Of a stretch of 64,000 bases of DNA, positions 1 through 64,000 are shown one piece after another (the stretch's first letter is position 1; each line of letters starts with the position of its first letter). Below the pieces are notes generated by a model. It did no database searches. It was not told the DNA's origin and saw nothing but the letters and a program-made list of their open reading frames with translations. Made by a program: the position numbers and the translations under genes. Origin of the DNA: a virus; the IMG/VR virus record IMGVR_UViG_3300003877_000001, positions 186,001-250,000 of that record; one strand, 5' to 3'.

Positions 1-327
1 TATGAATACTTTAAAAAGGATGATGGTGTTTTTAATGAAAATTTCTTTCCAAGAAATCTAATACATAGTTTATCTGATTTTAAAAGGTATTGGAGTACAG
101 AAGCATTAGGAGAAGTTTTTGTACCGCCAATAGGGTCATTAACATTTGATTGCTATTTTGGTCGCACATCCAAACGTGCAATGCATCATATTGGTTTATA
201 CCTTGTTGATAATCACAAAGAAATTAAATCTGCATCGGGGAGTTATTCTGTATTTATTGAACGTGCAGGATTAAATGAACTTGAATTACTAATATTAGAA
301 AAAGCCAATAAACTTGATAATTTTTAA
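1..327 (+). CDS. Unknown protein, 3' part only
   Basis: The frame is open from the first base of the window to a TAA at 325-327, giving 108 visible residues; the start lies outside. The visible part has normal mixed composition with aromatic residues (begins YEYFKKDDGVF). I recognise no family. It is followed closely by small rightward genes. Confidence 0.7.
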   Translation, partial: YEYFKKDDGVFNENFFPRNLIHSLSDFKRYWSTEALGEVFVPPIGSLTFDCYFGRTSKRAMHHIGLYLVDNHKEIKSASGSYSVFIERAGLNELELLILEKANKLDNF

Positions 328-338
328 ATAAAAATAAT

Positions 339-407
339 ATGTTAGGACTATCAATAGATTTATTTCATACAGTTCAAGAAATACTTAATGTAGAATTTGG
401 TTTTTAA
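339..407 (+). CDS. Possible 22-aa peptide
   Basis: A short ORF begins with ATG after the A/T-rich junction (TAAATAAAAATAAT) that precedes many real starts here. It ends just before the next promoter. It could be a real peptide or only the distal end of the upstream transcript. Confidence 0.3.
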   Translation: MLGLSIDLFHTVQEILNVEFGF

Positions 408-419
408 ATATATTTGTTT

Positions 420-427
420 TACCTTTG
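420..427 (+). promoter_or_regulatory. Class A promoter -7 box
   Basis: TACCTTTG matches the Bacteroidota -7 consensus TAnnTTTG. It is followed by the A-rich leader ACACTAAAACAAAAACA and an ATG at 452. Confidence 0.65.
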
Positions 428-451
428 AATTACACTAAAACAAAAACAATT

Positions 452-655
452 ATGGATGTTTACTTAAAAGATGTGGGAGATTTTATGACAATGGTTCTTA
501 ACTCCGATACTGCAAAAGAAGTATTAAATTCACAACCACAATCTGTAAGAAGCAAACTATATGCTGGTGGTACTAAGATGAACTTTGCATACGATTACAA
601 AGCAAAGATCAAAGGATTCCTAAAGAACAAATCACTTTCATTTCAAGAATTTTAA
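452..655 (+). CDS. Small conserved-leader protein, 67 aa
   Basis: Starts MDVYLKDVGDFM. An in-frame TTG at 425 overlaps the -7 box, so the ATG at 452, directly after the shared A-rich leader, is the better start. The C-terminal half is lysine-rich (YDYKAKIKGFLKNK). No family is recognised. It is the first of a series of short genes each with its own promoter. Confidence 0.7.
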   Translation: MDVYLKDVGDFMTMVLNSDTAKEVLNSQPQSVRSKLYAGGTKMNFAYDYKAKIKGFLKNKSLSFQEF

Positions 656-698
656 ATTAATAAATGAGAAATAATTAGGAATTCTTAATTATTATTTG

Positions 699-706
699 TA
701 CCTTTA
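699..706 (+). promoter_or_regulatory. Class A promoter -7 box
   Basis: TACCTTTA, one base off TAnnTTTG, followed by the ACACTAAAACAAAAACA leader and the ATG at 730. Confidence 0.6.
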
Positions 707-729
707 CAATACACTAAAACAAAAACAAG

Positions 730-933
730 ATGGGAAAATTTAAAGTAGTATTAGAATTTCACTATGATAGTGAAGAAGATATTTCAGATTGGAATATTGA
801 TTGTGAAGTAAAAGCAGTAACAGATGCTGATAAAGCTATTGAAGTTGCACAAGCTGAACTAGAAGCTAACTCACCATACGAATTTTCATTTAATGTTTAT
901 GATGAAGATGGTGAATTTATAAAAAATTCTTAA
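730..933 (+). CDS. Small acidic protein, 67 aa
   Basis: Acidic protein with a beta-rich look (GKFKVVLEFHYDSEED at the N-terminus, then an alternating helix/strand pattern). Its own class A promoter and leader precede it and a hairpin follows it. Function unknown. Confidence 0.75.
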   Translation: MGKFKVVLEFHYDSEEDISDWNIDCEVKAVTDADKAIEVAQAELEANSPYEFSFNVYDEDGEFIKNS

Positions 934-942
934 TAAAAAATA

Positions 943-984
943 TGTACAAGTCCTTTGTTTTTAACATTGGACTTTGTACATTTG
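943..984 (+). promoter_or_regulatory. Hairpin overlapping a class A promoter
   Basis: TGTACAAGTCC (943-953) pairs with GGACTTTGTACA (969-980). The second arm runs into the -7 box TACATTTG (977-984) of the next gene. A terminator-like hairpin and a promoter therefore share sequence, an arrangement seen again at 3551-3579, 6932-6979 and 11516-11555. Confidence 0.55.
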
Positions 985-1007
985 TTATACACTAAAACAA
1001 AAACACA

Positions 1008-1235
1008 ATGAAAAAAGTATTATATTATACAGTAGAAAAAGAATTACAAGACATAGACGGTTTTGAAGAAACAACGGGTAATAAAACAATTACTTGTTAT
1101 GATATAATTGATAATAAACCTAAAATCTTTTGTGAAATTGAAACACAAAATACTGAAAATTCAGAGGTTGAAATTCAAGAATATCTTGATAATAATGGGT
1201 ATGAAGATGAAGAATTTGAATTTATAATCCTTTAA
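1008..1235 (+). CDS. Small acidic protein, 75 aa
   Basis: Starts MKKVLYYTVEKELQD and is strongly acidic in the C-terminal half. It is preceded by promoter, A-rich leader and ATG, and followed after 11 nt by the next ORF, so the two are probably co-transcribed. Function unknown. Confidence 0.75.
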   Translation: MKKVLYYTVEKELQDIDGFEETTGNKTITCYDIIDNKPKIFCEIETQNTENSEVEIQEYLDNNGYEDEEFEFIIL

Positions 1236-1246
1236 TTAAAAATATT

Positions 1247-1447
1247 ATGACACGAACATTTGAAAACACATCCTTTGGAGATGTAGAAGTACGTAACGTA
1301 ATGATAGACTTAGATGGTACTAATCTTGAAGAAGGTCTTGAAATTACAGTAGATAACGTTGAGAAACCTATTGAAGTATATGGTTACTATGACGTTGAAG
1401 AAATGACAACAGATGAACTTGAAGATTTACTTGAAGATAATTATTAA
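1247..1447 (+). CDS. Small acidic protein, 66 aa
   Basis: Starts MTRTFENTSFGDVEV and ends in an acidic helix (TTDELEDLLEDNY). The start follows the junction motif TTAAAAATATT. Probably the second gene of a pair with the upstream ORF. Not recognised. Confidence 0.7.
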   Translation: MTRTFENTSFGDVEVRNVMIDLDGTNLEEGLEITVDNVEKPIEVYGYYDVEEMTTDELEDLLEDNY

Positions 1448-1526
1448 ATAAAAATATTAGTTGGTTGGATTAAATTCTTATTACCACTAGGTATTTTAAC
1501 GTATTTTATAATAAACAATAACTTTT

Positions 1527-1534
1527 TACCTTTG
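1527..1534 (+). promoter_or_regulatory. Class A promoter -7 box
   Basis: TACCTTTG, 28 nt before the lipoprotein start at 1563; the following leader is again A-rich. Confidence 0.6.
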
Positions 1535-1562
1535 TATTAAGTATTTAAAAAAACAAAGAATT

Positions 1563-1661
1563 ATGAAAAAAGTAGTAAAAATCGTAGTAGCATTCATAGT
1601 AATAGCACTAGGTTCATGTACAACTTATGCAAGGGTAGAAACACCTACAACAAATCTTTAA
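1563..1661 (+). CDS. Tiny predicted lipoprotein, 32 aa
   Basis: Starts MKKVVKIVVAFIVIALGSC: basic N-terminus, hydrophobic stretch and a lipobox (ALGSC) with the acylated Cys at residue 19, leaving only 13 residues after it. Its own promoter and a following terminator support it as a real gene. It would be anchored in a host membrane. Several other short lipoproteins lie between 17 and 35 kb. Confidence 0.7.
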   Translation: MKKVVKIVVAFIVIALGSCTTYARVETPTTNL

Positions 1662-1685
1662 TTAAAAATAATAACCATCTGAATT

Positions 1686-1713
1686 AAAACCTAGCAGAAA
1701 TGTTAGGTTTTTT
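1686..1713 (+). terminator. Intrinsic terminator
   Basis: AAAACCTA (1686-1693) pairs with TAGGTTTT (1704-1711), followed by a T run. Confidence 0.7.
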
Positions 1714-1795
1714 ATTTAAAATGCTAATAGGTTTAGATTAGAATACATTAATAGAATATTAAATGATTAATCTTTAATTAAAAATATTATCTAAA

Positions 1796-1829
1796 AAAAA
1801 AGGTTACAGAAATGTAATCTTTTTTTTTG
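1796..1829 (+). terminator. Second terminator before the next promoter
   Basis: AAAGGTTACA pairs with TGTAATCTTT around a GAAA loop (1809-1812), followed by a long T run. Confidence 0.65.
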
Positions 1830-1856
1830 TATTGTCAAATATTAGTTTTATCTTTG
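1827..1856 (+). promoter_or_regulatory. Class A promoter (-33 and -7)
   Basis: TTG (1827-1829), 19 nt, then TATCTTTG (1849-1856): a full match to the Flavobacterium-type TTG-N19-TAnnTTTG. The motif TTGTCAAATA upstream of the box recurs before the 10310 gene. Confidence 0.65.
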
Positions 1857-1909
1857 TTGTGTAGATGTTACTTATAGCCTACATATATTTCACACTAAAC
1901 AAAAACAAT

Positions 1910-2641
1910 ATGCGAATATCCTTTAAATTAGGTAATACTCTTCAAGTATTTAGATTAGGTAAAACTTCGAATGGTAAGATTAGTCAAGGTAAAGCTAAAA
2001 TACTCCAAACTTATATATTTTCAGTTGAGCAATTTAACTATGTTAAAAATTCTTTAGATAAGAAAACAAAAACTAGTTTCAAAGACTTTTTTGCATTAGA
2101 TGCTGCAAACTGTTTAGATTGTCCTTTTAGTTCGAATAGTGGTAATAGTAAATGTTATACTCATAAGTTTTTCCAGTATAGTGGTTTTGTTATGATGTTA
2201 AAATCTATTGTAAAGGAATTTGATACTATAGATAACGTCCCTGAATACTCAATTGATTTAGGTTTAAAAATCTTAAACATTGCAGAAAATGTTTATGTTA
2301 GGTTTGGCTCGTATGGTGAACCAACAATGCACCCAATTGAATTAGTCCAAGGCGTTGCAAATGTAGGTAATTCATGGACAGGGTACACTCACCAATATGT
2401 TCGTAAACCTGAATATAATAATTGGTTTATGGCTTCAACACATAACCAATTGCAAGCTAATACAGCTAGTGAAAAATTTGGTTTTAGGTCATTCATAGTA
2501 GTAAGAGATAACAACAATGTCCAAGGTGTTATATGTCCAGCATCAAACGAAAGCAAAGCAGATACCAATTGTTCTGATTGTGGGTTATGTTCAGGAGTTA
2601 TCGGTAAAGGTAAAAAAGATGTTGTTATCTTAGAACATTAG
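1910..2641 (+). CDS. Phage protein with two Cys clusters, 243 aa
   Basis: The ORF extends up to 1865, but the ATG at 1910 directly follows the A-rich leader CACTAAACAAAAACA and is chosen. Two Cys clusters stand out: CLDCPFSS...CYTHK near residue 83 and a C-terminal set CPAS...CSDCGLCSG. The middle contains VRFGSYGEPTMHP. The Cys pattern suggests a zinc or iron-sulfur site. I do not recognise the family with confidence; it resembles phage conserved hypotheticals of unknown role. A terminator follows it. Confidence 0.7.
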   Translation: MRISFKLGNTLQVFRLGKTSNGKISQGKAKILQTYIFSVEQFNYVKNSLDKKTKTSFKDFFALDAANCLDCPFSSNSGNSKCYTHKFFQYSGFVMMLKSIVKEFDTIDNVPEYSIDLGLKILNIAENVYVRFGSYGEPTMHPIELVQGVANVGNSWTGYTHQYVRKPEYNNWFMASTHNQLQANTASEKFGFRSFIVVRDNNNVQGVICPASNESKADTNCSDCGLCSGVIGKGKKDVVILEH

Positions 2642-2657
2642 TACAATGTTCATTTAG

Positions 2658-2690
2658 AATATCCTAAACTTTCTAATTTAGGATATTATT
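2658..2690 (+). terminator. Terminator with an 11-bp stem
   Basis: AATATCCTAAA (2658-2668) pairs perfectly with TTTAGGATATT (2677-2687), then a T-rich stretch. The arms contain the TAGGAT/ATCCTA element found in class B promoters. Confidence 0.7.
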
Positions 2691-2733
2691 TAAACTTTTA
2701 TTTATAAAATTAGGAATTGTAAATATCTTAATG

Positions 2734-2741
2734 TATTTTAG
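2734..2741 (+). promoter_or_regulatory. Class A-like promoter of the sigma gene
   Basis: TATTTTAG resembles TAnnTTTG; upstream TTGTAAATA resembles the TTGTCAAATA of other class A promoters. The A-rich leader AAAACAAAACAAAAACA leads to the ATG at 2762. The sigma gene thus looks host-driven, not driven by class B. Confidence 0.5.
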
Positions 2742-2761
2742 TAAAACAAAACAAAAACAAG

Positions 2762-3289
2762 ATGGAAAGATTTAATAAAATTTATGAAAATAACCATAGG
2801 ATAGTCTTAGGTTATGTTGCTCAAAAGCTAAATGATTATACATTAGCAGAAGAAATAACCAATGATGTATTCATTAAACTTAGCAAATGTTTAGATTCAT
2901 TCAATGAAGATAAAGCCTCTATGCGAACATGGATCATGACCTTTGCAAAAAATGCTGTTATTGACCAATATAGAAAACGTAATTTGAAAACAATATCTTT
3001 AAATAAAGATTCTGTGGATGGGGAAAACAAATCAATGACCTTGGAGAATAGGATTGTATGTGATATACCAACACCTTACGAAGCATTGAGTTCAAAAGAA
3101 ACTATGTTCAACTTAGATAATGCAATTGCAAATCTAAGTAAGACGGATTTCGATGTTGCTTATTATTTCTTTAAAGAAGAGTTATCTTACGAAGAAATAT
3201 CTAAAACAATGAATATTTCATTAGGTACTGTAAAAGGTAAAATATCGAGAGCAAGAAAATCATTACAAGCTAAATTAGTACACATATAA
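2762..3289 (+). CDS. ECF-type RNA polymerase sigma factor, 175 aa
   Basis: Size and sequence fit an extracytoplasmic-function (group 4) sigma-70 factor. Sigma region 2 spans about residues 5-75 (LAEEITNDVFIKL, then MRTWIMTFAKNAVIDQYRKR, which matches the region 2.3/2.4 helix). Region 4 spans about 120-172 with a helix-turn-helix (LSYEEISKTMNISLGTVKGK). No long N-terminal or region 1 or 3 sequence is present. Such factors direct RNA polymerase to -35 AAC/-10 CGT-type promoters. The window has about 19 promoters of that form (TGTAAC-N17-CGTATAA), so this factor is the best candidate for reading them; that link is inferred. No anti-sigma gene is obvious next to it. It has its own host-type promoter. 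Confidence 0.9.
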   Translation: MERFNKIYENNHRIVLGYVAQKLNDYTLAEEITNDVFIKLSKCLDSFNEDKASMRTWIMTFAKNAVIDQYRKRNLKTISLNKDSVDGENKSMTLENRIVCDIPTPYEALSSKETMFNLDNAIANLSKTDFDVAYYFFKEELSYEEISKTMNISLGTVKGKISRARKSLQAKLVHI

Positions 3290-3306
3290 TTTAAATTAAA
3301 AATATC

Positions 3307-3531
3307 ATGACAGATTTTATGACAATAACTCAAGTAGTTGATGCAGCTAGAAATGATGTAAATAATCATATTGCCAATGGTACATTTAAGAAAGAAGGTG
3401 AAGATTGTGAAGACAATGAAGAGAACATCTATACAATTGATGCTCTTTATGCACAATGGGCAGAGAATGAAGAAGCTGCATCTAATGCAATTAGTACAAT
3501 GTTCGAAGAAGAATTTTCAGAATATATGTAA
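3307..3531 (+). CDS. Small acidic protein, 74 aa
   Basis: Starts 17 nt after the sigma gene at a junction-motif ATG. Mostly helical and acidic (EDCEDNEENIYTIDALYAQW). The position would suit an anti-sigma partner, but nothing in the sequence shows that. Function unknown. Confidence 0.7.
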   Translation: MTDFMTITQVVDAARNDVNNHIANGTFKKEGEDCEDNEENIYTIDALYAQWAENEEAASNAISTMFEEEFSEYM

Positions 3532-3550
3532 AATAAATTAAATATAATTA

Positions 3551-3579
3551 GGATATGTCAAATATCCTTTTTATATTTG
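3551..3579 (+). promoter_or_regulatory. Hairpin terminator overlapping a class A promoter
   Basis: GGATAT-GTCAA-ATATCC followed by TTTTT forms a terminator; the T run leads straight into the -7 box T-ATA-TTTG (3572-3579) of the next gene. Confidence 0.55.
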
Positions 3580-3602
3580 TAGTACACAAAAACAAAAACA
3601 TT

Positions 3603-3830
3603 ATGTCTAATAAAAGAACAATAGTAGAATCGGAAGAAGGTAAGAATCTATTACTCCATGCAGTTATCAATCAGTTAGAAACCGATTTTGATGATAATGA
3701 GTTTGATGCAATAGATGAACTCATTACTAAGCTAATGGAGAACATGGATAATCATGAGATACTTTATAATTATCTTAGTGATTCAGCACAACAAAACTGG
3801 ATGGAAGGTAAAACAACTATAAGATTTTAA
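3603..3830 (+). CDS. Small acidic helical protein, 75 aa
   Basis: An in-frame ATG at 3555 lies inside the promoter, so the ATG at 3603, after the A-rich leader, is chosen (MSNKRTIVESEEGKN). Acidic and helical (DDNEFDAIDELITKLMENM). Function unknown. Confidence 0.7.
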   Translation: MSNKRTIVESEEGKNLLLHAVINQLETDFDDNEFDAIDELITKLMENMDNHEILYNYLSDSAQQNWMEGKTTIRF

Positions 3831-3840
3831 TTAAAAAATT

Positions 3841-4089
3841 ATGGAATTTTATAAAACAACTGAAAAACTTTCTGATATTGTACAACCAAGTCAAGTTGTA
3901 TATGTTCCTGAAAATGCAGAAGATAATGATGATGTATTCTCAAAGCAAGATTTTCTTGATTTATGTAAAGGTGATAAATATATTGCACAAATCGTTTTAG
4001 ACCTTTGTGAATGGCAATCGCCTTATACTGTTATTGATGAATTGATAAGAGAAGAAGAGTTTGAAGAAAATCAATTTAATTTATTTTAA
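3841..4089 (+). CDS. Small acidic protein, 82 aa
   Basis: Starts MEFYKTTEKLSDIVQ, 10 nt after the previous gene at a junction-motif ATG, so probably co-transcribed with it. The C-terminus is acidic and ends EENQFNLF. Not recognised. Confidence 0.7.
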   Translation: MEFYKTTEKLSDIVQPSQVVYVPENAEDNDDVFSKQDFLDLCKGDKYIAQIVLDLCEWQSPYTVIDELIREEEFEENQFNLF

Positions 4090-4099
4090 ATTAAAAATC

Positions 4100-4194
4100 A
4101 TGGATTTATTTGATAACCCCGAAGCATTATCTAACAATGTCCAAGATGTTCTTATGCATTTGAGGATGAACTTAATAATTTAGTACAAACTTAG
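4100..4194 (+). pseudogene. Small ORF with a 1-nt frameshift
   Basis: ATG at 4100 gives MDLFDNPEALSNNVQDVL and then stops at 4183 in a poor-looking tail. Adding one base near 4152 restores YAFEDELNNLVQT ending at 4194, which reads like natural coding sequence. Either a decayed gene or a single-base sequencing error. Confidence 0.45.
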
Positions 4195-4243
4195 AAGGCT
4201 TATTTGCTATATTTAGTGTTAGGCTTTCGTTAATTTTTGAAAT

Positions 4244-4465
4244 ATGGAAATAGATAAATCAAAACAAATTAAATCATTATTTGAAACTTATTTTGATGGT
4301 TGTTACGGAGTAGATGCACAACCAAACACTTCTAATACTTATGAAATGGGTATTTGTAAATTAGATTATGATGAAAAATCTAATATGTTAGATGTGCATT
4401 TACGTAGACCCGGATTGCTAATAGGTGAAGCAGGCTTTATAATAAATAAAGAATTGAATAAATAA
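4244..4465 (+). CDS. Small protein with a KH-like GxxG end, 73 aa
   Basis: The C-terminal third reads LRRPGLLIGEAGFIINKEL, which resembles the hydrophobic strand plus GxxG loop (GEAG) of RNA-binding KH domains such as ribosomal S3. A full KH domain would continue further, and here the ORF ends straight into a tandem repeat, so it may be truncated. The KH call rests on one motif and is tentative. Confidence 0.5.
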   Translation: MEIDKSKQIKSLFETYFDGCYGVDAQPNTSNTYEMGICKLDYDEKSNMLDVHLRRPGLLIGEAGFIINKELNK

Positions 4466-4521
4466 GAAAATGGATTTAATAAATAAGAAAATGGATTTAA
4501 TAAATAAGAAAATGGATTTAA
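4457..4521 (+). repeat. 21-bp tandem repeat carrying start codons
   Basis: Two full copies of a 21-bp unit (4470-4490, 4491-4511) flanked by partial copies. Each unit contains ATGGATTTAATAAATAAG, and 21 is a multiple of 3, so successive ATGs (4470, 4491, 4512) are in one frame. Confidence 0.85.
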
Positions 4522-4736
4522 ATACTATTATTGAAAAATACGAAAAATCAGACCCAAAGATGGATTTTCTGTTATGGTTCACTCAAAATTACAAATCTAT
4601 CAAAGAAACACAAACTAAGGCATTAAATATAGCCGATGTTAGCAAATCGTTTACTGCGGAAGAAGTAGGAAATATGTTAGCAACAAAGTTTAGTACGATA
4701 GAAGAAGCAATACACTATTTTGATACAATAGATTAG
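4470..4736 (+). CDS. Unknown helical protein with repeated starts
   Basis: Three in-frame ATGs come from the tandem repeat, giving products of 88, 81 or 74 aa; the core is MDLNTIIEKYEKSDPKMDF onward. The rest is helical with a phage/bacterial hypothetical look. It sits in a short segment (4.2-5.4 kb) whose intergenic sequences differ from the rest and resemble cassette junctions. Confidence 0.6.
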   Translation: MDLINKKMDLINKKMDLNTIIEKYEKSDPKMDFLLWFTQNYKSIKETQTKALNIADVSKSFTAEEVGNMLATKFSTIEEAIHYFDTID

Positions 4737-4795
4737 CAGTATATATTTGCTAACGTTGAGTGTAAACACAGTTTAATAACGATTAAATAAAACAG

Positions 4796-5047
4796 ATGAC
4801 AGATAAAGATATAAAAAAGCAATACATTAAAGAGTTTGGGTATAGTTCTTTTAATAAATACAATAATACGGACTATTCTAAATGGTTAGAATGCCAATTG
4901 ATTTCAGCACTAAATGAAGTTATTAAATTGGGTTTACATAGTGTTAGCCAACGAAGTGAACTGGTTTGCGAACACAATTATGTTTATAAAATATTGTATG
5001 ACCATACAGCAGCAGACGTTTGTACTAAATGTGGAAACATTAATTGA
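4796..5047 (+). CDS. Small protein with a C-terminal zinc-like motif, 83 aa
   Basis: The C-terminus has C-EHNY...DVCTKCGN: Cys/His then CxxC near the end, a possible zinc site. The N-terminus is basic and helical. The preceding spacer (TTTGCTAACGTTGAGTG) differs from usual phage junctions here. Function unknown. Confidence 0.6.
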   Translation: MTDKDIKKQYIKEFGYSSFNKYNNTDYSKWLECQLISALNEVIKLGLHSVSQRSELVCEHNYVYKILYDHTAADVCTKCGNIN

Positions 5048-5048
5048 T

Positions 5049-5192
5049 ATGAAATTTGAAGTAGATTGTAAAAGTAAAATAAAATCATTTTCTATAATTA
5101 CTAAAAAAATGGAAATGATAATTAGATATTGGGGTGGATTAAATTTTGATATTGTGAGAGCATATAATACACCTAACCCTAATGCCACATAA
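5049..5192 (+). CDS. Small protein, 47 aa
   Basis: ATG at 5049 just after the previous stop (MKFEVDCKSKIKSFS), stop at 5192 inside CCACATAACGG. Reading with a longer frame from 4914 would overlap the upstream gene and is not preferred. Function unknown. Confidence 0.45.
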   Translation: MKFEVDCKSKIKSFSIITKKMEMIIRYWGGLNFDIVRAYNTPNPNAT

Positions 5193-5247
5193 CGGATAGC
5201 AATATGAATAGTAAAATTACGATTTATTAAATTAAAACTTATATAAA

Positions 5248-5385
5248 ATGACAAATGTAGAAAAATTAACACAGTTAGGAATAATAGGCGATGTTAGACA
5301 ATGCTTGGGTGCAGATGATGAAAATGACACATCAGTAGATGATAGAATAAATACAATGAGTAATTCAGGCTTAGTTAAGGCTTGA
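5248..5385 (+). CDS. Small acidic protein, 45 aa
   Basis: Starts MTNVEKLTQLGIIGDVRQCLG after the spacer ATAACGGATAGCAATATG...ATTACG, a junction that also occurs at about 40200-40240. Likely a cassette gene of unknown role. Confidence 0.5.
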   Translation: MTNVEKLTQLGIIGDVRQCLGADDENDTSVDDRINTMSNSGLVKA

Positions 5386-5398
5386 TATAAAGAATTTA

Positions 5399-5428
5399 TG
5401 TAACCTTTAGGGTGTCCTAAACGTATAA
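5399..5428 (+). promoter_or_regulatory. Class B (ECF-type) promoter with palindrome
   Basis: TGTAAC (5399-5404), 17 nt, CGTATAA (5422-5428). The spacer is a variant of the TTTAGGATGTCCTAAA palindrome. Serves the 5482 gene. Confidence 0.75.
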
Positions 5429-5481
5429 CTAAAAGAATAATATTGAAACAAGTAAAAATAAATTTTTAAGGCATTAAAATT

Positions 5482-5967
5482 ATGGGATATACACATTATT
5501 GGACTTCGAAAGTAGTAAGCGAAGATAAGTTTAAAAAGTTTGCAGCTACTTGTAAGAAATTATATAAAGCATTACCAGATACTAGCGAAACTGCTAGTGG
5601 TTGTTATTCAGATGATGAAATAGTAATTTGTGGTGGTAATGGGAAAGGAAAACCATTGTTCAGAAATGATGAAGTTTGGTTTAACGGAGATGATAAAAGA
5701 GGTCTTGAAGCTTTTTGTATCGAACTAGAGGATAAAGATTATAATTCTTGTAAAACAGAAAGAAAACCCTATGACTTACTAGTTGTAGCCTGCTTAATTG
5801 CAGCACATGAAATTTTAGGGTATGAAATTACAAGTGATGGAGATTTTGAAGATTGGAAACTAGCAATAAATTATTATCTTCGTACATTATATACTAAGAT
5901 GCCAAACGATGAAGCAATTAAATTAATTTTACCAGAATTCATATATAAAGAATATTGTAACCTTTAG
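5482..5967 (+). CDS. Conserved phage protein beginning MGYTHYW, 161 aa
   Basis: The N-terminal MGYTHYW signature followed by a helical body and CYSDDEIVICGGNGKGKPLF matches a family of phage and bacterial hypothetical proteins that I know only by this start motif; no activity is assigned. It is driven by the class B promoter 53 nt upstream. Its last codons contain the -35 box of the next class B promoter. Confidence 0.75.
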   Translation: MGYTHYWTSKVVSEDKFKKFAATCKKLYKALPDTSETASGCYSDDEIVICGGNGKGKPLFRNDEVWFNGDDKRGLEAFCIELEDKDYNSCKTERKPYDLLVVACLIAAHEILGYEITSDGDFEDWKLAINYYLRTLYTKMPNDEAIKLILPEFIYKEYCNL

Positions 5968-5985
5968 GATGTCCTAAACGTATAA
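5956..5985 (+). promoter_or_regulatory. Class B promoter with palindrome
   Basis: TGTAAC (5956-5961), N17, CGTATAA (5979-5985); the spacer contains TTTAGGATGTCCTAAA. The -35 box overlaps the end of the upstream gene. Confidence 0.75.
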
Positions 5986-6014
5986 GTAAAAAACAAAGAC
6001 TAAAAGAAATTATT

Positions 6015-6308
6015 ATGGAACTAAAACATATTATTGATTATCGTTCTATTCACAATATTCTGATAGAGCCAATGAATCAAAAGGAATTAGCTGACAATGT
6101 ACGTAAAGATGGTAGTGTTCAAGCTAAAGTTCTAGTATCATTTGAAAGTATTCTAGCAAATAATATTGATGACTTAAATGATGACGTATCCGAAAAGATT
6201 ACTGGCTCTATCTCAGGATTAACAGATATCAGCTATTCAGTTGCAGGTAGAACAACTAATAACGAATTAATTCTGAAAGTAACAGGAGTACCTGAACTGG
6301 AAGACTAA
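6015..6308 (+). CDS. Unknown protein, 97 aa
   Basis: Starts MELKHIIDYRSIHNILIEP. The C-terminal half alternates strands (ISYSVAGRTTNNELILKV). It has its own class B promoter and a terminator about 110 nt downstream. Function unknown. Confidence 0.7.
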   Translation: MELKHIIDYRSIHNILIEPMNQKELADNVRKDGSVQAKVLVSFESILANNIDDLNDDVSEKITGSISGLTDISYSVAGRTTNNELILKVTGVPELED

Positions 6309-6442
6309 CAATGTCCAGCTTGACTAGCTGGTAAAATATTTAAGAATACTTTTCTAGGGGAAGGACTAATCAATGTCCATTCGTAGTACCCTAAGAATTG
6401 TTTTTGTTTAAAATCGGGGGAGAGGTGTCTCCCCCATATTTT
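6309..6442 (+). terminator. Non-coding tail and strong terminator
   Basis: GGGGGAGA-GGTG-TCTCCCCC (6416-6435) followed by a T run is a clear intrinsic terminator. Upstream, CCAGCT-TGACT-AGCTGG forms a small hairpin near 6315-6331. No ORF is seen in 6309-6415. Confidence 0.75.
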
Positions 6443-6454
6443 TTTCACAATGTA

Positions 6455-6483
6455 CGTAACCTTATTCATTTATATACGTATAT
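6455..6483 (+). promoter_or_regulatory. Class B promoter, 16-nt spacer
   Basis: CGTAAC (6455-6460), N16, CGTATA (6477-6482), without the palindrome. It precedes the 6508 gene, whose leader also carries ACACAAAACAAAAACA. Confidence 0.6.
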
Positions 6484-6507
6484 ACTATTACACAAAACAA
6501 AAACATT

Positions 6508-6921
6508 ATGAATTTTGAATTAAGAAAAATTAAGTACTTCGATGCAATGTCCAAAGAAACTCCTTGCTTTACAGCAGAGATATGGGAGAATGGTAAACAC
6601 GTAGCTGACGTTGAGAACGATGGTCATGGTGGTGGTAATATGGTACACAACATACATGGTGTTAATACCTATAAAGACGTAGCTAAGTTCGACAATATGG
6701 ACGTTGAAGCAAATATATTTGGTATGGTATGGGAAGACTTTGATGTGAAGAGATTACAAACTAAAAATTGGGTTTTGAAAAAAGATGATAAAATATATAC
6801 CGCTAAATTTCCAATGTCTGTTTCAAAAATAAAGAAACATAGTGATTTTGAAAATTGGAAACAAACTCAAATTGCTAACCATATTAGTCATGGATATCAA
6901 GTCTTAAACCGAAATCTTTAA
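6508..6921 (+). CDS. Unknown phage protein, 137 aa
   Basis: Starts MNFELRKIKYFDAMSKETPC. The segment DVENDGHGGGNMVHNIHG (near residues 35-52) is Gly/His-rich and could be a loop or metal site. No family recognised. The start follows an A-rich leader. Confidence 0.7.
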   Translation: MNFELRKIKYFDAMSKETPCFTAEIWENGKHVADVENDGHGGGNMVHNIHGVNTYKDVAKFDNMDVEANIFGMVWEDFDVKRLQTKNWVLKKDDKIYTAKFPMSVSKIKKHSDFENWKQTQIANHISHGYQVLNRNL

Positions 6922-6931
6922 TTAAAAATAA

Positions 6932-6979
6932 AATAAATCACATTCCATTTGGATTTGTGATTTATTCTTTTTACCTTTG
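6932..6979 (+). promoter_or_regulatory. Terminator and class A promoter in tandem
   Basis: AATAAATCACA (6932-6942) pairs with TGTGATTTATT (6956-6966), followed by CTTTTT; the T run leads directly into TACCTTTG (6972-6979), the -7 box for the 7002 gene. Confidence 0.65.
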
Positions 6980-7001
6980 AATTACACTAAACAAAAACAT
7001 T

Positions 7002-7295
7002 ATGATGAATCACATGGATGAACGAAATAGAACTGGTAGTGCATTTCGTAATGCAGAAAATCAAGCAAGAATAGACGAGTACGATCAAGGACTGTTCCTG
7101 CACTTAGGTATAGATACAGCTAACCTAACACAGAATCAGGTAGATACAATCCTGATACCTTCTCACGCACCTGAAAACTATATGTGTGATGGTGAGATAA
7201 CATCTAAGCAAGCTGAAACTCGTTGGTTTAAGCAACTGGTACAATCAGGACTTAAAACAAAAGATGTAGCAAGAGCAATGAAATTAGTACGATAA
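7002..7295 (+). CDS. Unknown helical protein, 97 aa
   Basis: Starts MMNHMDERNRTGSAF after promoter and A-rich leader. The C-terminal half (SKQAETRWFKQLVQSGLKTK) is basic and helix-turn-helix-like, so nucleic-acid binding is possible but unproven. Confidence 0.65.
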   Translation: MMNHMDERNRTGSAFRNAENQARIDEYDQGLFLHLGIDTANLTQNQVDTILIPSHAPENYMCDGEITSKQAETRWFKQLVQSGLKTKDVARAMKLVR

Positions 7296-7311
7296 TCTTT
7301 AATTAAAAATT

Positions 7312-7617
7312 ATGGAACTTGAAATAATAAAATCTAAACTTTGTTGGTACGATTTAAGAAATACAGATTCTTCTATGAATGAAGAAGATAAAAAAGAATT
7401 CAATAAAGAAAATGAAAAATGTAATTGTGATAACTGTTTTTATGGTAGACACGAATTAGCAAATGAATTACTTAAAGAACAAAAAGTAGTATTAATCAGT
7501 AAAAGTAAAATGGTGTTGATTGAAGAATTGAAACAAATAGAAGAACTATACTTACCTAACGGTGCTACTGGTGCAGTTTGGTTGGATGATGTTATTGATG
7601 TTATTATAAAACTTTAA
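7312..7617 (+). CDS. Small protein with Cys pair, 101 aa
   Basis: Starts at a junction-motif ATG 16 nt after the previous gene. CNCDNC around residue 37 forms a compact Cys cluster. The remainder is helical. Function unknown. Confidence 0.65.
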   Translation: MELEIIKSKLCWYDLRNTDSSMNEEDKKEFNKENEKCNCDNCFYGRHELANELLKEQKVVLISKSKMVLIEELKQIEELYLPNGATGAVWLDDVIDVIIKL

Positions 7618-7627
7618 ATTAAGAATT

Positions 7628-7804
7628 ATGAGAGAGTATTTTATAGACTTTATTACTTCAGATGGTATTAATAGTCAACATGAAAAAATGGTAATAATTT
7701 TAGAAGAGGATGAAATTCTATCTAATGAATTATTAATTAAGAAATTTCAATCAAAAAGAAATACTACTTTAAAAGTATATATTTCTGATATAAAAAGAAT
7801 TTAA
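7628..7804 (+). CDS. Small protein, 58 aa
   Basis: ATG at 7628 follows the motif TTAAGAATT; the sequence (MREYFIDFITSDGINSQHEK) has normal codon use and ends just at the next class B promoter. Function unknown. Confidence 0.6.
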   Translation: MREYFIDFITSDGINSQHEKMVIILEEDEILSNELLIKKFQSKRNTTLKVYISDIKRI

Positions 7805-7834
7805 TGTAACCTTTAGGATGTCCTAAACGTATAA
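7805..7834 (+). promoter_or_regulatory. Class B promoter of the rIIA-like gene
   Basis: TGTAAC (7805-7810), N17, CGTATAA (7828-7834); spacer contains the palindrome TTTAGGATGTCCTAAA. Confidence 0.75.
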
Positions 7835-7877
7835 CATAATACGATACACAATTAATTATTCACTAAATCTCAATTAG

Positions 7878-10196
7878 ATGAAATTAGAAAAACAATTAAA
7901 TTCGAAAAACATTCAGTCAACTGGTACAGTTACTGCAATGAAATTAGATGAAGATGCTCACTCAACTATCTTCGAAATTTTTACTAGTGGTTTATACTCC
8001 GATCCTATTGGTAGTATCATTAGGGAAATAACATCAAACTGTTTTGACTCACATGTTGAAGCAGGTAAAGACAATCCTAAAAATCCTGTTGTTGTTAAGT
8101 TAACCAATGAGGTTTCAGGCACGTTCATATCTTTTATAGATAAAGGTGTAGGAATGTCTCCCGATAGAGTACACAACATCTATGGTACTTACTTCAAATC
8201 AACTAAGAACCAAACAAACGATCAAATTGGTGGTTTCGGTTTAGGTGGTAAAACTCCATTAGCTTATACTGATAGTTTCTTTCTTATCACACGTTTCGAA
8301 GGTGTAGAATACATCTACAATATCTTTATGGGCAATGATAGTCCAATGGTAGAATTGATGTCGCAGGAAACCACTAAGAAAGTTAATGGTAGTGAAGTAA
8401 AGATACTTATTAAACCTAACGACCTTACAGCTTTTGAAAAGAAAACATTACGTCAATTGTACTACTTCGAAAACATAGTGTTTGAAGGTTTTTCAGATTA
8501 TTATGTAACCAATGATTATACAATTGCCAAAGGTGATACATTTCTTTATAGAGGTGATACATACTCTAGAAGTATGCACGTTTGTTTAGGTAAAGTAGCC
8601 TATCCTATAAACTTTGAAGCACTGGATGTTGAAGAGTCTGATTATAACTTACCTGTTGCTATTAACATTGAAATTGGTGAGTTAGACAATGGTGGTGTAA
8701 CACGTTCAAGAGAAGAACTTAAATACACTGATAAGAATAAGAAGATCATCATAAACAAGATGAAAGCTGTTAAAGCAGAGTTGATGGAATTATTGTCTAA
8801 ACAACTTGACAATGTACAAACCATGCAAGACTATTATAAGGTTATAGATAATCTTGGTGAACTTCGTCTTGGTGATAAGGTATTGAATGTTGATAGCATA
8901 GATAAAAACGATGTTGTCTTTCCTAACTTCAAATACAATGATTTGAAGATGCCTAAGATAGGTGACTTGGTTACTACTTTCTACAACAAGAAAATGTTTG
9001 GTAAGAAAGAAAGTACTAGGTATGGTTATGGAAATTACAAAGGTACTTTTGAATCAATGAATGAAAAAGATAACGTATATTTTGTTGATGGTGAATTTAA
9101 AAGAGTTGTTTTAAAGCAATCATATTTACAATGGAAAAGTGATAGATTTTTTCTTCATACTCCAATTGAATTTACTGAAACTGGTATGGCTATCCTAAAG
9201 AAAGAACTAGGATTAACTACTTCTAAAGAAATTCCTTTTACTAAGAAGCAAATAGCAGCTAAAGAAAAAGCTAAAAAGAAAGCAGAAGATAAGGGTGAAT
9301 TTTACGTGATGGGTGATTTGTTTAATATAAGAACCATTAATGTAATTCCTAAAGCCAAAGGTGAGAAGTTAATTGCTGACTTACAAAAAGATGTTCATGC
9401 CTTAATGGTTAAACATGCTAAGAACTACGATGATTTAGTAGTACCTGATGATTACATTGCTCTTAGAAAGCAGAATAGAATGTCCGCAACTGTTCTTAAA
9501 ACTGGTATTCCTGTTAAAGATAAAGGTTACTACGGTTACAGAACCAAATTGAAGATGGAAGATTTTGTTAATCACAATGGTAAAATCTACTACGGTTTTG
9601 CAGATGATAGTTACGCACTTGAAAATGGAAGTAGTATTTTCGATGAAATTAGTGGTAGTGAAAACAAATCTAAAATAAATAGATATGGTGATAATGATAC
9701 TAAAGGTACAATGTTCATTCAAATATCTAAAGGTAATGAGAAGTACTTAAAGATGCTTGGTAAGAAAGCTGTACACATTAATTACTTCTACCAAACTTAT
9801 GTATCACGTAAAATTGATATGATTGTACAAAACAAAACCTATGCAAAAGCAGAAGAATTGTTTAATGAGAATGTACTGGGTGTTTTTAATAAAAGTATCT
9901 TTAAACAAATTGATGAAGATATTTACTCTATGGCTTGTAAAGTTAATGATAGTCTTGAAAGTCATAAGGTGTTCCACTACATTAGTACAAGTACAATACT
10001 GAACAAACTTAAAATTGATTTAGATGATGTACAGGTGGAGTTCAAACATAAAGAAGAACTTGAAAAACTAACTAAGATTAGTAATGGTTGTAGAGATAGA
10101 CTGAAATGGATTAGTTTTCCTTGGGAATTAAATCCTGAAACAGAAAATGCTGATAAAGAATTAATTGAGATGGTGAATTTGTGTATCGACAAGTAA
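7878..10196 (+). CDS. rIIA-like GHKL ATPase, 772 aa
   Basis: The N-terminal domain has the GHKL ATPase boxes: N-box REITSNCFDS (48-57), the DxGxG box DKGVGMS (88-94) and the glycine-rich lid GGFGLGGKTP (118-127). The rest is a long divergent region. In T4, rIIA is a membrane-associated early protein that, with rIIB, controls lysis inhibition and blocks the RexAB exclusion system. The same pair is widespread in large phages. The call rests on the GHKL signature, the length (T4 rIIA is about 725 aa) and the rIIB-like gene immediately downstream. It is driven by its own class B promoter and ends in a strong terminator. Confidence 0.85.
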   Translation: MKLEKQLNSKNIQSTGTVTAMKLDEDAHSTIFEIFTSGLYSDPIGSIIREITSNCFDSHVEAGKDNPKNPVVVKLTNEVSGTFISFIDKGVGMSPDRVHNIYGTYFKSTKNQTNDQIGGFGLGGKTPLAYTDSFFLITRFEGVEYIYNIFMGNDSPMVELMSQETTKKVNGSEVKILIKPNDLTAFEKKTLRQLYYFENIVFEGFSDYYVTNDYTIAKGDTFLYRGDTYSRSMHVCLGKVAYPINFEALDVEESDYNLPVAINIEIGELDNGGVTRSREELKYTDKNKKIIINKMKAVKAELMELLSKQLDNVQTMQDYYKVIDNLGELRLGDKVLNVDSIDKNDVVFPNFKYNDLKMPKIGDLVTTFYNKKMFGKKESTRYGYGNYKGTFESMNEKDNVYFVDGEFKRVVLKQSYLQWKSDRFFLHTPIEFTETGMAILKKELGLTTSKEIPFTKKQIAAKEKAKKKAEDKGEFYVMGDLFNIRTINVIPKAKGEKLIADLQKDVHALMVKHAKNYDDLVVPDDYIALRKQNRMSATVLKTGIPVKDKGYYGYRTKLKMEDFVNHNGKIYYGFADDSYALENGSSIFDEISGSENKSKINRYGDNDTKGTMFIQISKGNEKYLKMLGKKAVHINYFYQTYVSRKIDMIVQNKTYAKAEELFNENVLGVFNKSIFKQIDEDIYSMACKVNDSLESHKVFHYISTSTILNKLKIDLDDVQVEFKHKEELEKLTKISNGCRDRLKWISFPWELNPETENADKELIEMVNLCIDK

Positions 10197-10200
10197 GCCT

Positions 10201-10230
10201 AAAGGGGAAGCGTGAGAAACTTCCCCTTTT
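10201..10230 (+). terminator. Terminator after the rIIA-like gene
   Basis: AAAGGGGAAG-CGTGAGAAA-CTTCCCCTTTT, a strong stem followed by Ts. Confidence 0.85.
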
Positions 10231-10238
10231 ATTAGGTT

Positions 10239-10283
10239 TTGTCAAATACATTTTGTAACCTTGCAATAGAGAATTACGTATAA
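10239..10283 (+). promoter_or_regulatory. Overlapping class A and class B promoter
   Basis: TTGTCAAATA (10239-10248) and TAACCTTGC (from 10256) look like a host-type promoter. The same bases give TGTAAC (10254-10259), N17, CGTATAA (10277-10283). This gene could thus be read by both polymerase forms. Confidence 0.6.
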
Positions 10284-10309
10284 TATAACATAAACAAAAA
10301 CACAAGATT

Positions 10310-11497
10310 ATGAATTTAATATTTGGAAACAAAGTTGGAACTAAAGTTAATCTGTTTATTAACGGTACACTTCATTCCAAAGAGTGTGGCACTGATGAAG
10401 GTGCTAATGTGTTCTTCAAAGAAATACTTAAAGTAAAAGCTGATCCTACTGATGAAAATGTAGATGGTCTTTATGTATTATTAAATAAGAATATTCGCAT
10501 TGCGAAAATGGCTGGTTTTGAATATGATGTTAAAACTGGTGAAACGTTCATGGATGGATTTAATACTCCTGTTCCTGAATTGCTTGTTGAAACTATTAAG
10601 GATTACCTAGATAATAACTTTCCAATTGAAAGTATTACTAACTTTTGGAAGCTGTTAATGGCTAATCCTGATCATAGAGTTAGAGAAGATTTATTTAAGT
10701 TCATTGCAACTCATGACTTCTCATTAACCGAGAAAGGTTATATGATTGTCTATAAGACTGTTGATTACATGAACATGAATACCAACGATGTTGCTTCATT
10801 CGTTTCTAATGCTTACCTGAAAGTACGTAAGGATTGGGGAACTTCTGCAAGTAAATATGTTGTGTATAAAAACTTCACAGAAGAAATTGGTGAAGATTTT
10901 GAATTAAAACTTACAAAGAAAGTTACCTTTAACAAATGGGATGTTGAAGCTAAAGGAGTAAAGTTAGTGGGCAACTTGAATGATCTACAAAAGAACCTTG
11001 ACAATTTGATAGAAGATAATAGTTCAGTCTTTACTGATCTACATACTCATAAGATGGAGATTAAACTTGGTGAACCTGTTAAGTTCGAAAGAACTGAATG
11101 TGATTCTGATCCTACAATTGATTGTTCTTATGGTTTGCATGTTGGTGCAACTAATTATGTACAGAGATTTGCTAATAGTGATTCAGTTGTACTTGTTTGC
11201 TTGGTTAATCCAATGAATGTAATGGCTGTACCACAATACGACCATAGTAAAATGAGAGTATGTGAGTACTACCCATTTGCACTTGCAACCTTTGAAGATC
11301 GTAAGATTGATATTATCGAGCAGAAATTCTTCGAGTACGATTATGTATCTCATGAAGAAGAAGAATTGAAACTGTTACTTGCTTCGAAAGAAGAAGATGT
11401 AAGAGAACGTTCTTATAATGCTCCCGAAGATGAAAGGGATTATGACGAGTACTTGACCATCCTAGAAGCTAGAGTTATTGATCTAGCAGGTGAATAG
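10310..11497 (+). CDS. rIIB-like protein, 395 aa
   Basis: Similar in size and character to T4 rIIB-type proteins. The C-terminal third contains DCSYGLHVGATNYVQRF followed by VVLVCLVNPMNVMAVP, which matches the conserved C-terminal region of rIIB-like proteins (C-S-x-GLHV, then a hydrophobic strand with NP). The middle contains DHRVREDLFKFIATHDF and GYMIVYKTV, also typical. It follows the rIIA-like gene after a terminator and its own promoter, so the two are separately expressed. The role in lysis timing or exclusion is inferred from T4. Confidence 0.8.
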   Translation: MNLIFGNKVGTKVNLFINGTLHSKECGTDEGANVFFKEILKVKADPTDENVDGLYVLLNKNIRIAKMAGFEYDVKTGETFMDGFNTPVPELLVETIKDYLDNNFPIESITNFWKLLMANPDHRVREDLFKFIATHDFSLTEKGYMIVYKTVDYMNMNTNDVASFVSNAYLKVRKDWGTSASKYVVYKNFTEEIGEDFELKLTKKVTFNKWDVEAKGVKLVGNLNDLQKNLDNLIEDNSSVFTDLHTHKMEIKLGEPVKFERTECDSDPTIDCSYGLHVGATNYVQRFANSDSVVLVCLVNPMNVMAVPQYDHSKMRVCEYYPFALATFEDRKIDIIEQKFFEYDYVSHEEEELKLLLASKEEDVRERSYNAPEDERDYDEYLTILEARVIDLAGE

Positions 11498-11515
11498 GAT
11501 AGCCTAAAATATATC

Positions 11516-11555
11516 ATCCCCTTCTTGTAACATGGAAGGGGATTTTGTCGTATAA
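11516..11555 (+). promoter_or_regulatory. Terminator hairpin holding a class B promoter
   Basis: ATCCCCTTC (11516-11524) pairs with GAAGGGGAT (11535-11543) and is followed by TTTTG. The -35 box TGTAAC (11526-11531) sits in the loop, and CGTATAA (11549-11555) follows after 17 nt. Confidence 0.7.
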
Positions 11556-11580
11556 TATAATATAAGAAAAACAATTAATT

Positions 11581-11841
11581 ATGAGTAAGATCACTGGACA
11601 GAAACTAAGTAAAGACTTAAAGGCAACCAAAATTAAATTGGATAACCTAGAAGCTAAAATTGAAAAGAAATTCCAATTAATACTTGATAATTATAGAGAG
11701 TATCTCACTGATGAAGATACTAATTACCTACATAAAATAGCTGTAAGTGATATGTCTATAAACTTTAAACTAGGTATCATCATTAGAACTGAAGATGCTT
11801 ATGTTAAAGCAACAGGTAACCAAGCTGAAATGTTTAATTAA
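11581..11841 (+). CDS. Small coiled-coil protein, 86 aa
   Basis: MSKITGQKLSKDLKATKIK then a Lys/Glu-rich helix (LDNLEAKIEKKFQLIL) typical of a short coiled coil. First gene of a compact group with overlapping or near-overlapping starts running to 12591. Function unknown. Confidence 0.7.
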   Translation: MSKITGQKLSKDLKATKIKLDNLEAKIEKKFQLILDNYREYLTDEDTNYLHKIAVSDMSINFKLGIIIRTEDAYVKATGNQAEMFN

Positions 11842-11846
11842 AAATT

Positions 11847-11978
11847 ATGATAGATTTAAATGAAGACAGCATATATACCGAAGATGAAATCATTATAATT
11901 GGTGATCATCTGAAGAGTCTTAAAGGAATGATCCTTCTAGATAATAATGGTGATTTCTTTGTACTAAAAACAGCATGA
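11847..11978 (+). CDS. Small protein, 43 aa
   Basis: Starts MIDLNEDSIYTEDEIIIIGDH at a junction-motif ATG; the C-terminus (LKGMILLDNNGDFFVLKTA) reads like a small beta domain. Its TGA overlaps the next ATG. Confidence 0.6.
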   Translation: MIDLNEDSIYTEDEIIIIGDHLKSLKGMILLDNNGDFFVLKTA

Positions 11979-12115
11979 TTAAGAAACCAGTAAGAATCTT
12001 ATATTCACTACTGGCTGTCCTACCTCTAGGAATTCCTATTATGATGTTGATTTATGGAATTAGAAATAGAATTGAGTTAATAAATAAATTAAAAAACTTT
12101 AAATTAAAATTATGA
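11975..12115 (+). CDS. Small membrane protein, 46 aa
   Basis: ATGA overlap with the upstream gene and overlap with the downstream ATG at 12112 indicate coupled translation. One transmembrane helix (SLLAVLPLGIPIMMLIYGI) between basic ends. Role unknown. Confidence 0.6.
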   Translation: MIKKPVRILYSLLAVLPLGIPIMMLIYGIRNRIELINKLKNFKLKL

Positions 12116-12591
12116 ATAAGATTAACTATGTAACTGGCGATGCTACTAACCCTCAAAGTGACGGCTTTAAAGTAATAGTGCACGTGTGTAATAACATTGG
12201 AGCATGGGGTGCAGGTTTCGTTATGGCACTGAGTAAGAAGTGGGATCAACCTGAACGTGAATATAGAGAGATGAACCACCGTGACTTAGGTATGATCGAT
12301 CTTGTGCAGGTTCAGGACGACATTGCTATATGTAATCTAATAGGTCAAGAAGGGACGATCAAACGTAATGTAACCCGTAACCTTCCACCAGTAAGATACG
12401 TAGCTATTGAGAAGGGTCTTCAAGAACTAGTCGCCATTAATTCTTATAGACATCCTAATGACAAACTATCTGTCCATATGCCAAGGATTGGTTCTGGACT
12501 TGCAGGTGGTAACTGGAAGATCATCGAGACTATCATAGAAGAAACTCTATGTGCAGCAGGTATTGAAGTAACAGTATACGACCTGCCATAG
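12112..12591 (+). CDS. Macro-domain protein, 159 aa
   Basis: Single macro domain: VTGDAT at residues 7-12 (adenine-binding Asp), CNNIGAWGAGF at 26-36 (the N-x(n)-GxxG-type loop) and the phosphate loop PRIGSGLAGGNW near residue 125. Macro domains bind or hydrolyse ADP-ribose derivatives such as ADP-ribose-1''-phosphate or remove ADP-ribose from targets. In a phage it could process ADP-ribose phosphates made during RNA ligation/repair or counter NAD-based defence; both are inference. Its neighbours are the rIIB-like gene group. The start overlaps the upstream membrane protein gene. Confidence 0.88.
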   Translation: MNKINYVTGDATNPQSDGFKVIVHVCNNIGAWGAGFVMALSKKWDQPEREYREMNHRDLGMIDLVQVQDDIAICNLIGQEGTIKRNVTRNLPPVRYVAIEKGLQELVAINSYRHPNDKLSVHMPRIGSGLAGGNWKIIETIIEETLCAAGIEVTVYDLP

Positions 12592-12609
12592 GACATCCTA
12601 AATGAAAAA

Positions 12610-12627
12610 CTCTCATGGGTGTGAGAG
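12610..12627 (+). terminator. Hairpin after the macro-domain gene
   Basis: CTCTCA-TGGGTG-TGAGAG; the T run after it is poor, so termination may be weak. The palindrome-like TAGGACATCCTAAA lies just before it. Confidence 0.45.
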
Positions 12628-12654
12628 AATTATAAACTTTTAATTAATAATATT

Positions 12655-12789
12655 ATGATAATAGGATTAATAATATTACTACTACTATCAGGTAAGATAA
12701 TTCATAACCTAATTAAGATTGAAAGAATTCATATAAACATTAAATCAATCATGGAAGAAACTCAAAAAAAAATCAATAACTTTAAATAA
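12655..12789 (+). CDS. Small membrane protein, 44 aa
   Basis: N-terminal hydrophobic helix (MIIGLIILLLLSGKIIHNL) then an amphipathic charged tail. The junction-motif ATG and 4-nt gap to the next gene support it. Confidence 0.6.
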   Translation: MIIGLIILLLLSGKIIHNLIKIERIHINIKSIMEETQKKINNFK

Positions 12790-12793
12790 AAAT

Positions 12794-13177
12794 ATGACAA
12801 AACCAAATTTAAATATACCTAATCATACTGAAGAGTTAATGAACATCCTTACACTAAGTAAGAAGTCCTATGATAACTATTTATATGATAAGACCCTTGG
12901 ACATGTAACCTCAAGGAAACGTAAAACGTATAAGTATATCTTTGAGACTTATCTCTATGCAGTAGCTGATCTATCACTGAAAGTGAATGCTATCCAGAAA
13001 GACTTAGAGAACCACTACGCTAGGACGTACAAAGACTCACCAGCATTAGGTAATAAACTATACTATGAAGAGTACTTCGATCTACATAAAAAATATGATA
13101 AGGTGAAACGTTTCATCTGGAAAGCAATCTTTAAAATAGATGGAAACGAAAATATCCAACCAGATATTCTTATTTAA
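12794..13177 (+). CDS. Unknown helical protein, 127 aa
   Basis: Basic, Tyr-rich helical protein (SRKRKTYKYIFETYLYAVADL). It is the last gene of the rightward cluster, ended by a terminator. Function unknown. Confidence 0.7.
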   Translation: MTKPNLNIPNHTEELMNILTLSKKSYDNYLYDKTLGHVTSRKRKTYKYIFETYLYAVADLSLKVNAIQKDLENHYARTYKDSPALGNKLYYEEYFDLHKKYDKVKRFIWKAIFKIDGNENIQPDILI

Positions 13178-13202
13178 AAATATTATCTAGTGCGATCTAC
13201 CC

Positions 13203-13232
13203 AACCCCTTGCAGTTAATTTTGTAAGGGGTT
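13203..13232 (+). terminator. Terminator of the rightward cluster
   Basis: AACCCCTT (13203-13210) pairs with AAGGGGTT (13225-13232), followed by CTATTTG. Confidence 0.65.
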
Positions 13233-13239
13233 CTATTTG

Positions 13240-14250
13240 TCTACAATGTCCAACCTCATGATCACAATGTACATCATATTGTCCATGATAACATAGGATA
13301 GTCTTAACATTTCATTAACGAATCAATTCGTACCATATTGTATCATTATTAACACATTATTCTCCGCTAATGAAAAAACCCATAGGACATCCTACGGGTT
13401 TAATCATTCCAAACATGCAAGTACGTTTTCGTACAATACAAACATACAAATAAAAAAAGTCATAAGCAAGAGAAGATGGGATTATTATTTTTAACTAAGA
13501 ATGTTAATACTCGTTGCTTACGACTAAGAGTGGACACCTAAAAATAAATACCCACACATTTCAAAACAATCTTAATTAAGGATATTGCTAGGGACATTGA
13601 TGTCCCGAACACCACATTGTCCAATCCATTAGACAACCCACATTGTACACTCTCATAGGATAGCCTACATAGTAATTGCAATAACTATCATAGCAACCAG
13701 TGCTATATAAATTATTGCTTTTCCATAGGATGTCCTAATTTTAGTTCATCATATATAATACATATCCCATACCAAAAACGTAACTCGTTGTTCCTATGGA
13801 ACTTAACTTTAGGATGTCCTAAGTAATTCCCATTATTGGAAGTTCTTTGTCCCATAATGGGACAAGACATGACGAATTTCATGGTCTTAAATTATTAGAG
13901 AATCGGCTTCGGGCATTTCTACCCTTTGTTGAGAAGCAAGTAAATTATTATGTTTATTTAGGTTATCCTAGCCTGACATTTTTAATTAAGAATATATAAT
14001 TTTTTATAAAATCGAGTTTGAAATTTTATAAAAGAGATTTTTAGTACATGTAGCGACCCAAAAGTGGGTGAAAGTGGTAGGATGTGTTTAATTGTGGTGT
14101 AGAATTAAAAATTTTATGTTATTTTGTTGTTTTATTTATATTTAAATACTCTTTTTAGGATGTCCTAAAAGGAACAAAACAAAGGTGTTTTTAATAAAAA
14201 TGGAACATGAAAGAACCATAAAAGTACTACTTCATTTCTACATTAGTAGT
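13240..14250 (+). other. Non-coding, hairpin-rich region before the CRISPR array
   Basis: No ORF of note on either strand. Visible structure: AAACCC-A-TAGGA-CA-TCCTA-C-GGGTTT (13376-13401); a long-range stem AGTCATAAGCAAGAG (13458-13472) with CTCGTTGCTTACGACT (13510-13525); GGGACA-TTGA-TGTCCC (13591-13606); GTTCC-TAT-GGAAC (13790-13802); TTGTCCCA-TAA-TGGGACAA (13847-13865) overlapping AAGACATGA-TCATGGTCTT (13864-13888). At least six copies or near-copies of the AGGATnTCCT palindrome occur. It looks like one or more structured RNAs plus regulatory DNA. Strand is uncertain. Confidence 0.5.
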
Positions 14251-14270
14251 TGTTAGGTCAGGGTAATTTA

Positions 14271-14693
14271 GTTGTGATCACCTTACAAAATGTGATAATA
14301 ACCAACCTTGTGCTCACGGTGATGTTTTATTTGACTTGTTGTGATCACCTTACAAAATATGATAATAACCAACAGAGTAGGTTTTATTTTGATAAGCAAG
14401 TAAGTTGTGATCACCTTACAAAATATGATAATAACCAACATATTCCTATTGTTATTATTGTTGTGATCACCTTACAAAATGTAATAATAACCAACCTATC
14501 TTATATACCAACATCTCTTGCCGAGGTTGTGACCACCTTACAAAATATAATAATAACCAACTCCAAGAGCCAACATTCGCAACCACGTACTGTTGTGATC
14601 ACCTTACAAAATATGATAATAACCAACGAGGATGTAGAGTTGGATTATTACCGCTTAGTTGTGATCACCTTACAAAATATGATAATAACCAAC
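14271..14693 (+). CRISPR. CRISPR array, 7 repeats of 36 nt, 6 spacers
   Basis: Repeats start at 14271, 14338, 14404, 14460, 14526, 14592 and 14658, each exactly 36 nt. They begin GTTGTGATCACC, continue TTACAAAATATGATAATA and end ACCAAC. Four copies are identical. Copy 1 differs at position 22, copy 4 at 22 and 24, copy 5 at 8 and 24. Spacers are 31, 30, 20, 30, 30 and 30 nt and all differ. The repeat has GTTG/CAAC ends and a GTGATCAC palindrome. An ORF that runs through the array is an artefact of the repeats. No cas1/cas2 is seen. The array lies 226 bp from the 3' end of a Cas12/TnpB-like gene on the other strand. Confidence 0.95.
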
Positions 14694-14742
14694 ATTATTA
14701 GAGATAAATCACTAATTATGAACAATTTATATTGTGAAATAA

Positions 14743-14780
14743 TATTATAAATTTGTAAGGTTCTACCCCATTATCATATT
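14743..14780 (+). ncRNA. Candidate tracrRNA anti-repeat segments
   Basis: Within 90 nt after the array, TTTGTAAGGT (14752-14761) and ATTATCATATT (14770-14780) are exact matches to two parts of the reverse complement of the CRISPR repeat; TATTAT at 14743-14748 extends the first with a gap. Type V-F and similar systems keep a tracrRNA between array and effector. The two blocks are in swapped order compared with the repeat, and the region is AT-rich, so chance matches are possible. Confidence 0.4.
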
Positions 14781-14919
14781 ATCAATCCATTTTCATGTTT
14801 CTAATACTAGAAGCTATATTTTACGTGGATATCACACTACCCAATCGTTAATTTATAATATTCAATAAGTTAAAGAACTTGTTATTACACTACAAATGTA
14901 GGTAAATAAATTGTAAATA

Positions 14920-16515
14920 TCAAGAGTTTATATATTTATTTTTAATATTAATTGCAGCATTAAAATCTGCATTATCTTCATGACCACATTTAGTACATTT
15001 AAAATTTGATTGATTAGTTCTATTATTAGAATCTATATTACCACAAACAGAACAAGTTTGTGAAGTATATGCAGGATCAATAAGAATTACTTCTTTACCA
15101 AGTTCTTTAGCTTTATATTCTAATTGGGTTTTAATTGTATTCCAACCAATATCTAGTATAACTCTATTAAAGTTCTGTTTAGATTTACTACCTTTAATAG
15201 TCATATTTTTTATATTAAGGTCTTCAAGAACAAAAGTATTATTATTTTTATTTTTGGTAAGTGTTGAAGTTATATTATGTTGTTTATTATTTCTAATATT
15301 AGAAATTTTAGTATTTATTATACCTAATTTATGTTTTATTCTTTTATATGAATTAGTTAAATAAAAATCTATATCTGTTTTATTTTTTTTATAATAGTCA
15401 TATTTTTTATTAAGTATAGTAGATAGTTTTCTTTTTTCTTCAGCATATTTTAATAGAACATCAAATCTATTTGCAAATATTGGATTATTAAAATCATTAA
15501 TATTTGAAGTTGTTATAGGTCTTTCAACACCTAAATCAATTCCAATGGTTGTTTTATCATTAGTGTGTTTAATTGAATAATTTTCAATATTGGTAATTAC
15601 CTGTATAGATATGAAGTATTGATCTTGCGAATTTTTAGATATAGTATAAGAATTTAATTTAAAAACATTAACATCATTCCACATATTAATAAACAATTTA
15701 TTATGACAAACCATTTTAATTTTTTTTAATTTAGGAATATTAATAGTAACGAATTTACTACCATTACTTATTATTTTAAATGGGGAAATATTACCATTAT
15801 AATTATATAGTATTTGACCAGTAAAAGAGTATGTTGAATTTCTATTTTTAAATTTAGGATAACCTGAATGTGTTTTCCATATTTTAGTAAAAGCATTATC
15901 TAAATTTTGTAATGTATATGATCTAGTAGTAGCATCAACATTTTTTAAGAATCCATATTTAAGGATACCATTTTCATTAAGTTCATTAGAGTTAGCCAAT
16001 ACAGTTAGTTCTTTAGATGCTTTATATTTATTAAAATATAAATCATTATCTTTCATATATTTTCTTCTAGCAACACCAATATCCTTAATTAAAGATTTAT
16101 AGTAGAGCATATGATCTATATCACCAGACTCATTAATATATTTAAAGAAAGAAACAATAAGAGTATCTTCAGTATCTAATTCTATTTTATATTTTTTTAA
16201 ATAGTTGTTAAACTCTTTAGAATCATTTAAATACTTATTTGTAAATTCATCTGAAATATCTTGTTGTTGTCTTAGAAAAGTATTATAGATAAAATTAGAG
16301 GTTCTAACAGCATCATCAAAGTATTGTATTTGTTTTTTATTAGGATAAATCCTAAACTTCAAAGCCTTATTTATTTTTTTTAGTTTAAATGATTTAATAT
16401 CATCTAATATAATATTATCATTTGTTAGAGAAGTTCCAATACCCTTTTTATTTACTTTGATAATATTGTGTATTGTGTTATTTTGTAAAGTAACAATATC
16501 ATTAGGTTGTAGCAT
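14920..16515 (-). CDS. Compact Cas12/TnpB-like RuvC nuclease, 531 aa
   Basis: An RNA-guided nuclease of the TnpB/Cas12 superfamily. Residues 51-85 (ALKFRIYPNKKQIQYF...NFIYNTFL) match the TnpB/OrfB N-terminal region. RuvC-I is IGIDLGVERPI with D327, RuvC-II is FVLEDLNI with E431, and RuvC-III is ADFNAAINI with D517. A Cys4 zinc ribbon (C488, C491, C507, C510) lies between II and III, so catalytic and zinc residues are intact. At 531 aa it is longer than usual TnpB (about 400) and in the range of compact Cas12f/V-U effectors. The first 46 residues are an extension I do not recognise. No IS200/IS605 transposase or element ends are seen, and a CRISPR array lies at its 3' side. This favours a phage-borne type V-like CRISPR effector over a transposon TnpB. 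The target type and guide RNA cannot be read from sequence. Confidence 0.88.
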   Translation of the reverse strand: MLQPNDIVTLQNNTIHNIIKVNKKGIGTSLTNDNIILDDIKSFKLKKINKALKFRIYPNKKQIQYFDDAVRTSNFIYNTFLRQQQDISDEFTNKYLNDSKEFNNYLKKYKIELDTEDTLIVSFFKYINESGDIDHMLYYKSLIKDIGVARRKYMKDNDLYFNKYKASKELTVLANSNELNENGILKYGFLKNVDATTRSYTLQNLDNAFTKIWKTHSGYPKFKNRNSTYSFTGQILYNYNGNISPFKIISNGSKFVTINIPKLKKIKMVCHNKLFINMWNDVNVFKLNSYTISKNSQDQYFISIQVITNIENYSIKHTNDKTTIGIDLGVERPITTSNINDFNNPIFANRFDVLLKYAEEKRKLSTILNKKYDYYKKNKTDIDFYLTNSYKRIKHKLGIINTKISNIRNNKQHNITSTLTKNKNNNTFVLEDLNIKNMTIKGSKSKQNFNRVILDIGWNTIKTQLEYKAKELGKEVILIDPAYTSQTCSVCGNIDSNNRTNQSNFKCTKCGHEDNADFNAAINIKNKYINS

Positions 16516-16540
16516 AAATATTTATTTAAAGATTAAAAGA

Positions 16541-16571
16541 CAAATATAGAAATATAAATTGATTAATGCAA
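16541..16571 (-). promoter_or_regulatory. Host-type promoter of the Cas12-like gene
   Basis: On the minus strand TTG, about 20 nt, then TATATTTG (16541-16548), 26 nt before the ATG. It is not a class B promoter, so the nuclease is probably made by host polymerase without the phage sigma. Confidence 0.5.
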
Positions 16572-16680
16572 TAATATTAAACATAATACTTTTCAATTAT
16601 AGTTTCTTAGGTATTATAAATTCTAAGGTAAACTCCAAAATATGTACTATTATATGCTCCCATATTAAAATGTAATAAAC

Positions 16681-16947
16681 TTAGGTACAATTATAATTAT
16701 ACACCAACCTATTGCTAAAGTATTTAATTTCACCCACACACCAATACTCATTCGCTCCGTTATACTCCTTTTCTAATCTTAGAGTTATACCGTTTTCAAT
16801 AGGTTCAATTAAAAAGCCTTTTACTTTTCTGTTATTATAAACAAACTCTACCGAAGAACCAACAGCACCTAACAATCTGTATAGTGCATTATTTACCTCT
16901 TCCATAGTTACTTTTTGTCTTGTGCTTTTAGGTTGGATTTTATTCAT
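16681..16947 (-). CDS. Unknown protein, 88 aa
   Basis: Starts MNKIQPKSTRQKVTMEEV; the second half is beta-rich (VKGFLIEPIENGITLRLEKE). First of the long leftward accessory series beyond the CRISPR locus. The preceding 16572-16680 stretch holds no gene. Function unknown. Confidence 0.65.
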   Translation of the reverse strand: MNKIQPKSTRQKVTMEEVNNALYRLLGAVGSSVEFVYNNRKVKGFLIEPIENGITLRLEKEYNGANEYWCVGEIKYFSNRLVYNYNCT

Positions 16948-16987
16948 TTACGTTTAATTCAATAACAATAACTTTAGTTGTTTTCAT
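16940..16987 (-). CDS. Possible 15-aa peptide, remnant of a duplicated tail
   Basis: MKTTKVIVIELNVNE closely matches the C-terminal end of the 18342-18557 protein (VEVIVVELNVNE). Probably a truncated duplicate, not a functional gene. Confidence 0.3.
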   Translation of the reverse strand: MKTTKVIVIELNVNE

Positions 16988-16993
16988 AATTAA

Positions 16994-17254
16994 TTATTTT
17001 ATTGTATCACCAACATTAAAATTAGTATGACCACCGTACCATTCTCTAATAGTGCCTATACTATCTCTAACAAAAACACCATGTCTTTTTGAATCGAAAT
17101 TACCTAAATTATCTTCAGTACCAATAACAATAGTAGTACCTTCACAATCATTTATCATATTTGCAAAAGTATCGTATGTTATATTTTTTCGATTGCTTAC
17201 GGTGGTGCAACTAACAAATAGAAATGGAAGTATAATATATATTAATTTTTTCAT
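16994..17254 (-). CDS. Predicted lipoprotein, 86 aa
   Basis: N-terminus MKKLIYIILPFLFVSC is a type II signal with lipobox FVSC. The mature part is polar (Thr/Asp/Gly-rich) with no recognised domain. Likely exported by the host and lipid-anchored; phage lipoproteins often act in superinfection exclusion, but nothing here shows it. Confidence 0.75.
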   Translation of the reverse strand: MKKLIYIILPFLFVSCTTVSNRKNITYDTFANMINDCEGTTIVIGTEDNLGNFDSKRHGVFVRDSIGTIREWYGGHTNFNVGDTIK

Positions 17255-17261
17255 AATTTAT

Positions 17262-17501
17262 TTATTTAGTAAGTTCTTTCATTGTCATAACTGTTAAACT
17301 TCTAAACTTTTGTCTAACCATTCCTTTAATGAATACCTTTTCTTCTTCTTCATACATTCTACTAACATCAACAACCACTAATTGACCATGAGTGTTTAAT
17401 TTTAAAAATACTCCATCAATAAAGTTATCTCCTTTTACTGCTCCACCTTCCATTATAATTTCAAGTGCTTGATAAAAATTTAAATCATAATTTTTTTGCA
17501 T
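17262..17501 (-). CDS. DUF2829/Tad2-like protein, 79 aa
   Basis: The layout LNFYQALEIIMEGGAVKGDN, then GVFLKLNTHGQLVVVD, then a final strand QKFRSLTVMT resembles the small DUF2829 fold, where a helix FxEAL...L..G is followed by beta-strands. Phage DUF2829 proteins include Tad2, which sequesters the Thoeris signal. The similarity is by pattern only and key ligand residues were not checked, so anti-Thoeris activity is a hypothesis. Confidence 0.45.
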   Translation of the reverse strand: MQKNYDLNFYQALEIIMEGGAVKGDNFIDGVFLKLNTHGQLVVVDVSRMYEEEEKVFIKGMVRQKFRSLTVMTMKELTK

Positions 17502-17505
17502 AATA

Positions 17506-17706
17506 TTATTTATTTTTTAATGTTAGTAAACCAAATACAGAAGATAGATAATAGGAAGCACCTATTACATATACAATTATTTTTAACGTATCTTGATTTC
17601 TTAATACGGTAAAGATATTTATTTTAAAGAACAGATAAATCATTACAACTATAAAAGGAATAACGATTACGTTTGTGATACTAATATATGTGATTAATTT
17701 CTTCAT
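17506..17706 (-). CDS. Two-helix membrane protein, 66 aa (paralog 1)
   Basis: Two hydrophobic helices: ISITNVIVIPFIVVMIYLFF and IIVYVIGASYYLSSVFGLLT. Nearly identical in design and wording to 19517-19717 (shared TNVIVIPFIVVMIYLFFKIN), so the pair is a recent duplication. It starts 6 nt after a class B -10 box. Confidence 0.75.
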   Translation of the reverse strand: MKKLITYISITNVIVIPFIVVMIYLFFKINIFTVLRNQDTLKIIVYVIGASYYLSSVFGLLTLKNK

Positions 17707-17712
17707 ATTAAG

Positions 17713-17742
17713 TTATATGTAGAATAGTTAGTAAAGGTTACT
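17713..17742 (-). promoter_or_regulatory. Class B promoter variant, no palindrome
   Basis: Minus strand: AGTAAC (17737-17742), N17, CATATAA (17713-17719), 6 nt before the ATG. Confidence 0.55.
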
Positions 17743-18049
17743 ATTCCTTATTAAAAAGTGCTACAACTCTAAACATATCTATTTTAGTTGCCATTGCTTC
17801 TAATGATTCTTCTTCTGCAAGAAGTTCATTAGTTTTAATATCAATGAGAACTCTAGTCATGGGTGTTCTTTCACCATCCTTAACTTCCACTACATAGAAA
17901 CAAACAGCATCTAATTTAGGGTTGTCACTAATCATATCTCTAGTACACCATTGGGTAGTAGATTTATCTTCGTACCACTCATAACCATTCTCAGGATTAA
18001 CCCAATATGGTTTTATATTATTATCCCAAGGGAATAGTTTTAGTTTCAT
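17741..18049 (-). CDS. Unknown protein, 102 aa
   Basis: Starts MKLKLFPWDNNIKPYWVNPE, an N-terminus similar in style to the 18926 protein (KLKLFPEIKKDFW). Mixed alpha/beta with CFYVVEVKDGERTP. Adjacent starts and stops touch, indicating an operon with 18049-18557. Confidence 0.7.
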   Translation of the reverse strand: MKLKLFPWDNNIKPYWVNPENGYEWYEDKSTTQWCTRDMISDNPKLDAVCFYVVEVKDGERTPMTRVLIDIKTNELLAEEESLEAMATKIDMFRVVALFNKE

Positions 18050-18342
18050 TAATTTATTCTTTTATTAAACCAATTAATTCTTGCTTGTCTATTAGAAGGT
18101 GTCCAACAAAAATCATCTCTATTATCTGTTTTTTCACCTAAATAATTAAAGAAAACATCTCTACCTCTAATAGAATTATTATATTCATTGGTAAACATTT
18201 CATATTCTTTAGTTGTAAGTATACTATCCATAAATAATTTATGCATGGCGATGCACATGCCTAAGTATTTTTGATTATCCTTAGTAGTTCTATTAACATA
18301 TTCTTCTTTACCAAGAATACAAATTTCACTTAATGTTTTCAT
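18049..18342 (-). CDS. Unknown protein, 97 aa
   Basis: Starts MKTLSEICILGKEEYVNRTT; helical, moderately basic. Stop and start codons overlap its neighbours on both sides, so translation is probably coupled. Not recognised. Confidence 0.7.
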   Translation of the reverse strand: MKTLSEICILGKEEYVNRTTKDNQKYLGMCIAMHKLFMDSILTTKEYEMFTNEYNNSIRGRDVFFNYLGEKTDNRDDFCWTPSNRQARINWFNKRIN

Positions 18343-18557
18343 TATTCATTTACATTTAATTCTACAACAATAACTTCAACAGTATCTCTTTTTAAGTCGT
18401 AAAAGTTACTAGGATGTTTACTATTACAACATTTATCAACAAATGCATCAATATCATCTTGAGTAGGTTCATTTACGTAAACCTCTTTAGAATGAAATTT
18501 ACCTTTGTTTTCAAAGTTTTTATAAATTCCATGTACTACAATTTGAAATACTTTCAT
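18342..18557 (-). CDS. Unknown protein, 71 aa
   Basis: Starts MKVFQIVVHGIYKNFENKG and ends VEVIVVELNVNE; short alpha/beta protein. First gene of a three-gene operon read from the class B promoter at 18564-18593, with only 6 nt between -10 box and ATG. Confidence 0.7.
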   Translation of the reverse strand: MKVFQIVVHGIYKNFENKGKFHSKEVYVNEPTQDDIDAFVDKCCNSKHPSNFYDLKRDTVEVIVVELNVNE

Positions 18558-18563
18558 ATTAAG

Positions 18564-18593
18564 TTATACGTATAGGATATCCTAAAGGTTACG
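18564..18593 (-). promoter_or_regulatory. Class B promoter with palindrome, leaderless spacing
   Basis: Minus strand: CGTAAC (18588-18593), N17 containing TTTAGGATATCCTA, CGTATAA (18564-18570), then 6 nt to the ATG at 18557. Confidence 0.75.
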
Positions 18594-18738
18594 TTAGAGG
18601 TTTAACTATTAATAGCATAAATAAAACCCAAGGTATAAGGAAGAATGTAAATATTTCAATTACATCTAAATTAGACACACCTTCTGGATTAGATTTTGTC
18701 CAGTATTTAGATGTTAAATGTTTTCTAAGTATATTCAT
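18589..18738 (-). CDS. Small membrane protein, 49 aa
   Basis: MNILRKHLTSKYWTKSNPEG then one hydrophobic helix (IEIFTFFLIPWVLFMLLIV). Its start overlaps the stop of the upstream lipoprotein gene (ATGA). Its end overlaps the class B -35 box. Confidence 0.6.
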   Translation of the reverse strand: MNILRKHLTSKYWTKSNPEGVSNLDVIEIFTFFLIPWVLFMLLIVKPLT

Positions 18739-18872
18739 AAAAAAAACCCATAAAGGGGTTTTGTTATTTGTGCTTGTTTATCAGAAGTTGGTTTAGTTGT
18801 ATTTTCACAACTTGAAGACATTAGTGTAAACATACCTAGTATGATTAGCACACTTAAAATTTTGTTTTTCAT
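18735..18872 (-). CDS. Tiny lipoprotein, 45 aa
   Basis: MKNKILSVLIILGMFTLMSSSC shows a signal peptide and lipobox (MSSSC). The 3' end of the ORF is a terminator-like hairpin (AAACCCC...GGGTTTTTTTT) that is itself translated. Confidence 0.65.
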   Translation of the reverse strand: MKNKILSVLIILGMFTLMSSSCENTTKPTSDKQAQITKPLYGFFL

Positions 18873-18925
18873 TTTTGTTTTAAATTAGACTACAATTATA
18901 ATATGTTATTTTTATATATGCAAGA

Positions 18926-19198
18926 TTATTTAATTCTTTTAAGGTTGCATTGTATAGAATCAGAAGAGTATAACCAATCTGAATTAGGTCTTTCTTTCCA
19001 TACTTTAGTTACTTTGAATATTTTTGTTTGATTATCTTCATTAAATTCAATAGTTAATCCTACTTCACAATCAATATAATCTTTATTTTCATCAAAGACT
19101 GTATAATTTGTATCTGACATATGAACAGCTCCATTATACCAGAAGTCTTTTTTTATTTCTGGAAAGAGTTTGAGTTTGATTTGTTTAAATAAGTTCAT
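18926..19198 (-). CDS. Unknown protein, 90 aa
   Basis: Starts MNLFKQIKLKLFPEIKKDFW; beta-rich middle (CEVGLTIEFNEDNQTKIFKV). Possibly a distant relative of the 17741 protein by its N-terminus. Function unknown. Confidence 0.65.
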   Translation of the reverse strand: MNLFKQIKLKLFPEIKKDFWYNGAVHMSDTNYTVFDENKDYIDCEVGLTIEFNEDNQTKIFKVTKVWKERPNSDWLYSSDSIQCNLKRIK

Positions 19199-19200
19199 AA

Positions 19201-19353
19201 TTAATTATTTAATTCTTTTAATGCATCTAGTGATGATTGTTTCATAAACTCAATAGTTTCACTAGGGATTGTTTGATTATTTTCTCTTAGGAAGACTATT
19301 GCTTCTCTAATTTCTTTTTCTAATTGCTTTTTAGCATTTGATAAATCTTCCAT
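19201..19353 (-). CDS. Small helical protein, 50 aa
   Basis: MEDLSNAKKQLEKEIREAIV: a charged amphipathic helix, likely coiled coil, ending LDALKELNN. Overlaps the next gene's stop by one base. Confidence 0.6.
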   Translation of the reverse strand: MEDLSNAKKQLEKEIREAIVFLRENNQTIPSETIEFMKQSSLDALKELNN

Positions 19354-19514
19354 TATAAACTATCTTTAACTTCTTGAATTGTTGGAAATATATCACCTCT
19401 TTGGCTACTTCTTTTAGGTAGGTATTGATAACCACCTTTAACATCCACTATACTACCAACATATTTATTGTCAAGATAGACATGTACTTGGGTTCTTTTT
19501 TTATATGTGAGCAT
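19353..19514 (-). CDS. Small basic protein, 53 aa
   Basis: MLTYKKRTQVHVYLDNKYVG followed by IVDVKGGYQYLPKRSS. The strand-turn-strand pattern resembles short conserved phage hypotheticals. Close packing with its neighbours supports translation. Confidence 0.6.
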   Translation of the reverse strand: MLTYKKRTQVHVYLDNKYVGSIVDVKGGYQYLPKRSSQRGDIFPTIQEVKDSL

Positions 19515-19516
19515 AT

Positions 19517-19717
19517 TTATGATTTTTTGTATATAAATAAATTAAATACAGCAGATAGATAATAGGAAGCACCAATTAAATATATAATCATTTTTAATAT
19601 TTCTTGATTTCTTAATATAGTAAAGATATTTATTTTAAAGAACAGATAAATCATTACTACTATAAAAGGAATAACGATTACGTTTGTGATACTAATAATT
19701 TTAATAAATTTTTTCAT
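19517..19717 (-). CDS. Two-helix membrane protein, 66 aa (paralog 2)
   Basis: Paralog of 17506-17706 with the same two helices and the identical core TNVIVIPFIVVMIYLFFKIN. Two copies within 2 kb suggest selection for dose or divergence, or simple recent duplication. Confidence 0.75.
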   Translation of the reverse strand: MKKFIKIISITNVIVIPFIVVMIYLFFKINIFTILRNQEILKMIIYLIGASYYLSAVFNLFIYKKS

Positions 19718-19724
19718 AATATTT

Positions 19725-19988
19725 TTATTTAATAATTGGATAGTTCCAGAGTTTTACTAGAAATTCGGGTATACCTTTTACTATGATTAAATATAATATA
19801 CTTAAAGGAATTCCTACAATCATTATAATATAACCAAATGCAGCAGAGTAAATATATACACCACTAGGTTTTGATTCATTCCAAAAGTAGTTAAAACTAT
19901 ATTCATCTATGTACATAAAGAATACACTCACAAAATATATTGCTAATGTAATTAAAAAAATTGTTCCTAATGTTATTGGCTTTTTCAT
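19725..19988 (-). CDS. Two-helix membrane protein, 87 aa
   Basis: Helices ITLGTIFLITLAIYFVSVFF and FGYIIMIVGIPLSILYLIIV separated by a polar loop (DEYSFNYFWNESKPSGV). Adjacent to the paralog pair. Function unknown. Confidence 0.7.
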   Translation of the reverse strand: MKKPITLGTIFLITLAIYFVSVFFMYIDEYSFNYFWNESKPSGVYIYSAAFGYIIMIVGIPLSILYLIIVKGIPEFLVKLWNYPIIK

Positions 19989-20003
19989 ATTTTTAATTAA
20001 GAA

Positions 20004-20522
20004 TTAATATGGGTCAACCGACCAGTTTAACAAGTCATGTAGAACATCGTTTCTATCTACCATAAAATATTCCTTAAATGAATTAAAGGTATGTTCACCA
20101 GACCATCTCATGTGTTTGCTATTCATAATACAAGCGACACCTTCTTTATTTGCATTTGCGATTGAAACTAAGAATTCTGCTATTTGTTTCCAATGATCAT
20201 CAGAGAAATTATCTCTCATATAAGCATCTTTTGTTTCTTCTAGGATGTACTCAATATCATCAGAAGGTTTTTCGAAAGTGTTATTATCAAACACCACATC
20301 AAACTTTAACTCTACAATATGTTGCATACAGTTTTGTTTGATGATTGCTTGTTGATGTGTATATTCTTTAAAGTCTTTACACAACTGTTCTAATTGCATT
20401 ATATTGAGATTACCATCACCACTATAATAAGGCTGTTTAATAACAATTCCTTTATAGTGTATTGGTAGGTACATATCATCTGACATATATACCATGTGTT
20501 CTTTTTTTAGTTTATTAGCCAT
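20004..20522 (-). CDS. Unknown protein, 172 aa
   Basis: Starts MANKLKKEHMVYMSDDMYLP; acidic and aromatic-rich, no signal peptide. Contains ACIMNSKHMRWSGEHTFNSF near residue 135. No family recognised. Confidence 0.7.
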   Translation of the reverse strand: MANKLKKEHMVYMSDDMYLPIHYKGIVIKQPYYSGDGNLNIMQLEQLCKDFKEYTHQQAIIKQNCMQHIVELKFDVVFDNNTFEKPSDDIEYILEETKDAYMRDNFSDDHWKQIAEFLVSIANANKEGVACIMNSKHMRWSGEHTFNSFKEYFMVDRNDVLHDLLNWSVDPY

Positions 20523-20540
20523 AATTATTTAATTAATAAT

Positions 20541-20606
20541 TTAAGAGTTCTTCAATAAAGTTAATTTGATGGTTAACTTTACGTATTTTTTTCTTATAAA
20601 TTTCAT
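20541..20606 (-). CDS. Possible 21-aa basic peptide
   Basis: MKFIRKKYVKLTIKLTLLKNS follows a junction-motif-like ATG context. Very short; could be untranslated spacer. Confidence 0.25.
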   Translation of the reverse strand: MKFIRKKYVKLTIKLTLLKNS

Positions 20607-20621
20607 AATTTAGTTTTGATT

Positions 20622-21008
20622 TTAATTCACCAATTCTAATGAACGTCTTTTATAACCATCATCATAACCATCAGCATACTGTTTATCTTTTCTATACTCT
20701 TTAGTAATAGCATCAGCTAGGACTTGCTTTTGTTTTTTTAATTTAGTATTTCCCTCATGCCATTTAAATCTTTCATCATCTAATGCTTCTGCTTTCTTCC
20801 ATAGGTTTTCATTAAGAGAAAAGGTTACATTACCTGCCGAACCTAATAAGATGATTGCACCTGAAATATATACGAAATATTCAGCACGTCCTAGAATGCG
20901 TAACATTTCAGGGTCAGTAGTAGATGCAGCAATAACTGAAAATCCTACTATGAAGAATATTACTGCAAATATATTTAATATCGATACTATTTTAAAAAAC
21001 TTTCTCAT
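20622..21008 (-). CDS. Membrane protein with coiled-coil tail, 128 aa
   Basis: Two helices (FFKIVSILNIFAVIFFIVGF and FVYISGAIILLGSAGNVTF) followed by a charged helical cytosolic tail. The N-terminal half follows the same plan as the 17506/19517 proteins, so it is probably a longer relative. Likely co-transcribed with 21011. Confidence 0.7.
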   Translation of the reverse strand: MRKFFKIVSILNIFAVIFFIVGFSVIAASTTDPEMLRILGRAEYFVYISGAIILLGSAGNVTFSLNENLWKKAEALDDERFKWHEGNTKLKKQKQVLADAITKEYRKDKQYADGYDDGYKRRSLELVN

Positions 21009-21010
21009 AA

Positions 21011-21649
21011 TTATTTAATTAATAGTTTATTTTGTTCTTGTAATTTTTCTAGACCTAGAACATTTACTTTATGCATGATTGCATTTTCAACTTCTTTTTT
21101 AGCATCTAGTACAACATCATCCATTGTTTCTTGAAATGTTTTCATAAAGAATGGTATATTACTTTTAACTTCTTGGCTAATTTTTTGTATAATAAATTTT
21201 AGTTCTTCTTGATCAGCTTTAGAAAGAGTTTTCTTCTTAACAAGTTCTTGTGCTCTTTTTTTACCATTAGTAAGTTCATTAGCAAACTCATTCATTCTAT
21301 CTTTCATTTTACGATGAACAAATTCTTTTTGACTTTCGGTTTTATCAATAGGTTCTACTTGTTTACCATCAACAAATTGTAAGGTACAAGGAACACCTGA
21401 ACCCATATTTATTGAGGTTATTAATTCACTAAATTGATTAGAGGTCATACGAAGTTGTAGAATCCTTTTCTTTGGAAAGTAATAATCTGAACTTAATGAT
21501 TTTTCATGTTCAGATTCACTAACTGTCATTGTGATGTAGTTACCTTGTTTAAGTTCACTACCATAAAATTCATCACCAACATTAGAAGATGTTCTAGTAA
21601 ATTCTATCTGTCCATAAGCAGGATGTTTGTATTTTTCTTTGTCTTTCAT
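21011..21649 (-). CDS. Unknown protein with helical C-terminal half, 212 aa
   Basis: The N-terminal half is beta-rich (AYGQIEFTRTSSNVGDEFYG). From about residue 115 it is a Lys/Glu-rich coiled coil. First gene after a class B promoter, with 6 nt between -10 box and ATG. Function unknown. Confidence 0.75.
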   Translation of the reverse strand: MKDKEKYKHPAYGQIEFTRTSSNVGDEFYGSELKQGNYITMTVSESEHEKSLSSDYYFPKKRILQLRMTSNQFSELITSINMGSGVPCTLQFVDGKQVEPIDKTESQKEFVHRKMKDRMNEFANELTNGKKRAQELVKKKTLSKADQEELKFIIQKISQEVKSNIPFFMKTFQETMDDVVLDAKKEVENAIMHKVNVLGLEKLQEQNKLLIK

Positions 21650-21655
21650 AATATC

Positions 21656-21685
21656 TTATACGTATAGGATCTTCTAAAGGTTACG
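21656..21685 (-). promoter_or_regulatory. Class B promoter, degenerate palindrome, leaderless spacing
   Basis: CGTAAC (21680-21685), N17 with TTTAGAAGATCCTA, CGTATAA (21656-21662), 6 nt to the ATG. Confidence 0.7.
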
Positions 21686-21854
21686 ATTTATTTTTATAAT
21701 ATAATAAAATAACATTTAAATATGAAAACATTAACGCTAAATTCAAACTAGACGTTAAAGGGTTTGAATATTCAGGATTTGTTTTCAATAAATATAGAGA
21801 ATAGCATATAAATATTAAAGATATAAGTGATATTAATATTCTAAAATTTTTCAT
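21681..21854 (-). CDS. Two-helix membrane protein, 57 aa
   Basis: MKNFRILISLISLIFICYSL then LMFSYLNVILLYY; basic at both ends. Ends inside the class B -35 box of the next operon. Confidence 0.6.
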   Translation of the reverse strand: MKNFRILISLISLIFICYSLYLLKTNPEYSNPLTSSLNLALMFSYLNVILLYYKNKS

Positions 21855-21869
21855 TTTTCTTCTTTTAAA

Positions 21870-22101
21870 TTAAGATTCTGGATAATATTCTTTTATTTCT
21901 TTGCAGAAGTTGGGATATAAATCACGTTCATCTAAAAACGTCATAGTATCGTCAAAATCATATTCACCACCATAGACAGAGTAACCACTATATTTTACTT
22001 GTATGGTATGATAGTGCATCGGTTATAATATCAATATTCTTAAAGTCTTTAAGGAATTTGATAGTAAAGTGTATTATATTTTTATGAGTTACCTTCTTCA
22101 T
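21870..22101 (-). pseudogene. Frameshifted small gene
   Basis: MKKVTHKNIIHFTIKFLKDF onward stops at a TAG near 21995. A one-base shift at a short A run opens YSGYSVYGGEYDFDDTMTFL through to a stop at 21870. The two parts together look like one protein of about 77 aa. Real decay and a homopolymer sequencing error are both possible. Confidence 0.55.
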
Positions 22102-22105
22102 AATT

Positions 22106-22480
22106 TTAATCTAGATTATATCTTTTTACACCATCCTCAATAACTATATTACACTGTATAAGACCACATAGTTCATTAATGGCTCTATCTATTGCTTGTC
22201 TTTGATCTCTCACTATACCCCTATTAAAAGCAGCAGAGAACACACTTTTGAGTTGGTGGTTAGAACCAGACCCATCATTCTGTATTTTCATATAGATATC
22301 AAGTAACTTATTAAACAATACGTTACGATATTCATTTCCTTTATACCACCCATAAAATTCTTTAAAGATTGGTTTTAAAGTAAGTGTCCAATTTCCAGTA
22401 TGTGGATGATCATTTCTATAATGACCTTTACACGCTAGAATGAATTTTACTTCGGCTTTAGATAGTTCTATCATAGTCAT
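22106..22480 (-). CDS. Unknown protein, 124 aa
   Basis: Starts MTMIELSKAEVKFILACKGH. Contains HPHTGNWTLTLKPIFKEFYG. Helical; no family recognised. Its start lies inside the 3' end of the upstream 32-aa ORF. Confidence 0.7.
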   Translation of the reverse strand: MTMIELSKAEVKFILACKGHYRNDHPHTGNWTLTLKPIFKEFYGWYKGNEYRNVLFNKLLDIYMKIQNDGSGSNHQLKSVFSAAFNRGIVRDQRQAIDRAINELCGLIQCNIVIEDGVKRYNLD

Positions 22481-22556
22481 TTGTTGTTATAATTTGAAAT
22501 ATTGTTTTATTATCTTTAACTGGTACTTTTTCGTATTTGTAGGTAGTGATTTTCAT
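22458..22556 (-). CDS. Small protein, 32 aa
   Basis: MKITTYKYEKVPVKDNKTIF; begins 6 nt after the class B -10 box and overlaps the next gene by 23 nt. As the first ORF on a leaderless transcript it may be a translated leader. Confidence 0.55.
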   Translation of the reverse strand: MKITTYKYEKVPVKDNKTIFQIITTNDYDRTI

Positions 22557-22562
22557 ATTATC

Positions 22563-22592
22563 TTATACGTTTAGGACACCCTAAAGGTTACG
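22563..22592 (-). promoter_or_regulatory. Class B promoter, palindrome variant, leaderless spacing
   Basis: CGTAAC (22587-22592), N17 with TTTAGGGTGTCCTAAA, CGTATAA (22563-22569), 6 nt to the ATG. Confidence 0.75.
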
Positions 22593-22628
22593 ATAAATAT
22601 ATTATTTTATATGATGTACTTTTATATT

Positions 22629-22877
22629 TTAGGAAACATACACCAATTCCCCACTATAAAATTCACATTCATATCTTTGGTATTTAGGTTTAACCATAAT
22701 GTAAGCACCATCTATATTTGTTACTTTACCTAATAATGGCTTAGGTTTGTCTTTTAATTGAAAAGGTATGTTTCCAACAATCGACACGGGGTCACCAACT
22801 TTTAATGGTCGTTTGTAAACATTACCTATACGTAATTTGCTTTCTATTTTATTTCTTTCGTTCATAAAGTCAATCAT
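22629..22877 (-). CDS. Small SH3/KOW-like protein, 82 aa
   Basis: LKVGDPVSIVG near residue 25 followed by GKVTNIDGAYIMVKP and a final strand resembles the small beta-barrel pattern of KOW/SH3-like domains. The fold call is tentative and function is unknown. It overlaps the next gene's end by 4 nt. Confidence 0.6.
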   Translation of the reverse strand: MIDFMNERNKIESKLRIGNVYKRPLKVGDPVSIVGNIPFQLKDKPKPLLGKVTNIDGAYIMVKPKYQRYECEFYSGELVYVS

Positions 22878-23143
22878 ATTATTTCATACATAAATTTTTC
22901 TTTAATTTGTATCATTGTATCTTCTAATATTTTCCCATGTGTTTTCATATCGTAAAGAACCATATTTAATAAATTCTTCATTTCACGAATTTTTATTGAT
23001 TGCCCATAGAAATGTGCAATTAAAACATCAACAGGTTCACTATTCTTTTCAATACCAAACCCACCAACATCTAGAAATGCTTGTCTTATTTTTTTATCCT
23101 GTTCTTCTTTGGTCATAATATTTTTAATTGAAAAGTTTACCAA
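22874..23143 (-). CDS. Unknown protein, 89 aa
   Basis: Starts MVNFSIKNIMTKEEQDKKIR; an internal ATG (MTKEEQ) could also be the start. Helical, with PVDVLIAHFYGQSIKIREMK. Overlaps both neighbours by a few bases. Confidence 0.65.
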   Translation of the reverse strand: MVNFSIKNIMTKEEQDKKIRQAFLDVGGFGIEKNSEPVDVLIAHFYGQSIKIREMKNLLNMVLYDMKTHGKILEDTMIQIKEKFMYEII

Positions 23144-23481
23144 TCGTCAGTAGGTTCGTAAGGAATTTTATTTTTTAAATCAAAAATAAGTAATTCACTT
23201 TCATCCCAACCACCATCTTCATCATGTGCCATAACAAAGAAAAGATCATTATTATTTCCACAAAATAATTCTTCTTGTTTTCTACCCAATGAGGATATTT
23301 CATATCTAGTATATTCCCACATATCACCTTGTTTATATCTATCAAAGTTAATATATTTACCATCATCTGAAATCGACCATTGCGTATCTAATTCAGGGCA
23401 AATTGGGGAATCATTACCAGTACCAATAACTTCCTTTATTTTATTTTGTAATGTTTCTAAACTTTTTATTAGTTCTCTCAT
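23137..23481 (-). CDS. Unknown protein, 114 aa
   Basis: Helical start (MRELIKSLETLQNKIKEVIG), then an acidic region with FVMAHDEDGGWDESELLIFD. The latter matches the end of the 24671 protein (SSCRDEVGWTEEGKLVCFDL), so the two share a C-terminal module. Confidence 0.7.
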   Translation of the reverse strand: MRELIKSLETLQNKIKEVIGTGNDSPICPELDTQWSISDDGKYINFDRYKQGDMWEYTRYEISSLGRKQEELFCGNNNDLFFVMAHDEDGGWDESELLIFDLKNKIPYEPTDDW

Positions 23482-23502
23482 AATATTTTTAATTTACTTA
23501 AT

Positions 23503-23750
23503 TCATTTATAATATTTGGTTATCCTACACATTTTAGTAGAGCCGAAGATGAATACTTTATTATCTTTTGGTTCATAATCTGGAAGATCATCAACATGAT
23601 TAAAATCATTAGGAATAAGATTGATGTCAGTTATTTTATCTATAAATGGAAAAACCCTAACAGTAGTATGTTTGAGTCCTAATCTCTTTAAAGATTCATG
23701 AAGAAGATCATAGTGTTCTTCTCTAAATAAATTTTCCTATATAATATATT
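23503..23750 (-). pseudogene. N-terminal fragment of a DUF4343-like ATP-grasp protein
   Basis: The frame reads ENLFREEHYDLLHESLKRLG, then VRVFPFIDKI, DDLPDY and VFIFGSTKMCRITKYYK before a stop. This is the start of a phage ATP-grasp-type (DUF4343) protein of normally 250 aa or more, from memory of the family. No ATG is in frame: the preceding IYYIGK is in another frame, and everything after residue 85 is missing. So it is both frameshifted and truncated. Confidence 0.5.
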
Positions 23751-23753
23751 CCA

Positions 23754-23908
23754 CTATTTAAATAATTTACCACCAACAATATTAAAATCTTCATCGAATA
23801 TAATCTCCAAATTACAGTATTCACCATATTCGAAATTTTTTGATATTACTTCAGCATAAAATTTATCATGTAAATCATCCTCATTAAGTGTGTTGTTTTC
23901 TTTTTCAT
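23754..23908 (-). pseudogene. Frameshifted small gene
   Basis: ATG at 23908 is followed by an A-rich stretch after which the open frame shifts: ENNTLNEDDLHDKFYAEVIS through FDEDFNIVGGKLFK to the stop at 23754. About 50 aa when restored. Decay or homopolymer error. Confidence 0.5.
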
Positions 23909-23912
23909 AATT

Positions 23913-24191
23913 CTATTCGTTATACCAATGTGTTATACCTTGTTCTTTTGCACCATAATACCAAGTATTATGGTCACCAACAATTGATTTACCTTCTTTA
24001 CCATTTTTAAATTTAACTTTATGGATAGTACCACCTGTTAATAAATCCATTGCATTCATCATAGGTAGATGATCTTCAATAGATAACCAACCTTTAGGTG
24101 TTTTATCTCTAAGGTCTTCAGCAATTTCTAGTTTTTCTTCATCAGTTAAACCTGCGAGATACTCTCTTAATTTTTCAATCATTTTACTCAT
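23913..24191 (-). CDS. DUF551-like small protein, 92 aa
   Basis: The central GWLSIEDHLPMM and terminal GITHWYNE match the typical W-x-S-x-E-D-x-LP ... THW frame of the DUF551 family found in phages. The N-terminus is helical (MIEKLREYLAGLTDEEKLEI). No biochemical function is known for that family. Confidence 0.6.
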   Translation of the reverse strand: MSKMIEKLREYLAGLTDEEKLEIAEDLRDKTPKGWLSIEDHLPMMNAMDLLTGGTIHKVKFKNGKEGKSIVGDHNTWYYGAKEQGITHWYNE

Positions 24192-24215
24192 AATGTGATA
24201 TCTTTTATTAATATT

Positions 24216-24434
24216 TTATTTACAATAAAAGCAACAATCCAAATAAAAAAAAACACCAATAAATTGAATTATTCTAAAACCAATTACTTCTATTATTGTA
24301 TTACGTACATCATTATTAGACCACAATACTTCTTTAATTGGATCAAATAGTGTATCACCCAAAACAAGGGTTAATCCTAATGCTAATCCAAAAACAATAA
24401 AACCTACAATTAGTTTAACTATTAATTTTCTCAT
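24216..24434 (-). CDS. Two-helix membrane protein, 72 aa
   Basis: Helices LIVKLIVGFIVFGLALGLTL and IGFRIIQFIGVFFYLDCCFY with a short charged loop. Function unknown. Confidence 0.65.
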   Translation of the reverse strand: MRKLIVKLIVGFIVFGLALGLTLVLGDTLFDPIKEVLWSNNDVRNTIIEVIGFRIIQFIGVFFYLDCCFYCK

Positions 24435-24440
24435 AATTTT

Positions 24441-24668
24441 TTAATATTTCCAATCGTTATAAATTGCTAAAACATAATAAGGATCAGCATAGTAAAACCA
24501 TCTTTCTCTATTTTTACTCCAACTACGATAGATTACTAATTTATTTTTTAATTCATTATCTTTATCAGCAGGATTATCTAAAATATAATCAATATGTATT
24601 TTAGATACACCATGATTATGAGGCGTATTTAACTGATAACTTTTAGCTGCTTTAATTTCTAATTCCAT
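24441..24668 (-). CDS. Unknown protein, 75 aa
   Basis: MELEIKAAKSYQLNTPHNHG; contains DYILDNPADKDNELKNKLVI and is Tyr/Trp-rich at the end. Packed 2 nt from the next gene. Confidence 0.65.
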   Translation of the reverse strand: MELEIKAAKSYQLNTPHNHGVSKIHIDYILDNPADKDNELKNKLVIYRSWSKNRERWFYYADPYYVLAIYNDWKY

Positions 24669-24670
24669 TA

Positions 24671-25093
24671 TTAATAGTTTTTATACTCATTCAAATCAAA
24701 GCATACAAGTTTACCTTCTTCAGTCCAACCAACTTCATCTCTACATGAAGAAGCAAACAACATTTGAGGTATTGTCATATTCCTATCATCAAATTTTATT
24801 GGATTACAGAATTCTTGTTCTATAAGCATTCCATCCAACGTTAACTTGGTTTCAGCCATTTCTTTTCTTACTTCATCAGAAGCATTTTCATATATTTCAA
24901 TTTCTTCAAGGTTATAGTCTTTAGAATCTTTTCTTATAAGTATTTTTATAACCTTAGTTTTAGAATTATTTACATATACATGACGAGTCAATCCTTCATC
25001 AAAGTAAGTATAAACCTCACCTTTATGGAAGATCGCATCATGTTTGACATCATCTCTGACCTCTTGCTGCAAAATAGTTTCTATTTTATTCAT
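24671..25093 (-). CDS. Unknown protein, 140 aa
   Basis: Starts MNKIETILQQEVRDDVKHDA, beta-rich middle, and a C-terminal module (DEVGWTEEGKLVCFDLNEYK) shared with the 23137 protein. First gene of an operon from a class B promoter with leaderless spacing. Confidence 0.7.
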   Translation of the reverse strand: MNKIETILQQEVRDDVKHDAIFHKGEVYTYFDEGLTRHVYVNNSKTKVIKILIRKDSKDYNLEEIEIYENASDEVRKEMAETKLTLDGMLIEQEFCNPIKFDDRNMTIPQMLFASSCRDEVGWTEEGKLVCFDLNEYKNY

Positions 25094-25099
25094 ATTATC

Positions 25100-25129
25100 T
25101 TATACGTATAGGATATCCTAAAGGTTACA
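25100..25129 (-). promoter_or_regulatory. Class B promoter with palindrome, leaderless spacing
   Basis: TGTAAC (25124-25129), N17 with TTTAGGATATCCTA, CGTATAA (25100-25106), 6 nt to the ATG at 25093. Confidence 0.75.
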
Positions 25130-25250
25130 ACCAAAGATATAATATAATACATAAACATCCCCAAGCAAGAATACCATATCCAATTTCCAAGCATCTAGGT
25201 ATATCTCTATGTGATGTTTGAATGGTTAATAATCTATAAAATCCAATTAT
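25125..25250 (-). CDS. Possible membrane protein with non-ATG start
   Basis: The frame after the 25256 gene reads IIGFYRLLTIQTSHRDIPRC then GYGILAWGCLCIILYLWL, which looks like real protein with a terminal membrane helix. No ATG is available; an ATA or ATT start would be needed, or the 5' end is lost. Confidence 0.35.
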   Translation of the reverse strand: MIGFYRLLTIQTSHRDIPRCLEIGYGILAWGCLCIILYLWL

Positions 25251-25255
25251 TTTTT

Positions 25256-25558
25256 TTAGTTGTCTTTAAAAAAATCATGACTATCCATGTCAGTATATGT
25301 TTTTATTATTTTTTTAATATCTTCACCACATTTAATAACCATTTTCATACGTTCTTCCATTGGCATATCTTCTTCTTGTTGTAAGTTCCAAATCTTATCC
25401 ATCATAACGGATATGAATATCTTACTAGCATATTCTAAAGCAACATCATCATAATTAGGTTGTCCTAATTCATATGATTCAAATTCCCATATACCATCAG
25501 AAATTGATTCTAATACTGGTGTTAATTTCTTTCCGAATTCTGTTTTTAAATTTTCCAT
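25256..25558 (-). CDS. Unknown acidic helical protein, 100 aa
   Basis: MENLKTEFGKKLTPVLESIS; acidic and helical with Met-rich NLQQEEDMPMEERMKMV. Overlaps the 3' end of the upstream gene by 13 nt. Confidence 0.7.
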   Translation of the reverse strand: MENLKTEFGKKLTPVLESISDGIWEFESYELGQPNYDDVALEYASKIFISVMMDKIWNLQQEEDMPMEERMKMVIKCGEDIKKIIKTYTDMDSHDFFKDN

Positions 25559-25821
25559 GATTCTTCTTTTACTTCAAATCCACAATCTCTTAAAAACCCT
25601 TGTCCAACTGGTGAACCTAACCATTGAATTGTAGATATTACATTTTTTTTTTCTCTATCACTTAAATGGTCATTAGGAAAGTGATTATTATCATGTCCAA
25701 ATACTAATCTATCCATTGACTTATCACCATATTTTCGTTCAATAAAATCATTAACAAATTTCTCATGTAATTCTTTTTCTTTAGGATTATTTTTGTGTCT
25801 ATGTGTATTATATCCTTTCAT
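25546..25821 (-). CDS. Unknown His-rich protein, 91 aa
   Basis: MKGYNTHRHKNNPKEKELHE, with FGHDNNHFPNDHLSDREKK in the middle: many His/Asp residues but no recognised metal motif. Function unknown. Confidence 0.65.
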   Translation of the reverse strand: MKGYNTHRHKNNPKEKELHEKFVNDFIERKYGDKSMDRLVFGHDNNHFPNDHLSDREKKNVISTIQWLGSPVGQGFLRDCGFEVKEESWKI

Positions 25822-25823
25822 AA

Positions 25824-26276
25824 TTATTTATTAAACCATATAACATGAGTAGCACCTCTAGGTTCGGTTGAGAACACTTCATCATTACTTTTATATCCAT
25901 CTTTAACCCAATAACCATAACCATCATCAATAGTAATATCACAATTATTAATAGAATCTTCCCATTCTTCTATCGTATAAACATCATCTTTATTTGTAAT
26001 AATACCATTACTACCATAAACTCTTGCATTTGATTGCTGAAAAGATTCTTCATTACGTAAAATTGCAGATTTATGATAACAACTATCAATAGACATGTTA
26101 CTAATTTTACCATTGGGTGTTGCTATGATTAAACGTTGGTCTTGACTACCATTACCACCATCCATAGCACCAATTACTTCACCAAAATTTTCTTCTAGTT
26201 CATATAGAGGATTCTTATAATCATCTTCGCCAATTTTAATTTTAGGATATTTAGTTTGTTTCCAATATACTATCAT
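25824..26276 (-). CDS. Unknown protein, 150 aa
   Basis: Beta-rich, Gly/Asn-rich (GAMDGGNGSQDQRLIIATP), no signal peptide. The C-terminus ends GATHVIWFNK, similar in style to DUF551-type ends. Function unknown. Confidence 0.65.
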   Translation of the reverse strand: MIVYWKQTKYPKIKIGEDDYKNPLYELEENFGEVIGAMDGGNGSQDQRLIIATPNGKISNMSIDSCYHKSAILRNEESFQQSNARVYGSNGIITNKDDVYTIEEWEDSINNCDITIDDGYGYWVKDGYKSNDEVFSTEPRGATHVIWFNK

Positions 26277-26278
26277 AA

Positions 26279-26476
26279 TTATTTATTTTCGTCTTTTATT
26301 CTCATATTATCTAGTCTTAAATCTAATATGATTTCTAATAATGCATCATCACTAAACTTTTCTGCACCTTCAACCTCTCTCATATCAACTAAAGAACCAC
26401 CCTTCAATCCTGCAAAACCTGATCTTGCAACTTTTAAAAGGTGGTTATTAACATTTAATTTTTCATCATCTCCCAT
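26279..26476 (-). CDS. Small protein, 65 aa
   Basis: MGDDEKLNVNNHLLKVARSG then an acidic helix. Shares a base with the upstream stop (26476), so translation is coupled. Confidence 0.6.
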   Translation of the reverse strand: MGDDEKLNVNNHLLKVARSGFAGLKGGSLVDMREVEGAEKFSDDALLEIILDLRLDNMRIKDENK

Positions 26477-26997
26477 TATAACAATTCTATTTTTTTAATA
26501 TCGGCAACAAATTTAGCATCTTCCTTTTCACTATAAAAATACTGTTCATTATTGTTAAACGATGAATAACATCTAAGCAACTCATGTTTTACTAAATTAA
26601 AAGATTTTTTATTTGCTGTTGATTTAATTTTTTGTATCTTCTCTTCTCTTTTTTGTATCTTCTCTTCAATTGCTTCTATTTTAGAATCATACCCAACATT
26701 ACTACTAAGTCTATTAAAAGAAAGACCTAACAATGACATTTTAACATTTTCTATCATTGAAGATTGACTCAAGCTACTTCTTCTGAATAGACTAGCACCA
26801 TCTGTTTTATCATAAAGATAATTAATATGTGCATCAACCAATCCATTATCTTCCAAGAATTTTTCTATGAGTTTACCTGCACCTAACTTAGGATTAGGAA
26901 CATCATATACAAATGCATTAACTATCTCAACAATAGTAGCATCATCAATATCTTTGAAGTAATCAAATATGATTTTTTGTAATTGTTCTATTTGCAT
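26476..26997 (-). CDS. Unknown protein with coiled coil, 173 aa
   Basis: Helical throughout, with a heptad segment IEAIEEKIQKREEKIQKIKS around residue 110. Starts 6 nt after a class B -10 box. Function unknown. Confidence 0.7.
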   Translation of the reverse strand: MQIEQLQKIIFDYFKDIDDATIVEIVNAFVYDVPNPKLGAGKLIEKFLEDNGLVDAHINYLYDKTDGASLFRRSSLSQSSMIENVKMSLLGLSFNRLSSNVGYDSKIEAIEEKIQKREEKIQKIKSTANKKSFNLVKHELLRCYSSFNNNEQYFYSEKEDAKFVADIKKIELL

Positions 26998-27003
26998 ATT
27001 ACC

Positions 27004-27033
27004 TTATACGTTTAGGATATCCTAAAGGTTACT
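27004..27033 (-). promoter_or_regulatory. Class B promoter with perfect palindrome, leaderless spacing
   Basis: AGTAAC (27028-27033), N17 with TTTAGGATATCCTAAA, CGTATAA (27004-27010), 6 nt to ATG 26997. Confidence 0.75.
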
Positions 27034-27181
27034 CATATTTATATTTCTTTTTCATTTTAGCAACAAACTCTTCAATATCATCACAAATTTCTTCACGTTC
27101 ACCATGAGGAAGTTGATTTAAAATATCTTCTAACAATACCAGTTCTTGTTTGGCAACAACATAATCTACATCCATTCCCAT
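27029..27181 (-). CDS. Small acidic helical protein, 50 aa
   Basis: MGMDVDYVVAKQELVLLEDI; a helical acidic protein ending EEFVAKMKKKYKYE. Stop overlaps the next promoter. Confidence 0.6.
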   Translation of the reverse strand: MGMDVDYVVAKQELVLLEDILNQLPHGEREEICDDIEEFVAKMKKKYKYE

Positions 27182-27265
27182 AATTATATTTTTAATTTAA
27201 AGTGTCTAAAGGTTGTTTACTGCGATCTTATTGGTTATTTCAAGGTTTCAGACTTCCAACCACTA

Positions 27266-27460
27266 CTACAAACCCTTTTTCGTGACACTAGTATCTTTAT
27301 TTGGGCATTCTTTATAATCTTCACCATCTTCATCACTACCAATTGCACCAATGATTGATGCACCACAAAGGTATTCTATTTCCCAAATATGTAAAGAACC
27401 AGTACCTGCTTCTTCATTTATCTCTGCTCCACAATATTTACAATTATCACTATTCTCCAT
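27266..27460 (-). CDS. Small zinc-ribbon-like protein, 64 aa
   Basis: CKYCGAE at residues 7-13 and EYLCGA / ECPNKD further on give four Cys in a CxxC...C...C arrangement, likely one zinc site. Downstream 27190-27265 shows nothing else. Role unknown; some phage anti-restriction proteins have such ribbons, but no specific link is seen. Confidence 0.6.
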   Translation of the reverse strand: MENSDNCKYCGAEINEEAGTGSLHIWEIEYLCGASIIGAIGSDEDGEDYKECPNKDTSVTKKGL

Positions 27461-27473
27461 TATATTTTTAATT

Positions 27474-27676
27474 AAAAATGTGGCTGAATGTATTTGAGTT
27501 TACCATTTAAATTAGTTTCAACGATATTTAAATCCCCTTTCGGTCATAGTTACCAAATCAACATCTAATCATGCTGTCCTCACCCAATTGCGAGTTAGAT
27601 TTATTTTGTGTCTACTAGTGTAATACTAGATTCATTTATCAACACGTTAATTAGACGTACTAATCACCACATTTTT
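27474..27676. ncRNA. Structured RNA candidate closed by a 10-bp stem
   Basis: AAAAATGTGG (27474-27483) pairs perfectly with CCACATTTTT (27667-27676). Inside are ATCTAA/TTAGAT arms (27563-27600), CTAGT-GTAAT-ACTAG (27615-27629) and ATTAG-CTAAT (about 27649-27663). No ORF of note. The layout is a multi-branched RNA of about 200 nt. Strand is not determined, though neighbouring genes are leftward. Confidence 0.5.
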
Positions 27677-27920
27677 ATTCTTCAAATTTTACGAATTTAT
27701 ATAAATATTCCCTTCTCTCTCCTTTAGAATATTTATCTGCCCAAGCCTTAAACCAAGACTTTTTTACTATAATAACTTGCCATTTCTCATGATATTCAGC
27801 AGCTTGATCGCTATCAATAAGATTATCTGCTACCATTCTTTCAAGTACTAAATCTTTTACTTGATTAGCATTGGTTGTGTAATCTTCTATCTCCAATAAC
27901 ATTCCATCAATAGTTCCCAT
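27675..27920 (-). CDS. Unknown protein, 81 aa
   Basis: MGTIDGMLLEIEDYTTNANQ; helical with an aromatic basic C-terminus (KYSKGERREYLYKFVKF). Function unknown. Confidence 0.65.
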   Translation of the reverse strand: MGTIDGMLLEIEDYTTNANQVKDLVLERMVADNLIDSDQAAEYHEKWQVIIVKKSWFKAWADKYSKGERREYLYKFVKFEE

Positions 27921-27937
27921 AATTCTTAATTTAAAAT

Positions 27938-28195
27938 TTATACAAAACTTGCCATATAATCTTCATCTTCTACATGCCAACCGTACTTAGCTAACAGTAC
28001 AACCTCTTCTTCGGTTATACCACCTTCGATAAGTTCATCAATATCACAACCATATACTATGTCGTGTTCAGCAGCACCTAAAACATTATCTACATATTTA
28101 TGCATTATTTCTAATGCTAAAAATTTAAGATCACCTTCTAAACTTAACTCCATTTCAGTATTTTCGATTATTTCGAGAAATTCTTCTTTTTTCAT
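27938..28195 (-). CDS. Acidic protein, 85 aa
   Basis: MKKEEFLEIIENTEMELSLE; strongly acidic, helical, few basic residues. Could be a DNA-mimic-like or chaperone-like small protein but nothing specific shows this. Confidence 0.65.
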   Translation of the reverse strand: MKKEEFLEIIENTEMELSLEGDLKFLALEIMHKYVDNVLGAAEHDIVYGCDIDELIEGGITEEEVVLLAKYGWHVEDEDYMASFV

Positions 28196-28213
28196 TTTGT
28201 AAATATAGTTAAA

Positions 28214-28531
28214 TTATTTATTATCTTCAACAAATTTGTTAACTTTATTTGTTAACTTGTTTAGTAAGTCAATACTTATATTGTTTTTAATTGAGTTGAT
28301 TGTAATAGTACAAGCAACAACATTTGAATCAATATATCCAATATTATTATCAACTCTATCTATTGACCTACGATTGGTGCTATTATTAAATTTAACACCA
28401 GTATAATAACAAGTTTTTCTTGTCATTAACTGCTTCATTTTATTAAAGCTAATTCCATACTGATATCCTCTAGTTGTAGCACTCTGTCTAGTTGCTACCA
28501 TTTTATATGCAATATCTATGTCTTTTACCAT
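28214..28531 (-). CDS. HNH-like endonuclease, 105 aa
   Basis: The core NRRSIDRVDNNIGYIDSNVV fits the phage HNH motif (siDR-d---GY---Nvv). In typical members Cys pairs flank this motif; here the first reads CYYTG and the second is missing, so the structural zinc site has been lost. It may be a degenerate or divergent homing-type nuclease. First ORF after a class B promoter with 6-nt spacing. Confidence 0.65.
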   Translation of the reverse strand: MVKDIDIAYKMVATRQSATTRGYQYGISFNKMKQLMTRKTCYYTGVKFNNSTNRRSIDRVDNNIGYIDSNVVACTITINSIKNNISIDLLNKLTNKVNKFVEDNK

Positions 28532-28537
28532 AATCTA

Positions 28538-28567
28538 TTATACGTTAGGGTGTCCTAAAAGGTTACA
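28538..28567 (-). promoter_or_regulatory. Class B promoter, palindrome variant, leaderless spacing
   Basis: TGTAAC (28562-28567), N17 with TTTTAGGACACCCTAA, CGTATAA (28538-28544), 6 nt to the ATG. Confidence 0.7.
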
Positions 28568-28875
28568 ATTCTTTATATTCAGTTAAATAATCAAGTAATT
28601 GTTTCTTTAATGTTTCAATTATAGTATTTAGAATTTCCATATTACCACCATGTCTAGTTAGAATAGTACCATCACCAGAATTATCACTATGTCTACCAAT
28701 AGTTATCGAATATAAACCATCATCATATTGATTTTCAGGGGTTCTTTTTTTATGTTCTTTTTTTATGTTCTTTTTCTGTGTTCGATTTAAATAATGTTAA
28801 ATCTTCTAAACTTTCTTTAGTTGTCTTAATTATTTTTTTTAAAACATTTGCTCTTTCTAATTTTATATCATCCAT
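28563..28875 (-). pseudogene. Gene switched out of frame by a 13-bp tandem repeat
   Basis: The ATG at 28875 opens MDDIKLERANVLKKIIKTTK, then the frame breaks in two exact copies of a 13-bp unit (28742-28754, 28755-28767). Removing one copy joins the reading exactly to PENQYDDGLYSITIGRHSDN through to the stop at 28563, giving about 99 aa. Either phase variation or a recent disabling duplication. Confidence 0.65.
28742..28767 (-). repeat. 13-bp perfect tandem duplication
   Basis: Two adjacent copies of TTCTTTTTTTATG (plus strand). The unit is not a multiple of three, so copy number sets the reading frame of the surrounding gene. Confidence 0.85.
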
Positions 28876-28880
28876 AATTT

Positions 28881-29057
28881 TTAATTAAATATTATCCATT
28901 CTTTTTTTCTCACCACAACTTCGAAACCCTTTTCATCATAACCTACAAACTTTTCACCATCCCATGTACCTTCTATAAGTATCTTCATAGCTTTTCCATG
29001 TGCCTTTGGATTAGGATTAGGTATTACTGTTTCGAACCATGCTTTTTCTTTTTTCAT
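28881..29057 (-). CDS. Small protein, 58 aa
   Basis: MKKEKAWFETVIPNPNPKAH; beta-rich with GTWDGEKFVGYDEKGFEVVV. Good coding appearance; role unknown. Confidence 0.6.
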   Translation of the reverse strand: MKKEKAWFETVIPNPNPKAHGKAMKILIEGTWDGEKFVGYDEKGFEVVVRKKEWIIFN

Positions 29058-29063
29058 TCTATT

Positions 29064-29237
29064 CTATTCTTCAAATCCTAATTCAATAAAAAGCCAGATC
29101 ATCCAAATAGGAAAAAATATAAACTCTATAATTGTTTTTAAATTTATTGTAGTATGATCTATGGCTAACATCATTATGGCAATTCCATAGGATATGCCAC
29201 AATAAACCGAAATAACTACTATTAACCAAGTTGCCAT
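29064..29237 (-). CDS. Two-helix membrane protein, 57 aa
   Basis: MATWLIVVISVYCGISYGIA then FIFFPIWMIWLFIELGF. The start region (ATGGCAACTTGGTTAATA) recurs at 29899, a sign of local duplication. Confidence 0.6.
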   Translation of the reverse strand: MATWLIVVISVYCGISYGIAIMMLAIDHTTINLKTIIEFIFFPIWMIWLFIELGFEE

Positions 29238-29389
29238 TATTTTTCTGCTTTAAAGTAAAGAATAATACCTAGAACGATCGAAGGTATTGCTATAAGCCAG
29301 AACATTAGTTCATTAATCTCATAAGGCATGTTACTTCCAATAAATGAACCATATACTGCACTAAATAGGTGACTTCTTTTAATTTTCAT
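29237..29389 (-). CDS. Small membrane protein, 50 aa
   Basis: MKIKRSHLFSAVYGSFIGSN then one helix (LMFWLIAIPSIVLGIILYF). Overlaps the next gene's start by one base. Confidence 0.55.
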   Translation of the reverse strand: MKIKRSHLFSAVYGSFIGSNMPYEINELMFWLIAIPSIVLGIILYFKAEK

Positions 29390-29640
29390 AGTTCTTTTAC
29401 AAATTTATCGCACAATTCAATTACTGTTGTTCCTTCTTTAAGGTCTTCAATGGTAATCCCTATTTGATTCTGACTGAATTGAAAATTCTCACACCACTCA
29501 ACAAGATAACCCTCACCTTGCTCGTCTTTATCACTAGCAGCATAACGTTTATCCATTATATCAATGAATTGACCTAATACTTGATCACTACCATATGCAA
29601 TGTTAATGTTTTCGTTAACTTCGTATATTTTTCTGCTCAT
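29386..29640 (-). CDS. Unknown acidic protein, 84 aa
   Basis: MSRKIYEVNENINIAYGSDQ; acidic alpha/beta. Shares 26 nt with the next ORF, of which at least one start is uncertain. Confidence 0.6.
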   Translation of the reverse strand: MSRKIYEVNENINIAYGSDQVLGQFIDIMDKRYAASDKDEQGEGYLVEWCENFQFSQNQIGITIEDLKEGTTVIELCDKFVKEL

Positions 29641-29806
29641 AATTTTTCTTTATAAAGTTATTAAAATAGTAATCAACATTAGATAAAAATACTTGTTTAT
29701 CTTCTGCTTTTACAAATTTAATTAAATTTTCTTGTAAAACAAGTTTAAGATTAAAAATTTTACGTTTATTATCTATTTTCTTCAATCCACTTGTTGGTTG
29801 CATCAT
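29615..29806 (-). CDS. Small basic helical protein, 63 aa
   Basis: MMQPTSGLKKIDNKRKIFNL; Lys-rich helices. Its start overlaps, in another frame, the end of an upstream fragment, so the true 5' end is doubtful and a frameshifted fusion is possible. Confidence 0.45.
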   Translation of the reverse strand: MMQPTSGLKKIDNKRKIFNLKLVLQENLIKFVKAEDKQVFLSNVDYYFNNFIKKNYEQKNIRS

Positions 29807-29899
29807 TAAATTTTTTCATTTTTTCAGATGTTGAAGCATATCCTAATTCGGCAGCAATTTCTGATACACAATATTAAGTATTATTAACCAAGTTGCCAT
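29769..29899 (-). pseudogene. Chimeric gene fragment
   Basis: Begins like the 29064 gene (MATWLII) and then breaks frame. The following frame reads SEIAAELGYASTSEKMKKFN and ends at a stop at 29769. This looks like a scrambled remnant where a duplicated start was joined to the tail of another gene. Confidence 0.45.
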
Positions 29900-29901
29900 A
29901 A

Positions 29902-30075
29902 TTATTTCTTTTTTTCTAATAATAAAATTGATATACCATTAACACTACGTAATGTCGTGATTACTTTCCAATTTTCTTTTTTTGTAAGTTCATTCAACGT
30001 ATCAATATGAAACTCTTTAGGTATTTGTGTAGATTGTGACACACCTGTCATTAATTTAAATGTTCTATATTTCAT
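29902..30075 (-). CDS. Small protein, 57 aa
   Basis: MKYRTFKLMTGVSQSTQIPK then NWKVITTLRSVNGISILLLE; a helix and two strands. The overlap with the upstream gene supports it. Confidence 0.6.
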   Translation of the reverse strand: MKYRTFKLMTGVSQSTQIPKEFHIDTLNELTKKENWKVITTLRSVNGISILLLEKKK

Positions 30076-30455
30076 AATATTTTTAATTTAGATTCTAAAT
30101 TTTCATATTCTTCTTCAGTACCAATAAAAGATAGATACCAATCTTCATAATCTTTAATCACATAATCAGAAACATCAAATTCTTTCCATCCTTTCATTTC
30201 AATTATTTGACATATTGCTCTATCTTTTTTATATAATTCAATTTTAAGGGTAACTTTTTTCAATTCTTTTTCACTATTGGCTATAGCCCGATCCAAACCA
30301 ATGATTAGATTATTGGTTGTTTTATATGTATAAGCATATTTAGGATCATTACCAATTGCAATTCTTTTAAGATTATTATCAGCAAGAGATTTAGTTAAAA
30401 AATCTCTTAAATCCTTTTCAGATAATTCTTGATGTATTTCAGTGTTTTTCATCAT
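30072..30455 (-). CDS. Unknown protein, 127 aa
   Basis: Start taken at 30455 (MMKNTEIHQELSEKDLRD), inside the end of the upstream small ORF; a longer start at 30482 would overlap it further. The central ANSEKELKKVTLKIELYKKD is helical. Function unknown. Confidence 0.6.
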   Translation of the reverse strand: MMKNTEIHQELSEKDLRDFLTKSLADNNLKRIAIGNDPKYAYTYKTTNNLIIGLDRAIANSEKELKKVTLKIELYKKDRAICQIIEMKGWKEFDVSDYVIKDYEDWYLSFIGTEEEYENLESKLKIL

Positions 30456-30555
30456 TTTCATTTTTATTATTGACAGCTTCAAAATATGCTATGTGAGTTT
30501 TAAACCCATGTGCTTTAGCTAACTTAGCTGTTTCGTATGTAATTCTAGTTTCCAT
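30439..30555 (-). CDS. Small protein, 38 aa
   Basis: METRITYETAKLAKAHGFKT; the phrase TYETAKLAKxxGF is common at the start of small phage proteins, which supports this short ORF. Function unknown. Confidence 0.55.
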   Translation of the reverse strand: METRITYETAKLAKAHGFKTHIAYFEAVNNKNENDEKH

Positions 30556-30627
30556 TTCTATATTTTTTTTAATAAAAAAATCAATGAATTTATTATATTT
30601 CCAAGTATAAAGTAATTTGGTTTATAT

Positions 30628-30828
30628 TTAATTATATGCAAAAAATGTCATATATGCTAGAAAAAAAAGTAATCCAAATAATGCAGTTATTAATGTTTCT
30701 TTAAAACAAAATCTATCTTTATTAATATATTTATTACTGAGCATTGCAATTAAAAAATAGATTATAAAAACCAATCCACATAATTGATACATTTCTAATG
30801 TTTTTAGTAATTCTTCAATTTCTTTCAT
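30628..30828 (-). CDS. Two-helix membrane protein, 66 aa
   Basis: Start taken at MKEIEELLKTLEMYQ since an earlier ATG overlaps the upstream lipoprotein. Helices LCGLVFIIYFLIAML and ITALFGLLFFLAYMTFF. Confidence 0.6.
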   Translation of the reverse strand: MKEIEELLKTLEMYQLCGLVFIIYFLIAMLSNKYINKDRFCFKETLITALFGLLFFLAYMTFFAYN

Positions 30829-30832
30829 ATTT

Positions 30833-31093
30833 TCATTTTTTACAAGAATTAAACCCATAATTTAGGTTTAATTCTTCACAAGGTATCGATGTGTTTAAAT
30901 TATATTTTAATGTTTCATCAACAAACGAATATTTTTTTGGTTGATTCCATGTAAACATAGAAAATGTGCTACCAGTAACAATATATTCACTACTATCATT
31001 TAATAAATCTGTTTTACTGTTTACTATATATAGATTTGATTTTATTGTGCAGCTAAAACAACTTATTAAAATTAACAAAATTAAATATTTCAT
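30833..31093 (-). CDS. Predicted lipoprotein, 86 aa
   Basis: MKYLILLILISCFSC is a short signal with a lipobox-like LISC/FSC; the mature part is polar (KTDLLNDSSEYIVTGSTF). Membrane-anchored; role unknown. Confidence 0.65.
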   Translation of the reverse strand: MKYLILLILISCFSCTIKSNLYIVNSKTDLLNDSSEYIVTGSTFSMFTWNQPKKYSFVDETLKYNLNTSIPCEELNLNYGFNSCKK

Positions 31094-31094
31094 A

Positions 31095-31178
31095 TTACCA
31101 CTTAGTTTTTAATTCACAATTTACTATTAGAAATATTACACCCAAATAAAGAATTTGAAATAATATATATGTTATCAT
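31095..31178 (-). CDS. Small membrane peptide, 27 aa
   Basis: MITYILFQILYLGVIFLIVN is one hydrophobic helix. It begins exactly 6 nt after a class B -10 box, which argues that it is translated. Confidence 0.55.
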   Translation of the reverse strand: MITYILFQILYLGVIFLIVNCELKTKW

Positions 31179-31184
31179 ATTAAT

Positions 31185-31213
31185 TTATACGAAAATAATA
31201 ATAAAAGGTTACA
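31185..31213 (-). promoter_or_regulatory. Class B promoter, N16, leaderless spacing
   Basis: TGTAAC (31208-31213), N16 (AT-rich, no palindrome), CGTATAA (31185-31191), 6 nt to ATG 31178. Confidence 0.65.
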
Positions 31214-31214
31214 A

Positions 31215-31330
31215 TTACAAGTATTCATTACCAAATTTCTTTATTAATCTATGTATATATGTTGAATGTGCTTCTCTTAATGCACCATCAGCACGTTTAA
31301 TCCACCAGTGTTTATTTTTAATATTTAGTA
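31215..31330 (-). pseudogene. C-terminal gene remnant beside an HNH insertion
   Basis: The frame reads KNKHWWIKRADGALREAHST then HRLIKKFGNEYL and a stop at 31215. There is no start codon: upstream in-frame stops begin where the rightward HNH gene and its promoter lie. It looks like the tail of a gene cut off by the HNH insertion. Confidence 0.5.
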
Positions 31331-31342
31331 TTTATAATAAAA
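31327..31342 (+). promoter_or_regulatory. Class C (candidate late) promoter
   Basis: AGTATTTATAATAAAA directly before the HNH gene start at 31348. Confidence 0.5.
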
Positions 31343-31347
31343 TTAAT

Positions 31348-31983
31348 ATGAAAAAATGTATAACATGTAAGATTCCTAAAATTTTAAATGATTTTCATAA
31401 ATGGAAATTTGGTGCTGATGGTTATAAAAACCAATGTAAATCATGTGTTTTAATTAGACAAAATAAATATAGAGAAAAAAATCGAAATACATTAAATAAA
31501 AAACAAAAAAAATATTATGAATCTCATAAAGAAGAAAAAAAAGAATATGATTTAATTTATAGAAATGAAAATAAAGAAAAAATATCGGAATATCAAAAAA
31601 AATATGGTAAAAAAAATAGAAAGAAATTAAACACATATGCATATAATTATGGTAAAAAATATTCATACATTAAAGCATGGAGAGGTTTATTATATAGATC
31701 ATTAAAAAGAATGGGAAAAGAGAAAAATGGGAATACTATTAATATTTTAGGATATAGTTCTTTAGAATTTAAAAACCATATCGAATCTCAATTCACTGAA
31801 AAAATGACGTGGAATAATTATGGTGAATGGCATATTGATCATATTAAACCGTTAAGTTCTTTTAATAAGGAAACCCATCCATCTATTGTTAACGCATTAT
31901 CGAATATTCAACCATTATGGGCAACCACTAGGGAAATAAATAATATTATTTATGAAGGGAATATAAATAAAGGCACTAAATAA
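31348..31983 (+). CDS. HNH homing-type endonuclease, 211 aa
   Basis: N-terminal zinc finger (CITCKIP...CKSCV) followed by a long Lys/Tyr-rich linker and a C-terminal HNH-like core, EWHIDHIKPLSSF, with IQPLWA near the end. This matches freestanding phage HNH homing nucleases with an N-terminal Cys4 finger. It lies on the plus strand inside a leftward cluster, carries its own promoter and sits next to a broken gene tail. All this fits a mobile insertion. Confidence 0.8.
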   Translation: MKKCITCKIPKILNDFHKWKFGADGYKNQCKSCVLIRQNKYREKNRNTLNKKQKKYYESHKEEKKEYDLIYRNENKEKISEYQKKYGKKNRKKLNTYAYNYGKKYSYIKAWRGLLYRSLKRMGKEKNGNTINILGYSSLEFKNHIESQFTEKMTWNNYGEWHIDHIKPLSSFNKETHPSIVNALSNIQPLWATTREINNIIYEGNINKGTK

Positions 31984-32542
31984 ATTTACCATTTTTATAT
32001 TTTAATACTCCTTTACTTATTAAAGTTTTTATATAAAATTTATTTGCAGAATTACCATCTTCATTAATTAATTTTTCAATATACTCATTGTGAATTAATT
32101 TTGATTCATTAATTCTTCCAATTGTTAGGTGAAATCCCCAATATGGTTTTGATTCTAATCCTGCTGCTAATCTAATTTTTTCAGCATCATCTGACTTCAC
32201 ACCTACCCACCAATTTTTATTTTTTATTCTAGGATCAACACTATATTCTAAATTAATAATTCTATTATTATATTTCTCTTTTGCGTATTGATATTTTTTA
32301 TTATCTGATACTTTATCATTAATAACTGTAAAGTGTACACCTCTTAATGGTCTTTGTAGTTCAAGATTGTATCTCTTCTTAATAAACCATGAGTAATATG
32401 CACAAAAATCTGGATCGTTTATTAAGACGATAGCAGACTTCTTCCATTCAGATTGTCTTACGTGTTTCTTTGTTAAATCAACAGGGTCAAAGACTATCTT
32501 ACCAGTTTGTTTGAATATATAGTTGTGATAATCATCAGTCAT
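31976..32542 (-). CDS. 2H phosphoesterase-like protein, 188 aa
   Basis: Two H-x-T motifs, VHFTVI (near residue 70) and FHLTIG (near 138), are the signature of 2H phosphoesterases, which act on 2',3'-cyclic or 2'-phosphate RNA ends. Length fits the family. It ends overlapping the rightward HNH gene by 8 nt, so its original C-terminus may have been altered. With the ligase, Thg1-like and HAD proteins it could heal tRNA ends (inference). Confidence 0.7.
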   Translation of the reverse strand: MTDDYHNYIFKQTGKIVFDPVDLTKKHVRQSEWKKSAIVLINDPDFCAYYSWFIKKRYNLELQRPLRGVHFTVINDKVSDNKKYQYAKEKYNNRIINLEYSVDPRIKNKNWWVGVKSDDAEKIRLAAGLESKPYWGFHLTIGRINESKLIHNEYIEKLINEDGNSANKFYIKTLISKGVLKYKNGKFI

Positions 32543-32570
32543 TTTTACTAAATAAAGTTTATGTAATCTA

Positions 32571-32599
32571 TTATACGGAAGATAATAGATATTGTTACA
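32571..32599 (-). promoter_or_regulatory. Class B promoter, N16, no palindrome
   Basis: TGTAAC (32594-32599), N16, CGTATAA (32571-32577), 28 nt before the 2H phosphoesterase start. Confidence 0.65.
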
Positions 32600-32908
32600 T
32601 TAATGAGTAACTACTTCTTTAACTCTATTAGCCTCTTGTATTGTTTGAAATTGAGTTGTTAATTCTGCAACTTCATTATATTCTGTTCTTGTTAATTGTT
32701 TTTCAATTTCTTTATTATTATCAATAAAATACATTTTAGCTTCTCCCTTTTTATCTACTTCAGGGTCAAACACATAAAGAATTCTTTTTTTTATGGTTGT
32801 AGTAGTTAAACCCATAAAACCCTTTTTTGTAGTCAAACATGTTATTAGTTTGAATTTTTGGTGTCCATTAAAATTATGTTCTAATCCGATTACTTTTTTA
32901 AAACTCAT
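32600..32908 (-). CDS. Unknown protein, 102 aa
   Basis: MSFKKVIGLEHNFNGHQKFK, Thr-rich beta region (CLTTKKGFMGLTTTTIKKRI) then a helix. Function unknown. Confidence 0.65.
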   Translation of the reverse strand: MSFKKVIGLEHNFNGHQKFKLITCLTTKKGFMGLTTTTIKKRILYVFDPEVDKKGEAKMYFIDNNKEIEKQLTRTEYNEVAELTTQFQTIQEANRVKEVVTH

Positions 32909-33060
32909 TCTTCTTCTTTTAAAATTTCAAATCCAAATATATTAGTCCAACAATATTTACCAAATAAACAAAATCCAATTACTGATCTATCTTTAGAATG
33001 ACCAAAAGATAAAACATAGTCTTCAAATATCAATAAATCTTCTGTTTCTGTTATAATCAT
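32905..33060 (-). CDS. Small protein, 51 aa
   Basis: MIITETEDLLIFEDYVLSFG, then FCLFGKYCWTNIFGFEILKE. Both ends overlap neighbouring genes by 4 nt, typical of coupled translation. Confidence 0.6.
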   Translation of the reverse strand: MIITETEDLLIFEDYVLSFGHSKDRSVIGFCLFGKYCWTNIFGFEILKEEE

Positions 33061-33344
33061 TTTTTCATTAATTCTTTTGCTCTCTTATATCTCATATCAC
33101 CCTTTTTCTTTGCTTCCTTTTTAGCATCCAAAGCATCTTCAACACCTTGAATTGTTTCTTCAAAAGTATCGAAAAGTTTATTATCAACAAAGATATCAGT
33201 TTTTACAGTAATCTTATTTTTTTTCATATCTGTTTTAGTGATAGTTTGAAATACACCATTTTTGTTTTTCTTTTTTCCATATGATGCAAACAATATCATT
33301 CCAAAAATGATTACAATTAATACTAATCCAATGTAATATGTCAT
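33057..33344 (-). CDS. Membrane-anchored protein, 95 aa
   Basis: N-terminal helix (YYIGLVLIVIIFGMILFASY), then a Lys-rich soluble part with a coiled-coil-like end (EDALDAKKEAKKKGDMRYKR). Function unknown. Confidence 0.65.
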   Translation of the reverse strand: MTYYIGLVLIVIIFGMILFASYGKKKNKNGVFQTITKTDMKKNKITVKTDIFVDNKLFDTFEETIQGVEDALDAKKEAKKKGDMRYKRAKELMKK

Positions 33345-33398
33345 AATTTTATTTTATACAATAATAAACATTAATTTTCAAATATGATAGTATAATCT

Positions 33399-33488
33399 TT
33401 ACAAACTTGCAAAAAAATACCACCCATACATAATAATTCCACCTGCAATAAGGAATATTACCATTTCTATAAATTTCTTTCTACTCAT
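33399..33488 (-). CDS. Small membrane peptide, 29 aa
   Basis: MSRKKFIEMVIFLIAGGIIM then WYFFASL: one helix with a basic N-terminus. A class C promoter lies directly upstream, which supports expression. Confidence 0.55.
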   Translation of the reverse strand: MSRKKFIEMVIFLIAGGIIMYGWYFFASL

Positions 33489-33490
33489 AA

Positions 33491-33501
33491 TTATAAATAC
33501 T
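33491..33501 (-). promoter_or_regulatory. Class C (candidate late) promoter
   Basis: Minus strand AGTATTTATAA, two bases before the ATG of the 29-aa peptide. Confidence 0.4.
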
Positions 33502-33545
33502 AAAAAAAAGGGGAGTGATTATGGGCAATCAAACCCTCTCCCCTT
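33502..33545 (-). terminator. Terminator of the large non-coding locus
   Basis: Minus strand: AAGGGGAG (33538-33545) pairs with CTCCCCTT (33508-33515) around an inner GGG/CCC hairpin, then a T run. Confidence 0.75.
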
Positions 33546-34903
33546 ACCATTGCTGTCGTCACTTTCCCCTACAAAGAATCGTGTAAGATTCACCATCACC
33601 ATTTAATCTATAATTAAACCGCAATGTCAAAGGCGAATTTTCAGTTGGTTTTCTCGTCTTTAATATTTTAAGTGGAAACCGATAAGTACCTGACTTAGCA
33701 GTTTTCCACTAACACTTTGATTTTTCGGTAGCAGCATCACAGCGTTCCTACGTAGTCGTCTGTTTACCCCCTCAGTCTTATGTGTCCAAGTGACTGACTT
33801 CTTTAATGTCCTGCAAAGGGATTACCTTAATATCCTCATACCCACTCAGCGTGAGCAACTACTTTTCTAGCAAGGTAGTAGATTGCATACTAGATTTTTA
33901 ATATTTTAGAGAGTCAGTTCACCACCACTGACATAAAAGTGACCTAAAAGGCATTAAGCCGTATCACCTGCATATTTGTTAAGGGCATATGATCTCCGTA
34001 ACAGGTATTTTATGCTTTCTCTAATTTTTTAATATTCGCACCCTAGAAATGATAACCATGAGTTGACATTATTACTACTCATTCCTATATGGGTGACTGA
34101 CAGTTATTGTCGAGTATCATAGACCCTTCTGTTGCTAGGTGATATGGTTACACCCCATCATGCATTTAAGCAATATTTTAAAAATCTTTGTCCAAATTTC
34201 AGTGGAATATAATCTAGAGTTTGGCTTATTCCTGTTAATTCAGGGTTATACTCCACCTCTCGGAGTCCTCACATATATATCTACAATAAACCACTGCTGA
34301 TACAGTACAAACACAATCTCTTTTTTAAAGGAGTTGATTATCTAAACATTTCTCCTTGGTTATACCTTTATCGTACTTCGTTAACATTTCCACTGGCTTT
34401 CAACTATATCATCAACTTTCAAGACTATGACGGTTTATAAATAACCCATATATAGTCTAACCCTGAGTATTAATTGGTAGGTATCAGTAGAGGTTTAAGT
34501 TCGCATCTCATTTTATATCCTATTACCACTTTGTGGCTAGGCTGTCTAATGTTAATATACTAGCATGGTGCACCATATATTAGATAAGAATTCATGGCAG
34601 AATAACTAATGCTTTTTCCTGTATTGTCACGTTAACAATCATATATAGGTTTCAGTCCTACTATTATCTCGCTAAACAAATCAGTTATTCCCCTTACGTT
34701 ATCCTCTCTTAATATTTCAAAGACAGTTCCCATATCAGTTTGCCATTTATTTTAAATTTAATCGGAAAGTGTCTACCCTCAAACTTGCTTACTCTTGAGT
34801 AGTGTTACGATCATGCCTAGTACTGCAAAGTTATCCGTCTAGACTACGCTCCCACGCTAATGGCAACTTTCCTTGTTTTTTCAATATTTTTAAGAACGTT
34901 TTT
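33546..34903 (-). ncRNA. 1.4 kb structured non-coding RNA locus
   Basis: No ORF of note on either strand over 1.4 kb in a genome otherwise packed with genes, and visibly richer in G+C than its surroundings. Hairpins include AGTGGAAA/TTTCCACT (about 33670-33710), TCAGTC/GACTGA (about 33775-33800), GCAACTACT/AGTAG-A-TTGC (about 33856-33886), GTCAGT/ACTGAC (about 33914-33933), AAGGAG/CTCCTT (about 34328-34357) and TCTAAT/ATTAGA around the palindrome ATGGTGCACCAT (about 34545-34586). AATATT-containing A/T-rich linkers divide it into about six segments. A TATATTTG box lies at its 5' side (34912-34919) and a terminator at its 3' end. It may be one large ornate RNA or a chain of smaller ones. No match to a named class can be shown here. 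Confidence 0.6.
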
Positions 34904-34911
34904 CTTATATA

Positions 34912-34919
34912 CAAATATA
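34912..34919 (-). promoter_or_regulatory. Class A promoter of the non-coding locus
   Basis: Minus-strand TATATTTG, between the 34942 gene and the structured region. Confidence 0.5.
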
Positions 34920-34941
34920 CGTTAAAATAAGTCTTTCATAA

Positions 34942-35211
34942 TTATTTACCTCTTGAACTTGCTCCAAGACCACCCATCCCCAACCAGAATCCGAAGTTGT
35001 ACCATCCACCAGAATTATTTACAGCGTACATAGCAATGTTATCCGAGAATAAACTACCAAAAAATGATATTGGTGCAATCATACCATACCATAATCCACC
35101 CCAAAATCCGTAAGGATCAGGCGTAAGACAAGCATCTACTACTGCTACATCAGCACATCCTGTAAATAATACGACTACCACTAATACTAATACTACTGTT
35201 GTTTTTTTCAT
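34942..35211 (-). CDS. Gly-rich lipoprotein, 89 aa
   Basis: MKKTTVVLVLVVVVLFTGC shows a signal peptide with lipobox LFTGC. The rest is aromatic and Gly-rich with membrane-like stretches (GFWGGLWYGMIAPISFFGSL, GFWLGMGGLGASSRGK). Similar small lipoproteins with GGWYNFGF are known in Bacteroidota genomes, so this may be host-derived. Role unknown. Confidence 0.7.
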   Translation of the reverse strand: MKKTTVVLVLVVVVLFTGCADVAVVDACLTPDPYGFWGGLWYGMIAPISFFGSLFSDNIAMYAVNNSGGWYNFGFWLGMGGLGASSRGK

Positions 35212-35271
35212 AATTCTATATATTTTACTTTTAATTTATTTTCAATTATTTCTATTTTCCTAATCATAATT

Positions 35272-35490
35272 TTATATGTTATTAATTATACTATCAACAT
35301 TTTGTTTTTCTTTTTCTAATCTTAATATTGCAACGGCTAAGTCTTTTAGGTGTTCATACCCATAGATTCCAAGACCGTTTAATCCACATAAATCATTTGG
35401 ATGTATAATATGTTCTTCACCATTACAATTAATATAGATTCTATCTCCCTTACCTTCACTAATTTTCCAAATTCCCTTTTCAGTTGTCAT
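35272..35490 (-). CDS. Small protein, 72 aa
   Basis: MTTEKGIWKISEGKGDRIYI, beta-rich start then helices. Overlaps the upstream gene by 4 nt. Confidence 0.65.
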   Translation of the reverse strand: MTTEKGIWKISEGKGDRIYINCNGEEHIIHPNDLCGLNGLGIYGYEHLKDLAVAILRLEKEKQNVDSIINNI

Positions 35491-35849
35491 AATTTTTCTA
35501 TTTTTGTTATATATTCTTCAATTACAGAGATTTGATCATCAATATGATATTTTTCATTGTGTAAATATACTTCTTTTATTTCTTTCTTTCCACCATAATC
35601 AGTATGAATTTTATATTGATTATCAGGATTAAATCTATTATAGAAATTTTGACAGTTATTATCGTTAATATCAAACTTATCTAATTTTATTATCCAACTA
35701 AACAAATTTTTTCTTTCATTATCAGTCATTTCATGATAATAAGAATTAGATACTCTTTGAAAAAACATTGCTCTTGCAATTGGTCTTGGTGGTATACACG
35801 CCTCAACCAAGAAACTAAATTCAAAAAAATCAATATTAAATTTACTCAT
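35487..35849 (-). CDS. Unknown protein, 120 aa
   Basis: MSKFNIDFFEFSFLVEACIP, with CIPPRPIARAMFFQRVSNSY after it; helical with an acidic end. Coupled to both neighbours by short overlaps. Function unknown. Confidence 0.7.
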   Translation of the reverse strand: MSKFNIDFFEFSFLVEACIPPRPIARAMFFQRVSNSYYHEMTDNERKNLFSWIIKLDKFDINDNNCQNFYNRFNPDNQYKIHTDYGGKKEIKEVYLHNEKYHIDDQISVIEEYITKIEKL

Positions 35850-36147
35850 TATATTTTACTTCTAATTTTTTTATTTCTTCAACATAATAATTATACATTT
35901 CTTTTGCTGCTTCATCACACATTGGAAATGTATCACTACCACCATAGAAAGATACCATATCTTTATCCATTTGATGTTCATACCAAAATCCATTAATAAA
36001 AGATTTTAATCCAGAAAGTTCTTTTTTTAGTTTTCTTCTTTCTGTACCGAATATTTTAAATTGAGGATTATCATTTTCAAGAATATTTTTAATCCCTTTC
36101 ATCGATTGTTTTGACATTGCTTTTTTTAAATCTTTATCTGTTTTCAT
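35842..36147 (-). CDS. Unknown helical protein, 101 aa
   Basis: MKTDKDLKKAMSKQSMKGIK; basic helical start, MVSFYGGSDTFPMCDEAAKE in the second half. Function unknown. Confidence 0.7.
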   Translation of the reverse strand: MKTDKDLKKAMSKQSMKGIKNILENDNPQFKIFGTERRKLKKELSGLKSFINGFWYEHQMDKDMVSFYGGSDTFPMCDEAAKEMYNYYVEEIKKLEVKYNE

Positions 36148-36189
36148 AATTTAATATAATAGATTTTCTTTTTTTGTGGACAAATAAAT

Positions 36190-36858
36190 TTATTTCTCTT
36201 TTAATAAATACTTATTTGAAATAATTTTGAAACTAAAAGAACCATCCATAGCACGATATACAACACCTTCTCTTAGTGTATCATACAGTTCTGATCTACC
36301 ATCAGCATCTTTTAATAAGAAGTCGAAATCATCAGACAATGATACGTTCACATCTAAAACAGGAACAGTTTCTAATTCTAATTCATTAATAATTTCAATG
36401 AATTCATTATAATTAAGTCTCTTATTTTTACCATCTTGTGCAGTAAAGAACCTAATAGTCTTTTCTTTAAGATTATAGATATTACCTTGAATAGATGTTC
36501 CAATTAATTCACCTTGAAGAACTAAATCCTTATCATGTTTAGCACACCATGCTCTCATTTTCTCTTCCAACTTCATATTTCTTGCTGTTGTAACAAATTT
36601 GTTTTCAGATTGAACAAGTTTATTTGTGGTTAATGTATCTGGAACTTCTATTAATAATTTCAATTCAAGATTGCGTGAAGACACACCATAATCCCAAGTA
36701 GAATCAACATTATCCTGTTTAACACAATGTAAGGTAATTGATGAATTATGAACCAAAATATTATTTGCAAAAAAACAATTAGTATCCTCTACTTCTATAT
36801 CATATAAAAGTGAATCATTTTCAATCTCTTCAATTTTACTTATTTTTAACCGTTTCAT
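36190..36858 (-). CDS. C-terminal half of RNA ligase with split-intein C part
   Basis: Residues 1-38 are an intein C-terminal segment: LYDIEVEDTNCFFANNILVHN matches intein blocks F and G, with the penultimate His37, terminal Asn38 and a +1 Ser39. The following 184 residues continue an RNA ligase nucleotidyltransferase fold: ligase motif III-like YGVSSRNLEL, motif IV LQGELIG and motif V-like REGVVYRAMDG with FSFKIISNKYL. The partner N half is encoded 89 nt upstream (36948-37727). Trans-splicing would join them into a ligase of about 344 aa. This is about the size I recall for the Deinococcus RNA ligase type (about 340 aa). Confidence 0.88.
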   Translation of the reverse strand: MKRLKISKIEEIENDSLLYDIEVEDTNCFFANNILVHNSSITLHCVKQDNVDSTWDYGVSSRNLELKLLIEVPDTLTTNKLVQSENKFVTTARNMKLEEKMRAWCAKHDKDLVLQGELIGTSIQGNIYNLKEKTIRFFTAQDGKNKRLNYNEFIEIINELELETVPVLDVNVSLSDDFDFLLKDADGRSELYDTLREGVVYRAMDGSFSFKIISNKYLLKEK

Positions 36859-36947
36859 TTAATTTTTCTTTAAATAATTTATATATTGATTTATTTTTAT
36901 TATATTTAATATGATATTGTGGTATAAACTCAAAAGTTGGAAAAAAA
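36859..36947 (-). other. Gap between the two ligase/intein ORFs
   Basis: 89 nt of AT-rich sequence with stop codons; no endonuclease domain and no clear promoter. The break lies where contiguous inteins would carry a homing endonuclease. Confidence 0.6.
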
Positions 36948-37727
36948 CTATTCTTTTAATATGAAATCTTTTGTTGTTAATTCATCAGTTCTTCTATAAC
37001 AATTTAATTCTGGAAGCCAAACCATATGATTTCCAGTTAATTTAATTATTGTTCCATCTGATAATGTAAGTTTAAACCATTTTTTCTTTCCTCTTTTTGT
37101 TATTGAATGATTCTTTATCTTTTTATAACAAATTTCGTTTTTTACAATGTTATATGATTTAACATTTAATTCTAATTTTTTTTCACAAATATCTTTAATA
37201 GTTACGTTACCAATATCAGTATTAATTATAGTCTCTTCATCTAAACAACCTTCAAGTTTTTCAGACCTATACACTAATTTTTCTTTCCATTCTGGTAATT
37301 TATCAACCAAATTTTGGATTCTTTCCTCGCCACTTTTAGTACAGAAAGTTGGAAATCTACTTTTAGCACTCATATCTTCAGGAACGGGCGGTTCATATTT
37401 ATACACACCAATAGCTTCTGTTAAATCAGTATCTAATAACAAATTTAAAGGTAACATAAGTCCCTGACTTACAGTCCCTCTCAACTTAATTGTACGGATT
37501 CTAAGGAATCCCCTATCAATATCTTTTTGATTCTTGAATAGGTGATTAGACCAATCTTTATGTGGTATCATTGAGTCTATTTCAAAATAAATTCCCCATT
37601 CCCCTTCTTGGAATTCATCCTTTTTAACGACACATTCCCATCCATCTACTGTCGCTTTTTCGATTTTATCAGCATTAGGAATTGGCGTTAATTTACTTAC
37701 TTTTCTTAATGTTACTAATTTTCTCAT
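36948..37727 (-). CDS. N-terminal half of RNA ligase with split-intein N part
   Basis: Residues 1-160 match the DRB0094-type RNA ligase: N-terminal OB-like domain (MRKLVTLRKVSKLTPIPNAD, then GEWGIYFEIDSMIP, RTIKLRGTVSQGLMLPL) and ligase motif I at EKLEG with the nucleotidyl-accepting Lys157. Cys161 starts an intein N segment of 99 aa: block A CLDEETIINT and block B TGNHMVWLP with His234. The ORF stops after DFILKE. The intein thus interrupts the active-site motif between KLEG and SS, so only the spliced product can be active. RNA ligases of this type seal nicked or broken RNA such as tRNA. Confidence 0.9.
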   Translation of the reverse strand: MRKLVTLRKVSKLTPIPNADKIEKATVDGWECVVKKDEFQEGEWGIYFEIDSMIPHKDWSNHLFKNQKDIDRGFLRIRTIKLRGTVSQGLMLPLNLLLDTDLTEAIGVYKYEPPVPEDMSAKSRFPTFCTKSGEERIQNLVDKLPEWKEKLVYRSEKLEGCLDEETIINTDIGNVTIKDICEKKLELNVKSYNIVKNEICYKKIKNHSITKRGKKKWFKLTLSDGTIIKLTGNHMVWLPELNCYRRTDELTTKDFILKE

Positions 37728-37729
37728 TA

Positions 37730-37996
37730 TTATTTTATTTTAACATAATATTCTACATTATCTTTAAGTTCACCACCCCATTCGTCTTTAAATGGAAACC
37801 ATAATCGTTCCATAGCATCCCATAAATCATTACCACTTTCCCATTCACCAAAAACCATAATAACAGTATCACCATCTTTATCATAAAATCTAGTATAATC
37901 ACTACTATGGTTGTGATCGCAATATAGTTCTACTATTTCAGTACTACCATAAGCACCTTCCACACTATATGTTGTCTTTACTCTTGTATGACTCAT
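37730..37996 (-). CDS. Unknown protein, 88 aa
   Basis: MSHTRVKTTYSVEGAYGSTE; beta-rich with CDHNHSSDYTRF and VMVFGEWESGNDLWDAMERL. Two nt upstream of the ligase N half, so perhaps in one operon with it. Function unknown. Confidence 0.65.
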   Translation of the reverse strand: MSHTRVKTTYSVEGAYGSTEIVELYCDHNHSSDYTRFYDKDGDTVIMVFGEWESGNDLWDAMERLWFPFKDEWGGELKDNVEYYVKIK

Positions 37997-38007
37997 TTTT
38001 TTTTATT

Positions 38008-38139
38008 TTAATGTCCTTTATCTATTACATTTAGTATTGTTTCTTCACCTGACACTACATTAACAACATCTTTAACAACTGCTAAAGGCGTTAGTGCTGT
38101 TTTTATTGTTGCACCCACAATACTACTAAAAAATCCCAT
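38008..38139 (-). CDS. Small amphipathic phage protein, 43 aa
   Basis: MGFFSSIVGATIKTALTPLA then VVKDVVNVVSGEE. This pattern (MG-F-S---G---KTA--P-AVVKDV) recurs in small phage and prophage proteins of unknown role, which supports it as a gene. Likely membrane-associated. Confidence 0.65.
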   Translation of the reverse strand: MGFFSSIVGATIKTALTPLAVVKDVVNVVSGEETILNVIDKGH

Positions 38140-38183
38140 AATTTTATTTTTTTGTAAATATACTATTATTATATTAATAATAC

Positions 38184-38283
38184 AAGCAATGGCATTGACA
38201 ACCTAACAATTGGACTTTCACCGTGTTTTTCGGGGTTATTGGTTTGTTGTCGATACTATTAACCCTTTTTCTCGCCACTGCCT
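38184..38283 (-). ncRNA. Pseudoknotted structured RNA, about 100 nt
   Basis: A 9-bp closing stem joins 38275-38283 with 38184-38192. It works on the minus strand because two positions are G-U there and would be A-C on the plus strand. Inside, GACAAC (38197-38202) pairs with GTTGTC (38246-38251) and GGGTTA (38233-38238) with TAACCC (38260-38265). These interleave, giving a pseudoknot. CCG/CGG (38221-38233) adds a small hairpin. A direct repeat TTTTTTTGTAAATATACT flanks the element (about 38150 and 38322). It resembles a riboswitch or ribozyme in compactness, but I cannot name a class. Confidence 0.55.
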
Positions 38284-38423
38284 ATATTATTGTTTATGAT
38301 ATTGTTTATGATATTTTTATGTTTTTTTGTAAATATACTCAAATTATATTGGTAATGCTACGTAAATTTTAAAACTCAATTCTTTTTCTAACTTTTCGAG
38401 AGTTGATATGTACAACCACTACA

Positions 38424-38789
38424 TTAGTACTTCTTACCGTGTTTATGATCTCTAAGTGAGTTAAATCTTATTTTGGCTTTTATATGTTCTTCCAAGTCAA
38501 TGCCTTTAAAGGCAGCTAAGTCCATTACTCTAATCACCACATCCGCTAATTCATCCTCAAAAGAATCTTTTACGGTTTCTATAAAATGGGCTTTAAACGC
38601 TTCATCATCTTTCCAATCATTTACCTTTTTCATTTCCACTAAAGAGTATATTTCTTTTCTGTCAGCCTCTAACGCCTCACTAACTTCACTATGTATTAAG
38701 CATAGCATTTCTCCTATGTTTTTTTCACTATCAAAAAAGCCTTTATTTCGGGCGTTTTGATGTACTTCTTTTGCTAATTTGTTAATCAT
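38424..38789 (-). CDS. MazG-like NTP pyrophosphohydrolase, 121 aa
   Basis: HSEVSEALEADRK (near residue 33) and FEDELADVVIRVMDLAA (near 77) match the E-x-x-E...E-x-x-D metal-binding helices of MazG-type nucleotide pyrophosphatases. Length fits a single-domain phage MazG. Such enzymes hydrolyse NTPs or (p)ppGpp-type signals; in phages they are thought to keep host metabolism active. The start follows a junction-motif ATG. Confidence 0.82.
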   Translation of the reverse strand: MINKLAKEVHQNARNKGFFDSEKNIGEMLCLIHSEVSEALEADRKEIYSLVEMKKVNDWKDDEAFKAHFIETVKDSFEDELADVVIRVMDLAAFKGIDLEEHIKAKIRFNSLRDHKHGKKY

Positions 38790-38801
38790 TATTTTAGTTT
38801 T

Positions 38802-38936
38802 TTAATTAATAATTATTCTTAGTACATTAAACTCAAACATTACGTGTCCATTCTCAGTAAACTTGTTTTCTCGTTTCTTATATTTATATTCAATGCAATC
38901 CCCTTTATATATCTCGTTTATAATCATATTTATCAT
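38802..38936 (-). CDS. Small basic protein, 44 aa
   Basis: MINMIINEIYKGDCIEYKYK, ending MFEFNVLRIIIN. Next to MazG in the mosaic segment. Function unknown. Confidence 0.5.
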   Translation of the reverse strand: MINMIINEIYKGDCIEYKYKKRENKFTENGHVMFEFNVLRIIIN

Positions 38937-39054
38937 TTAATAATCAGTACTAGTGGTAACACTACCCATTACTTATATGTATTTATTTAACTATGCTTAC
39001 ATTTATTATGATTATTTTATCAATGTTTTATATTTAAACCGTTATGCACAAGCA
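38937..39054. other. Cassette-like junction
   Basis: No ORF. On the minus strand GCATAACGGTTTAAATATAAAAC follows the upstream stop; related junctions occur near 39570-39595, 40200-40240, 41065-41095 and 4737-4795 / 5190-5247. Confidence 0.4.
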
Positions 39055-39230
39055 CTACTCATCACTTACTAACCAACGTAAGTTCTGTACCAAATGTAAA
39101 GCAATAGTCATATATTGTTTAATTTTCTCTTCCTTTGGGTTATCATCTTCAATAATAGCAAGAAGAGTATCACAACCACTACAACACCCGTAATAATTAT
39201 CCGTAATTACATAATCACTTACACTTGGTT
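39055..39230 (-). pseudogene. ORF without a start, Cys-rich fragment
   Basis: The frame DSYQPSVSDYVITDNYYG, then CCSGCDTLLAIIEDD and a helix ending WLVSDE is open to a stop at 39055. There is no start codon before an upstream stop. A 5'-truncated or frameshifted gene overlapping the 39215 gene end. Confidence 0.4.
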
Positions 39231-39475
39231 GGTAAGAGTCTTTTAGGTATTATATAAGTTGTTGTTCCTTGATCATCATCATCAATAACGGTCATTTTAC
39301 TTATGTCAAACTTTATAGTATATCCATCTTTATCTTTTAATTCTGTAATTACTAACTCAAATAACTTAACAACAATCGTTTGGTAATCACAATAATCTTC
39401 TTGCTTTGTGGTTGAGAAATACTCTTTTAACATATGCTTATTTTCATTCCATTGTTTTACAGCTTCTTTTATCAT
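39215..39475 (-). CDS. Unknown protein, 86 aa
   Basis: Start taken at 39475 (MIKEAVKQWNENKHMLKEYF); a longer reading from 39511 would begin inside a methylase fragment. Helix then beta (GYTIKFDISKMTVIDDDD). Function unknown. Confidence 0.6.
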   Translation of the reverse strand: MIKEAVKQWNENKHMLKEYFSTTKQEDYCDYQTIVVKLFELVITELKDKDGYTIKFDISKMTVIDDDDQGTTTYIIPKRLLPTKCK

Positions 39476-39495
39476 AATATCTATTTTAAATTTTC

Positions 39496-39565
39496 CTATT
39501 TCAAAGGGCAAGGATCAAAATTGAAATTAAATTCTTCGTTTATTTTATCATAAAAGTTTCGCAAC
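39496..39565 (-). pseudogene. Fragment of a Dam-type methylase
   Basis: LRNFYDKINEEFNFNFDPCP then LK-stop corresponds to the N-terminal region of phage N6-adenine methyltransferases (--FYDKLN-EF-F-LDPC). This is the very segment missing from the Dam-like gene at 39807-40194. It starts directly after a cassette-like junction. Confidence 0.55.
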
Positions 39566-39594
39566 GTTTCATATACAAATCTGTTATAGTGCAA

Positions 39595-39768
39595 TTAAAA
39601 TTCAAGCACCAATCTTCTGCCCCATAAAGTTATTTCAATCACTTTGCTAAACCGTTTAAAAAATGGTGAGCCTTTATACTTAAAGATTCTAAAATACATA
39701 GGGTCATCGTCATCTCTACCCCAACTAACTACTAAAATTTTAAACTCTTTTGTTTTTAAATAATACAT
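39595..39768 (-). CDS. Small protein, 57 aa
   Basis: MYYLKTKEFKILVVSWGRDD then a basic aromatic C-terminus (KVIEITLWGRRLVLEF). Flanked by cassette-like junctions. Function unknown. Confidence 0.55.
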   Translation of the reverse strand: MYYLKTKEFKILVVSWGRDDDDPMYFRIFKYKGSPFFKRFSKVIEITLWGRRLVLEF

Positions 39769-39806
39769 ATCATTTGAATTTTAAAAGCACATAACATGGT
39801 ATATAA

Positions 39807-40194
39807 TTAATTTACTATCTTTCTCCCATCAAACACCACCAACATACTATCGTGCATACCTGCCTTGCCCTCTACATATTCGCCCTTTGTATTAACACCG
39901 CAAAACTTTATTCTCTTTTCTATAAAGCGGATCTCATTAGCGTTCGGCAATATATGTTTGTGGAATAATTGAGTGCTTGTACTTACAGGCAACAGCATCA
40001 CGCATAATTTACCTTTCTTGCTTTCTTCTATTGCCTTAATTACAAACGCTTCTTTAAGTTTTCTGCTGTAAGGTGGATTGATAAAGTTTCGCTCTTTCCA
40101 TTCTTCAATTTCAAGTCCGTCCCATTCTTCAATATTATGCTTATAATGGAGGTGTAGCCCAGTCATCTTTATGTGGTATGTTTCTATTTTTCAT
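39807..40194 (-). pseudogene. Broken phage N6-adenine methyltransferase (Dam-like)
   Basis: The ATG at 40194 reads MKNRNIPHKDDWATPPL and stops. The body follows in another frame: HNIEEWDGLEIEEWKERNFI, NPPYS (the catalytic DPPY-type motif, here NPPY), then the conserved LLPVSTSTQLFHKHILP and GKAGMHDSMLVVF. The expected segment with FYDKIN...DPCPL between the two parts is deleted; a copy lies at 39496-39565. The remaining ORF could start at 40166, but it lacks the SAM-binding N-terminal motif and is probably inactive. Confidence 0.7.
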
Positions 40195-40240
40195 CTTTCG
40201 TTATTTTTGTCCGTAAATTAACTATTTATATACCTATTCG

Positions 40241-40585
40241 TTATACATCATTTAAAGAACCTCTTGTTTCCACCCAAAAAGTAACGTATTCATAATCACT
40301 TTTTTGTTTATCTTCTATTGGCAAATTATTATCTTCTCTATATTTGTAATAATCATATTTTTCTCTAATCATACGTTGTCTTTCAAGTTCCTTTTCTCTA
40401 TAAAACGCTTTTTGTTGAAAATCCATTAACCTTTTCATTCCATCACCATTGATGAACTCATCATATAGTTCTACCATTCTTTTTGATGATTTTCGTGTAA
40501 AAAAACGCTGTATAACACCACCAATAAATAATGGCTGTTTAATGCTTGATTCGGTAGTATGTGTGTTTTTATTTAGTTCTGTCAT
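40241..40585 (-). CDS. Unknown basic helical protein, 114 aa
   Basis: Start at 40585 (MTELNKNTHTTESSIKQPLF), which fits the junction motif better than 40606. A basic, charged helix spans residues 60-95 (KAFYREKELERQRMIREKYD). Function unknown. Confidence 0.6.
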   Translation of the reverse strand: MTELNKNTHTTESSIKQPLFIGGVIQRFFTRKSSKRMVELYDEFINGDGMKRLMDFQQKAFYREKELERQRMIREKYDYYKYREDNNLPIEDKQKSDYEYVTFWVETRGSLNDV

Positions 40586-40631
40586 AATTTTAAATTTTAA
40601 TTTCATCTGTTGATATTTCCATTGTTATGCA

Positions 40632-40955
40632 TTACTGCAATCGCAACATTCTAAACCAATTCAATAAAACGTTTTTATCATTTAATGAATACCCCCATTT
40701 ACCTGTTATCAAAAAAGTAATTGGAAGTCCTACTAACATTATTACCATCATAATTATTGCCAATGGTAGAGTAAATCTTATTAAAACATTTACAGGTTCT
40801 TTTTCTTCTCTGTAAAAATCCATTCCAAGTTCAATAAATCTGTCTACCATTTCCTCGCTACTTAATTTTTTAAGTTCTGGAAACACTTTTTTTATTTGAT
40901 AGGTGTTATTAGCATATCCATTTGACCAAGTTCTTTTTATTTTTCTATATAACAT
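40632..40955 (-). CDS. Membrane protein, 107 aa
   Basis: One clear helix, FTLPLAIIMMVIMLVGLPIT, near residue 75, preceded by a basic helical domain. Function unknown. Confidence 0.6.
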   Translation of the reverse strand: MLYRKIKRTWSNGYANNTYQIKKVFPELKKLSSEEMVDRFIELGMDFYREEKEPVNVLIRFTLPLAIIMMVIMLVGLPITFLITGKWGYSLNDKNVLLNWFRMLRLQ

Positions 40956-41097
40956 ATGTTTGTCCTAATTTATTTTTTACAAAAAGTTATTGTTCTTTTA
41001 TTTAACATTCTACAAAAATAGTTATTTTATCTAACATAAACAAATTTCAAGATAAAAATCTTTTCGTTCCATATACAAATTGTTACTAGCAATAGAA

Positions 41098-41394
41098 TTA
41101 GTAACTAGGCGTACATTTGGGGCAAGGGCAACTTAATCCGTGTACACACATTCCACCATCTCTCCTTATTCCAGTACCACAACAGTCTGTACATGCATCG
41201 TGCATACAAGGCTGCCAGTTAACTTCATATTGTCTTTGTATATTATCTAAATGTTCTTTTTGCTTCCTCTCCAAATCTTCCTCGTACTGTTTTCGGTTTA
41301 AGTTTAATGATATATAGGTTTTGTTATAATCAATAGCGGTATCTGTACTAGTCCTATCCGTTATTGTGTTAATTTTAATTTCTTCTTTTTTCAT
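41098..41394 (-). CDS. Small protein with C-terminal zinc-like region, 98 aa
   Basis: Start taken at MKKEEIKINTITDRTSTDTA. The C-terminus is Cys-rich: CMHDACTDCCGTGIRRDGG then CPCPKC, with the CxxCxGxG pattern of DnaJ-type zinc fingers. The central part is a charged helix. Function unknown. Confidence 0.6.
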   Translation of the reverse strand: MKKEEIKINTITDRTSTDTAIDYNKTYISLNLNRKQYEEDLERKQKEHLDNIQRQYEVNWQPCMHDACTDCCGTGIRRDGGMCVHGLSCPCPKCTPSY

Positions 41395-41413
41395 ATTATT
41401 AATATTAGTGTTT

Positions 41414-42193
41414 TTACATTCTTTGTTTTTTACAAAACCATTGAGTAACAATAGCATCTGCAATTCCGGGAAATGTCTTACTTCTCAAACAGGCTCTTTC
41501 TTTTCCTGATAATTTTGCGGCATCAACATACCATTTAGCCATTCTTTTCCCACTTTTAAAGGTAACATATTCAGGCTCTACTATTTTAGTTGACTGTAAT
41601 TTAGAAAAGTTTTTAAGCCATAAACAAGTTTTTTTTGCGTGTGGGTCACCATATTCATACGGTTGTATTATTTGATTTGGTTTTCTTATTCTTGTGCTAA
41701 TAATACCAACAGGATTTTCTATAGCTATCTGTCGTATTGGAGCATTTAATAAGTCAGCAAAAAATTTTACTCCATCTTCTCTATCCTGTCGCCTATTAGG
41801 GAACTTTGGATGTGGTCGCCTTTCATTTGTAGGTAAATGTTTGTCGTCTGGATGAAAAAACCATTTATTTCCTGTTACTGTTAGGTAAGTGCAAGGTGGA
41901 TGAGCAATCATAGCAGTATATTTACCGCTGTATGCTTCCTTTATCGCATCGCCTTGTAGATGCCATTCTGGGTGTCCACCACTTGGTGGTAATATATCAC
42001 AAGAGTATGCCTCAAATCCTGCTCTTCTCAATGCTATTGTAATTGTTTGGCTTTCCTCACAAGCGACAAGGATTTTACCACCGCTAAAACAATAATCATT
42101 CATTTCAATTCTTTTTTTTTCTTGAACCATTTTTCTACGTGCATTTAGTATTTCACTCAATTTTCCATCTCCATCTAACCTACCACTATTCAT
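41414..42193 (-). CDS. Cytosine-C5 methyltransferase-like phage protein, 259 aa
   Basis: ILVACEESQTITIALRRAGF followed by EAYSCDILP is the SAM-binding Rossmann start, and MIAHPPCTYLTVTGNKWF carries the PPC catalytic motif of C5-cytosine methylases. The C-terminal half includes IAIENPVGIIS (the ENP motif). Proteins of this type are common in phages and environmental sequences, but no target-recognition domain is evident, so activity is unproven. It overlaps the downstream gene by few bases if that gene uses an early start. Confidence 0.72.
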   Translation of the reverse strand: MNSGRLDGDGKLSEILNARRKMVQEKKRIEMNDYCFSGGKILVACEESQTITIALRRAGFEAYSCDILPPSGGHPEWHLQGDAIKEAYSGKYTAMIAHPPCTYLTVTGNKWFFHPDDKHLPTNERRPHPKFPNRRQDREDGVKFFADLLNAPIRQIAIENPVGIISTRIRKPNQIIQPYEYGDPHAKKTCLWLKNFSKLQSTKIVEPEYVTFKSGKRMAKWYVDAAKLSGKERACLRSKTFPGIADAIVTQWFCKKQRM

Positions 42194-42228
42194 AAAATTA
42201 CAAATAACAATCCTTAACTCAAAACCAA

Positions 42229-42324
42229 TTATCTTTTGTTTCCTTTATGGTCTGTTGGTTCACCACCACACATTATTGTCATGCTGTCGTCAAGATCTAT
42301 TATTTTATATCCTTGTTGTCTCAT
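42229..42324 (-). CDS. Small protein, 31 aa
   Basis: MRQQGYKIIDLDDSMTIMCG then GEPTDHKGNKR. Tightly spaced after the next gene; plausible but short. Confidence 0.45.
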   Translation of the reverse strand: MRQQGYKIIDLDDSMTIMCGGEPTDHKGNKR

Positions 42325-42327
42325 AAT

Positions 42328-42501
42328 TCAATTTTTAGATTCGTCAAAAGAACTACAGCTAACTGTGGGGGCTAAATCCAATGCTTGGAGTTTTTTACGT
42401 GCGATAGTTATTCTATCGCTTATCTCACCATGAATAATATCCTCTAATTCACGGAGAACATCATCAATAAATTCAATACTTTGATCTTTATTATTTTTCA
42501 T
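42328..42501 (-). CDS. Small helical protein, 57 aa
   Basis: MKNNKDQSIEFIDDVLRELE then EISDRITIARKKLQALDLAP; acidic helices. Function unknown. Confidence 0.55.
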   Translation of the reverse strand: MKNNKDQSIEFIDDVLRELEDIIHGEISDRITIARKKLQALDLAPTVSCSSFDESKN

Positions 42502-42578
42502 AATTTATTTTATTTTCAATTTCGTAATCTTACAATCGTTTTTTATTAACTTTATTATAATCAATCTTACTTCTAAAT

Positions 42579-43295
42579 TTATAATTTTTCATTTCTTTTA
42601 AATAACGGCAATATGTCTACATCATTATCAAGATAAAAGTAATGTGTATCTTCAAATTTTTTAAAGTTTAGTTTTTGCATTCGTGCAAATAGTTTATAAT
42701 CGATTTCTTCATCATATATTTTAGGTAATTCTTTTAATTTAAAATAATCACCAATTAATACTTTCGATTTATTATTATGACCATCAACAATTTCAATAGT
42801 ATAGTCATCATAAAAATATTCTAATTCATCTTCTATATGTTGCGCAGGAAATGAATTTAACAAAAATAATGAATTTTTTGTATAATGTGTTAAATAAATA
42901 TTTTTTATTAATTCATCTAACACATCTTTACCACGATTATCTGGATGAATTATTACGTTTTTTAAAAAAATTACTCTATCAGCATCCTTAAATTCTAGAT
43001 AATGATTATTAATTAGTTTATTGAAATTTGTAAATCTAGAATTATGCTCATGTGATAATTCACTAATCATTTCAATCATAGAATCAAATTGATTAAATTT
43101 CTTTGCTTTATCAAATTCATAAATCATTAATTCAAACATTCCAATTGTTTTTGGATAATCAGGAGAAAATAATGTAGTTATTTGACCTTCATAAAATAAT
43201 TCAAATGGTTCATCAGAATCAATAAATCCCCAATTTTTATGATTTATTGCATATTCAAAACTTAATCGACCTTCATACATATACATATTTTTCAT
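42579..43295 (-). CDS. Putative GNAT-like protein, 238 aa
   Basis: VIFLKNVIIHPDNRGKDVLD around residues 105-125, followed by a helix and strand (LFLLNSFPAQ), resembles GNAT acetyltransferase motif A, where a strand leads to an R/Q-x-x-G-x-G/A acetyl-CoA loop. Here the loop is RGKDVL. The flanking regions are unusual. Two close starts exist (MKNMYMYEGR). Call is tentative. Confidence 0.55.
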   Translation of the reverse strand: MKNMYMYEGRLSFEYAINHKNWGFIDSDEPFELFYEGQITTLFSPDYPKTIGMFELMIYEFDKAKKFNQFDSMIEMISELSHEHNSRFTNFNKLINNHYLEFKDADRVIFLKNVIIHPDNRGKDVLDELIKNIYLTHYTKNSLFLLNSFPAQHIEDELEYFYDDYTIEIVDGHNNKSKVLIGDYFKLKELPKIYDEEIDYKLFARMQKLNFKKFEDTHYFYLDNDVDILPLFKRNEKL

Positions 43296-43516
43296 TCTCT
43301 TATTTTTTCATCAAAACTTTCACCACCAATTCCTAAGATAATAACAGATAATAATTCATCCGTTTTCCCAACTAATTTATCTTTCCAATCATCACCAATA
43401 TCATAATTATTTAATACTGCATCATTCTTTTTTCCAAATAAAAAAAATGCACTTCCTGCAACTGGTGTAAAACCAACAGCTATTTTCATTAATAATTCTT
43501 TTGTTTTCTTTTTCAT
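43292..43516 (-). CDS. Small protein, 74 aa
   Basis: MKKKTKELLMKIAVGFTPVA then GSAFFLFGKKNDAVLNNYDI; a basic, mildly hydrophobic N-terminus and acidic end. Overlaps the next gene by 4 nt. Confidence 0.65.
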   Translation of the reverse strand: MKKKTKELLMKIAVGFTPVAGSAFFLFGKKNDAVLNNYDIGDDWKDKLVGKTDELLSVIILGIGGESFDEKIRE

Positions 43517-43517
43517 A

Positions 43518-43958
43518 TTAAAATAATTCTAAAAATTTAATGTGTAAATGAAAGGTATTAATTATCAGAAATAAGTAAAAAGATATATTAAAAAATATCC
43601 AAAAAGTTGTCAAATATACAACTCCTTTACTATACTTTGGTTTCTTTGGTGATATTTTAGTTACAATCATCATTAATATAAAATAACTTAAAACAAATCC
43701 CCAATTAAAAGTAAGTAGTCCAATACCCATCCATATAAGTGTTAATATAAAATAAATCAATATTATTAACATATATGATTTTAACTCTTCAGGGGTATCT
43801 TCCCAATCAGTACTTTCACCTTTCTTTTTACGCATTTTTGTCCAACTAGAATAGTCTGTTATTTTTCTAACATATGATTCAACTTTTGATAACTTAGCCA
43901 ATTCAATGAATACAAAAATTAATCCTATGAAATAATATACTACTTTAAAAAACATCAT
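43518..43958 (-). CDS. Multi-pass membrane protein, 146 aa
   Basis: About four hydrophobic helices: VVYYFIGLIFVFIELAK, LIILIYFILTLIWMGIGLLT, GFVLSYFILMMIV and VYLTTFWIFFNISFYLFLII. Function unknown. Confidence 0.7.
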   Translation of the reverse strand: MMFFKVVYYFIGLIFVFIELAKLSKVESYVRKITDYSSWTKMRKKKGESTDWEDTPEELKSYMLIILIYFILTLIWMGIGLLTFNWGFVLSYFILMMIVTKISPKKPKYSKGVVYLTTFWIFFNISFYLFLIINTFHLHIKFLELF

Positions 43959-44359
43959 GTTTTATCTATTTTAATTAATAATTCTTTGTTATAATTTTCA
44001 ATTTCTAATTGATCCATGAATATAATTCTATTCATTTCTTCAACAATATCTTCTCGCCACTGTAAATCTACGAAACATCTATGACAATCGCAAATAAATT
44101 GATCAAGATTCTTAGGATATGGTAATGTAAAACTCTTATCACCAATCAGTTTTGGGTTTTTTATTTTATATGGATTACCCTTACCATAAAATTCAAATAT
44201 TACTTTATCTTCATGATTGAAGAACTTAGTCCATCCTATCATATCTTTTTCATTCCAATTTTGAAACTTTAATAAAATGTCTTCTTGAGTGAATTCTTTT
44301 AAAACAAAAACACGATACTCATAATCAAGCATCGTGTTTATAAATGACACTACTTTCAT
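43955..44359 (-). CDS. Unknown protein, 134 aa
   Basis: MKVVSFINTMLDYEYRVFVL; contains CDCHRCFVDLQWREDIVEEM with three Cys and His that could bind metal. Function unknown. Confidence 0.7.
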   Translation of the reverse strand: MKVVSFINTMLDYEYRVFVLKEFTQEDILLKFQNWNEKDMIGWTKFFNHEDKVIFEFYGKGNPYKIKNPKLIGDKSFTLPYPKNLDQFICDCHRCFVDLQWREDIVEEMNRIIFMDQLEIENYNKELLIKIDKT

Positions 44360-44360
44360 G

Positions 44361-44594
44361 TTATGCTTTTAAAAATTTAACTAATTGTGCAACAGTCATC
44401 TCTTTCTCTTCAAAATAGTAAGCTAAAAGTCTTATTGCATCCAATTTTCCATTTTCAACATTTTGTACGTCTTTACGTGAAAGTATTGAATTTATTTTTT
44501 GAAGTGTCTTGTCAGTCTCGACACCAATACTATTGTCATTAACAATTCTATTAATTTGAGCATTGGACATTTTACTATTTTTTAGCTTAAACAT
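44361..44594 (-). CDS. Small helical protein, 77 aa
   Basis: MFKLKNSKMSNAQINRIVND; helical, with DAIRLLAYYFEEKEMTVAQL at the end. First gene after a class B promoter (25-nt leader). Confidence 0.7.
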   Translation of the reverse strand: MFKLKNSKMSNAQINRIVNDNSIGVETDKTLQKINSILSRKDVQNVENGKLDAIRLLAYYFEEKEMTVAQLVKFLKA

Positions 44595-44619
44595 AATGTT
44601 TTTCGTTTGATTTACTATA

Positions 44620-44648
44620 TTATACGTAAAAATTAATCTAAGGTTACA
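44620..44648 (-). promoter_or_regulatory. Class B promoter, N16, no palindrome
   Basis: TGTAAC (44643-44648), N16, CGTATAA (44620-44626). Confidence 0.65.
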
Positions 44649-44663
44649 GTATCTACACTGTTT

Positions 44664-44942
44664 TTACTTTTTCTTTACACTATCAGCATCACTTACAGCA
44701 TCACTTACAGCATCATTTACTTTTGCAATACCATCTTTAGCTTCTTTGGCTACTACTTCAACATTTTCTTTACCAAATGCATTGTAAAGAAGTTTAGGTT
44801 TTATTAAATATGTGCCTGTACCGATAACAATCACAACAATAAGTAATTTGATTAGATTACCGACCATATTCCAGAGGAATTTCAAAAGTAAGTACCCTAC
44901 TATTACCACACTGATTAACATTAAAATTTCATTAGTTTCCAT
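44664..44942 (-). CDS. Membrane protein, 92 aa
   Basis: Two N-terminal helices (EILMLISVVIVGYLLLKFLW and LLIVVIVIGTGTYLIKP), then an Ala/Asp/Val-repeat helix (DAVSDAVSDADS). Function unknown. Confidence 0.7.
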   Translation of the reverse strand: METNEILMLISVVIVGYLLLKFLWNMVGNLIKLLIVVIVIGTGTYLIKPKLLYNAFGKENVEVVAKEAKDGIAKVNDAVSDAVSDADSVKKK

Positions 44943-44972
44943 ACTTTTTATTTTATAGTTTGATTTGTTATA

Positions 44973-45002
44973 CTATACGTGAATTACCAATTAAAGGTTA
45001 CG
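44973..45002 (-). promoter_or_regulatory. Class B promoter, no palindrome
   Basis: CGTAAC (44997-45002), N17, CGTATAG (44973-44979), 30 nt before ATG 44942. Confidence 0.65.
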
Positions 45003-45165
45003 ATTTTATTAATATTATTTGAAGTAATTTTATTGGGCTAATGATTATAAATACAAATCTACTGAAAGTAGACGATTTTTCTTTTGATGATTCCTTTGTT
45101 AGGAAAAAATAACATCCCATTCCAATAATTAAATATGTTGCGATTAATATCATATATATATTCAT
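44998..45165 (-). CDS. Two-helix membrane protein, 55 aa
   Basis: MNIYMILIATYLIIGMGCYF then FSRFVFIIISPIKLLQIILI, separated by a Lys/Ser loop. Stop lies in the next -35 box. Confidence 0.55.
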   Translation of the reverse strand: MNIYMILIATYLIIGMGCYFFLTKESSKEKSSTFSRFVFIIISPIKLLQIILIKS

Positions 45166-45254
45166 AATTTTTTTTGTTTAAAGAAAAGTAGTTTATTACC
45201 ATAACACCTCAAACACACACACAAAAATCTTTGTATTATGTTGAAAAGTTATAT

Positions 45255-45791
45255 TTAATTCAATTTTATTTTATAAATATGATTATAGTTTTTATCAATT
45301 GGATTACCACCTTTCCCTTTTCTCTTCTTATCTAGAATAATTTCGGTTTCTTTAAAAAACTCTTTCATCTTAAAAGTATAGATTACATCAATTGGGTCAT
45401 TTTTTTTTGGTAATATCTTCACTATTTGCTTTGATTCAATATCATATTCATAAACAGCAACATAATTACCAAAATAAATTTTATTGTTAAATCCTTCTTG
45501 GCGTGGTAGCATATATTGGGTAAACCATCTAGTTCCTCTCCAATATACATTCTTATCATTTAATGTATATGGTAAAAGATCAATAGTATTATATAAATTT
45601 TTTGTACCACCATAATATATATATATTGTGGTATGGTAAGCATTTGCTTTCAGAGTATCAGTTTCAGTATAGATATCTTTTTGATTTCTTATCATCACTA
45701 AATCAAAATTACCTACTTCTCTCTTTACTTGAGAAAAACCTAAAATGTTTAGTGTTAATAATACGATTAATATTGTTAATATACGTTTCAT
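45255..45791 (-). CDS. Predicted exported protein, 178 aa
   Basis: MKRILTILIVLLTLNILGFS then QVKREV is a classical Sec signal peptide with likely cleavage after FSQ. The mature part is Tyr- and Lys-rich beta sequence with no recognised domain. Probably acts in the host envelope. Starts 6 nt after a class B -10 box. Confidence 0.7.
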   Translation of the reverse strand: MKRILTILIVLLTLNILGFSQVKREVGNFDLVMIRNQKDIYTETDTLKANAYHTTIYIYYGGTKNLYNTIDLLPYTLNDKNVYWRGTRWFTQYMLPRQEGFNNKIYFGNYVAVYEYDIESKQIVKILPKKNDPIDVIYTFKMKEFFKETEIILDKKRKGKGGNPIDKNYNHIYKIKLN

Positions 45792-45797
45792 AATTCT

Positions 45798-45827
45798 ATA
45801 TACGTATATTGTTTAGAATAGGTTACA
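45798..45827 (-). promoter_or_regulatory. Class B promoter, leaderless spacing, no palindrome
   Basis: TGTAAC (45822-45827), N17, CGTATAT (45798-45804), 6 nt to ATG 45791. Confidence 0.65.
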
Positions 45828-46089
45828 AATTTCTAAAATATGATCTTACTTCTTTATCGATGTCTTTATCGCAGAAACATATATAATATCCAGAATCTTC
45901 AATTATTTGGGCAATCCTATCTAATTCGGTTTTATGCTTCTTTAGATAATCACCACTAAGTATTATCTTTTTTCTCCATTTAGCCATTTTAAGGATTTCA
46001 TCATATTCTTGTATGATTTCATTAACAGCCTCAATGGGGTGTGAAGTTGTCATAGCATTTTTTAGTTTCTTAATTAAAGCATTATCCAT
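45823..46089 (-). CDS. Unknown protein, 88 aa
   Basis: MDNALIKKLKNAMTTSHPIE; helical with DSGYYICFCDKDIDKEVRSY near the C-terminus. A class C promoter lies at its start. Function unknown. Confidence 0.65.
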   Translation of the reverse strand: MDNALIKKLKNAMTTSHPIEAVNEIIQEYDEILKMAKWRKKIILSGDYLKKHKTELDRIAQIIEDSGYYICFCDKDIDKEVRSYFRNL

Positions 46090-46093
46090 AACG

Positions 46094-46102
46094 ATAAATA
46101 CT
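46094..46102 (-). promoter_or_regulatory. Class C promoter candidate (short match)
   Basis: Minus strand AGTATTTAT, 4 nt before the ATG at 46089. Confidence 0.35.
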
Positions 46103-46115
46103 TTTTTTAAAACAT

Positions 46116-46145
46116 AAGAAAGCCACTTTTCAGTGGCTTTCTTTT
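46116..46145 (-). terminator. Strong terminator after the Thg1-like gene
   Basis: AAGAAAGCCACT (46116-46127), loop TTTC, AGTGGCTTTCTT (46132-46143); a perfect 12-bp stem usable on both strands. Confidence 0.8.
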
Positions 46146-46969
46146 TAAAATAAATCTATATTTTTTCTTAAATCTAGATATATTTTAAGATGATCCTTTT
46201 TTTTATTAAAGTCAGCAGCATTACGGATTTTCCACCCATCGACTTTCATAAGATATCTTCCTTGTTTCATAAAGACTCTTTCATCACCCTTTTCTATTAG
46301 TGATTTACCCACATCATTATTAAGACGTTTATCAATTGGTTCTTTAACAACCATTCGACCTCTTTTCTTTCCAGCATCTAAATCATTCCAATTAATACCT
46401 TTCTTCCAAGACATTTCCTGCATTTCATTAGCAGACTTCTTATATAATTCTTTATGTGAATAAAGAGATTGTGCAACCATTGAAATTGAATTTCTTACAG
46501 CATCTTGTTGTCTCGCAATGAAATAATTAATTACTTCAGTTCGTTCTGGTATTGTAAATACTCTTGAATCAAAAAATGCTAGATTATCATTTTTTAGATT
46601 AGGTTTTTTTGCAACAATTCTATTAAAATATCCAGTTGCTATTGATGCTGATATTGAACTCATTTTTTGAATATTACCATCAAACCATGCATCAGTAGAT
46701 AATTTATCATAATCTTGTAAAACTAAACTAATTTCATCTGATTGAACATATGCCATAACCGCACCTTGAATATTTTTACATAGTTCAAGTGCTGTTTCGT
46801 CCATAACTTCCATTAAATTACTATCAAACGGTTTTTCAAAGTTTTTAGTATAAGTATGAAAACTTTTCCCATCACAACGTATGATAGTATTAGTTCTTCT
46901 TGGAAGATAGTATCTTGTTCTATCTTCATAATTAACTTTCATTCTATTATTTATACTATCTTTTTTCAT
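46145..46969 (-). CDS. Thg1-like 3'-5' nucleotidyltransferase, 274 aa
   Basis: RTNTIIRCDGKSFHTYTKNF (residues 25-44, metal-binding Asp33) and YVQSDEISLVL (74-84, with Ser77-Asp78-Glu79) match the catalytic core of tRNA-His guanylyltransferase and Thg1-like proteins. The length fits. Thg1 adds G-1 to tRNA-His; Thg1-like proteins in bacteria and phages repair 5'-truncated tRNAs by 3'-5' templated addition. In this phage, with an RNA ligase, a HAD and a 2H phosphoesterase, a tRNA-repair role is likely (inference). It lies 105 nt after a class B promoter with palindrome and ends in a strong terminator. Confidence 0.88.
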   Translation of the reverse strand: MKKDSINNRMKVNYEDRTRYYLPRRTNTIIRCDGKSFHTYTKNFEKPFDSNLMEVMDETALELCKNIQGAVMAYVQSDEISLVLQDYDKLSTDAWFDGNIQKMSSISASIATGYFNRIVAKKPNLKNDNLAFFDSRVFTIPERTEVINYFIARQQDAVRNSISMVAQSLYSHKELYKKSANEMQEMSWKKGINWNDLDAGKKRGRMVVKEPIDKRLNNDVGKSLIEKGDERVFMKQGRYLMKVDGWKIRNAADFNKKKDHLKIYLDLRKNIDLF

Positions 46970-47074
46970 ATTTTCTATTTAAATAAATTTTACTTTCAAA
47001 ATATATGTGATCCAATACTTTATTGGCATTTTTACCTTGAAGGAACTACCATTATATAAATGTATCATACTACA

Positions 47075-47104
47075 ATATACGTTTAGGATATCCTAAAGGT
47101 TACA
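47075..47104 (-). promoter_or_regulatory. Class B promoter with perfect palindrome
   Basis: TGTAAC (47099-47104), N17 with TTTAGGATATCCTAAA, CGTATAT (47075-47081). Serves the Thg1-like gene. Confidence 0.75.
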
Positions 47105-47174
47105 AAACAACTTTTAATATTTTACTTCCATTAGAATTTAGACTTAAATCAAATTCTTTATAAATTCCATTCAT
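47100..47174 (-). CDS. Possible 24-aa peptide
   Basis: MNGIYKEFDLSLNSNGSKIL onward, overlapping the upstream ORF end; reads naturally but is very short. Confidence 0.3.
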   Translation of the reverse strand: MNGIYKEFDLSLNSNGSKILKVVL

Positions 47175-47256
47175 TAAGATAAGCCAACAAAGGATCATTA
47201 ATATTTAAAATATCATCACAATTTTTTATTGGTTTAATGTATAAAGGAGATTCCAT
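47158..47256 (-). CDS. Small protein, 32 aa
   Basis: MESPLYIKPIKNCDDILNIN then DPLLAYLNEWNL. Adjacent to the 47257 gene end without a gap. A frameshift with the following ORF is possible. Confidence 0.4.
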   Translation of the reverse strand: MESPLYIKPIKNCDDILNINDPLLAYLNEWNL

Positions 47257-47481
47257 TTATACAATTCTTTGAAATTCACCAGTAACTAGTACTAATATAT
47301 TGTCTGGTAAGTTTTGTTCTTTAATTGATTGATTGATTAATGCACTTACATATGTATCGGAAAACATTTCACCTACATTCATATGATCTCTGTCATTAAC
47401 TTCAAATAATACTTTAGATGTATCATTACCATCTAAAAATTTCACATTTAATCTTGGTAGTGCTTTTTTATATTTACCCAT
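47257..47481 (-). CDS. Small protein, 74 aa
   Basis: MGKYKKALPRLNVKFLDGND; alpha/beta. Overlaps the upstream membrane protein gene by 8 nt. Function unknown. Confidence 0.65.
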   Translation of the reverse strand: MGKYKKALPRLNVKFLDGNDTSKVLFEVNDRDHMNVGEMFSDTYVSALINQSIKEQNLPDNILVLVTGEFQRIV

Positions 47482-47758
47482 TTTCTTGTTCGTTTAATTG
47501 TTCTTTATAATTATCAAAAGATTCTTGTACATTAACAGATTTCCATAGGACTGCCGTAATTTTAATTAAAAGTACTAAACCTGTAATATCTATGTAATTT
47601 AATACAGGTGCACCAAATTTAGTTACAAATGTAAAATTATAAATTAATAATACAGGTAATCCAAATATTATTGAATCAAACAGTATTGATACTAATATTG
47701 TTACATATGTAATTGCCATTGTTAATGCTTGTGTAATCATTCCGAATACATGTCTCAT
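47474..47758 (-). CDS. Membrane protein, 94 aa
   Basis: Helices MAITYVTILVSILFDSIIFG and IDITGLVLLIKITAVLW, then an acidic tail. Coupled by overlaps to both the HAD gene and the downstream gene. Confidence 0.65.
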   Translation of the reverse strand: MRHVFGMITQALTMAITYVTILVSILFDSIIFGLPVLLIYNFTFVTKFGAPVLNYIDITGLVLLIKITAVLWKSVNVQESFDNYKEQLNEQENG

Positions 47759-48285
47759 AATTTTCTTTTATTTAATACTTTTAATATTTTTTCCTTTATT
47801 CCTGTTTGTTTAATTCCTTCAAAATCACCTCTAGAACAATGAACAAAATTATCATAGTCAATTACGCCAGTATCATTCCAATCTTTATATGATCTTATAT
47901 CTAAATCATCAATAATAACATAATGTTCAAATTCATTAGGATGGTATGCAATATATTCATCAATTGAATATCCTCTATTGGTTGAATTATGTGTTGACAT
48001 CTTCAATGCTAATTGTTTAACCATATCGTATGGTGATTTAATCAAACCATTATGTTTGAAAATATCATCCATTTGTTCTAATGTATAATATAGTGACCAA
48101 TCAGATGAAAGTATAATTTCAGCATCTGTTTCTTCAATAATTTCATTTAAGATTTTTACACATTTTTCATCATAAGGATAAACATTATATTCACTTAAAT
48201 AATAGAGTGAAGATTTTTTAGTTCTATATTGTTTATGGGTTGCTAGAACACCATCAATATCTAAAAAGATCACTTTTTCTTTCAT
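47755..48285 (-). CDS. HAD-family phosphatase of the RNA-repair type, 176 aa
   Basis: Start taken at MKEKVIFLDIDGVLATHKQY. Motif I is DIDG (DxD), motif II ILSSDWS and motif IV VIIDDLDIRS. The SSDW and short cap-less form match the HAD subfamily named for Swiss-army-knife RNA repair proteins, which remove phosphates from RNA ends. Substrate is inferred from that similarity and from the other repair genes in the window. Confidence 0.75.
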   Translation of the reverse strand: MKEKVIFLDIDGVLATHKQYRTKKSSLYYLSEYNVYPYDEKCVKILNEIIEETDAEIILSSDWSLYYTLEQMDDIFKHNGLIKSPYDMVKQLALKMSTHNSTNRGYSIDEYIAYHPNEFEHYVIIDDLDIRSYKDWNDTGVIDYDNFVHCSRGDFEGIKQTGIKEKILKVLNKRKL

Positions 48286-48324
48286 AATACAATGATACAA
48301 AAAAAGGATTTAAATGTCAATAAA

Positions 48325-48666
48325 TTAAAAATTAAATAAATATATTTTCTCAACCCAATTTAAAAATTCCTTCTTATTCATCATGTGTTTTGCATAATTA
48401 CATTTTGAACAACACGATACTACATTATTAATTTCATAACCAATATTAGAGTTTATTCTATCCACACCATTAACTTTTAATGGTTCAATAATTTTTACCA
48501 TATAATTTTTATTTGGTTTTTCAATTGGTTCACCACCACAATACTCACAATTTGAAATAATTAATTTATTAAATAGTTCAAATTCAATATTAAAACTTAA
48601 ACCCCTATTTTTTGCACCCTTTTTATATTCTTTAAATAATCTATTTTTCCATAACTTTGCTTTATC
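48325..48666 (-). pseudogene. HNH endonuclease lacking its start
   Basis: The open frame reads LWKNRLFKEYKKGAKNRGLS, then CEYCGGEPI, GVDRINSNIGYEINNVVSCC and SKCNYAKHMM to a stop at 48325. It is a complete Cys4 HNH core. An in-frame stop lies directly upstream (48667-48669) and no ATG precedes the first cysteines, so it is 5'-truncated or uses an odd start. Confidence 0.65.
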
Positions 48667-48692
48667 TTATATTTAATATATACTATGATAAA

Positions 48693-48726
48693 GCAAAAAA
48701 AAACCAGAAATCTAATTTCTGGTTTT
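48693..48726 (-). terminator. Terminator after the SPFH gene
   Basis: AAAACCAGAAAT (48700-48711) pairs with ATTTCTGGTTTT (48715-48726), followed on the minus strand by a T run. Confidence 0.8.
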
Positions 48727-48748
48727 ATATATTATTTATAATAAATTT

Positions 48749-50146
48749 TTATTTATTAGGTAAATGACCAACATCATCTAAAGATTTTTGTGCCATCATC
48801 ATCATGAGAATTTGAGACATCATATCAGTGCTATTACCACTTTTACCGCTTTCACCAGACATATACATTTGAGGAAGAGTTAGACCGTTAGGACCTGCCA
48901 TTGCTTTAGCAACACCAATTTGAGTTTCTTTCCAAATTTTAGCGGATTCTTGAGGTGTTAAACCTGCTGTTACTAATTTCTTATTAGCATATGCTTCAGC
49001 ATCTTTCTTAACTTTCAATGCTTGAGAATTAAGTTTCTGTGTTTCAAGTGCAATTGCTGCAAGTTCTTTCTTAGTGATTTCCTCTTTTCTTTTAGTTTCG
49101 ATAGCAATAAGAGTTTTCACTTGAGCAAGTTCTTGTGTAACCTTTTCTTTAGCTTTATCTCTTTCACCTTCAGCAACAACACGTTGTTGAGTTGATTTTG
49201 CTGTCTCAATCTTTTGTTGCTCAAGTTGACGTTTTGCCGATTCATCTCTTTGTGCTTCAAGACGTTGCTTAAAGGTTGCTTCTAAATTGATATTATCAAC
49301 AATTACTTGTGAAACAATGATATTGTTTTTAGTTATTTCATGAGGAATTCTTTTTGGAATACCGTTAACCAATACTTTTTCAACTAAGTAACTTGTTTGA
49401 ATTTCTTTAACCATTCTTTGACCTTTAATTTGAATTTCACTAAATATAGTGTCTTTAATTTCAGTCTTTTTCACTACATAAGTTCCACTTTTAAGAGTTT
49501 CTTCAAATGTTTGTCTAAATGATTGTGCAGAACCTGAAATATAATCTTGTGCAGCAAACATATATCCTGTTTGTTTCAACTGTTCCGATATTGTAGGAAT
49601 AAGAGTATTATATACTAAGTTTTCCATTGAACGAAATTCAATTGCCATATCAATAAACGATTGTTTATCGTTAGGTAATTGAAAACGTATTGAAACAATA
49701 CCATTTGCAGTTACTTGATCAATAAAACGAATACCAATTGGAGACATAAGACCTTCAATTTCATCGTATTCTGCATCTTGACCTTCTTCAACTGCCTTAA
49801 CATCAATAAATTGTTGCCAAGGGTCAACACGTGCAAACCATTTAACTTTAATTCCCGGTGACATAATTGCATCAACAGTACCATTAGGATAAACTAACAG
49901 ATATTGATGACCTCTTTCACCATACATAAACAGTCCATCACTTAACATAAGTACTAAACCTAATACCATAACTGCAATAGATTTTAAAGGACTAAACCAT
50001 AACAACATAGGATGTGCAGCACTTTGTACTTCTTTGTCACCCCATCTATTTTCTTCGACTACAACCTCTTCAGTATTTAAAGTAGGTCGGATGATTAACA
50101 TAGCAATCCCTGTTATGATGATCAATATTCCAAATATAATAAACAT
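48749..50146 (-). CDS. SPFH/band-7 membrane protein, 465 aa
   Basis: Two N-terminal hydrophobic segments (FIIFGILIIITGIAMLII and IAVMVLGLVLMLSDGLFM), then an SPFH-like domain (GIKVKWFARVDPWQQFIDVK, FIDQVTANGIVSIRFQLP), and a long Glu/Lys/Gln coiled coil (about residues 290-390) that commonly follows in flotillin/prohibitin-type proteins. Such proteins form membrane scaffolds. Phage versions are uncommon; the role here (membrane stability, lysis timing or exclusion) is unknown. A strong terminator follows. Confidence 0.8.
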   Translation of the reverse strand: MFIIFGILIIITGIAMLIIRPTLNTEEVVVEENRWGDKEVQSAAHPMLLWFSPLKSIAVMVLGLVLMLSDGLFMYGERGHQYLLVYPNGTVDAIMSPGIKVKWFARVDPWQQFIDVKAVEEGQDAEYDEIEGLMSPIGIRFIDQVTANGIVSIRFQLPNDKQSFIDMAIEFRSMENLVYNTLIPTISEQLKQTGYMFAAQDYISGSAQSFRQTFEETLKSGTYVVKKTEIKDTIFSEIQIKGQRMVKEIQTSYLVEKVLVNGIPKRIPHEITKNNIIVSQVIVDNINLEATFKQRLEAQRDESAKRQLEQQKIETAKSTQQRVVAEGERDKAKEKVTQELAQVKTLIAIETKRKEEITKKELAAIALETQKLNSQALKVKKDAEAYANKKLVTAGLTPQESAKIWKETQIGVAKAMAGPNGLTLPQMYMSGESGKSGNSTDMMSQILMMMMAQKSLDDVGHLPNK

Positions 50147-50175
50147 AATCTTTAATATTTTTAGTTAAACAAAAT

Positions 50176-50790
50176 TTAATATTTTTTTCTCATTACTCTT
50201 ACAACATCCCATGCATCTAGCAATGCATTATGAGTTACTTCATCAGTGATTTGTGCTCTTTCTAAGCAAGTATTTAATGATGGTATTTCCATATCGTGTT
50301 CAAAATCTATATATAAATTAGCTGGATCAATAGTTCTATGTCCAAAATCTATATATTTTTTTAAGTTAGGTAATTTTTCTAAAAATTGTTTATCAAATGC
50401 ACCGAAGTTTTTACCTGCTACAATAATTTTAATTTGACCATTATCTGCTTTATATCCGTTTGATTCTAAAAAACAATAAAATGATAATGCAAAATCTTGA
50501 GGTAATATGATATTATGTTTTTTTAAATAATTACTTTTTTGTTGAAAAGTATCACCATCAATATGTTTTGGGATTTTTGCTAAAATTTCTAAAATTCTTG
50601 TATTTAGACTTAATGCATATGCACTACCCGATATTCTATTATAATTAAGAATTGCTTTGTATTTTGGTATTTCATCAAAATCTAGTTGTTTATCAGTATC
50701 TTCGATAACTGCCGCAATTTCTAATATTCGATCATTTTCACTATCTAAACCACTTGTTTCGATATCAATACTTAAATATTTAAGTCCCAT
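50176..50790 (-). CDS. DEDDh 3'-5' exonuclease, 204 aa
   Basis: SIDIETSGLD (motif I D-x-E), NFGAFDKQFL (motif II) and HNALLDAWD (motif III with His and Asp) define an RNase T/DnaQ-type exonuclease. Likely acts on DNA or RNA 3' ends, in proofreading or RNA processing. Single-domain size fits. Confidence 0.85.
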   Translation of the reverse strand: MGLKYLSIDIETSGLDSENDRILEIAAVIEDTDKQLDFDEIPKYKAILNYNRISGSAYALSLNTRILEILAKIPKHIDGDTFQQKSNYLKKHNIILPQDFALSFYCFLESNGYKADNGQIKIIVAGKNFGAFDKQFLEKLPNLKKYIDFGHRTIDPANLYIDFEHDMEIPSLNTCLERAQITDEVTHNALLDAWDVVRVMRKKY

Positions 50791-50889
50791 TTTTTATTTT
50801 TATTAAAGTTAATATATTAATTTTTGATGCAAATATAATAAATCAATTCTAAAGTTACAAGTTATTTAAAATTTTATTTTTAGCAATTT

Positions 50890-50921
<32 letters not shown>

Positions 50922-50968
50922 GGTATGAAATAATTTAAAAATCAATAGAATAATATTTCATTACTAGT

Positions 50969-51652
50969 TTAGAGCTTATCATATTCAAATTTTTTTAGTT
51001 CTAAATTCAATTTCTGTATTTTGTCTAATCTATCTAGTCGATATCTAGAAATTATATATTTTAATTTATATGAGTATCTTGGATCAGTAGCGTATCCATG
51101 TGAAACAATCGTATCTATCCAATCAAGGTAGTTATCACCTTTAACACCATAGTTCTTTATAATTGCAAAATGCCTTTCAAAGGCATGTTTTTGTGATTTA
51201 ATAAATTGAAATTCGGACTTTATGACGACATATTTACCGTTAATATATTCTTTAGTCTTCGATCTTATTCCCTTACCTTTTATACCAAAAATATTATGTT
51301 TTAATTTATTAGACGTGCCATATCCTGTTTCAATTGCAGCTTGTGAAATTGATATTGATGGTAATGATTTAGCATCTAATGCACCACACATTAAATTCTC
51401 CATAAATTTTTTAGTGAAAGAGGGTCTTGTTATAGTATCTAAATTTAAGTAGAATAATTTATATTCTTCTTCAATTGATTTATTTAAGGTATTTAACTTT
51501 TTTCTATATTCTAAATTTTTAGTCATTTCAGAAAATCTATTATATATTTCAATTGAAATTTCACCTGATACATCTACACCTGATGTCGTAACATGATGTG
51601 GATCTATCATTAAAAATAATATAAGAAATATTATATATATGTTTTTTTTCAT
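50969..51652 (-). CDS. Glucosaminidase-type peptidoglycan hydrolase, 227 aa
   Basis: N-terminal signal or anchor (MKKNIYIIFLILFLMID). The catalytic region has SISISQAAIETGYGTSNKLK, with the catalytic Glu in A-x-E-T-G, followed by NIFGIKGKG, the FlgJ/GH73-type N-acetylglucosaminidase signature. It would cleave the host cell wall at entry or lysis. Upstream lie a TAACTTTG box and a weak class B-like site. Confidence 0.82.
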   Translation of the reverse strand: MKKNIYIIFLILFLMIDPHHVTTSGVDVSGEISIEIYNRFSEMTKNLEYRKKLNTLNKSIEEEYKLFYLNLDTITRPSFTKKFMENLMCGALDAKSLPSISISQAAIETGYGTSNKLKHNIFGIKGKGIRSKTKEYINGKYVVIKSEFQFIKSQKHAFERHFAIIKNYGVKGDNYLDWIDTIVSHGYATDPRYSYKLKYIISRYRLDRLDKIQKLNLELKKFEYDKL

Positions 51653-51662
51653 ACACTATGTG

Positions 51663-51691
51663 TTTACGTAAAATTAAATAAAATTATTACA
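51663..51691 (-). promoter_or_regulatory. Weak class B-like site overlapping a TAACTTTG box
   Basis: TGTAAT (51686-51691), N17, CGTAAA (51663-51668); TAACTTTG on the minus strand overlaps it (about 51689-51696). Confidence 0.4.
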
Positions 51692-51694
51692 AAG

Positions 51695-51863
51695 TTAAGA
51701 CAATTTAATTAGATTCACCATCTTTTTTATAAATTCTTTAATTTCATGTGAATCAACAAATATTGTGTAAGGTGAATATATATATATATATATATATTGA
51801 ACCCAATACACTGAAAAATATTAATGTTGTTGTTACTGAGAGAAGTAAACTAGCATAGGGCAT
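51695..51863 (-). pseudogene. Small membrane protein out of frame at an (AT)11 run
   Basis: MPYASLLLSVTTTLIFFSVL then GSIYIYIYI runs into the AT repeat and stops. In the next frame SPYTIFVDSHEIKEFIKKMV continues to a stop at 51695. One extra AT unit would join the frames into about 56 aa. The coding sense may start further upstream without an ATG. Next to the wall hydrolase, a holin-like role is possible. Confidence 0.5.
51776..51797. repeat. (AT)11 microsatellite inside an ORF
   Basis: AT run whose length sets the reading frame of the overlapping membrane ORF. Confidence 0.9.
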
Positions 51864-51916
51864 TAGTAAATTTTTATTTACTAATTCACCGTCATTGTTT
51901 TCTACACCATCATAAT

Positions 51917-52855
51917 TTATTTTTTAGCTTCAAATCTTAATATTCTATTTTCATCGAATGCTGTATTATATCCTTCTTCCCACCATTCTTTCATTTGTTT
52001 TTTATTAAATATCATTGCATTGTTAGATAATTTTCTTGGTAAAAAATATATATTAGTTGTTGTATTTCTTCTATGTGCAAAATATTTTGCTTTCTCAATT
52101 AAATACTCGAATTCAATATCATATCTCATTGCATCAATACTTCTATTTAAATTATCTATTAACGTATATGCATCTCCAACATCATAATTTGGTGTTGGCT
52201 TTATTTTATGTACAATCACATCAATCTCCTTTGCTCCCATTTTAAATACTTCATCCATTGCAACTAATTCGGTTAATCCACCATCAGTCCATTGACCCAT
52301 ATGTGTATTTCCATTTTCATCTGTCCATTCTTTATTACCTAAAGAAGTGTAAAAAGGTGCAGAAGCAGATGCCCACATCCAATCTTTAAAGTCTTCAAAT
52401 GTACTTTTTTGAACATCAAAATAATGTATTTTAGATGGTTTTTCTCTTAAATTTTGAGCACCAACAATAACAATTTTACCTTCATCAATTAATCTATCAT
52501 AATGTTCTTGTTTTACAAAAGCATCAATTGTTTTTCTCATTGCATTAGTTGTAGCTAATGAATTTTTTTTAAACATTAATGAATATATAACTGCAAAAAT
52601 ATTTACCTTACCCTTTTTTGTAATAGGTTTTGGTCTATACCATTTGTGATCAAATATATTTTTATCATTAACAGATGTATAGGCTTCTCTTAAAGCATCA
52701 TGTTCACCTAATGCAGCTAATGGTGACATCATAGCACCAGTAGATATACCTGCAACAATGTCATATTTTTTATCTAATCGTGCAAGTGTACCTACACCAA
52801 ATGCTCCCCATGCACCACCAGTGCTAAGAACTAAACCCTTTTTCACATCAGTCAT
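51917..52855 (-). CDS. Patatin-like phospholipase, 312 aa
   Basis: The oxyanion loop GGAWGAFGVG (13-22), the nucleophile elbow GISTG with Ser38 (36-40) and the DGG motif with Asp191 (191-193) form the full patatin Ser-Asp dyad. It is a lipid acyl hydrolase. It lies 2 nt from the tail fibre gene, in the lysis and virion segment, so it may attack host membranes at lysis or be carried by the virion; both are inference. Confidence 0.88.
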   Translation of the reverse strand: MTDVKKGLVLSTGGAWGAFGVGTLARLDKKYDIVAGISTGAMMSPLAALGEHDALREAYTSVNDKNIFDHKWYRPKPITKKGKVNIFAVIYSLMFKKNSLATTNAMRKTIDAFVKQEHYDRLIDEGKIVIVGAQNLREKPSKIHYFDVQKSTFEDFKDWMWASASAPFYTSLGNKEWTDENGNTHMGQWTDGGLTELVAMDEVFKMGAKEIDVIVHKIKPTPNYDVGDAYTLIDNLNRSIDAMRYDIEFEYLIEKAKYFAHRRNTTTNIYFLPRKLSNNAMIFNKKQMKEWWEEGYNTAFDENRILRFEAKK

Positions 52856-52857
52856 AT

Positions 52858-55215
52858 TTATTTATTTTCAAGTATTTTTATTCTTCCTTCTAATTCCTTA
52901 ATAGCTTCAACCAATACTGGAACTAATTCTCTATATTCAACAGTTTTATATAAACCATCATCAAATTGTAAGTTATTATTTACAACTAATGGGAATCTCT
53001 CTTCTACTTCTTGTGCTAATAAACCATATCTTTTCTTACCAACCATAGCTTTTGGTTGCATCTTTTCATTGAATTCATATTCATAACCATTTAATGCAAT
53101 AATACCTTCTAATGGATTTTGAATAGGTTGAATAATTGTCTTCAATCTTCTATCTGAAACTGATGCTTGAGTTACTTTTTTAACTGTTCCAATTCCTGTT
53201 GAACCCGTTTCCCATGTTAATAAATCATTTGCACCACCAGCAGAAGGTGTATTCATTATTGCTAAATTACTTACTGCTGTTGTATTAACATATGTAGCAC
53301 CAGTAAGTTTAATATTATTACCACCAATAATCGTTGCACCACTATTACCAATTTCTATGTTATGATTTCTACCACCTAAGATTGCTGACCAGTTTGCTAA
53401 AGCACCATGACCAGATGTTTGAGAATTTGTATTATATGAGTGATTAAATGCACCATTACCACAAGCATAAATATAATAATTACCATCATAACCAAATCCA
53501 CCAACATGTACACCATCATTTCCTGCACAAGTATATCTACCTTCAGCATGTGATGAAGGTGCAGCAGGAGTTGTTCTTGTTTTATATCCTTCTGTATGTG
53601 AATGACTACCAAATGCATATGTTTGATTACCTTCAGCATGTGATGATGTTGATTGTGCAAAAGTTGATTCACCTTCGGTATGTGATGAAGCACCTAATGC
53701 ACATGTTTGATTACCTTCAGCATGTGAATAATTACCAACTGCTATACTAAAAAATCCTTCAGAATGTGAAGCAGTACCACATGCTTCAGATTGTCTACCT
53801 ATTGCATGTGAACCATGACCACATGCTTTAGTTAAACATCCAAATGCTTGTGAAAAATTACCTAAAGCACAAGTATCTAAACCCATGCCAACAGAATAAT
53901 CACCTTCTACAACACCCAATCTTTTACCTAATGTAAAACTTTGACTTGCTGTTATAAATGTAAATCCAGTATTTGCACCAAATAAACCAGCATTATTAAA
54001 TTGAATTTCTGTATTTGCACCTGCTGGATTCGTTGTACCACCAGTTCCACCTGATAAAGCACTTAAATCTATATTTACATCTCCAAGTCCTTCTGTTCTA
54101 GCTAATGCTAATTGAGCAGAACCGTCTAATGTACCACCAGATACAACTCCATCATTTGTATTAATTGATGCTAAATCAACCGTTACATCTGGTTGACCTT
54201 CTGATCTAGCTAACTCTAATGTGGTTACATTTAAAGTTGCACCAGATACATAAATATCTGTTGTTCCACCTGATAAAGCACTTAAATCTATATTTACATC
54301 TGGTTGACCTTCTGATCTTGCTAATGCTAATTGAGCAGAACCATCTAATGTACCACCAGATACATATATGTCTGTTGCACCTATTGATGCTTTACTAATA
54401 TATTCTATAATACCAGTTGATGTATTTCTTACTAATACTTGATCTGTTGTTGTATTATTAGTTGGTGATGTAATTAATGCTAATTTACCAACACCTGTTG
54501 TATCTATATATGATGTACCAGTTAAATCAATATTACTTCCACCAATGATTGCTGCATTAGTATTACCAACTGCTATATTATTTTGATATCCACCTACAAT
54601 AGCTGAATTATCACTTAAAGCAGTGTTGTTTTTACCTTGTGAGAATGATGCATAACCACAAGCAATTGAACTTTGACCACCAGCATGAGAATAATCACCT
54701 ATTGCAACATTTGAATTTCCTTGAGTTGATGAATATTTACCTTCAACACTAGCACTTCTATTTCCTAATGTAAAACTTTGAGTTGCTTCTACGAATGTAA
54801 AACCACTATTAGCACCTAATGTATTTCCACTACTATTATTATATTGAATTTCGGTAATATTACCAGCAGCATTTGCTTCTGTACCTGCACTAATAATAAT
54901 ATCATCACCAGATGTTGTAATACCAACACTACCTGATGGTAATAAGCGTTTAAATCTTAAAACAGTACCTAAATTATCTTTATAAATTCCAATACCAGTA
55001 CCCACATTAGTACCCGTATTTGCCTCACCACTAGCAGTAGAAGCAGATATTATAAGTTCACTTGTACCGCTTACAACTTCTATTGCACCAGCACCAACTA
55101 ATGATTTGAAATTTAATGTATTAAAGGGATTTACTGAATCGTAAATTGTAGTTCCACTACCTAAATTATTCCCTTTAAATTGTGTTGTTTGTATGTTTAT
55201 TGAAGAATTACTCAT
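52858..55215 (-). CDS. Tail fibre with S74 chaperone domain, 785 aa
   Basis: Gly/Ser/Asn-rich beta-repeat protein. The repeated S-x-A-x-G pattern (for example SHAEGNQTCALGASSHTEG) from about 430-580 resembles the trimeric YadA-type beta-roll. An earlier block has three near-copies of DIYVSGGTLDGSAQLALARS. The C-terminal 110 residues (SDRRLKTIIQPI, YGLLAQEVEERFPLVV, YRELVPVLVEAIKELEGR) are a peptidase-S74 intramolecular chaperone that trimerises and then cuts itself off. It is the receptor-binding or side fibre. A class C promoter lies before it. Confidence 0.92.
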   Translation of the reverse strand: MSNSSINIQTTQFKGNNLGSGTTIYDSVNPFNTLNFKSLVGAGAIEVVSGTSELIISASTASGEANTGTNVGTGIGIYKDNLGTVLRFKRLLPSGSVGITTSGDDIIISAGTEANAAGNITEIQYNNSSGNTLGANSGFTFVEATQSFTLGNRSASVEGKYSSTQGNSNVAIGDYSHAGGQSSIACGYASFSQGKNNTALSDNSAIVGGYQNNIAVGNTNAAIIGGSNIDLTGTSYIDTTGVGKLALITSPTNNTTTDQVLVRNTSTGIIEYISKASIGATDIYVSGGTLDGSAQLALARSEGQPDVNIDLSALSGGTTDIYVSGATLNVTTLELARSEGQPDVTVDLASINTNDGVVSGGTLDGSAQLALARTEGLGDVNIDLSALSGGTGGTTNPAGANTEIQFNNAGLFGANTGFTFITASQSFTLGKRLGVVEGDYSVGMGLDTCALGNFSQAFGCLTKACGHGSHAIGRQSEACGTASHSEGFFSIAVGNYSHAEGNQTCALGASSHTEGESTFAQSTSSHAEGNQTYAFGSHSHTEGYKTRTTPAAPSSHAEGRYTCAGNDGVHVGGFGYDGNYYIYACGNGAFNHSYNTNSQTSGHGALANWSAILGGRNHNIEIGNSGATIIGGNNIKLTGATYVNTTAVSNLAIMNTPSAGGANDLLTWETGSTGIGTVKKVTQASVSDRRLKTIIQPIQNPLEGIIALNGYEYEFNEKMQPKAMVGKKRYGLLAQEVEERFPLVVNNNLQFDDGLYKTVEYRELVPVLVEAIKELEGRIKILENK

Positions 55216-55230
55216 TTCTCTTTGTTTTTC

Positions 55231-55245
55231 TTTATATATAAATAC
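55231..55245 (-). promoter_or_regulatory. Class C (candidate late) promoter of the fibre gene
   Basis: Minus strand GTATTTATATATAAA, 15-16 nt before the ATG. Confidence 0.5.
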
Positions 55246-55269
55246 AAGAAAAGAAAAGAGAATTTAATT

Positions 55270-55779
55270 TTATTTGATTCTTCTTAAATTAATTATCATA
55301 TCGTGAGTTGCAGTTCTATTACCACCAAAGTAAGGATAAAGTAAATAGTGAAACAAAAACCAATCTTTTCGTTTTTTATCTTTAGCTACAATATGGCTAT
55401 TGGGATCATTAAGTTTTTCAAATGTATAAGTGTATGCATCCTCTTCATCTGTAATTGAACAAACAAATTCTTCATTTGGATATACTTCACCCAATACATC
55501 AATATCATCTAATGATCTAACACCATCATTATATGAATATGTCACTATTTGTATTTTTTTACTATCAATACATCTCCAACCTACCCTTCCTGATTGAATA
55601 TGATGAAACCACGTAGTAGAAAATCCATAAAGTTTATTTACATCATAATTATCATTATCACCTAAATCATATAAACATGATTCATCAAATGAACATATAA
55701 ATTTTATTGATTTTTTAAATGTAATATCTAGATGTAAACCTTTGGGGTTGTGTTTATTTTTCTTTATTAAATATTTTTT
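55270..55779 (-). CDS. Unknown protein, 169 aa
   Basis: Start taken at MKKYLIKKNKHNPKGLHLDI; an earlier ATG lies in the upstream gene. Beta-rich with FICSFDESCLYDLGDNDNYD and a DEEDAYTYTFEKL stretch. Between fibre and holin-like genes; may be virion-related. Function unknown. Confidence 0.65.
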   Translation of the reverse strand, partial: KKYLIKKNKHNPKGLHLDITFKKSIKFICSFDESCLYDLGDNDNYDVNKLYGFSTTWFHHIQSGRVGWRCIDSKKIQIVTYSYNDGVRSLDDIDVLGEVYPNEEFVCSITDEEDAYTYTFEKLNDPNSHIVAKDKKRKDWFLFHYLLYPYFGGNRTATHDMIINLRRIK

Positions 55780-55781
55780 CA

Positions 55782-55997
55782 TTAAAATAATTGTCGCAAC
55801 CAACTAATAACTGGTGATAAAACTAATGCAATGAAAATAATGAAAAATAAATATATACTTGTTTGACCCCACCAAGTCATTTCTGTAATTGATCTAGCAT
55901 CAGTAAAACCAATTACATCAACAAAACCAATTAGTAAAAAAAAAATACCAATTCCCAATAATACATTTAAATCTAATAATTTTTTTAACCATTTCAT
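55782..55997 (-). CDS. Holin-like two-helix membrane protein, 71 aa
   Basis: Helices NVLLGIGIFFLLIGFVDVIG and SIYLFFIIFIALVLSPVI with charged ends. Its size, two-helix form and late-type promoter fit a holin or spanin-like role, but other roles are possible. Confidence 0.6.
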   Translation of the reverse strand: MKWLKKLLDLNVLLGIGIFFLLIGFVDVIGFTDARSITEMTWWGQTSIYLFFIIFIALVLSPVISWLRQLF

Positions 55998-56006
55998 AAT
56001 AAATTT

Positions 56007-56023
56007 CTTTATTATAAATACTA
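56007..56023 (-). promoter_or_regulatory. Class C (candidate late) promoter
   Basis: Minus strand TAGTATTTATAATAAAG, ahead of the 55782 gene and overlapping the stop of the exonuclease gene. Confidence 0.5.
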
Positions 56024-56731
56024 CATATTTTTTAATTTATTATAAAGTTCAATTAAAGTATAAATATGTGCTTCTGATTTTACTTTAATCCAAGGCATAA
56101 TTTCATTATCAGTTGCATTCCAATACATATGACTAATACTTTCATTATCAGGAAGTTCATCATATTTTAAATTAAGAAATTCAGCAATTAATTTAAGTGG
56201 CATGTATTCATTACCTGTAAATTTCCATAAATCAAGACTATCAAATATACCATTCTCCCAAGGTTTAGCCATAAGATTGCTTTTAAGAATCTTAGGTATT
56301 TTTATTTCATATTTTAAACCTCTTTTAATTAAAAAGGGTATATCAAATTTTGTGATATTATGACCAAAAATATATCCATCAAGTTTTTTTTGTTGAAAAC
56401 TATTTAAGATATTAAAAAATTTTTTAAGAATTTCACTTTCATCATTATCATTAATGGTAAGAGTATATGTATTTTTTTTATCTGGTTTATAACCACCTAA
56501 TGTTATTGATATTATTTTTGTGAATTCAGCCATGTTACCTGCTCTAGTTAAATATGTATTATCATCTAATACACCAAATCTTTTTTGTGATATATTACTC
56601 CAAATATAAAAAAGTGTTTCATTTTTTTTTTCAAATTGATTAATGTTACTATATTCTGTTGCTGTTTTTACTGTAAAAAACATAGTATCATATATTGATA
56701 TACTATTAAAAATGTGCTTAAATTGATCCAT
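56021..56731 (-). CDS. Predicted 3'-5' exonuclease of the DNA polymerase B type, 236 aa
   Basis: Start taken at MDQFKHIFNSISIYDTMFFT. YDTMFF (D-x-x), DGYIFGHNITKFDIPFLIKR (N-x3-FD) and SLDLWKF match the exonuclease family related to polymerase B proofreading domains (DNA_pol_B_exo2). The first acidic motif is weak. Possible role in DNA repair or host DNA degradation. Confidence 0.65.
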   Translation of the reverse strand: MDQFKHIFNSISIYDTMFFTVKTATEYSNINQFEKKNETLFYIWSNISQKRFGVLDDNTYLTRAGNMAEFTKIISITLGGYKPDKKNTYTLTINDNDESEILKKFFNILNSFQQKKLDGYIFGHNITKFDIPFLIKRGLKYEIKIPKILKSNLMAKPWENGIFDSLDLWKFTGNEYMPLKLIAEFLNLKYDELPDNESISHMYWNATDNEIMPWIKVKSEAHIYTLIELYNKLKNM

Positions 56732-56741
56732 ATATTTTTTC

Positions 56742-56755
56742 TTTTCACAAAGATA
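56742..56755 (-). promoter_or_regulatory. Class A-type promoter of the exonuclease gene
   Basis: Minus-strand TATCTTTG in the short divergent region shared with a rightward class C promoter. Confidence 0.45.
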
Positions 56756-56758
56756 CAA

Positions 56759-56773
56759 AGTATTTATATAAAA
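56759..56773 (+). promoter_or_regulatory. Class C (candidate late) promoter, plus strand
   Basis: AGTATTTATATAAAA, 10 nt before the ATG at 56784; shows that the motif is directional, since it precedes genes on both strands. Confidence 0.5.
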
Positions 56774-56783
56774 CACAACTACG

Positions 56784-57080
56784 ATGAAAAGATTTTTTTA
56801 CGATATTTTAAGGGATAAAGGATCGGTTAAGTTTAGCATAACTAAAGTTTTAGCATTAACATGTTTTATATTCTTTACAGGATATTTAGCATATTATTTA
56901 TTATGGTTAAATAAAGATGTTGATCATACATTAATTGTTGAACTTATTGGTTTTATGTTAACACTACTTGGGTTTAAGAATGGTTGGGGTGTTAATAAAG
57001 AAAAGAAAGGAATCGATACATCAACTACTTTTGAGGCACAAGCTATGGATTCTAAAACCGAGGATGAAGCAGATTTTTAA
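56784..57080 (+). CDS. Two-helix membrane protein, holin candidate, 98 aa
   Basis: The only rightward gene in this late segment. Two helices (VLALTCFIFFTGYLAYYLLW and LIVELIGFMLTLLGF) and a polar C-terminus. The general form resembles small phage membrane proteins found near endolysins. It overlaps the stop of the converging 57077 gene. Confidence 0.65.
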   Translation: MKRFFYDILRDKGSVKFSITKVLALTCFIFFTGYLAYYLLWLNKDVDHTLIVELIGFMLTLLGFKNGWGVNKEKKGIDTSTTFEAQAMDSKTEDEADF

Positions 57081-57466
57081 TTAAGACTAGTTAATGCTAA
57101 TGGCTGCATATTATTTTCTCTAGTTTTACAAAATAAATAACTTTTACCCCAATCATCAATAAGTAAATGTGTTTCTCCTACAATATTAAACTTTTTAATA
57201 TAAAATTCTATTGGATTTAATGCTTTGGTAAAGCTGATATCATAATCATATATATCTAAACTATCTAATCTATATACATAAGCTAAATTTACAGGTACAA
57301 TCAGATCATCAATTAAAACATTAACAATATATGTAACATAATGTTGACTTGAGGTGAACATTATTTTTTTTATAATACCAATTTTATTATTGATTTCTAC
57401 GAAATCTTTACCACATAAACCACTAATTAAAACTTTATCCCCAATTTCAATATTTGTATCTACCAT
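57077..57466 (-). CDS. Unknown protein with SH3-like start, 129 aa
   Basis: IGDKVLISGLCGKDFVEINN then IGIIKKIMF looks like a small beta-barrel; the C-terminal half is mixed. Overlaps the upstream gene. Probably virion-associated by position only. Confidence 0.6.
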   Translation of the reverse strand: MVDTNIEIGDKVLISGLCGKDFVEINNKIGIIKKIMFTSSQHYVTYIVNVLIDDLIVPVNLAYVYRLDSLDIYDYDISFTKALNPIEFYIKKFNIVGETHLLIDDWGKSYLFCKTRENNMQPLALTSLN

Positions 57467-57849
57467 CCCATTAAAAACTCAAAAAATATTCTAATCCAAG
57501 ATTTATTATAATCTTGTGCTTTTATATAATAACTATTAACTTCTTCAATGGACATGTCATATAGGTATTTTGATCTAACAAGCTTTTCTTTTGTTTTATC
57601 TATGATGAAATCAATCATATTTAATCTTTCTTGTTCTTTTAACTTATTTTTATTGTCGATTTCTTCTAGATATTGCACACCCATTCTTTCAATCTCTCTT
57701 GCAATTCTATTTTTTTTTTGTTCAGTTTGTTCTCTTTCTTGTCTTTCATAATCAGACAATTGACGATATAAATCACTAGTTGTTGCTAGTGACTCTGTTT
57801 CATTTTGTGAATCGGGATCTATTTTAATTTTTTTTGTTGTAACAGTCAT
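57460..57849 (-). CDS. Coiled-coil protein, 129 aa
   Basis: Residues 30-95 are a long charged helix (YERQEREQTEQKKNRIAREI) with a hydrophobic end (WIRIFFEFLMGW). Likely structural or assembly-related. Confidence 0.65.
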   Translation of the reverse strand: MTVTTKKIKIDPDSQNETESLATTSDLYRQLSDYERQEREQTEQKKNRIAREIERMGVQYLEEIDNKNKLKEQERLNMIDFIIDKTKEKLVRSKYLYDMSIEEVNSYYIKAQDYNKSWIRIFFEFLMGW

Positions 57850-58328
57850 TATGATAGTTTTTGGGCTAATTCATCATCATCTATAAATTCATTACTATCA
57901 TTTAATAAATTAACTTTTTTTTTTGAAATCTTTTCTTCTTGGATTTCACAATCAAGTGAAGAATTTTTATATTTTTCTATTTTTTCATCAAACTCTAAAA
58001 TTTGATTTTCTATTTCTTTCTTTTTATCTTCAAGCTGTTTATCAAACTCTGCTTGCATATCTGTTATTCTTTGATTTGTTTCAATAACTTTATTCACATA
58101 AACCACTAAATCATCAACACTAACTTCATCATGTTTCCCAGAAATAATTACCATCAATCCCGAATCACCTTCAATACTAATATCGCAATTAATGTCCTCT
58201 GTTGATTTAAAAACCCAATTTTTTCTAAAACCAACTTCTAATTCGTATTTACCTGTTTCAATATTTCTACTGATTGACATCAAGTATCCGTCTAATTTTC
58301 CTAATATTCTTTCTAAAGTATTTTCCAT
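57849..58328 (-). CDS. Coiled-coil protein, 159 aa
   Basis: N-terminal beta region (MENTLERILGKLDGYLMSIS, GKYELEVGFRKNW) then a long coiled coil (ADFDKQLEDKKKEIE-like). Shares its stop base with the next gene. Function unknown. Confidence 0.65.
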   Translation of the reverse strand: MENTLERILGKLDGYLMSISRNIETGKYELEVGFRKNWVFKSTEDINCDISIEGDSGLMVIISGKHDEVSVDDLVVYVNKVIETNQRITDMQAEFDKQLEDKKKEIENQILEFDEKIEKYKNSSLDCEIQEEKISKKKVNLLNDSNEFIDDDELAQKLS

Positions 58329-58331
58329 AAT

Positions 58332-58526
58332 TTAAAATATGTTTGTCAATATATAACTAATCGCTATAAGTAATATAGATTTTTCCACATTACTTATTGC
58401 GAATTTAGTTTCATTACCGAATTTAAATCGACCAACTAATTTAGTTAAAAAATTTATTACAACAAATATAATATAAATTATTGATAATAAAAATCCAAAT
58501 TGTGATAATTCATTAAGTATTTCCAT
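58332..58526 (-). CDS. Two-helix membrane protein, 64 aa
   Basis: FGFLLSIIYIIFVVINFLTK and ISNVEKSILLIAISYILTNI. Function unknown. Confidence 0.6.
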   Translation of the reverse strand: MEILNELSQFGFLLSIIYIIFVVINFLTKLVGRFKFGNETKFAISNVEKSILLIAISYILTNIF

Positions 58527-58528
58527 TT

Positions 58529-58894
58529 TTATTCTGAATGTGTTTGTCCTTGTTGATTTAATTTACCTAATGGTGCTTCATCATTTGAAGCATCTTCTAC
58601 AATATTTGTAGGTATTGATTCTTTTTGTGTGGGTTCTTCATTACCAATTATTGGTTCACTAGGTGCAGGTACTTGAACTTGTGGTGTTGTATCTACAAAT
58701 ATTGCATCAACTAAACTAATTTTATTTTCAATTTCAACCATTTCACCTGCTAATTCAATAATTGCCTCAACCTTTTCTCTTTGACTTAATGAGACATCAT
58801 CAACTCTTTGTTTTAATTCATCTTGTGCGTAATACTTTTGATTTCTAAGTTCATTAAGAACATCAGTTTTTAACCTTAATACATCATTTGCCAT
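58529..58894 (-). CDS. Unknown helical protein, 121 aa
   Basis: Helical N-terminal two thirds (MANDVLRLKTDVLNELRNQK) and a Pro/Glu-rich tail (VQVPAPSEPIIGNEEPTQKE). Resembles small phage structural or chaperone proteins; not assigned. Confidence 0.65.
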   Translation of the reverse strand: MANDVLRLKTDVLNELRNQKYYAQDELKQRVDDVSLSQREKVEAIIELAGEMVEIENKISLVDAIFVDTTPQVQVPAPSEPIIGNEEPTQKESIPTNIVEDASNDEAPLGKLNQQGQTHSE

Positions 58895-58949
58895 AATTTC
58901 TTTTCTTTTTAAATTTAATTATAATTTTTTATATTTTTTTATAAGTTAT

Positions 58950-58960
58950 TTATAAATACT
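58950..58960 (-). promoter_or_regulatory. Class C (candidate late) promoter
   Basis: Minus strand AGTATTTATAA, about 55 nt before the 58894 start; the rest of 58895-59003 holds no gene. Confidence 0.45.
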
Positions 58961-59003
58961 ACACTTTTATAAAAAACATAAAAAAATAATAATTAAATTT
59001 AAA

Positions 59004-59495
59004 TTAAAACACTTCTTCTTCAATATGCTTTTTATGAAGTGATTTATCAAAGATTTGATATAATTCTATTAAGACATCTAATTTGTTTTTGGATTTATTT
59101 GATTTATTATGACTAAATATATCATTCCACAATTTTTTATAATGATTAATTGTTTGTGGTTTATTTAATCTATAAAATTGGTCATAATAATATCCTAAAA
59201 AATAATTATAAAGTTCATCGTTACCATAAAAATCAATTTCTTGATCGTAAAATTCTTCTAATACTTTACCAAAACACCAATTATAATGTCCAATTATATC
59301 ATATTTTGTATTAATATAATCCTTACCTAAATAAGTGTCAAAAATATGGTGCAATAGGTTAATTGAAAAGTCTCCATATAAATCTACACGTTCTTTTAAT
59401 ATGTTTTGTGATTTAATTTTTTTCACTATTTCAAATTCTTTTATTAGATTTTCCTCATTAAGGTTTTCTTCTAATTCTGTTCTTCCCATATTCAT
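59004..59495 (-). CDS. Unknown helical protein, 163 aa
   Basis: MNMGRTELEENLNEENLIKE; Tyr/Asn/Lys-rich helices, with GHYNWCFGKVLEEFYDQEID in the middle. No family recognised. Confidence 0.7.
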   Translation of the reverse strand: MNMGRTELEENLNEENLIKEFEIVKKIKSQNILKERVDLYGDFSINLLHHIFDTYLGKDYINTKYDIIGHYNWCFGKVLEEFYDQEIDFYGNDELYNYFLGYYYDQFYRLNKPQTINHYKKLWNDIFSHNKSNKSKNKLDVLIELYQIFDKSLHKKHIEEEVF

Positions 59496-59520
59496 AATAT
59501 TAAAGATATGAAAATTTATT

Positions 59521-60414
59521 TTAAATTGTAAGCTTATTTTTAAAATCTTTTAGGTTAAATGCTGGACTTAAATCCCATTTGTTTTTTCTTGCTGGATATA
59601 CTCTCACGTTAGCATGATTGTATATACCTTCAAAAGTACCACTAATAATTTCTTCATGATAATCATGGTCAGCAATTATTTCTTTCTTAATATTATATTT
59701 ATTACATAGGTAATTTACCAACCATAAGGTTGAATCTACTTGCTCTGTTGGGTATGGTGCAAAGTAATAATATCCTCTCCATCCTTTTTTTATATGTACA
59801 GGTTCATATTGTAATCTATTATAAGGTATAAGTCCATCAGCATCATCACCTAACACCCAATAAAATTTATCGTTCTTTTTAACCATATGACCTTCATTTA
59901 CTAATTCAATCCCTATTGATTGTTTATCTAAATATTTTCTTCTACTCCCAATACCTAAATGATATGCCCACATTTGAGGGTCAAAGTGTTGATATATATT
60001 TCCTTTATGATCTATTGAAAATGCTGTTGATACGTGTCCATTGGTTGATTTCCACCAATTAAAGTGATTCATTGAGGGTCTGTCCTTAGTACCTTTTCTT
60101 ACTGTCCATCCGTTTGTATGGTGTAAAACAATATTCTTTTTAGCTATTGGTTCTGCAAAATATTTTTTAGTTGTAAGTACATATTTATCATCAATAATCC
60201 TTTTTTCGTTTTTATTATTTAATAATAATCCCCATGTAGATTTACCTACAATACCATCAGTACTAAGATTGTTTTTCTTTTGAAATTCAATAACTAAATC
60301 TTCAGTACCATTACCAAATATCCCATCAACACCCGTATGAAATCCATGATTATTTAATAAGATTTGTAATGATCTTACTCCATAGCCTCTACTTCCTATT
60401 CTTAACATTTCCAT
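59521..60414 (-). CDS. Endolysin: peptidoglycan-binding + amidase, 297 aa
   Basis: Residues 5-66 are a PG_binding_1 domain (GYGVRSLQILLNNHGFHTG, DGIFGNGTEDLVIEFQ). Residues 90-270 are an N-acetylmuramoyl-L-alanine amidase: NIVLHHTNG with the first zinc His, AFSIDHKGNIYQHFD, HLGIG, SIGIELVNEG and a later ADHDYH. It cleaves the stem peptide from the glycan. No signal peptide, so export needs a holin. A class C promoter lies just upstream. Confidence 0.9.
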   Translation of the reverse strand: MEMLRIGSRGYGVRSLQILLNNHGFHTGVDGIFGNGTEDLVIEFQKKNNLSTDGIVGKSTWGLLLNNKNEKRIIDDKYVLTTKKYFAEPIAKKNIVLHHTNGWTVRKGTKDRPSMNHFNWWKSTNGHVSTAFSIDHKGNIYQHFDPQMWAYHLGIGSRRKYLDKQSIGIELVNEGHMVKKNDKFYWVLGDDADGLIPYNRLQYEPVHIKKGWRGYYYFAPYPTEQVDSTLWLVNYLCNKYNIKKEIIADHDYHEEIISGTFEGIYNHANVRVYPARKNKWDLSPAFNLKDFKNKLTI

Positions 60415-60424
60415 ATTAAAATTC

Positions 60425-60440
60425 TTTTATATAAAATACT
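60425..60440 (-). promoter_or_regulatory. Class C (candidate late) promoter of the endolysin
   Basis: Minus strand AGTATTTTATATAAAA, between the 1130-aa gene and the endolysin. Confidence 0.45.
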
Positions 60441-63400
60441 TTATAAATTACCAGTAAATTTAAATTTTGCATTTTTTCTAGTTGCAGAAGTATCTACATA
60501 ATCAGAAGGTTTATAACCAGCAAGTTTTATCATTTTCTGAACATGTTCATTAATTTGTGGTTTTTTATTACCTTCACATATTGTTTGTTTTCCTTTAGCA
60601 ACTTTACTTACTTTACCACCATTAATGTAAAAATCAAACGAATTCATCATATTTCTCATTTCAACATTTTCATTAACTTTTTGAGTATATAAATTACCCA
60701 TACCTTCAACAATTAATTTAGTTCCTTCTGGTTTTAATTTAATTGGTGTTTCGTTAACGTTAAAACTTATAAATTCTGTTTTATTCATAACATTAATAAA
60801 TTTACCAGCAACAATATGATTTTCTTTTATACCTTTAGGATTGTTAAATTTACTGATGTTTTTATCAAATTGAGTTTTTTGAACAGTATCTTCTTCAACA
60901 GGCATAGTATCTTTATTATACATTGGTGCATTTGCTCTGAATTTCATTTTTTCTTGACGTTGATCGTAGATGGTTTCACCCATATCTTTCTTCATTCTTT
61001 CTTCAAATCTTTCATCTGGTTTATTATCATAAACAATATCTTGCATACCTAGACCACGATTTAACATGATATCATCAGCTTCTTCATCTGTAGAATTTCT
61101 CTTAGGAATATCTTTGTTGGTATCATTGGTTGAATTACCATCATTTTTTAATGCATTGAATCCATGTTGTTTCATTTTATCCTTTTCAATTTTTTCAGCT
61201 AGTTCATAAGGATTTTCAGAAACTTCTTCAATTTGCTCTTTAGCAGTTAATTCATCTTGCTCTGTTGCTAATTCAGCACTATTACTATTTTTTACATCTG
61301 CTTTGAAGTTCTTAGAATTATCTTTATGGAGTCTATCCATTTGTACAAGTGCTGATGGTCTTTTATCTTCTTTCAATGTTTCAATACCACCAACCATTTC
61401 TTTTAATTTTTTCATATGCTTTTTATTTTGCTCTAATTCCTTTTTATAATCGGTATGTTTCTTTTCGATTTTATTTTCTCTTTCTTTTTCTTTTTTATTT
61501 CTAAACTCAACATTAAATTTATTATCACTTGCTTTAGAATTTTTAGATTTTTTATTTTTCTTTTCACAAGCACCCTTTTCACCTGCTAATTTACCTGCAA
61601 CAGGTTTTTCATCTCTTCTACATTGTCCTTCTTCATCTAATTGTGAACCACAATTTTCACATACTTGTTCTTTAACTGTTATACTATTATATTTACCCAA
61701 ATCTTTGTTTTTAGGTGCACCAGTTTTTTCTGGTTTCTTATATTCTGGATAATACCCATCACTTCTATTATTAAACCCAGTTAAACCACCATGAGACGTA
61801 CCAACTTCAGCAAAATCATTATTATTATCAAAACTCACATCATCCTTTCTACCATGATTATTTAAATCAAATTCAGGACCGTTCTCATTCATTCCCATAT
61901 TAATATCACCACTCGAACCTTGCACATCTTTCATCGTGTTAACCATAGTTGTTGGATTATCACCAATAATACTATCTTCAGTACCTGATACAATACCCTC
62001 ATCAACTCTTTTCACTGGAAGTCCTTTATGTTTGGTTGATGCAAAATCTTCAACATCATCTGGTTTCATTTCTTTTGCAACCTTTTCAACCGATGCACTA
62101 GGGTTTTCTAATTCACCCTTTTGTGCAGCATGAACCATACCCATAAATTGTTGTTGTTTTTTAGATTTTGCTTTTTCATTTAAATCATCAGCTTCACCCA
62201 TTGGATTAATTGCTGTTTGATTTCTCATTACTTGTTGAAAAATTCTATCAATATCTATATTAGGTAAATGACTTAACATTTGTACATCACCAAATTTATT
62301 TTTACCCTTTTGTATAATTTTCTTAATTTTTTCTTCTTTAGAATTAATTCCACCTAATAAATTATCCATTGAACCTCTAACATCCCCAATACCATCTTCA
62401 CGTAATTCACCCTCACCGATTCCAAAACCACGTTTTAATTTACTAAACATACCTCTTTTTTCAGGATCATTAAATTTCTGACCTAATTGTTTGCTAATAT
62501 TTTGTGCAACATTTTTAATATTATCATATGCTTTTTTTGCATTAGGATCGGTTGGTATTCTTTTTAGTAGAGTATCCATTTGTTGATATGCATTTTTCAA
62601 TTGGTGTTGCTGCATTTGTTTATTATCTGTCATATCAAATTCAGCCATAGGAACACGACTCATATCATTTGGAGAATCCATACCCTCATTTAAACTATTA
62701 TAAATATCTTTGAACATATTGGTGTTAACTATATAATTTTCACCAATAATTTCACCACCTTTCCAAGCTGGTTTATTTGTTACATTGTCTTTACTCTTTT
62801 TACGGAAAGGACCTTCATAAGCACCTGAACTTGCACTAGTTGTGGTTTCATCTAATTGTTCTTCACAATCCTCACAATTATCGCAACCACAATCTTCATC
62901 AACGATGTTTTTTGGTTTATTGTCTTTAGATGATGTAAATGCACCTAATGATTTATTTTCATATACATTATTTTTTGCACCTAATGCTGTTGAAAATGCA
63001 CCTGATGATGCTGCACCAGTAGTTTCTTTTATTTCATATTCATATTGATTTTCTACATATTCATCATCAACATTAATACTAACAGTATTATACTTTTTAT
63101 TTTTTTTGTCATAATCACCAACTTTAAGAGGATCAGTATCATTCATAGCCATTTTATTTGCTTGAGTAATTGATGCATCACTATTTGAAAAGTTATCATG
63201 TTGTTTAGTGATACCACCCTTTATATCTTCATTAGTATTATTCATTGTATCATATTTTTTATTTATTCTATGAGTTAAGTATTCTCTATCATCAAAAGTA
63301 CCACTACCATCTGTATTAAGATTATTATCCATTATACCATCTTCTTCAATCACACCAGTAAGTGAATTATTATGTGTTGGAGCATCACCTTCAGTTCTAG

Positions 63401-63833
63401 CTTTAGGTGCTGCTGAATTTTTTTGCATTTTTTCTTTACCCTTTTGTTGTAATTGGTTAATACCTGATTTGTCTCTACGTTCTTTTTCAGCAGGAATTGC
63501 ATTTAAATATTTTTGTCTATAACCAGCATCATTAGTAACATATTCATTAAACAACATATTCATAATTGTTTCATTATAATGATACCCATATTTTTCCTGC
63601 CCATCTTCAGACATCTCATTATATTTCGCATTTAGTTTTGGATCACTAAATACTAAACTTTCCATTTTACTTAAATCCCAAACCTTTTTCTTAAATGATT
63701 GTTCTTTTTCTGTTAAAACAGAATTTATTTCTGTGAGATTTACATTACCTTTACCTAATTGAGATGTAAAATCTTTTTCAATTGCTTTACCTGCCTTACC
63801 CAATGGTTTTTCATTTGTTGATTTAAAGTCCAT
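60441..63833 (-). CDS. Large charged protein, 1130 aa
   Basis: Very rich in Lys, Asn, Glu and Asp with little predicted hydrophobic core. Two Cys knuckle-like segments: DCGCDNCEDCEEQLDETTTS near residue 315 and EQVCENCGSQLDEEGQCRR near 710. Repeated phrases (ASSGA, KNNVYENKS) suggest internal duplication. The C-terminal 150 residues look more folded (HIVAGKFINVMNKTEFISFN). Possibly a virion-internal or scaffolding-type protein by size and place; not recognised. Confidence 0.7.
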   Translation of the reverse strand: MDFKSTNEKPLGKAGKAIEKDFTSQLGKGNVNLTEINSVLTEKEQSFKKKVWDLSKMESLVFSDPKLNAKYNEMSEDGQEKYGYHYNETIMNMLFNEYVTNDAGYRQKYLNAIPAEKERRDKSGINQLQQKGKEKMQKNSAAPKARTEGDAPTHNNSLTGVIEEDGIMDNNLNTDGSGTFDDREYLTHRINKKYDTMNNTNEDIKGGITKQHDNFSNSDASITQANKMAMNDTDPLKVGDYDKKNKKYNTVSINVDDEYVENQYEYEIKETTGAASSGAFSTALGAKNNVYENKSLGAFTSSKDNKPKNIVDEDCGCDNCEDCEEQLDETTTSASSGAYEGPFRKKSKDNVTNKPAWKGGEIIGENYIVNTNMFKDIYNSLNEGMDSPNDMSRVPMAEFDMTDNKQMQQHQLKNAYQQMDTLLKRIPTDPNAKKAYDNIKNVAQNISKQLGQKFNDPEKRGMFSKLKRGFGIGEGELREDGIGDVRGSMDNLLGGINSKEEKIKKIIQKGKNKFGDVQMLSHLPNIDIDRIFQQVMRNQTAINPMGEADDLNEKAKSKKQQQFMGMVHAAQKGELENPSASVEKVAKEMKPDDVEDFASTKHKGLPVKRVDEGIVSGTEDSIIGDNPTTMVNTMKDVQGSSGDINMGMNENGPEFDLNNHGRKDDVSFDNNNDFAEVGTSHGGLTGFNNRSDGYYPEYKKPEKTGAPKNKDLGKYNSITVKEQVCENCGSQLDEEGQCRRDEKPVAGKLAGEKGACEKKNKKSKNSKASDNKFNVEFRNKKEKERENKIEKKHTDYKKELEQNKKHMKKLKEMVGGIETLKEDKRPSALVQMDRLHKDNSKNFKADVKNSNSAELATEQDELTAKEQIEEVSENPYELAEKIEKDKMKQHGFNALKNDGNSTNDTNKDIPKRNSTDEEADDIMLNRGLGMQDIVYDNKPDERFEERMKKDMGETIYDQRQEKMKFRANAPMYNKDTMPVEEDTVQKTQFDKNISKFNNPKGIKENHIVAGKFINVMNKTEFISFNVNETPIKLKPEGTKLIVEGMGNLYTQKVNENVEMRNMMNSFDFYINGGKVSKVAKGKQTICEGNKKPQINEHVQKMIKLAGYKPSDYVDTSATRKNAKFKFTGNL

Positions 63834-63837
63834 ATTC

Positions 63838-64000
63838 TTATTTTATATCACTTTGCCAAACTCCTTTTCTCACCCATAAAAATTCTGCTAGTTTGCTTAA
63901 ACCATTTTTTACTATGTTATTAACTTCTTTTCTAGCATCACTCCCTTGTTTAGAAAGCATCTTCTTTACTTCTCTTTCTAATTCGTTTTTTACGAATGAT
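63838..64000 (-). CDS. Unknown helical protein, C-terminal part only
   Basis: Open frame from the window edge: SFVKNELEREVKKMLSKQGS and a tail with LAEFLWVRKGVWQSDIK to the stop at 63838. Runs on beyond the window. Confidence 0.6.
   Translation of the reverse strand, partial: SFVKNELEREVKKMLSKQGSDARKEVNNIVKNGLSKLAEFLWVRKGVWQSDIK

Follow-up and report, generated by a model that had tools for sequence, protein, structure and literature searches.

A widespread, apparently undescribed family of phage pseudoknot RNAs found in two circular permutations

A structured RNA encoded on the minus strand at 38291-38176 of the window (the whole 64,000-nt stretch of viral DNA that was analysed, taken from a virus record of 325,854 bases) belongs to a widespread and apparently undescribed phage RNA family that is absent from Rfam 15. 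Its core, a pseudoknot with ~30 near-invariant positions shared across phages of unrelated hosts, is found in two circular permutations, opened either at helix P1 (type 1, with the P2 side closed by a loop) or at helix P5 (type 2, the form in the window, with P1 closed by a hairpin). We hold with moderate confidence that it is an autonomous small noncoding RNA of ~75-130 nt, carried as a phage accessory gene and trimmed to a stable trans-acting form.

All elements that the original prediction had named for this RNA are present on the minus strand, namely a 9-bp closing stem that includes two G-U pairs (GGCAGUGGC at 38282-38274 with GCCAUUGCU at 38193-38185), here found to lengthen to ~18-19 bp (38291-38273 with 38194-38176), and two interleaved helices, P3 and P2 (Table 1). 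A third helix, P4, was absent from that prediction. The minus strand folds better than 200/200 shuffles (z -3.95) and the plus strand of the same stretch folds more weakly; together with the compensatory changes in relatives, this score bears out the compact structured RNA. The record holds a single copy of it and has 49 tRNA matches outside the window, while tRNA calling across the window found none and no Rfam family matches the stretch of the RNA itself.

Table 1. Features of the structured RNA and its flanks, in window positions
Feature	Positions	Strand	Evidence
Structured RNA, type 2 permutation (opened at P5)	38176..38291	-	Fold z -3.95; homologues in many phages; compensatory changes
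P5 (closing stem), 5' strand AATAATATAGGCAGTGGCG	38273..38291	-	Pairs with 38176-38194; both-side changes in 7/14 modelled pairs, ten close relatives of the window copy (alignment A2)
P5, 3' strand TGCCATTGCTTGTATTATT	38176..38194	-	Partner of 38273-38291
P3, 5' strand GGGUUA (pseudoknot)	38260..38265	-	Pairs with 38233-38238; compensatory variants
P3, 3' strand UAACCC	38233..38238	-	Partner of 38260-38265
P2, strand GACAAC	38246..38251	-	Pairs with 38197-38202; double-sided changes in 6/6 pairs, 53 sequences
P2, strand GUUGUC	38197..38202	-	Partner of 38246-38251
P4, strand CAA	38239..38241	-	Pairs with 38207-38209; C-G/G-C and G-C/A-U switches
P4, strand UUG	38207..38209	-	Partner of 38239-38241
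Conserved internal loop, strand AAAC	38242..38245	-	Near-invariant, 78 sequences
Conserved internal loop, strand UUAG	38203..38206	-	Near-invariant, 78 sequences
Block A GAAAAAGGGUUAAUAGUA, with invariant AANAA and AGUA	38254..38271	-	Sequence conservation
YGAAARAC block with the closed P1 loop (type 1 relatives are open at P1)	38210..38232	-	Sequence conservation
12-nt tandem duplication in RNA leader, overlapping the outer end of P5	38288..38311	-	Seen in sequence
Promoter-like copy 1, AATATAAT-nnn-AGTATATTTACAAAAAAA, upstream of the RNA (putative promoter)	38322..38350	-	Two copies, 26/29 identical; TATAAT 38348-38343
Promoter-like copy 2, upstream of the 38008-38139 ORF (putative promoter)	38147..38175	-	As copy 1; TATAAT 38173-38168

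The direct repeat reported on both sides of the RNA is likewise present, as an 18-nt TTTTTTTGTAAATATACT at 38147-38164 and 38322-38339, and so is the tandem (TATTGTTTATGA at 38288-38299 and 38300-38311). The 16-base core of the repeat has no other exact occurrence in the record; other repeated 18-mers are common in the AT-rich window, and for this reason the repeat by itself is weak evidence of anything. TATAAT lies 3 nt upstream of each copy, giving a repeated unit of 29 nt, and a duplicated promoter may be the simplest account of the flanking repeats. Of the mobile or separately promoted unit that the repeats had been thought to mark, the separate promotion is probable on the basis of the TATAAT, whereas the ends of a mobile element are not upheld. 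Other repeats in the window are an array of TGTGATCACCTTACAAAATATGATAATAACC at 14268-14678, with a spacing of roughly 55-130 nt, and a dispersed palindrome-like repeat around ACGTATAGGATATCCTAAAGGTTAC at 5956, 7805, 18564, 25100, 27005 and 47076, some copies of which are reversed. Two minus-strand ORFs, 36190-36858 and 36948-37727, together encode an RNA ligase, and where they divide it each has one half of an intein splicing domain (motif KLEG), an arrangement that looks like a naturally split intein.

The search for the motif in other phages that the original prediction had proposed yielded many relatives. Distant BLAST matched 23 phage records, nearly all of them at intergenic positions, and on inspection these contained the same blocks in a different order; pattern scans of viral contigs yielded many further copies. 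A strict descriptor demanding P2, P3 and P4 recovers 94 distinct copies, of which 30 are type 1 and 64 type 2, and a relaxed one 113 (33 and 80, respectively), counts that are not independent because copies share ancestry and many of the phages are related, and that come from a sample biased by the search patterns. The carriers comprise T4-like, T5-like, Vequintavirinae, Alcyoneusvirus, SPO1-like, Cellulophaga and Rhizobium phages and many metagenomic phages. Named carriers are Pectobacterium PM2, Escherichia mogra and G2469 among the Straboviridae, along with RaK2, Hena1, VLCpiM5b, IME260, My1, Proteus phages, Vibrio Va1, Cellulophaga Nekkels_1 and phi19:3, Bacillus Eldridge and Rhizobium RHEph12, and one copy comes from an apparent bacterial chromosome (L094). 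Most pattern matches in genome collections were due to chance and had no core, with L094, L104 and L106 retained; a crAss-like match, cr128_1 (L093; E 4), which lies within a gene and is without the core, was dropped.

In circular order, the core reads P1, P4 (CUS), UUAG, P2, a loop or P5, GAANAA, P3, nnAGUA, P2', AAAC, P4' (SAG), P3', YGAAARAC and P1', with GAANAA, AGUA, UUAG/AAAC and YGAAARAC as its near-invariant single strands. The architecture shown by comparison of the copies has P2 and P4 as one helix broken by the UUAG/AAAC internal loop, P3 as the helix that makes the pseudoknot, and RNA ends drawn together by P1 in type 1 or by P5 in type 2. Compensatory changes, whose absence from homologues had been named in advance as refuting, are present for every helix tested. 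In alignment A1 (53 sequences; fixed-length pieces joined, with type 1 rotated into type 2 order), 97.5% of cells are paired, as opposed to 76.2% when shuffled and no more than 49% when slid. Both sides have changed in 171 cells, and covariation is 0.540, compared with 0.112 shuffled. The apparent invariance of P3 arose because the search pattern had fixed it, and once the pattern was freed compensatory variants were seen (AGCATT/AATGCT, GGCATT/AATGCC, AGTCTA/TAGACT, AGGTCA/TGACCT and GGGATT/AATCCC). In both types the outer stems are longer than those formed with shuffled partners (8.2 versus 5.8 bp and 8.3 versus 5.9 bp). All three P4 sequence types (GAG, CAG and CAA) are present in both permutations, which indicates that the permutation is either old or repeated, and the opening of the same core at two natural sites argues for a real, self-contained RNA. 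A pattern scan for a third permutation, opened within YG-AAAG, found none.

Type 1 copies are often found in tRNA clusters, whereas type 2 copies are usually intergenic: a same-strand tRNA lies within 400 nt of 22/38 type 1 but 11/87 type 2 copies (Fisher p 4e-7, a value inflated by relatedness). In Mosigviruses G2469 and mogra the RNA sits between tRNA-Met and tRNA-Arg, and it is missing from Mosigviruses JQD51 and Shf125875, whose flanks are otherwise nearly identical. In VLCpiM5b it fills the homing-endonuclease loop of the DNA polymerase group I intron, which is empty in V5 and, in both AV124 and phiTE, is occupied by an HNH endonuclease gene; across phages, the intron (L002 1862-2166) has a peripheral loop that is empty, or has an HNH or LAGLIDADG gene, or has the RNA. 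Two chimeric copies stand in for the anticodon arm of a tRNA-like gene, one on a phage contig (L077; Rfam tRNA 34.1 bits) and one on the minus strand of a bacterial MAG contig (L094 1012-1180), where the variable arm is replaced as well and the RNA's own terminator follows. The latter locus looks chromosomal, with an ORF start past the terminator that resembles TsaD on inspection and a weak NrnA-like match upstream, and no other copy was found among 286 genomes of its phylum. A reading of these two genes as tRNA introns or self-splicing elements was rejected, since inspection finds no anticodon arm left outside the RNA. L220, L248 and L262 were rejected as group I intron ends, Rfam disagreeing and the RNA overlapping the end of a small membrane-protein-like gene.

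Rfam 15, queried with copies of both types and with the chimeras, all in their natural order, at the gathering cut-off as well as at permissive thresholds, gave no stand-alone family match for the RNA. Its matches at carrier loci are to tRNAs, one tmRNA and group I introns, the M5b intron match spanning the inserted RNA and L077 scoring only as a tRNA around it. One RNA-carrying phage contig also has a tmRNA gene (L244 2507-2945). A literature search of open-access papers on the sequence blocks and on phage pseudoknot RNAs found none, and a likeness between short blocks and parts of 23S rRNA or RNase P RNA was discounted because their order is wrong and the blocks are short.

The evidence for an autonomous RNA lies in the covariation, the near-invariant positions, the permutation, the proximity to tRNAs, the clean presence or absence in sister phages, the tRNA-like chimeras, the terminators, the placement of upstream stop codons, the unrelated downstream genes and the lack of a stand-alone Rfam match. 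Such an RNA would be transcribed with neighbouring tRNAs, as a 3' UTR, in an intron loop, inside the body of a tRNA or under a promoter of its own, as is probably the case for the window copy, and would then be trimmed to a stable form; the chimeras and the copies in tRNA clusters suggest that tRNA processing makes its ends. Acting in trans, it may show its conserved unpaired bases to a partner common to very different hosts, for which the ribosome, RNA polymerase, a processing nuclease or a small ligand are candidates. That phages of Bacteroidota, Pseudomonadota and Bacillota hosts share these conserved bases suggests either a universal partner or intrinsic chemistry. In Eldridge and the Cellulophaga phages a terminator follows the RNA immediately, but against a trans-acting RNA, predicted intrinsic terminators follow just 6/85 type 2 copies (1.7% expected per control stretch) and 0/38 type 1 copies, and high core conservation and permutation are equally expected of a self-cleaving ribozyme, which is ranked second.

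That ribozyme, a new class of small self-cleaving RNA that would process phage tRNA and mRNA transcripts, among others, in a role comparable to that of theta ribozymes, we consider unlikely. It would fit the compact pseudoknotted core with its many invariant unpaired bases, the varied contexts, the natural circular permutation, as in known ribozymes (PMC10085705), and the many copies a few nt from tRNAs, as with theta ribozymes (PMC10879173). However, unlike theta ribozymes, the RNA has no conserved flanking site or fixed tRNA-end spacing: a theta-type cleavage-site position within 5 nt of the tRNA 3' end was not found, the spacing to the closest tRNA is variable, and for most type 2 copies there is no tRNA in the vicinity. 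HDV-family covariance models (cmscan, E up to 5) match none of the window, RaK2, L094, L077 and L008 copies. Moreover, the RNA ends are closed by long helices, and the two tRNA-like bodies keep both acceptor and T arm halves around the RNA, which cleavage would waste.

Compact pseudoknots are good exonuclease roadblocks, and many type 2 copies contain the stop codon of the upstream gene or start within ~30 nt of it, as would suit a cis-acting stability element, a knot that blocks 3'-to-5' exonucleases or otherwise protects upstream transcripts. This is nonetheless improbable, as the window copy has its own promoter-like sequence, other copies lie between tRNAs, in the intron loop or inside tRNA-like bodies, and the invariant unpaired bases go beyond the needs of a mechanical block. 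The riboswitch proposed for the 38008 gene, or any other 5'-UTR regulator of the next gene, is very improbable and does not withstand comparison with relatives, which lie in tRNA clusters, 3' UTRs, an intron loop and tRNA-like genes. Some type 2 copies do end 12-35 nt ahead of a start codon, but many copies are in tRNA clusters or have a terminator after them, the second promoter-like copy lies between the window RNA and the 38008 gene, and those downstream genes that can be identified are of unrelated kinds (UvsX-like recombinase, SSB, exonuclease, DNA ligase and membrane protein), with no conserved functional class among them. Just as improbable is a circular functional form, whose gene might be opened at either of two loops: the two permutations of one core and the nearby RNA ligase gene (36190-37727) speak for it, but DNA-level duplication and loss account equally well for the permutation, and a PF09414 RNA ligase is encoded in just 6/22 carrier records searched, which rules out a general co-occurrence.

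Few structured RNA families are conserved across phages whose hosts are unrelated, and few RNAs are known to occur in natural circular permutations. A core conserved to such a degree points to catalysis or a universal partner, and either one, if true, would be a general phage strategy. Tentatively, the family may represent a new functional RNA core in two permutations, spread between unrelated phages, as a new ribozyme class or as an RNA analogue to the protein inhibitors or sponges of phages, directed at a universal host target. This is directly testable in isolated carriers with E. coli, Klebsiella, Cellulophaga and Bacillus hosts, and in near-identical pairs with and without the RNA.

Among known systems, theta ribozymes, which are HDV-like, phage-encoded and tRNA-associated (PMC10879173), resemble the pseudoknot RNA in being small, pseudoknotted, phage-borne and often beside tRNAs, but have other conserved bases, whereas the pseudoknot RNA has no fixed tRNA 3'-end position and its cleavage is only putative. 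RNAs C and D of phage T4 (rnaC and rnaD) are likewise small stable RNAs without known function in a phage tRNA cluster; by inspection they contain none of the conserved blocks (L089), and similarity was not found. As in tmRNA and other tRNA-scaffold RNAs, a tRNA-like domain in L077 and L094 carries a pseudoknotted domain replacing the anticodon arm, although most members of the family are without a tRNA-like part. Finally, circularly permuted hammerhead ribozymes, whose core is unrelated and whose catalysis has only a putative counterpart here, offer a parallel in which one conserved core is opened at different helices in nature.
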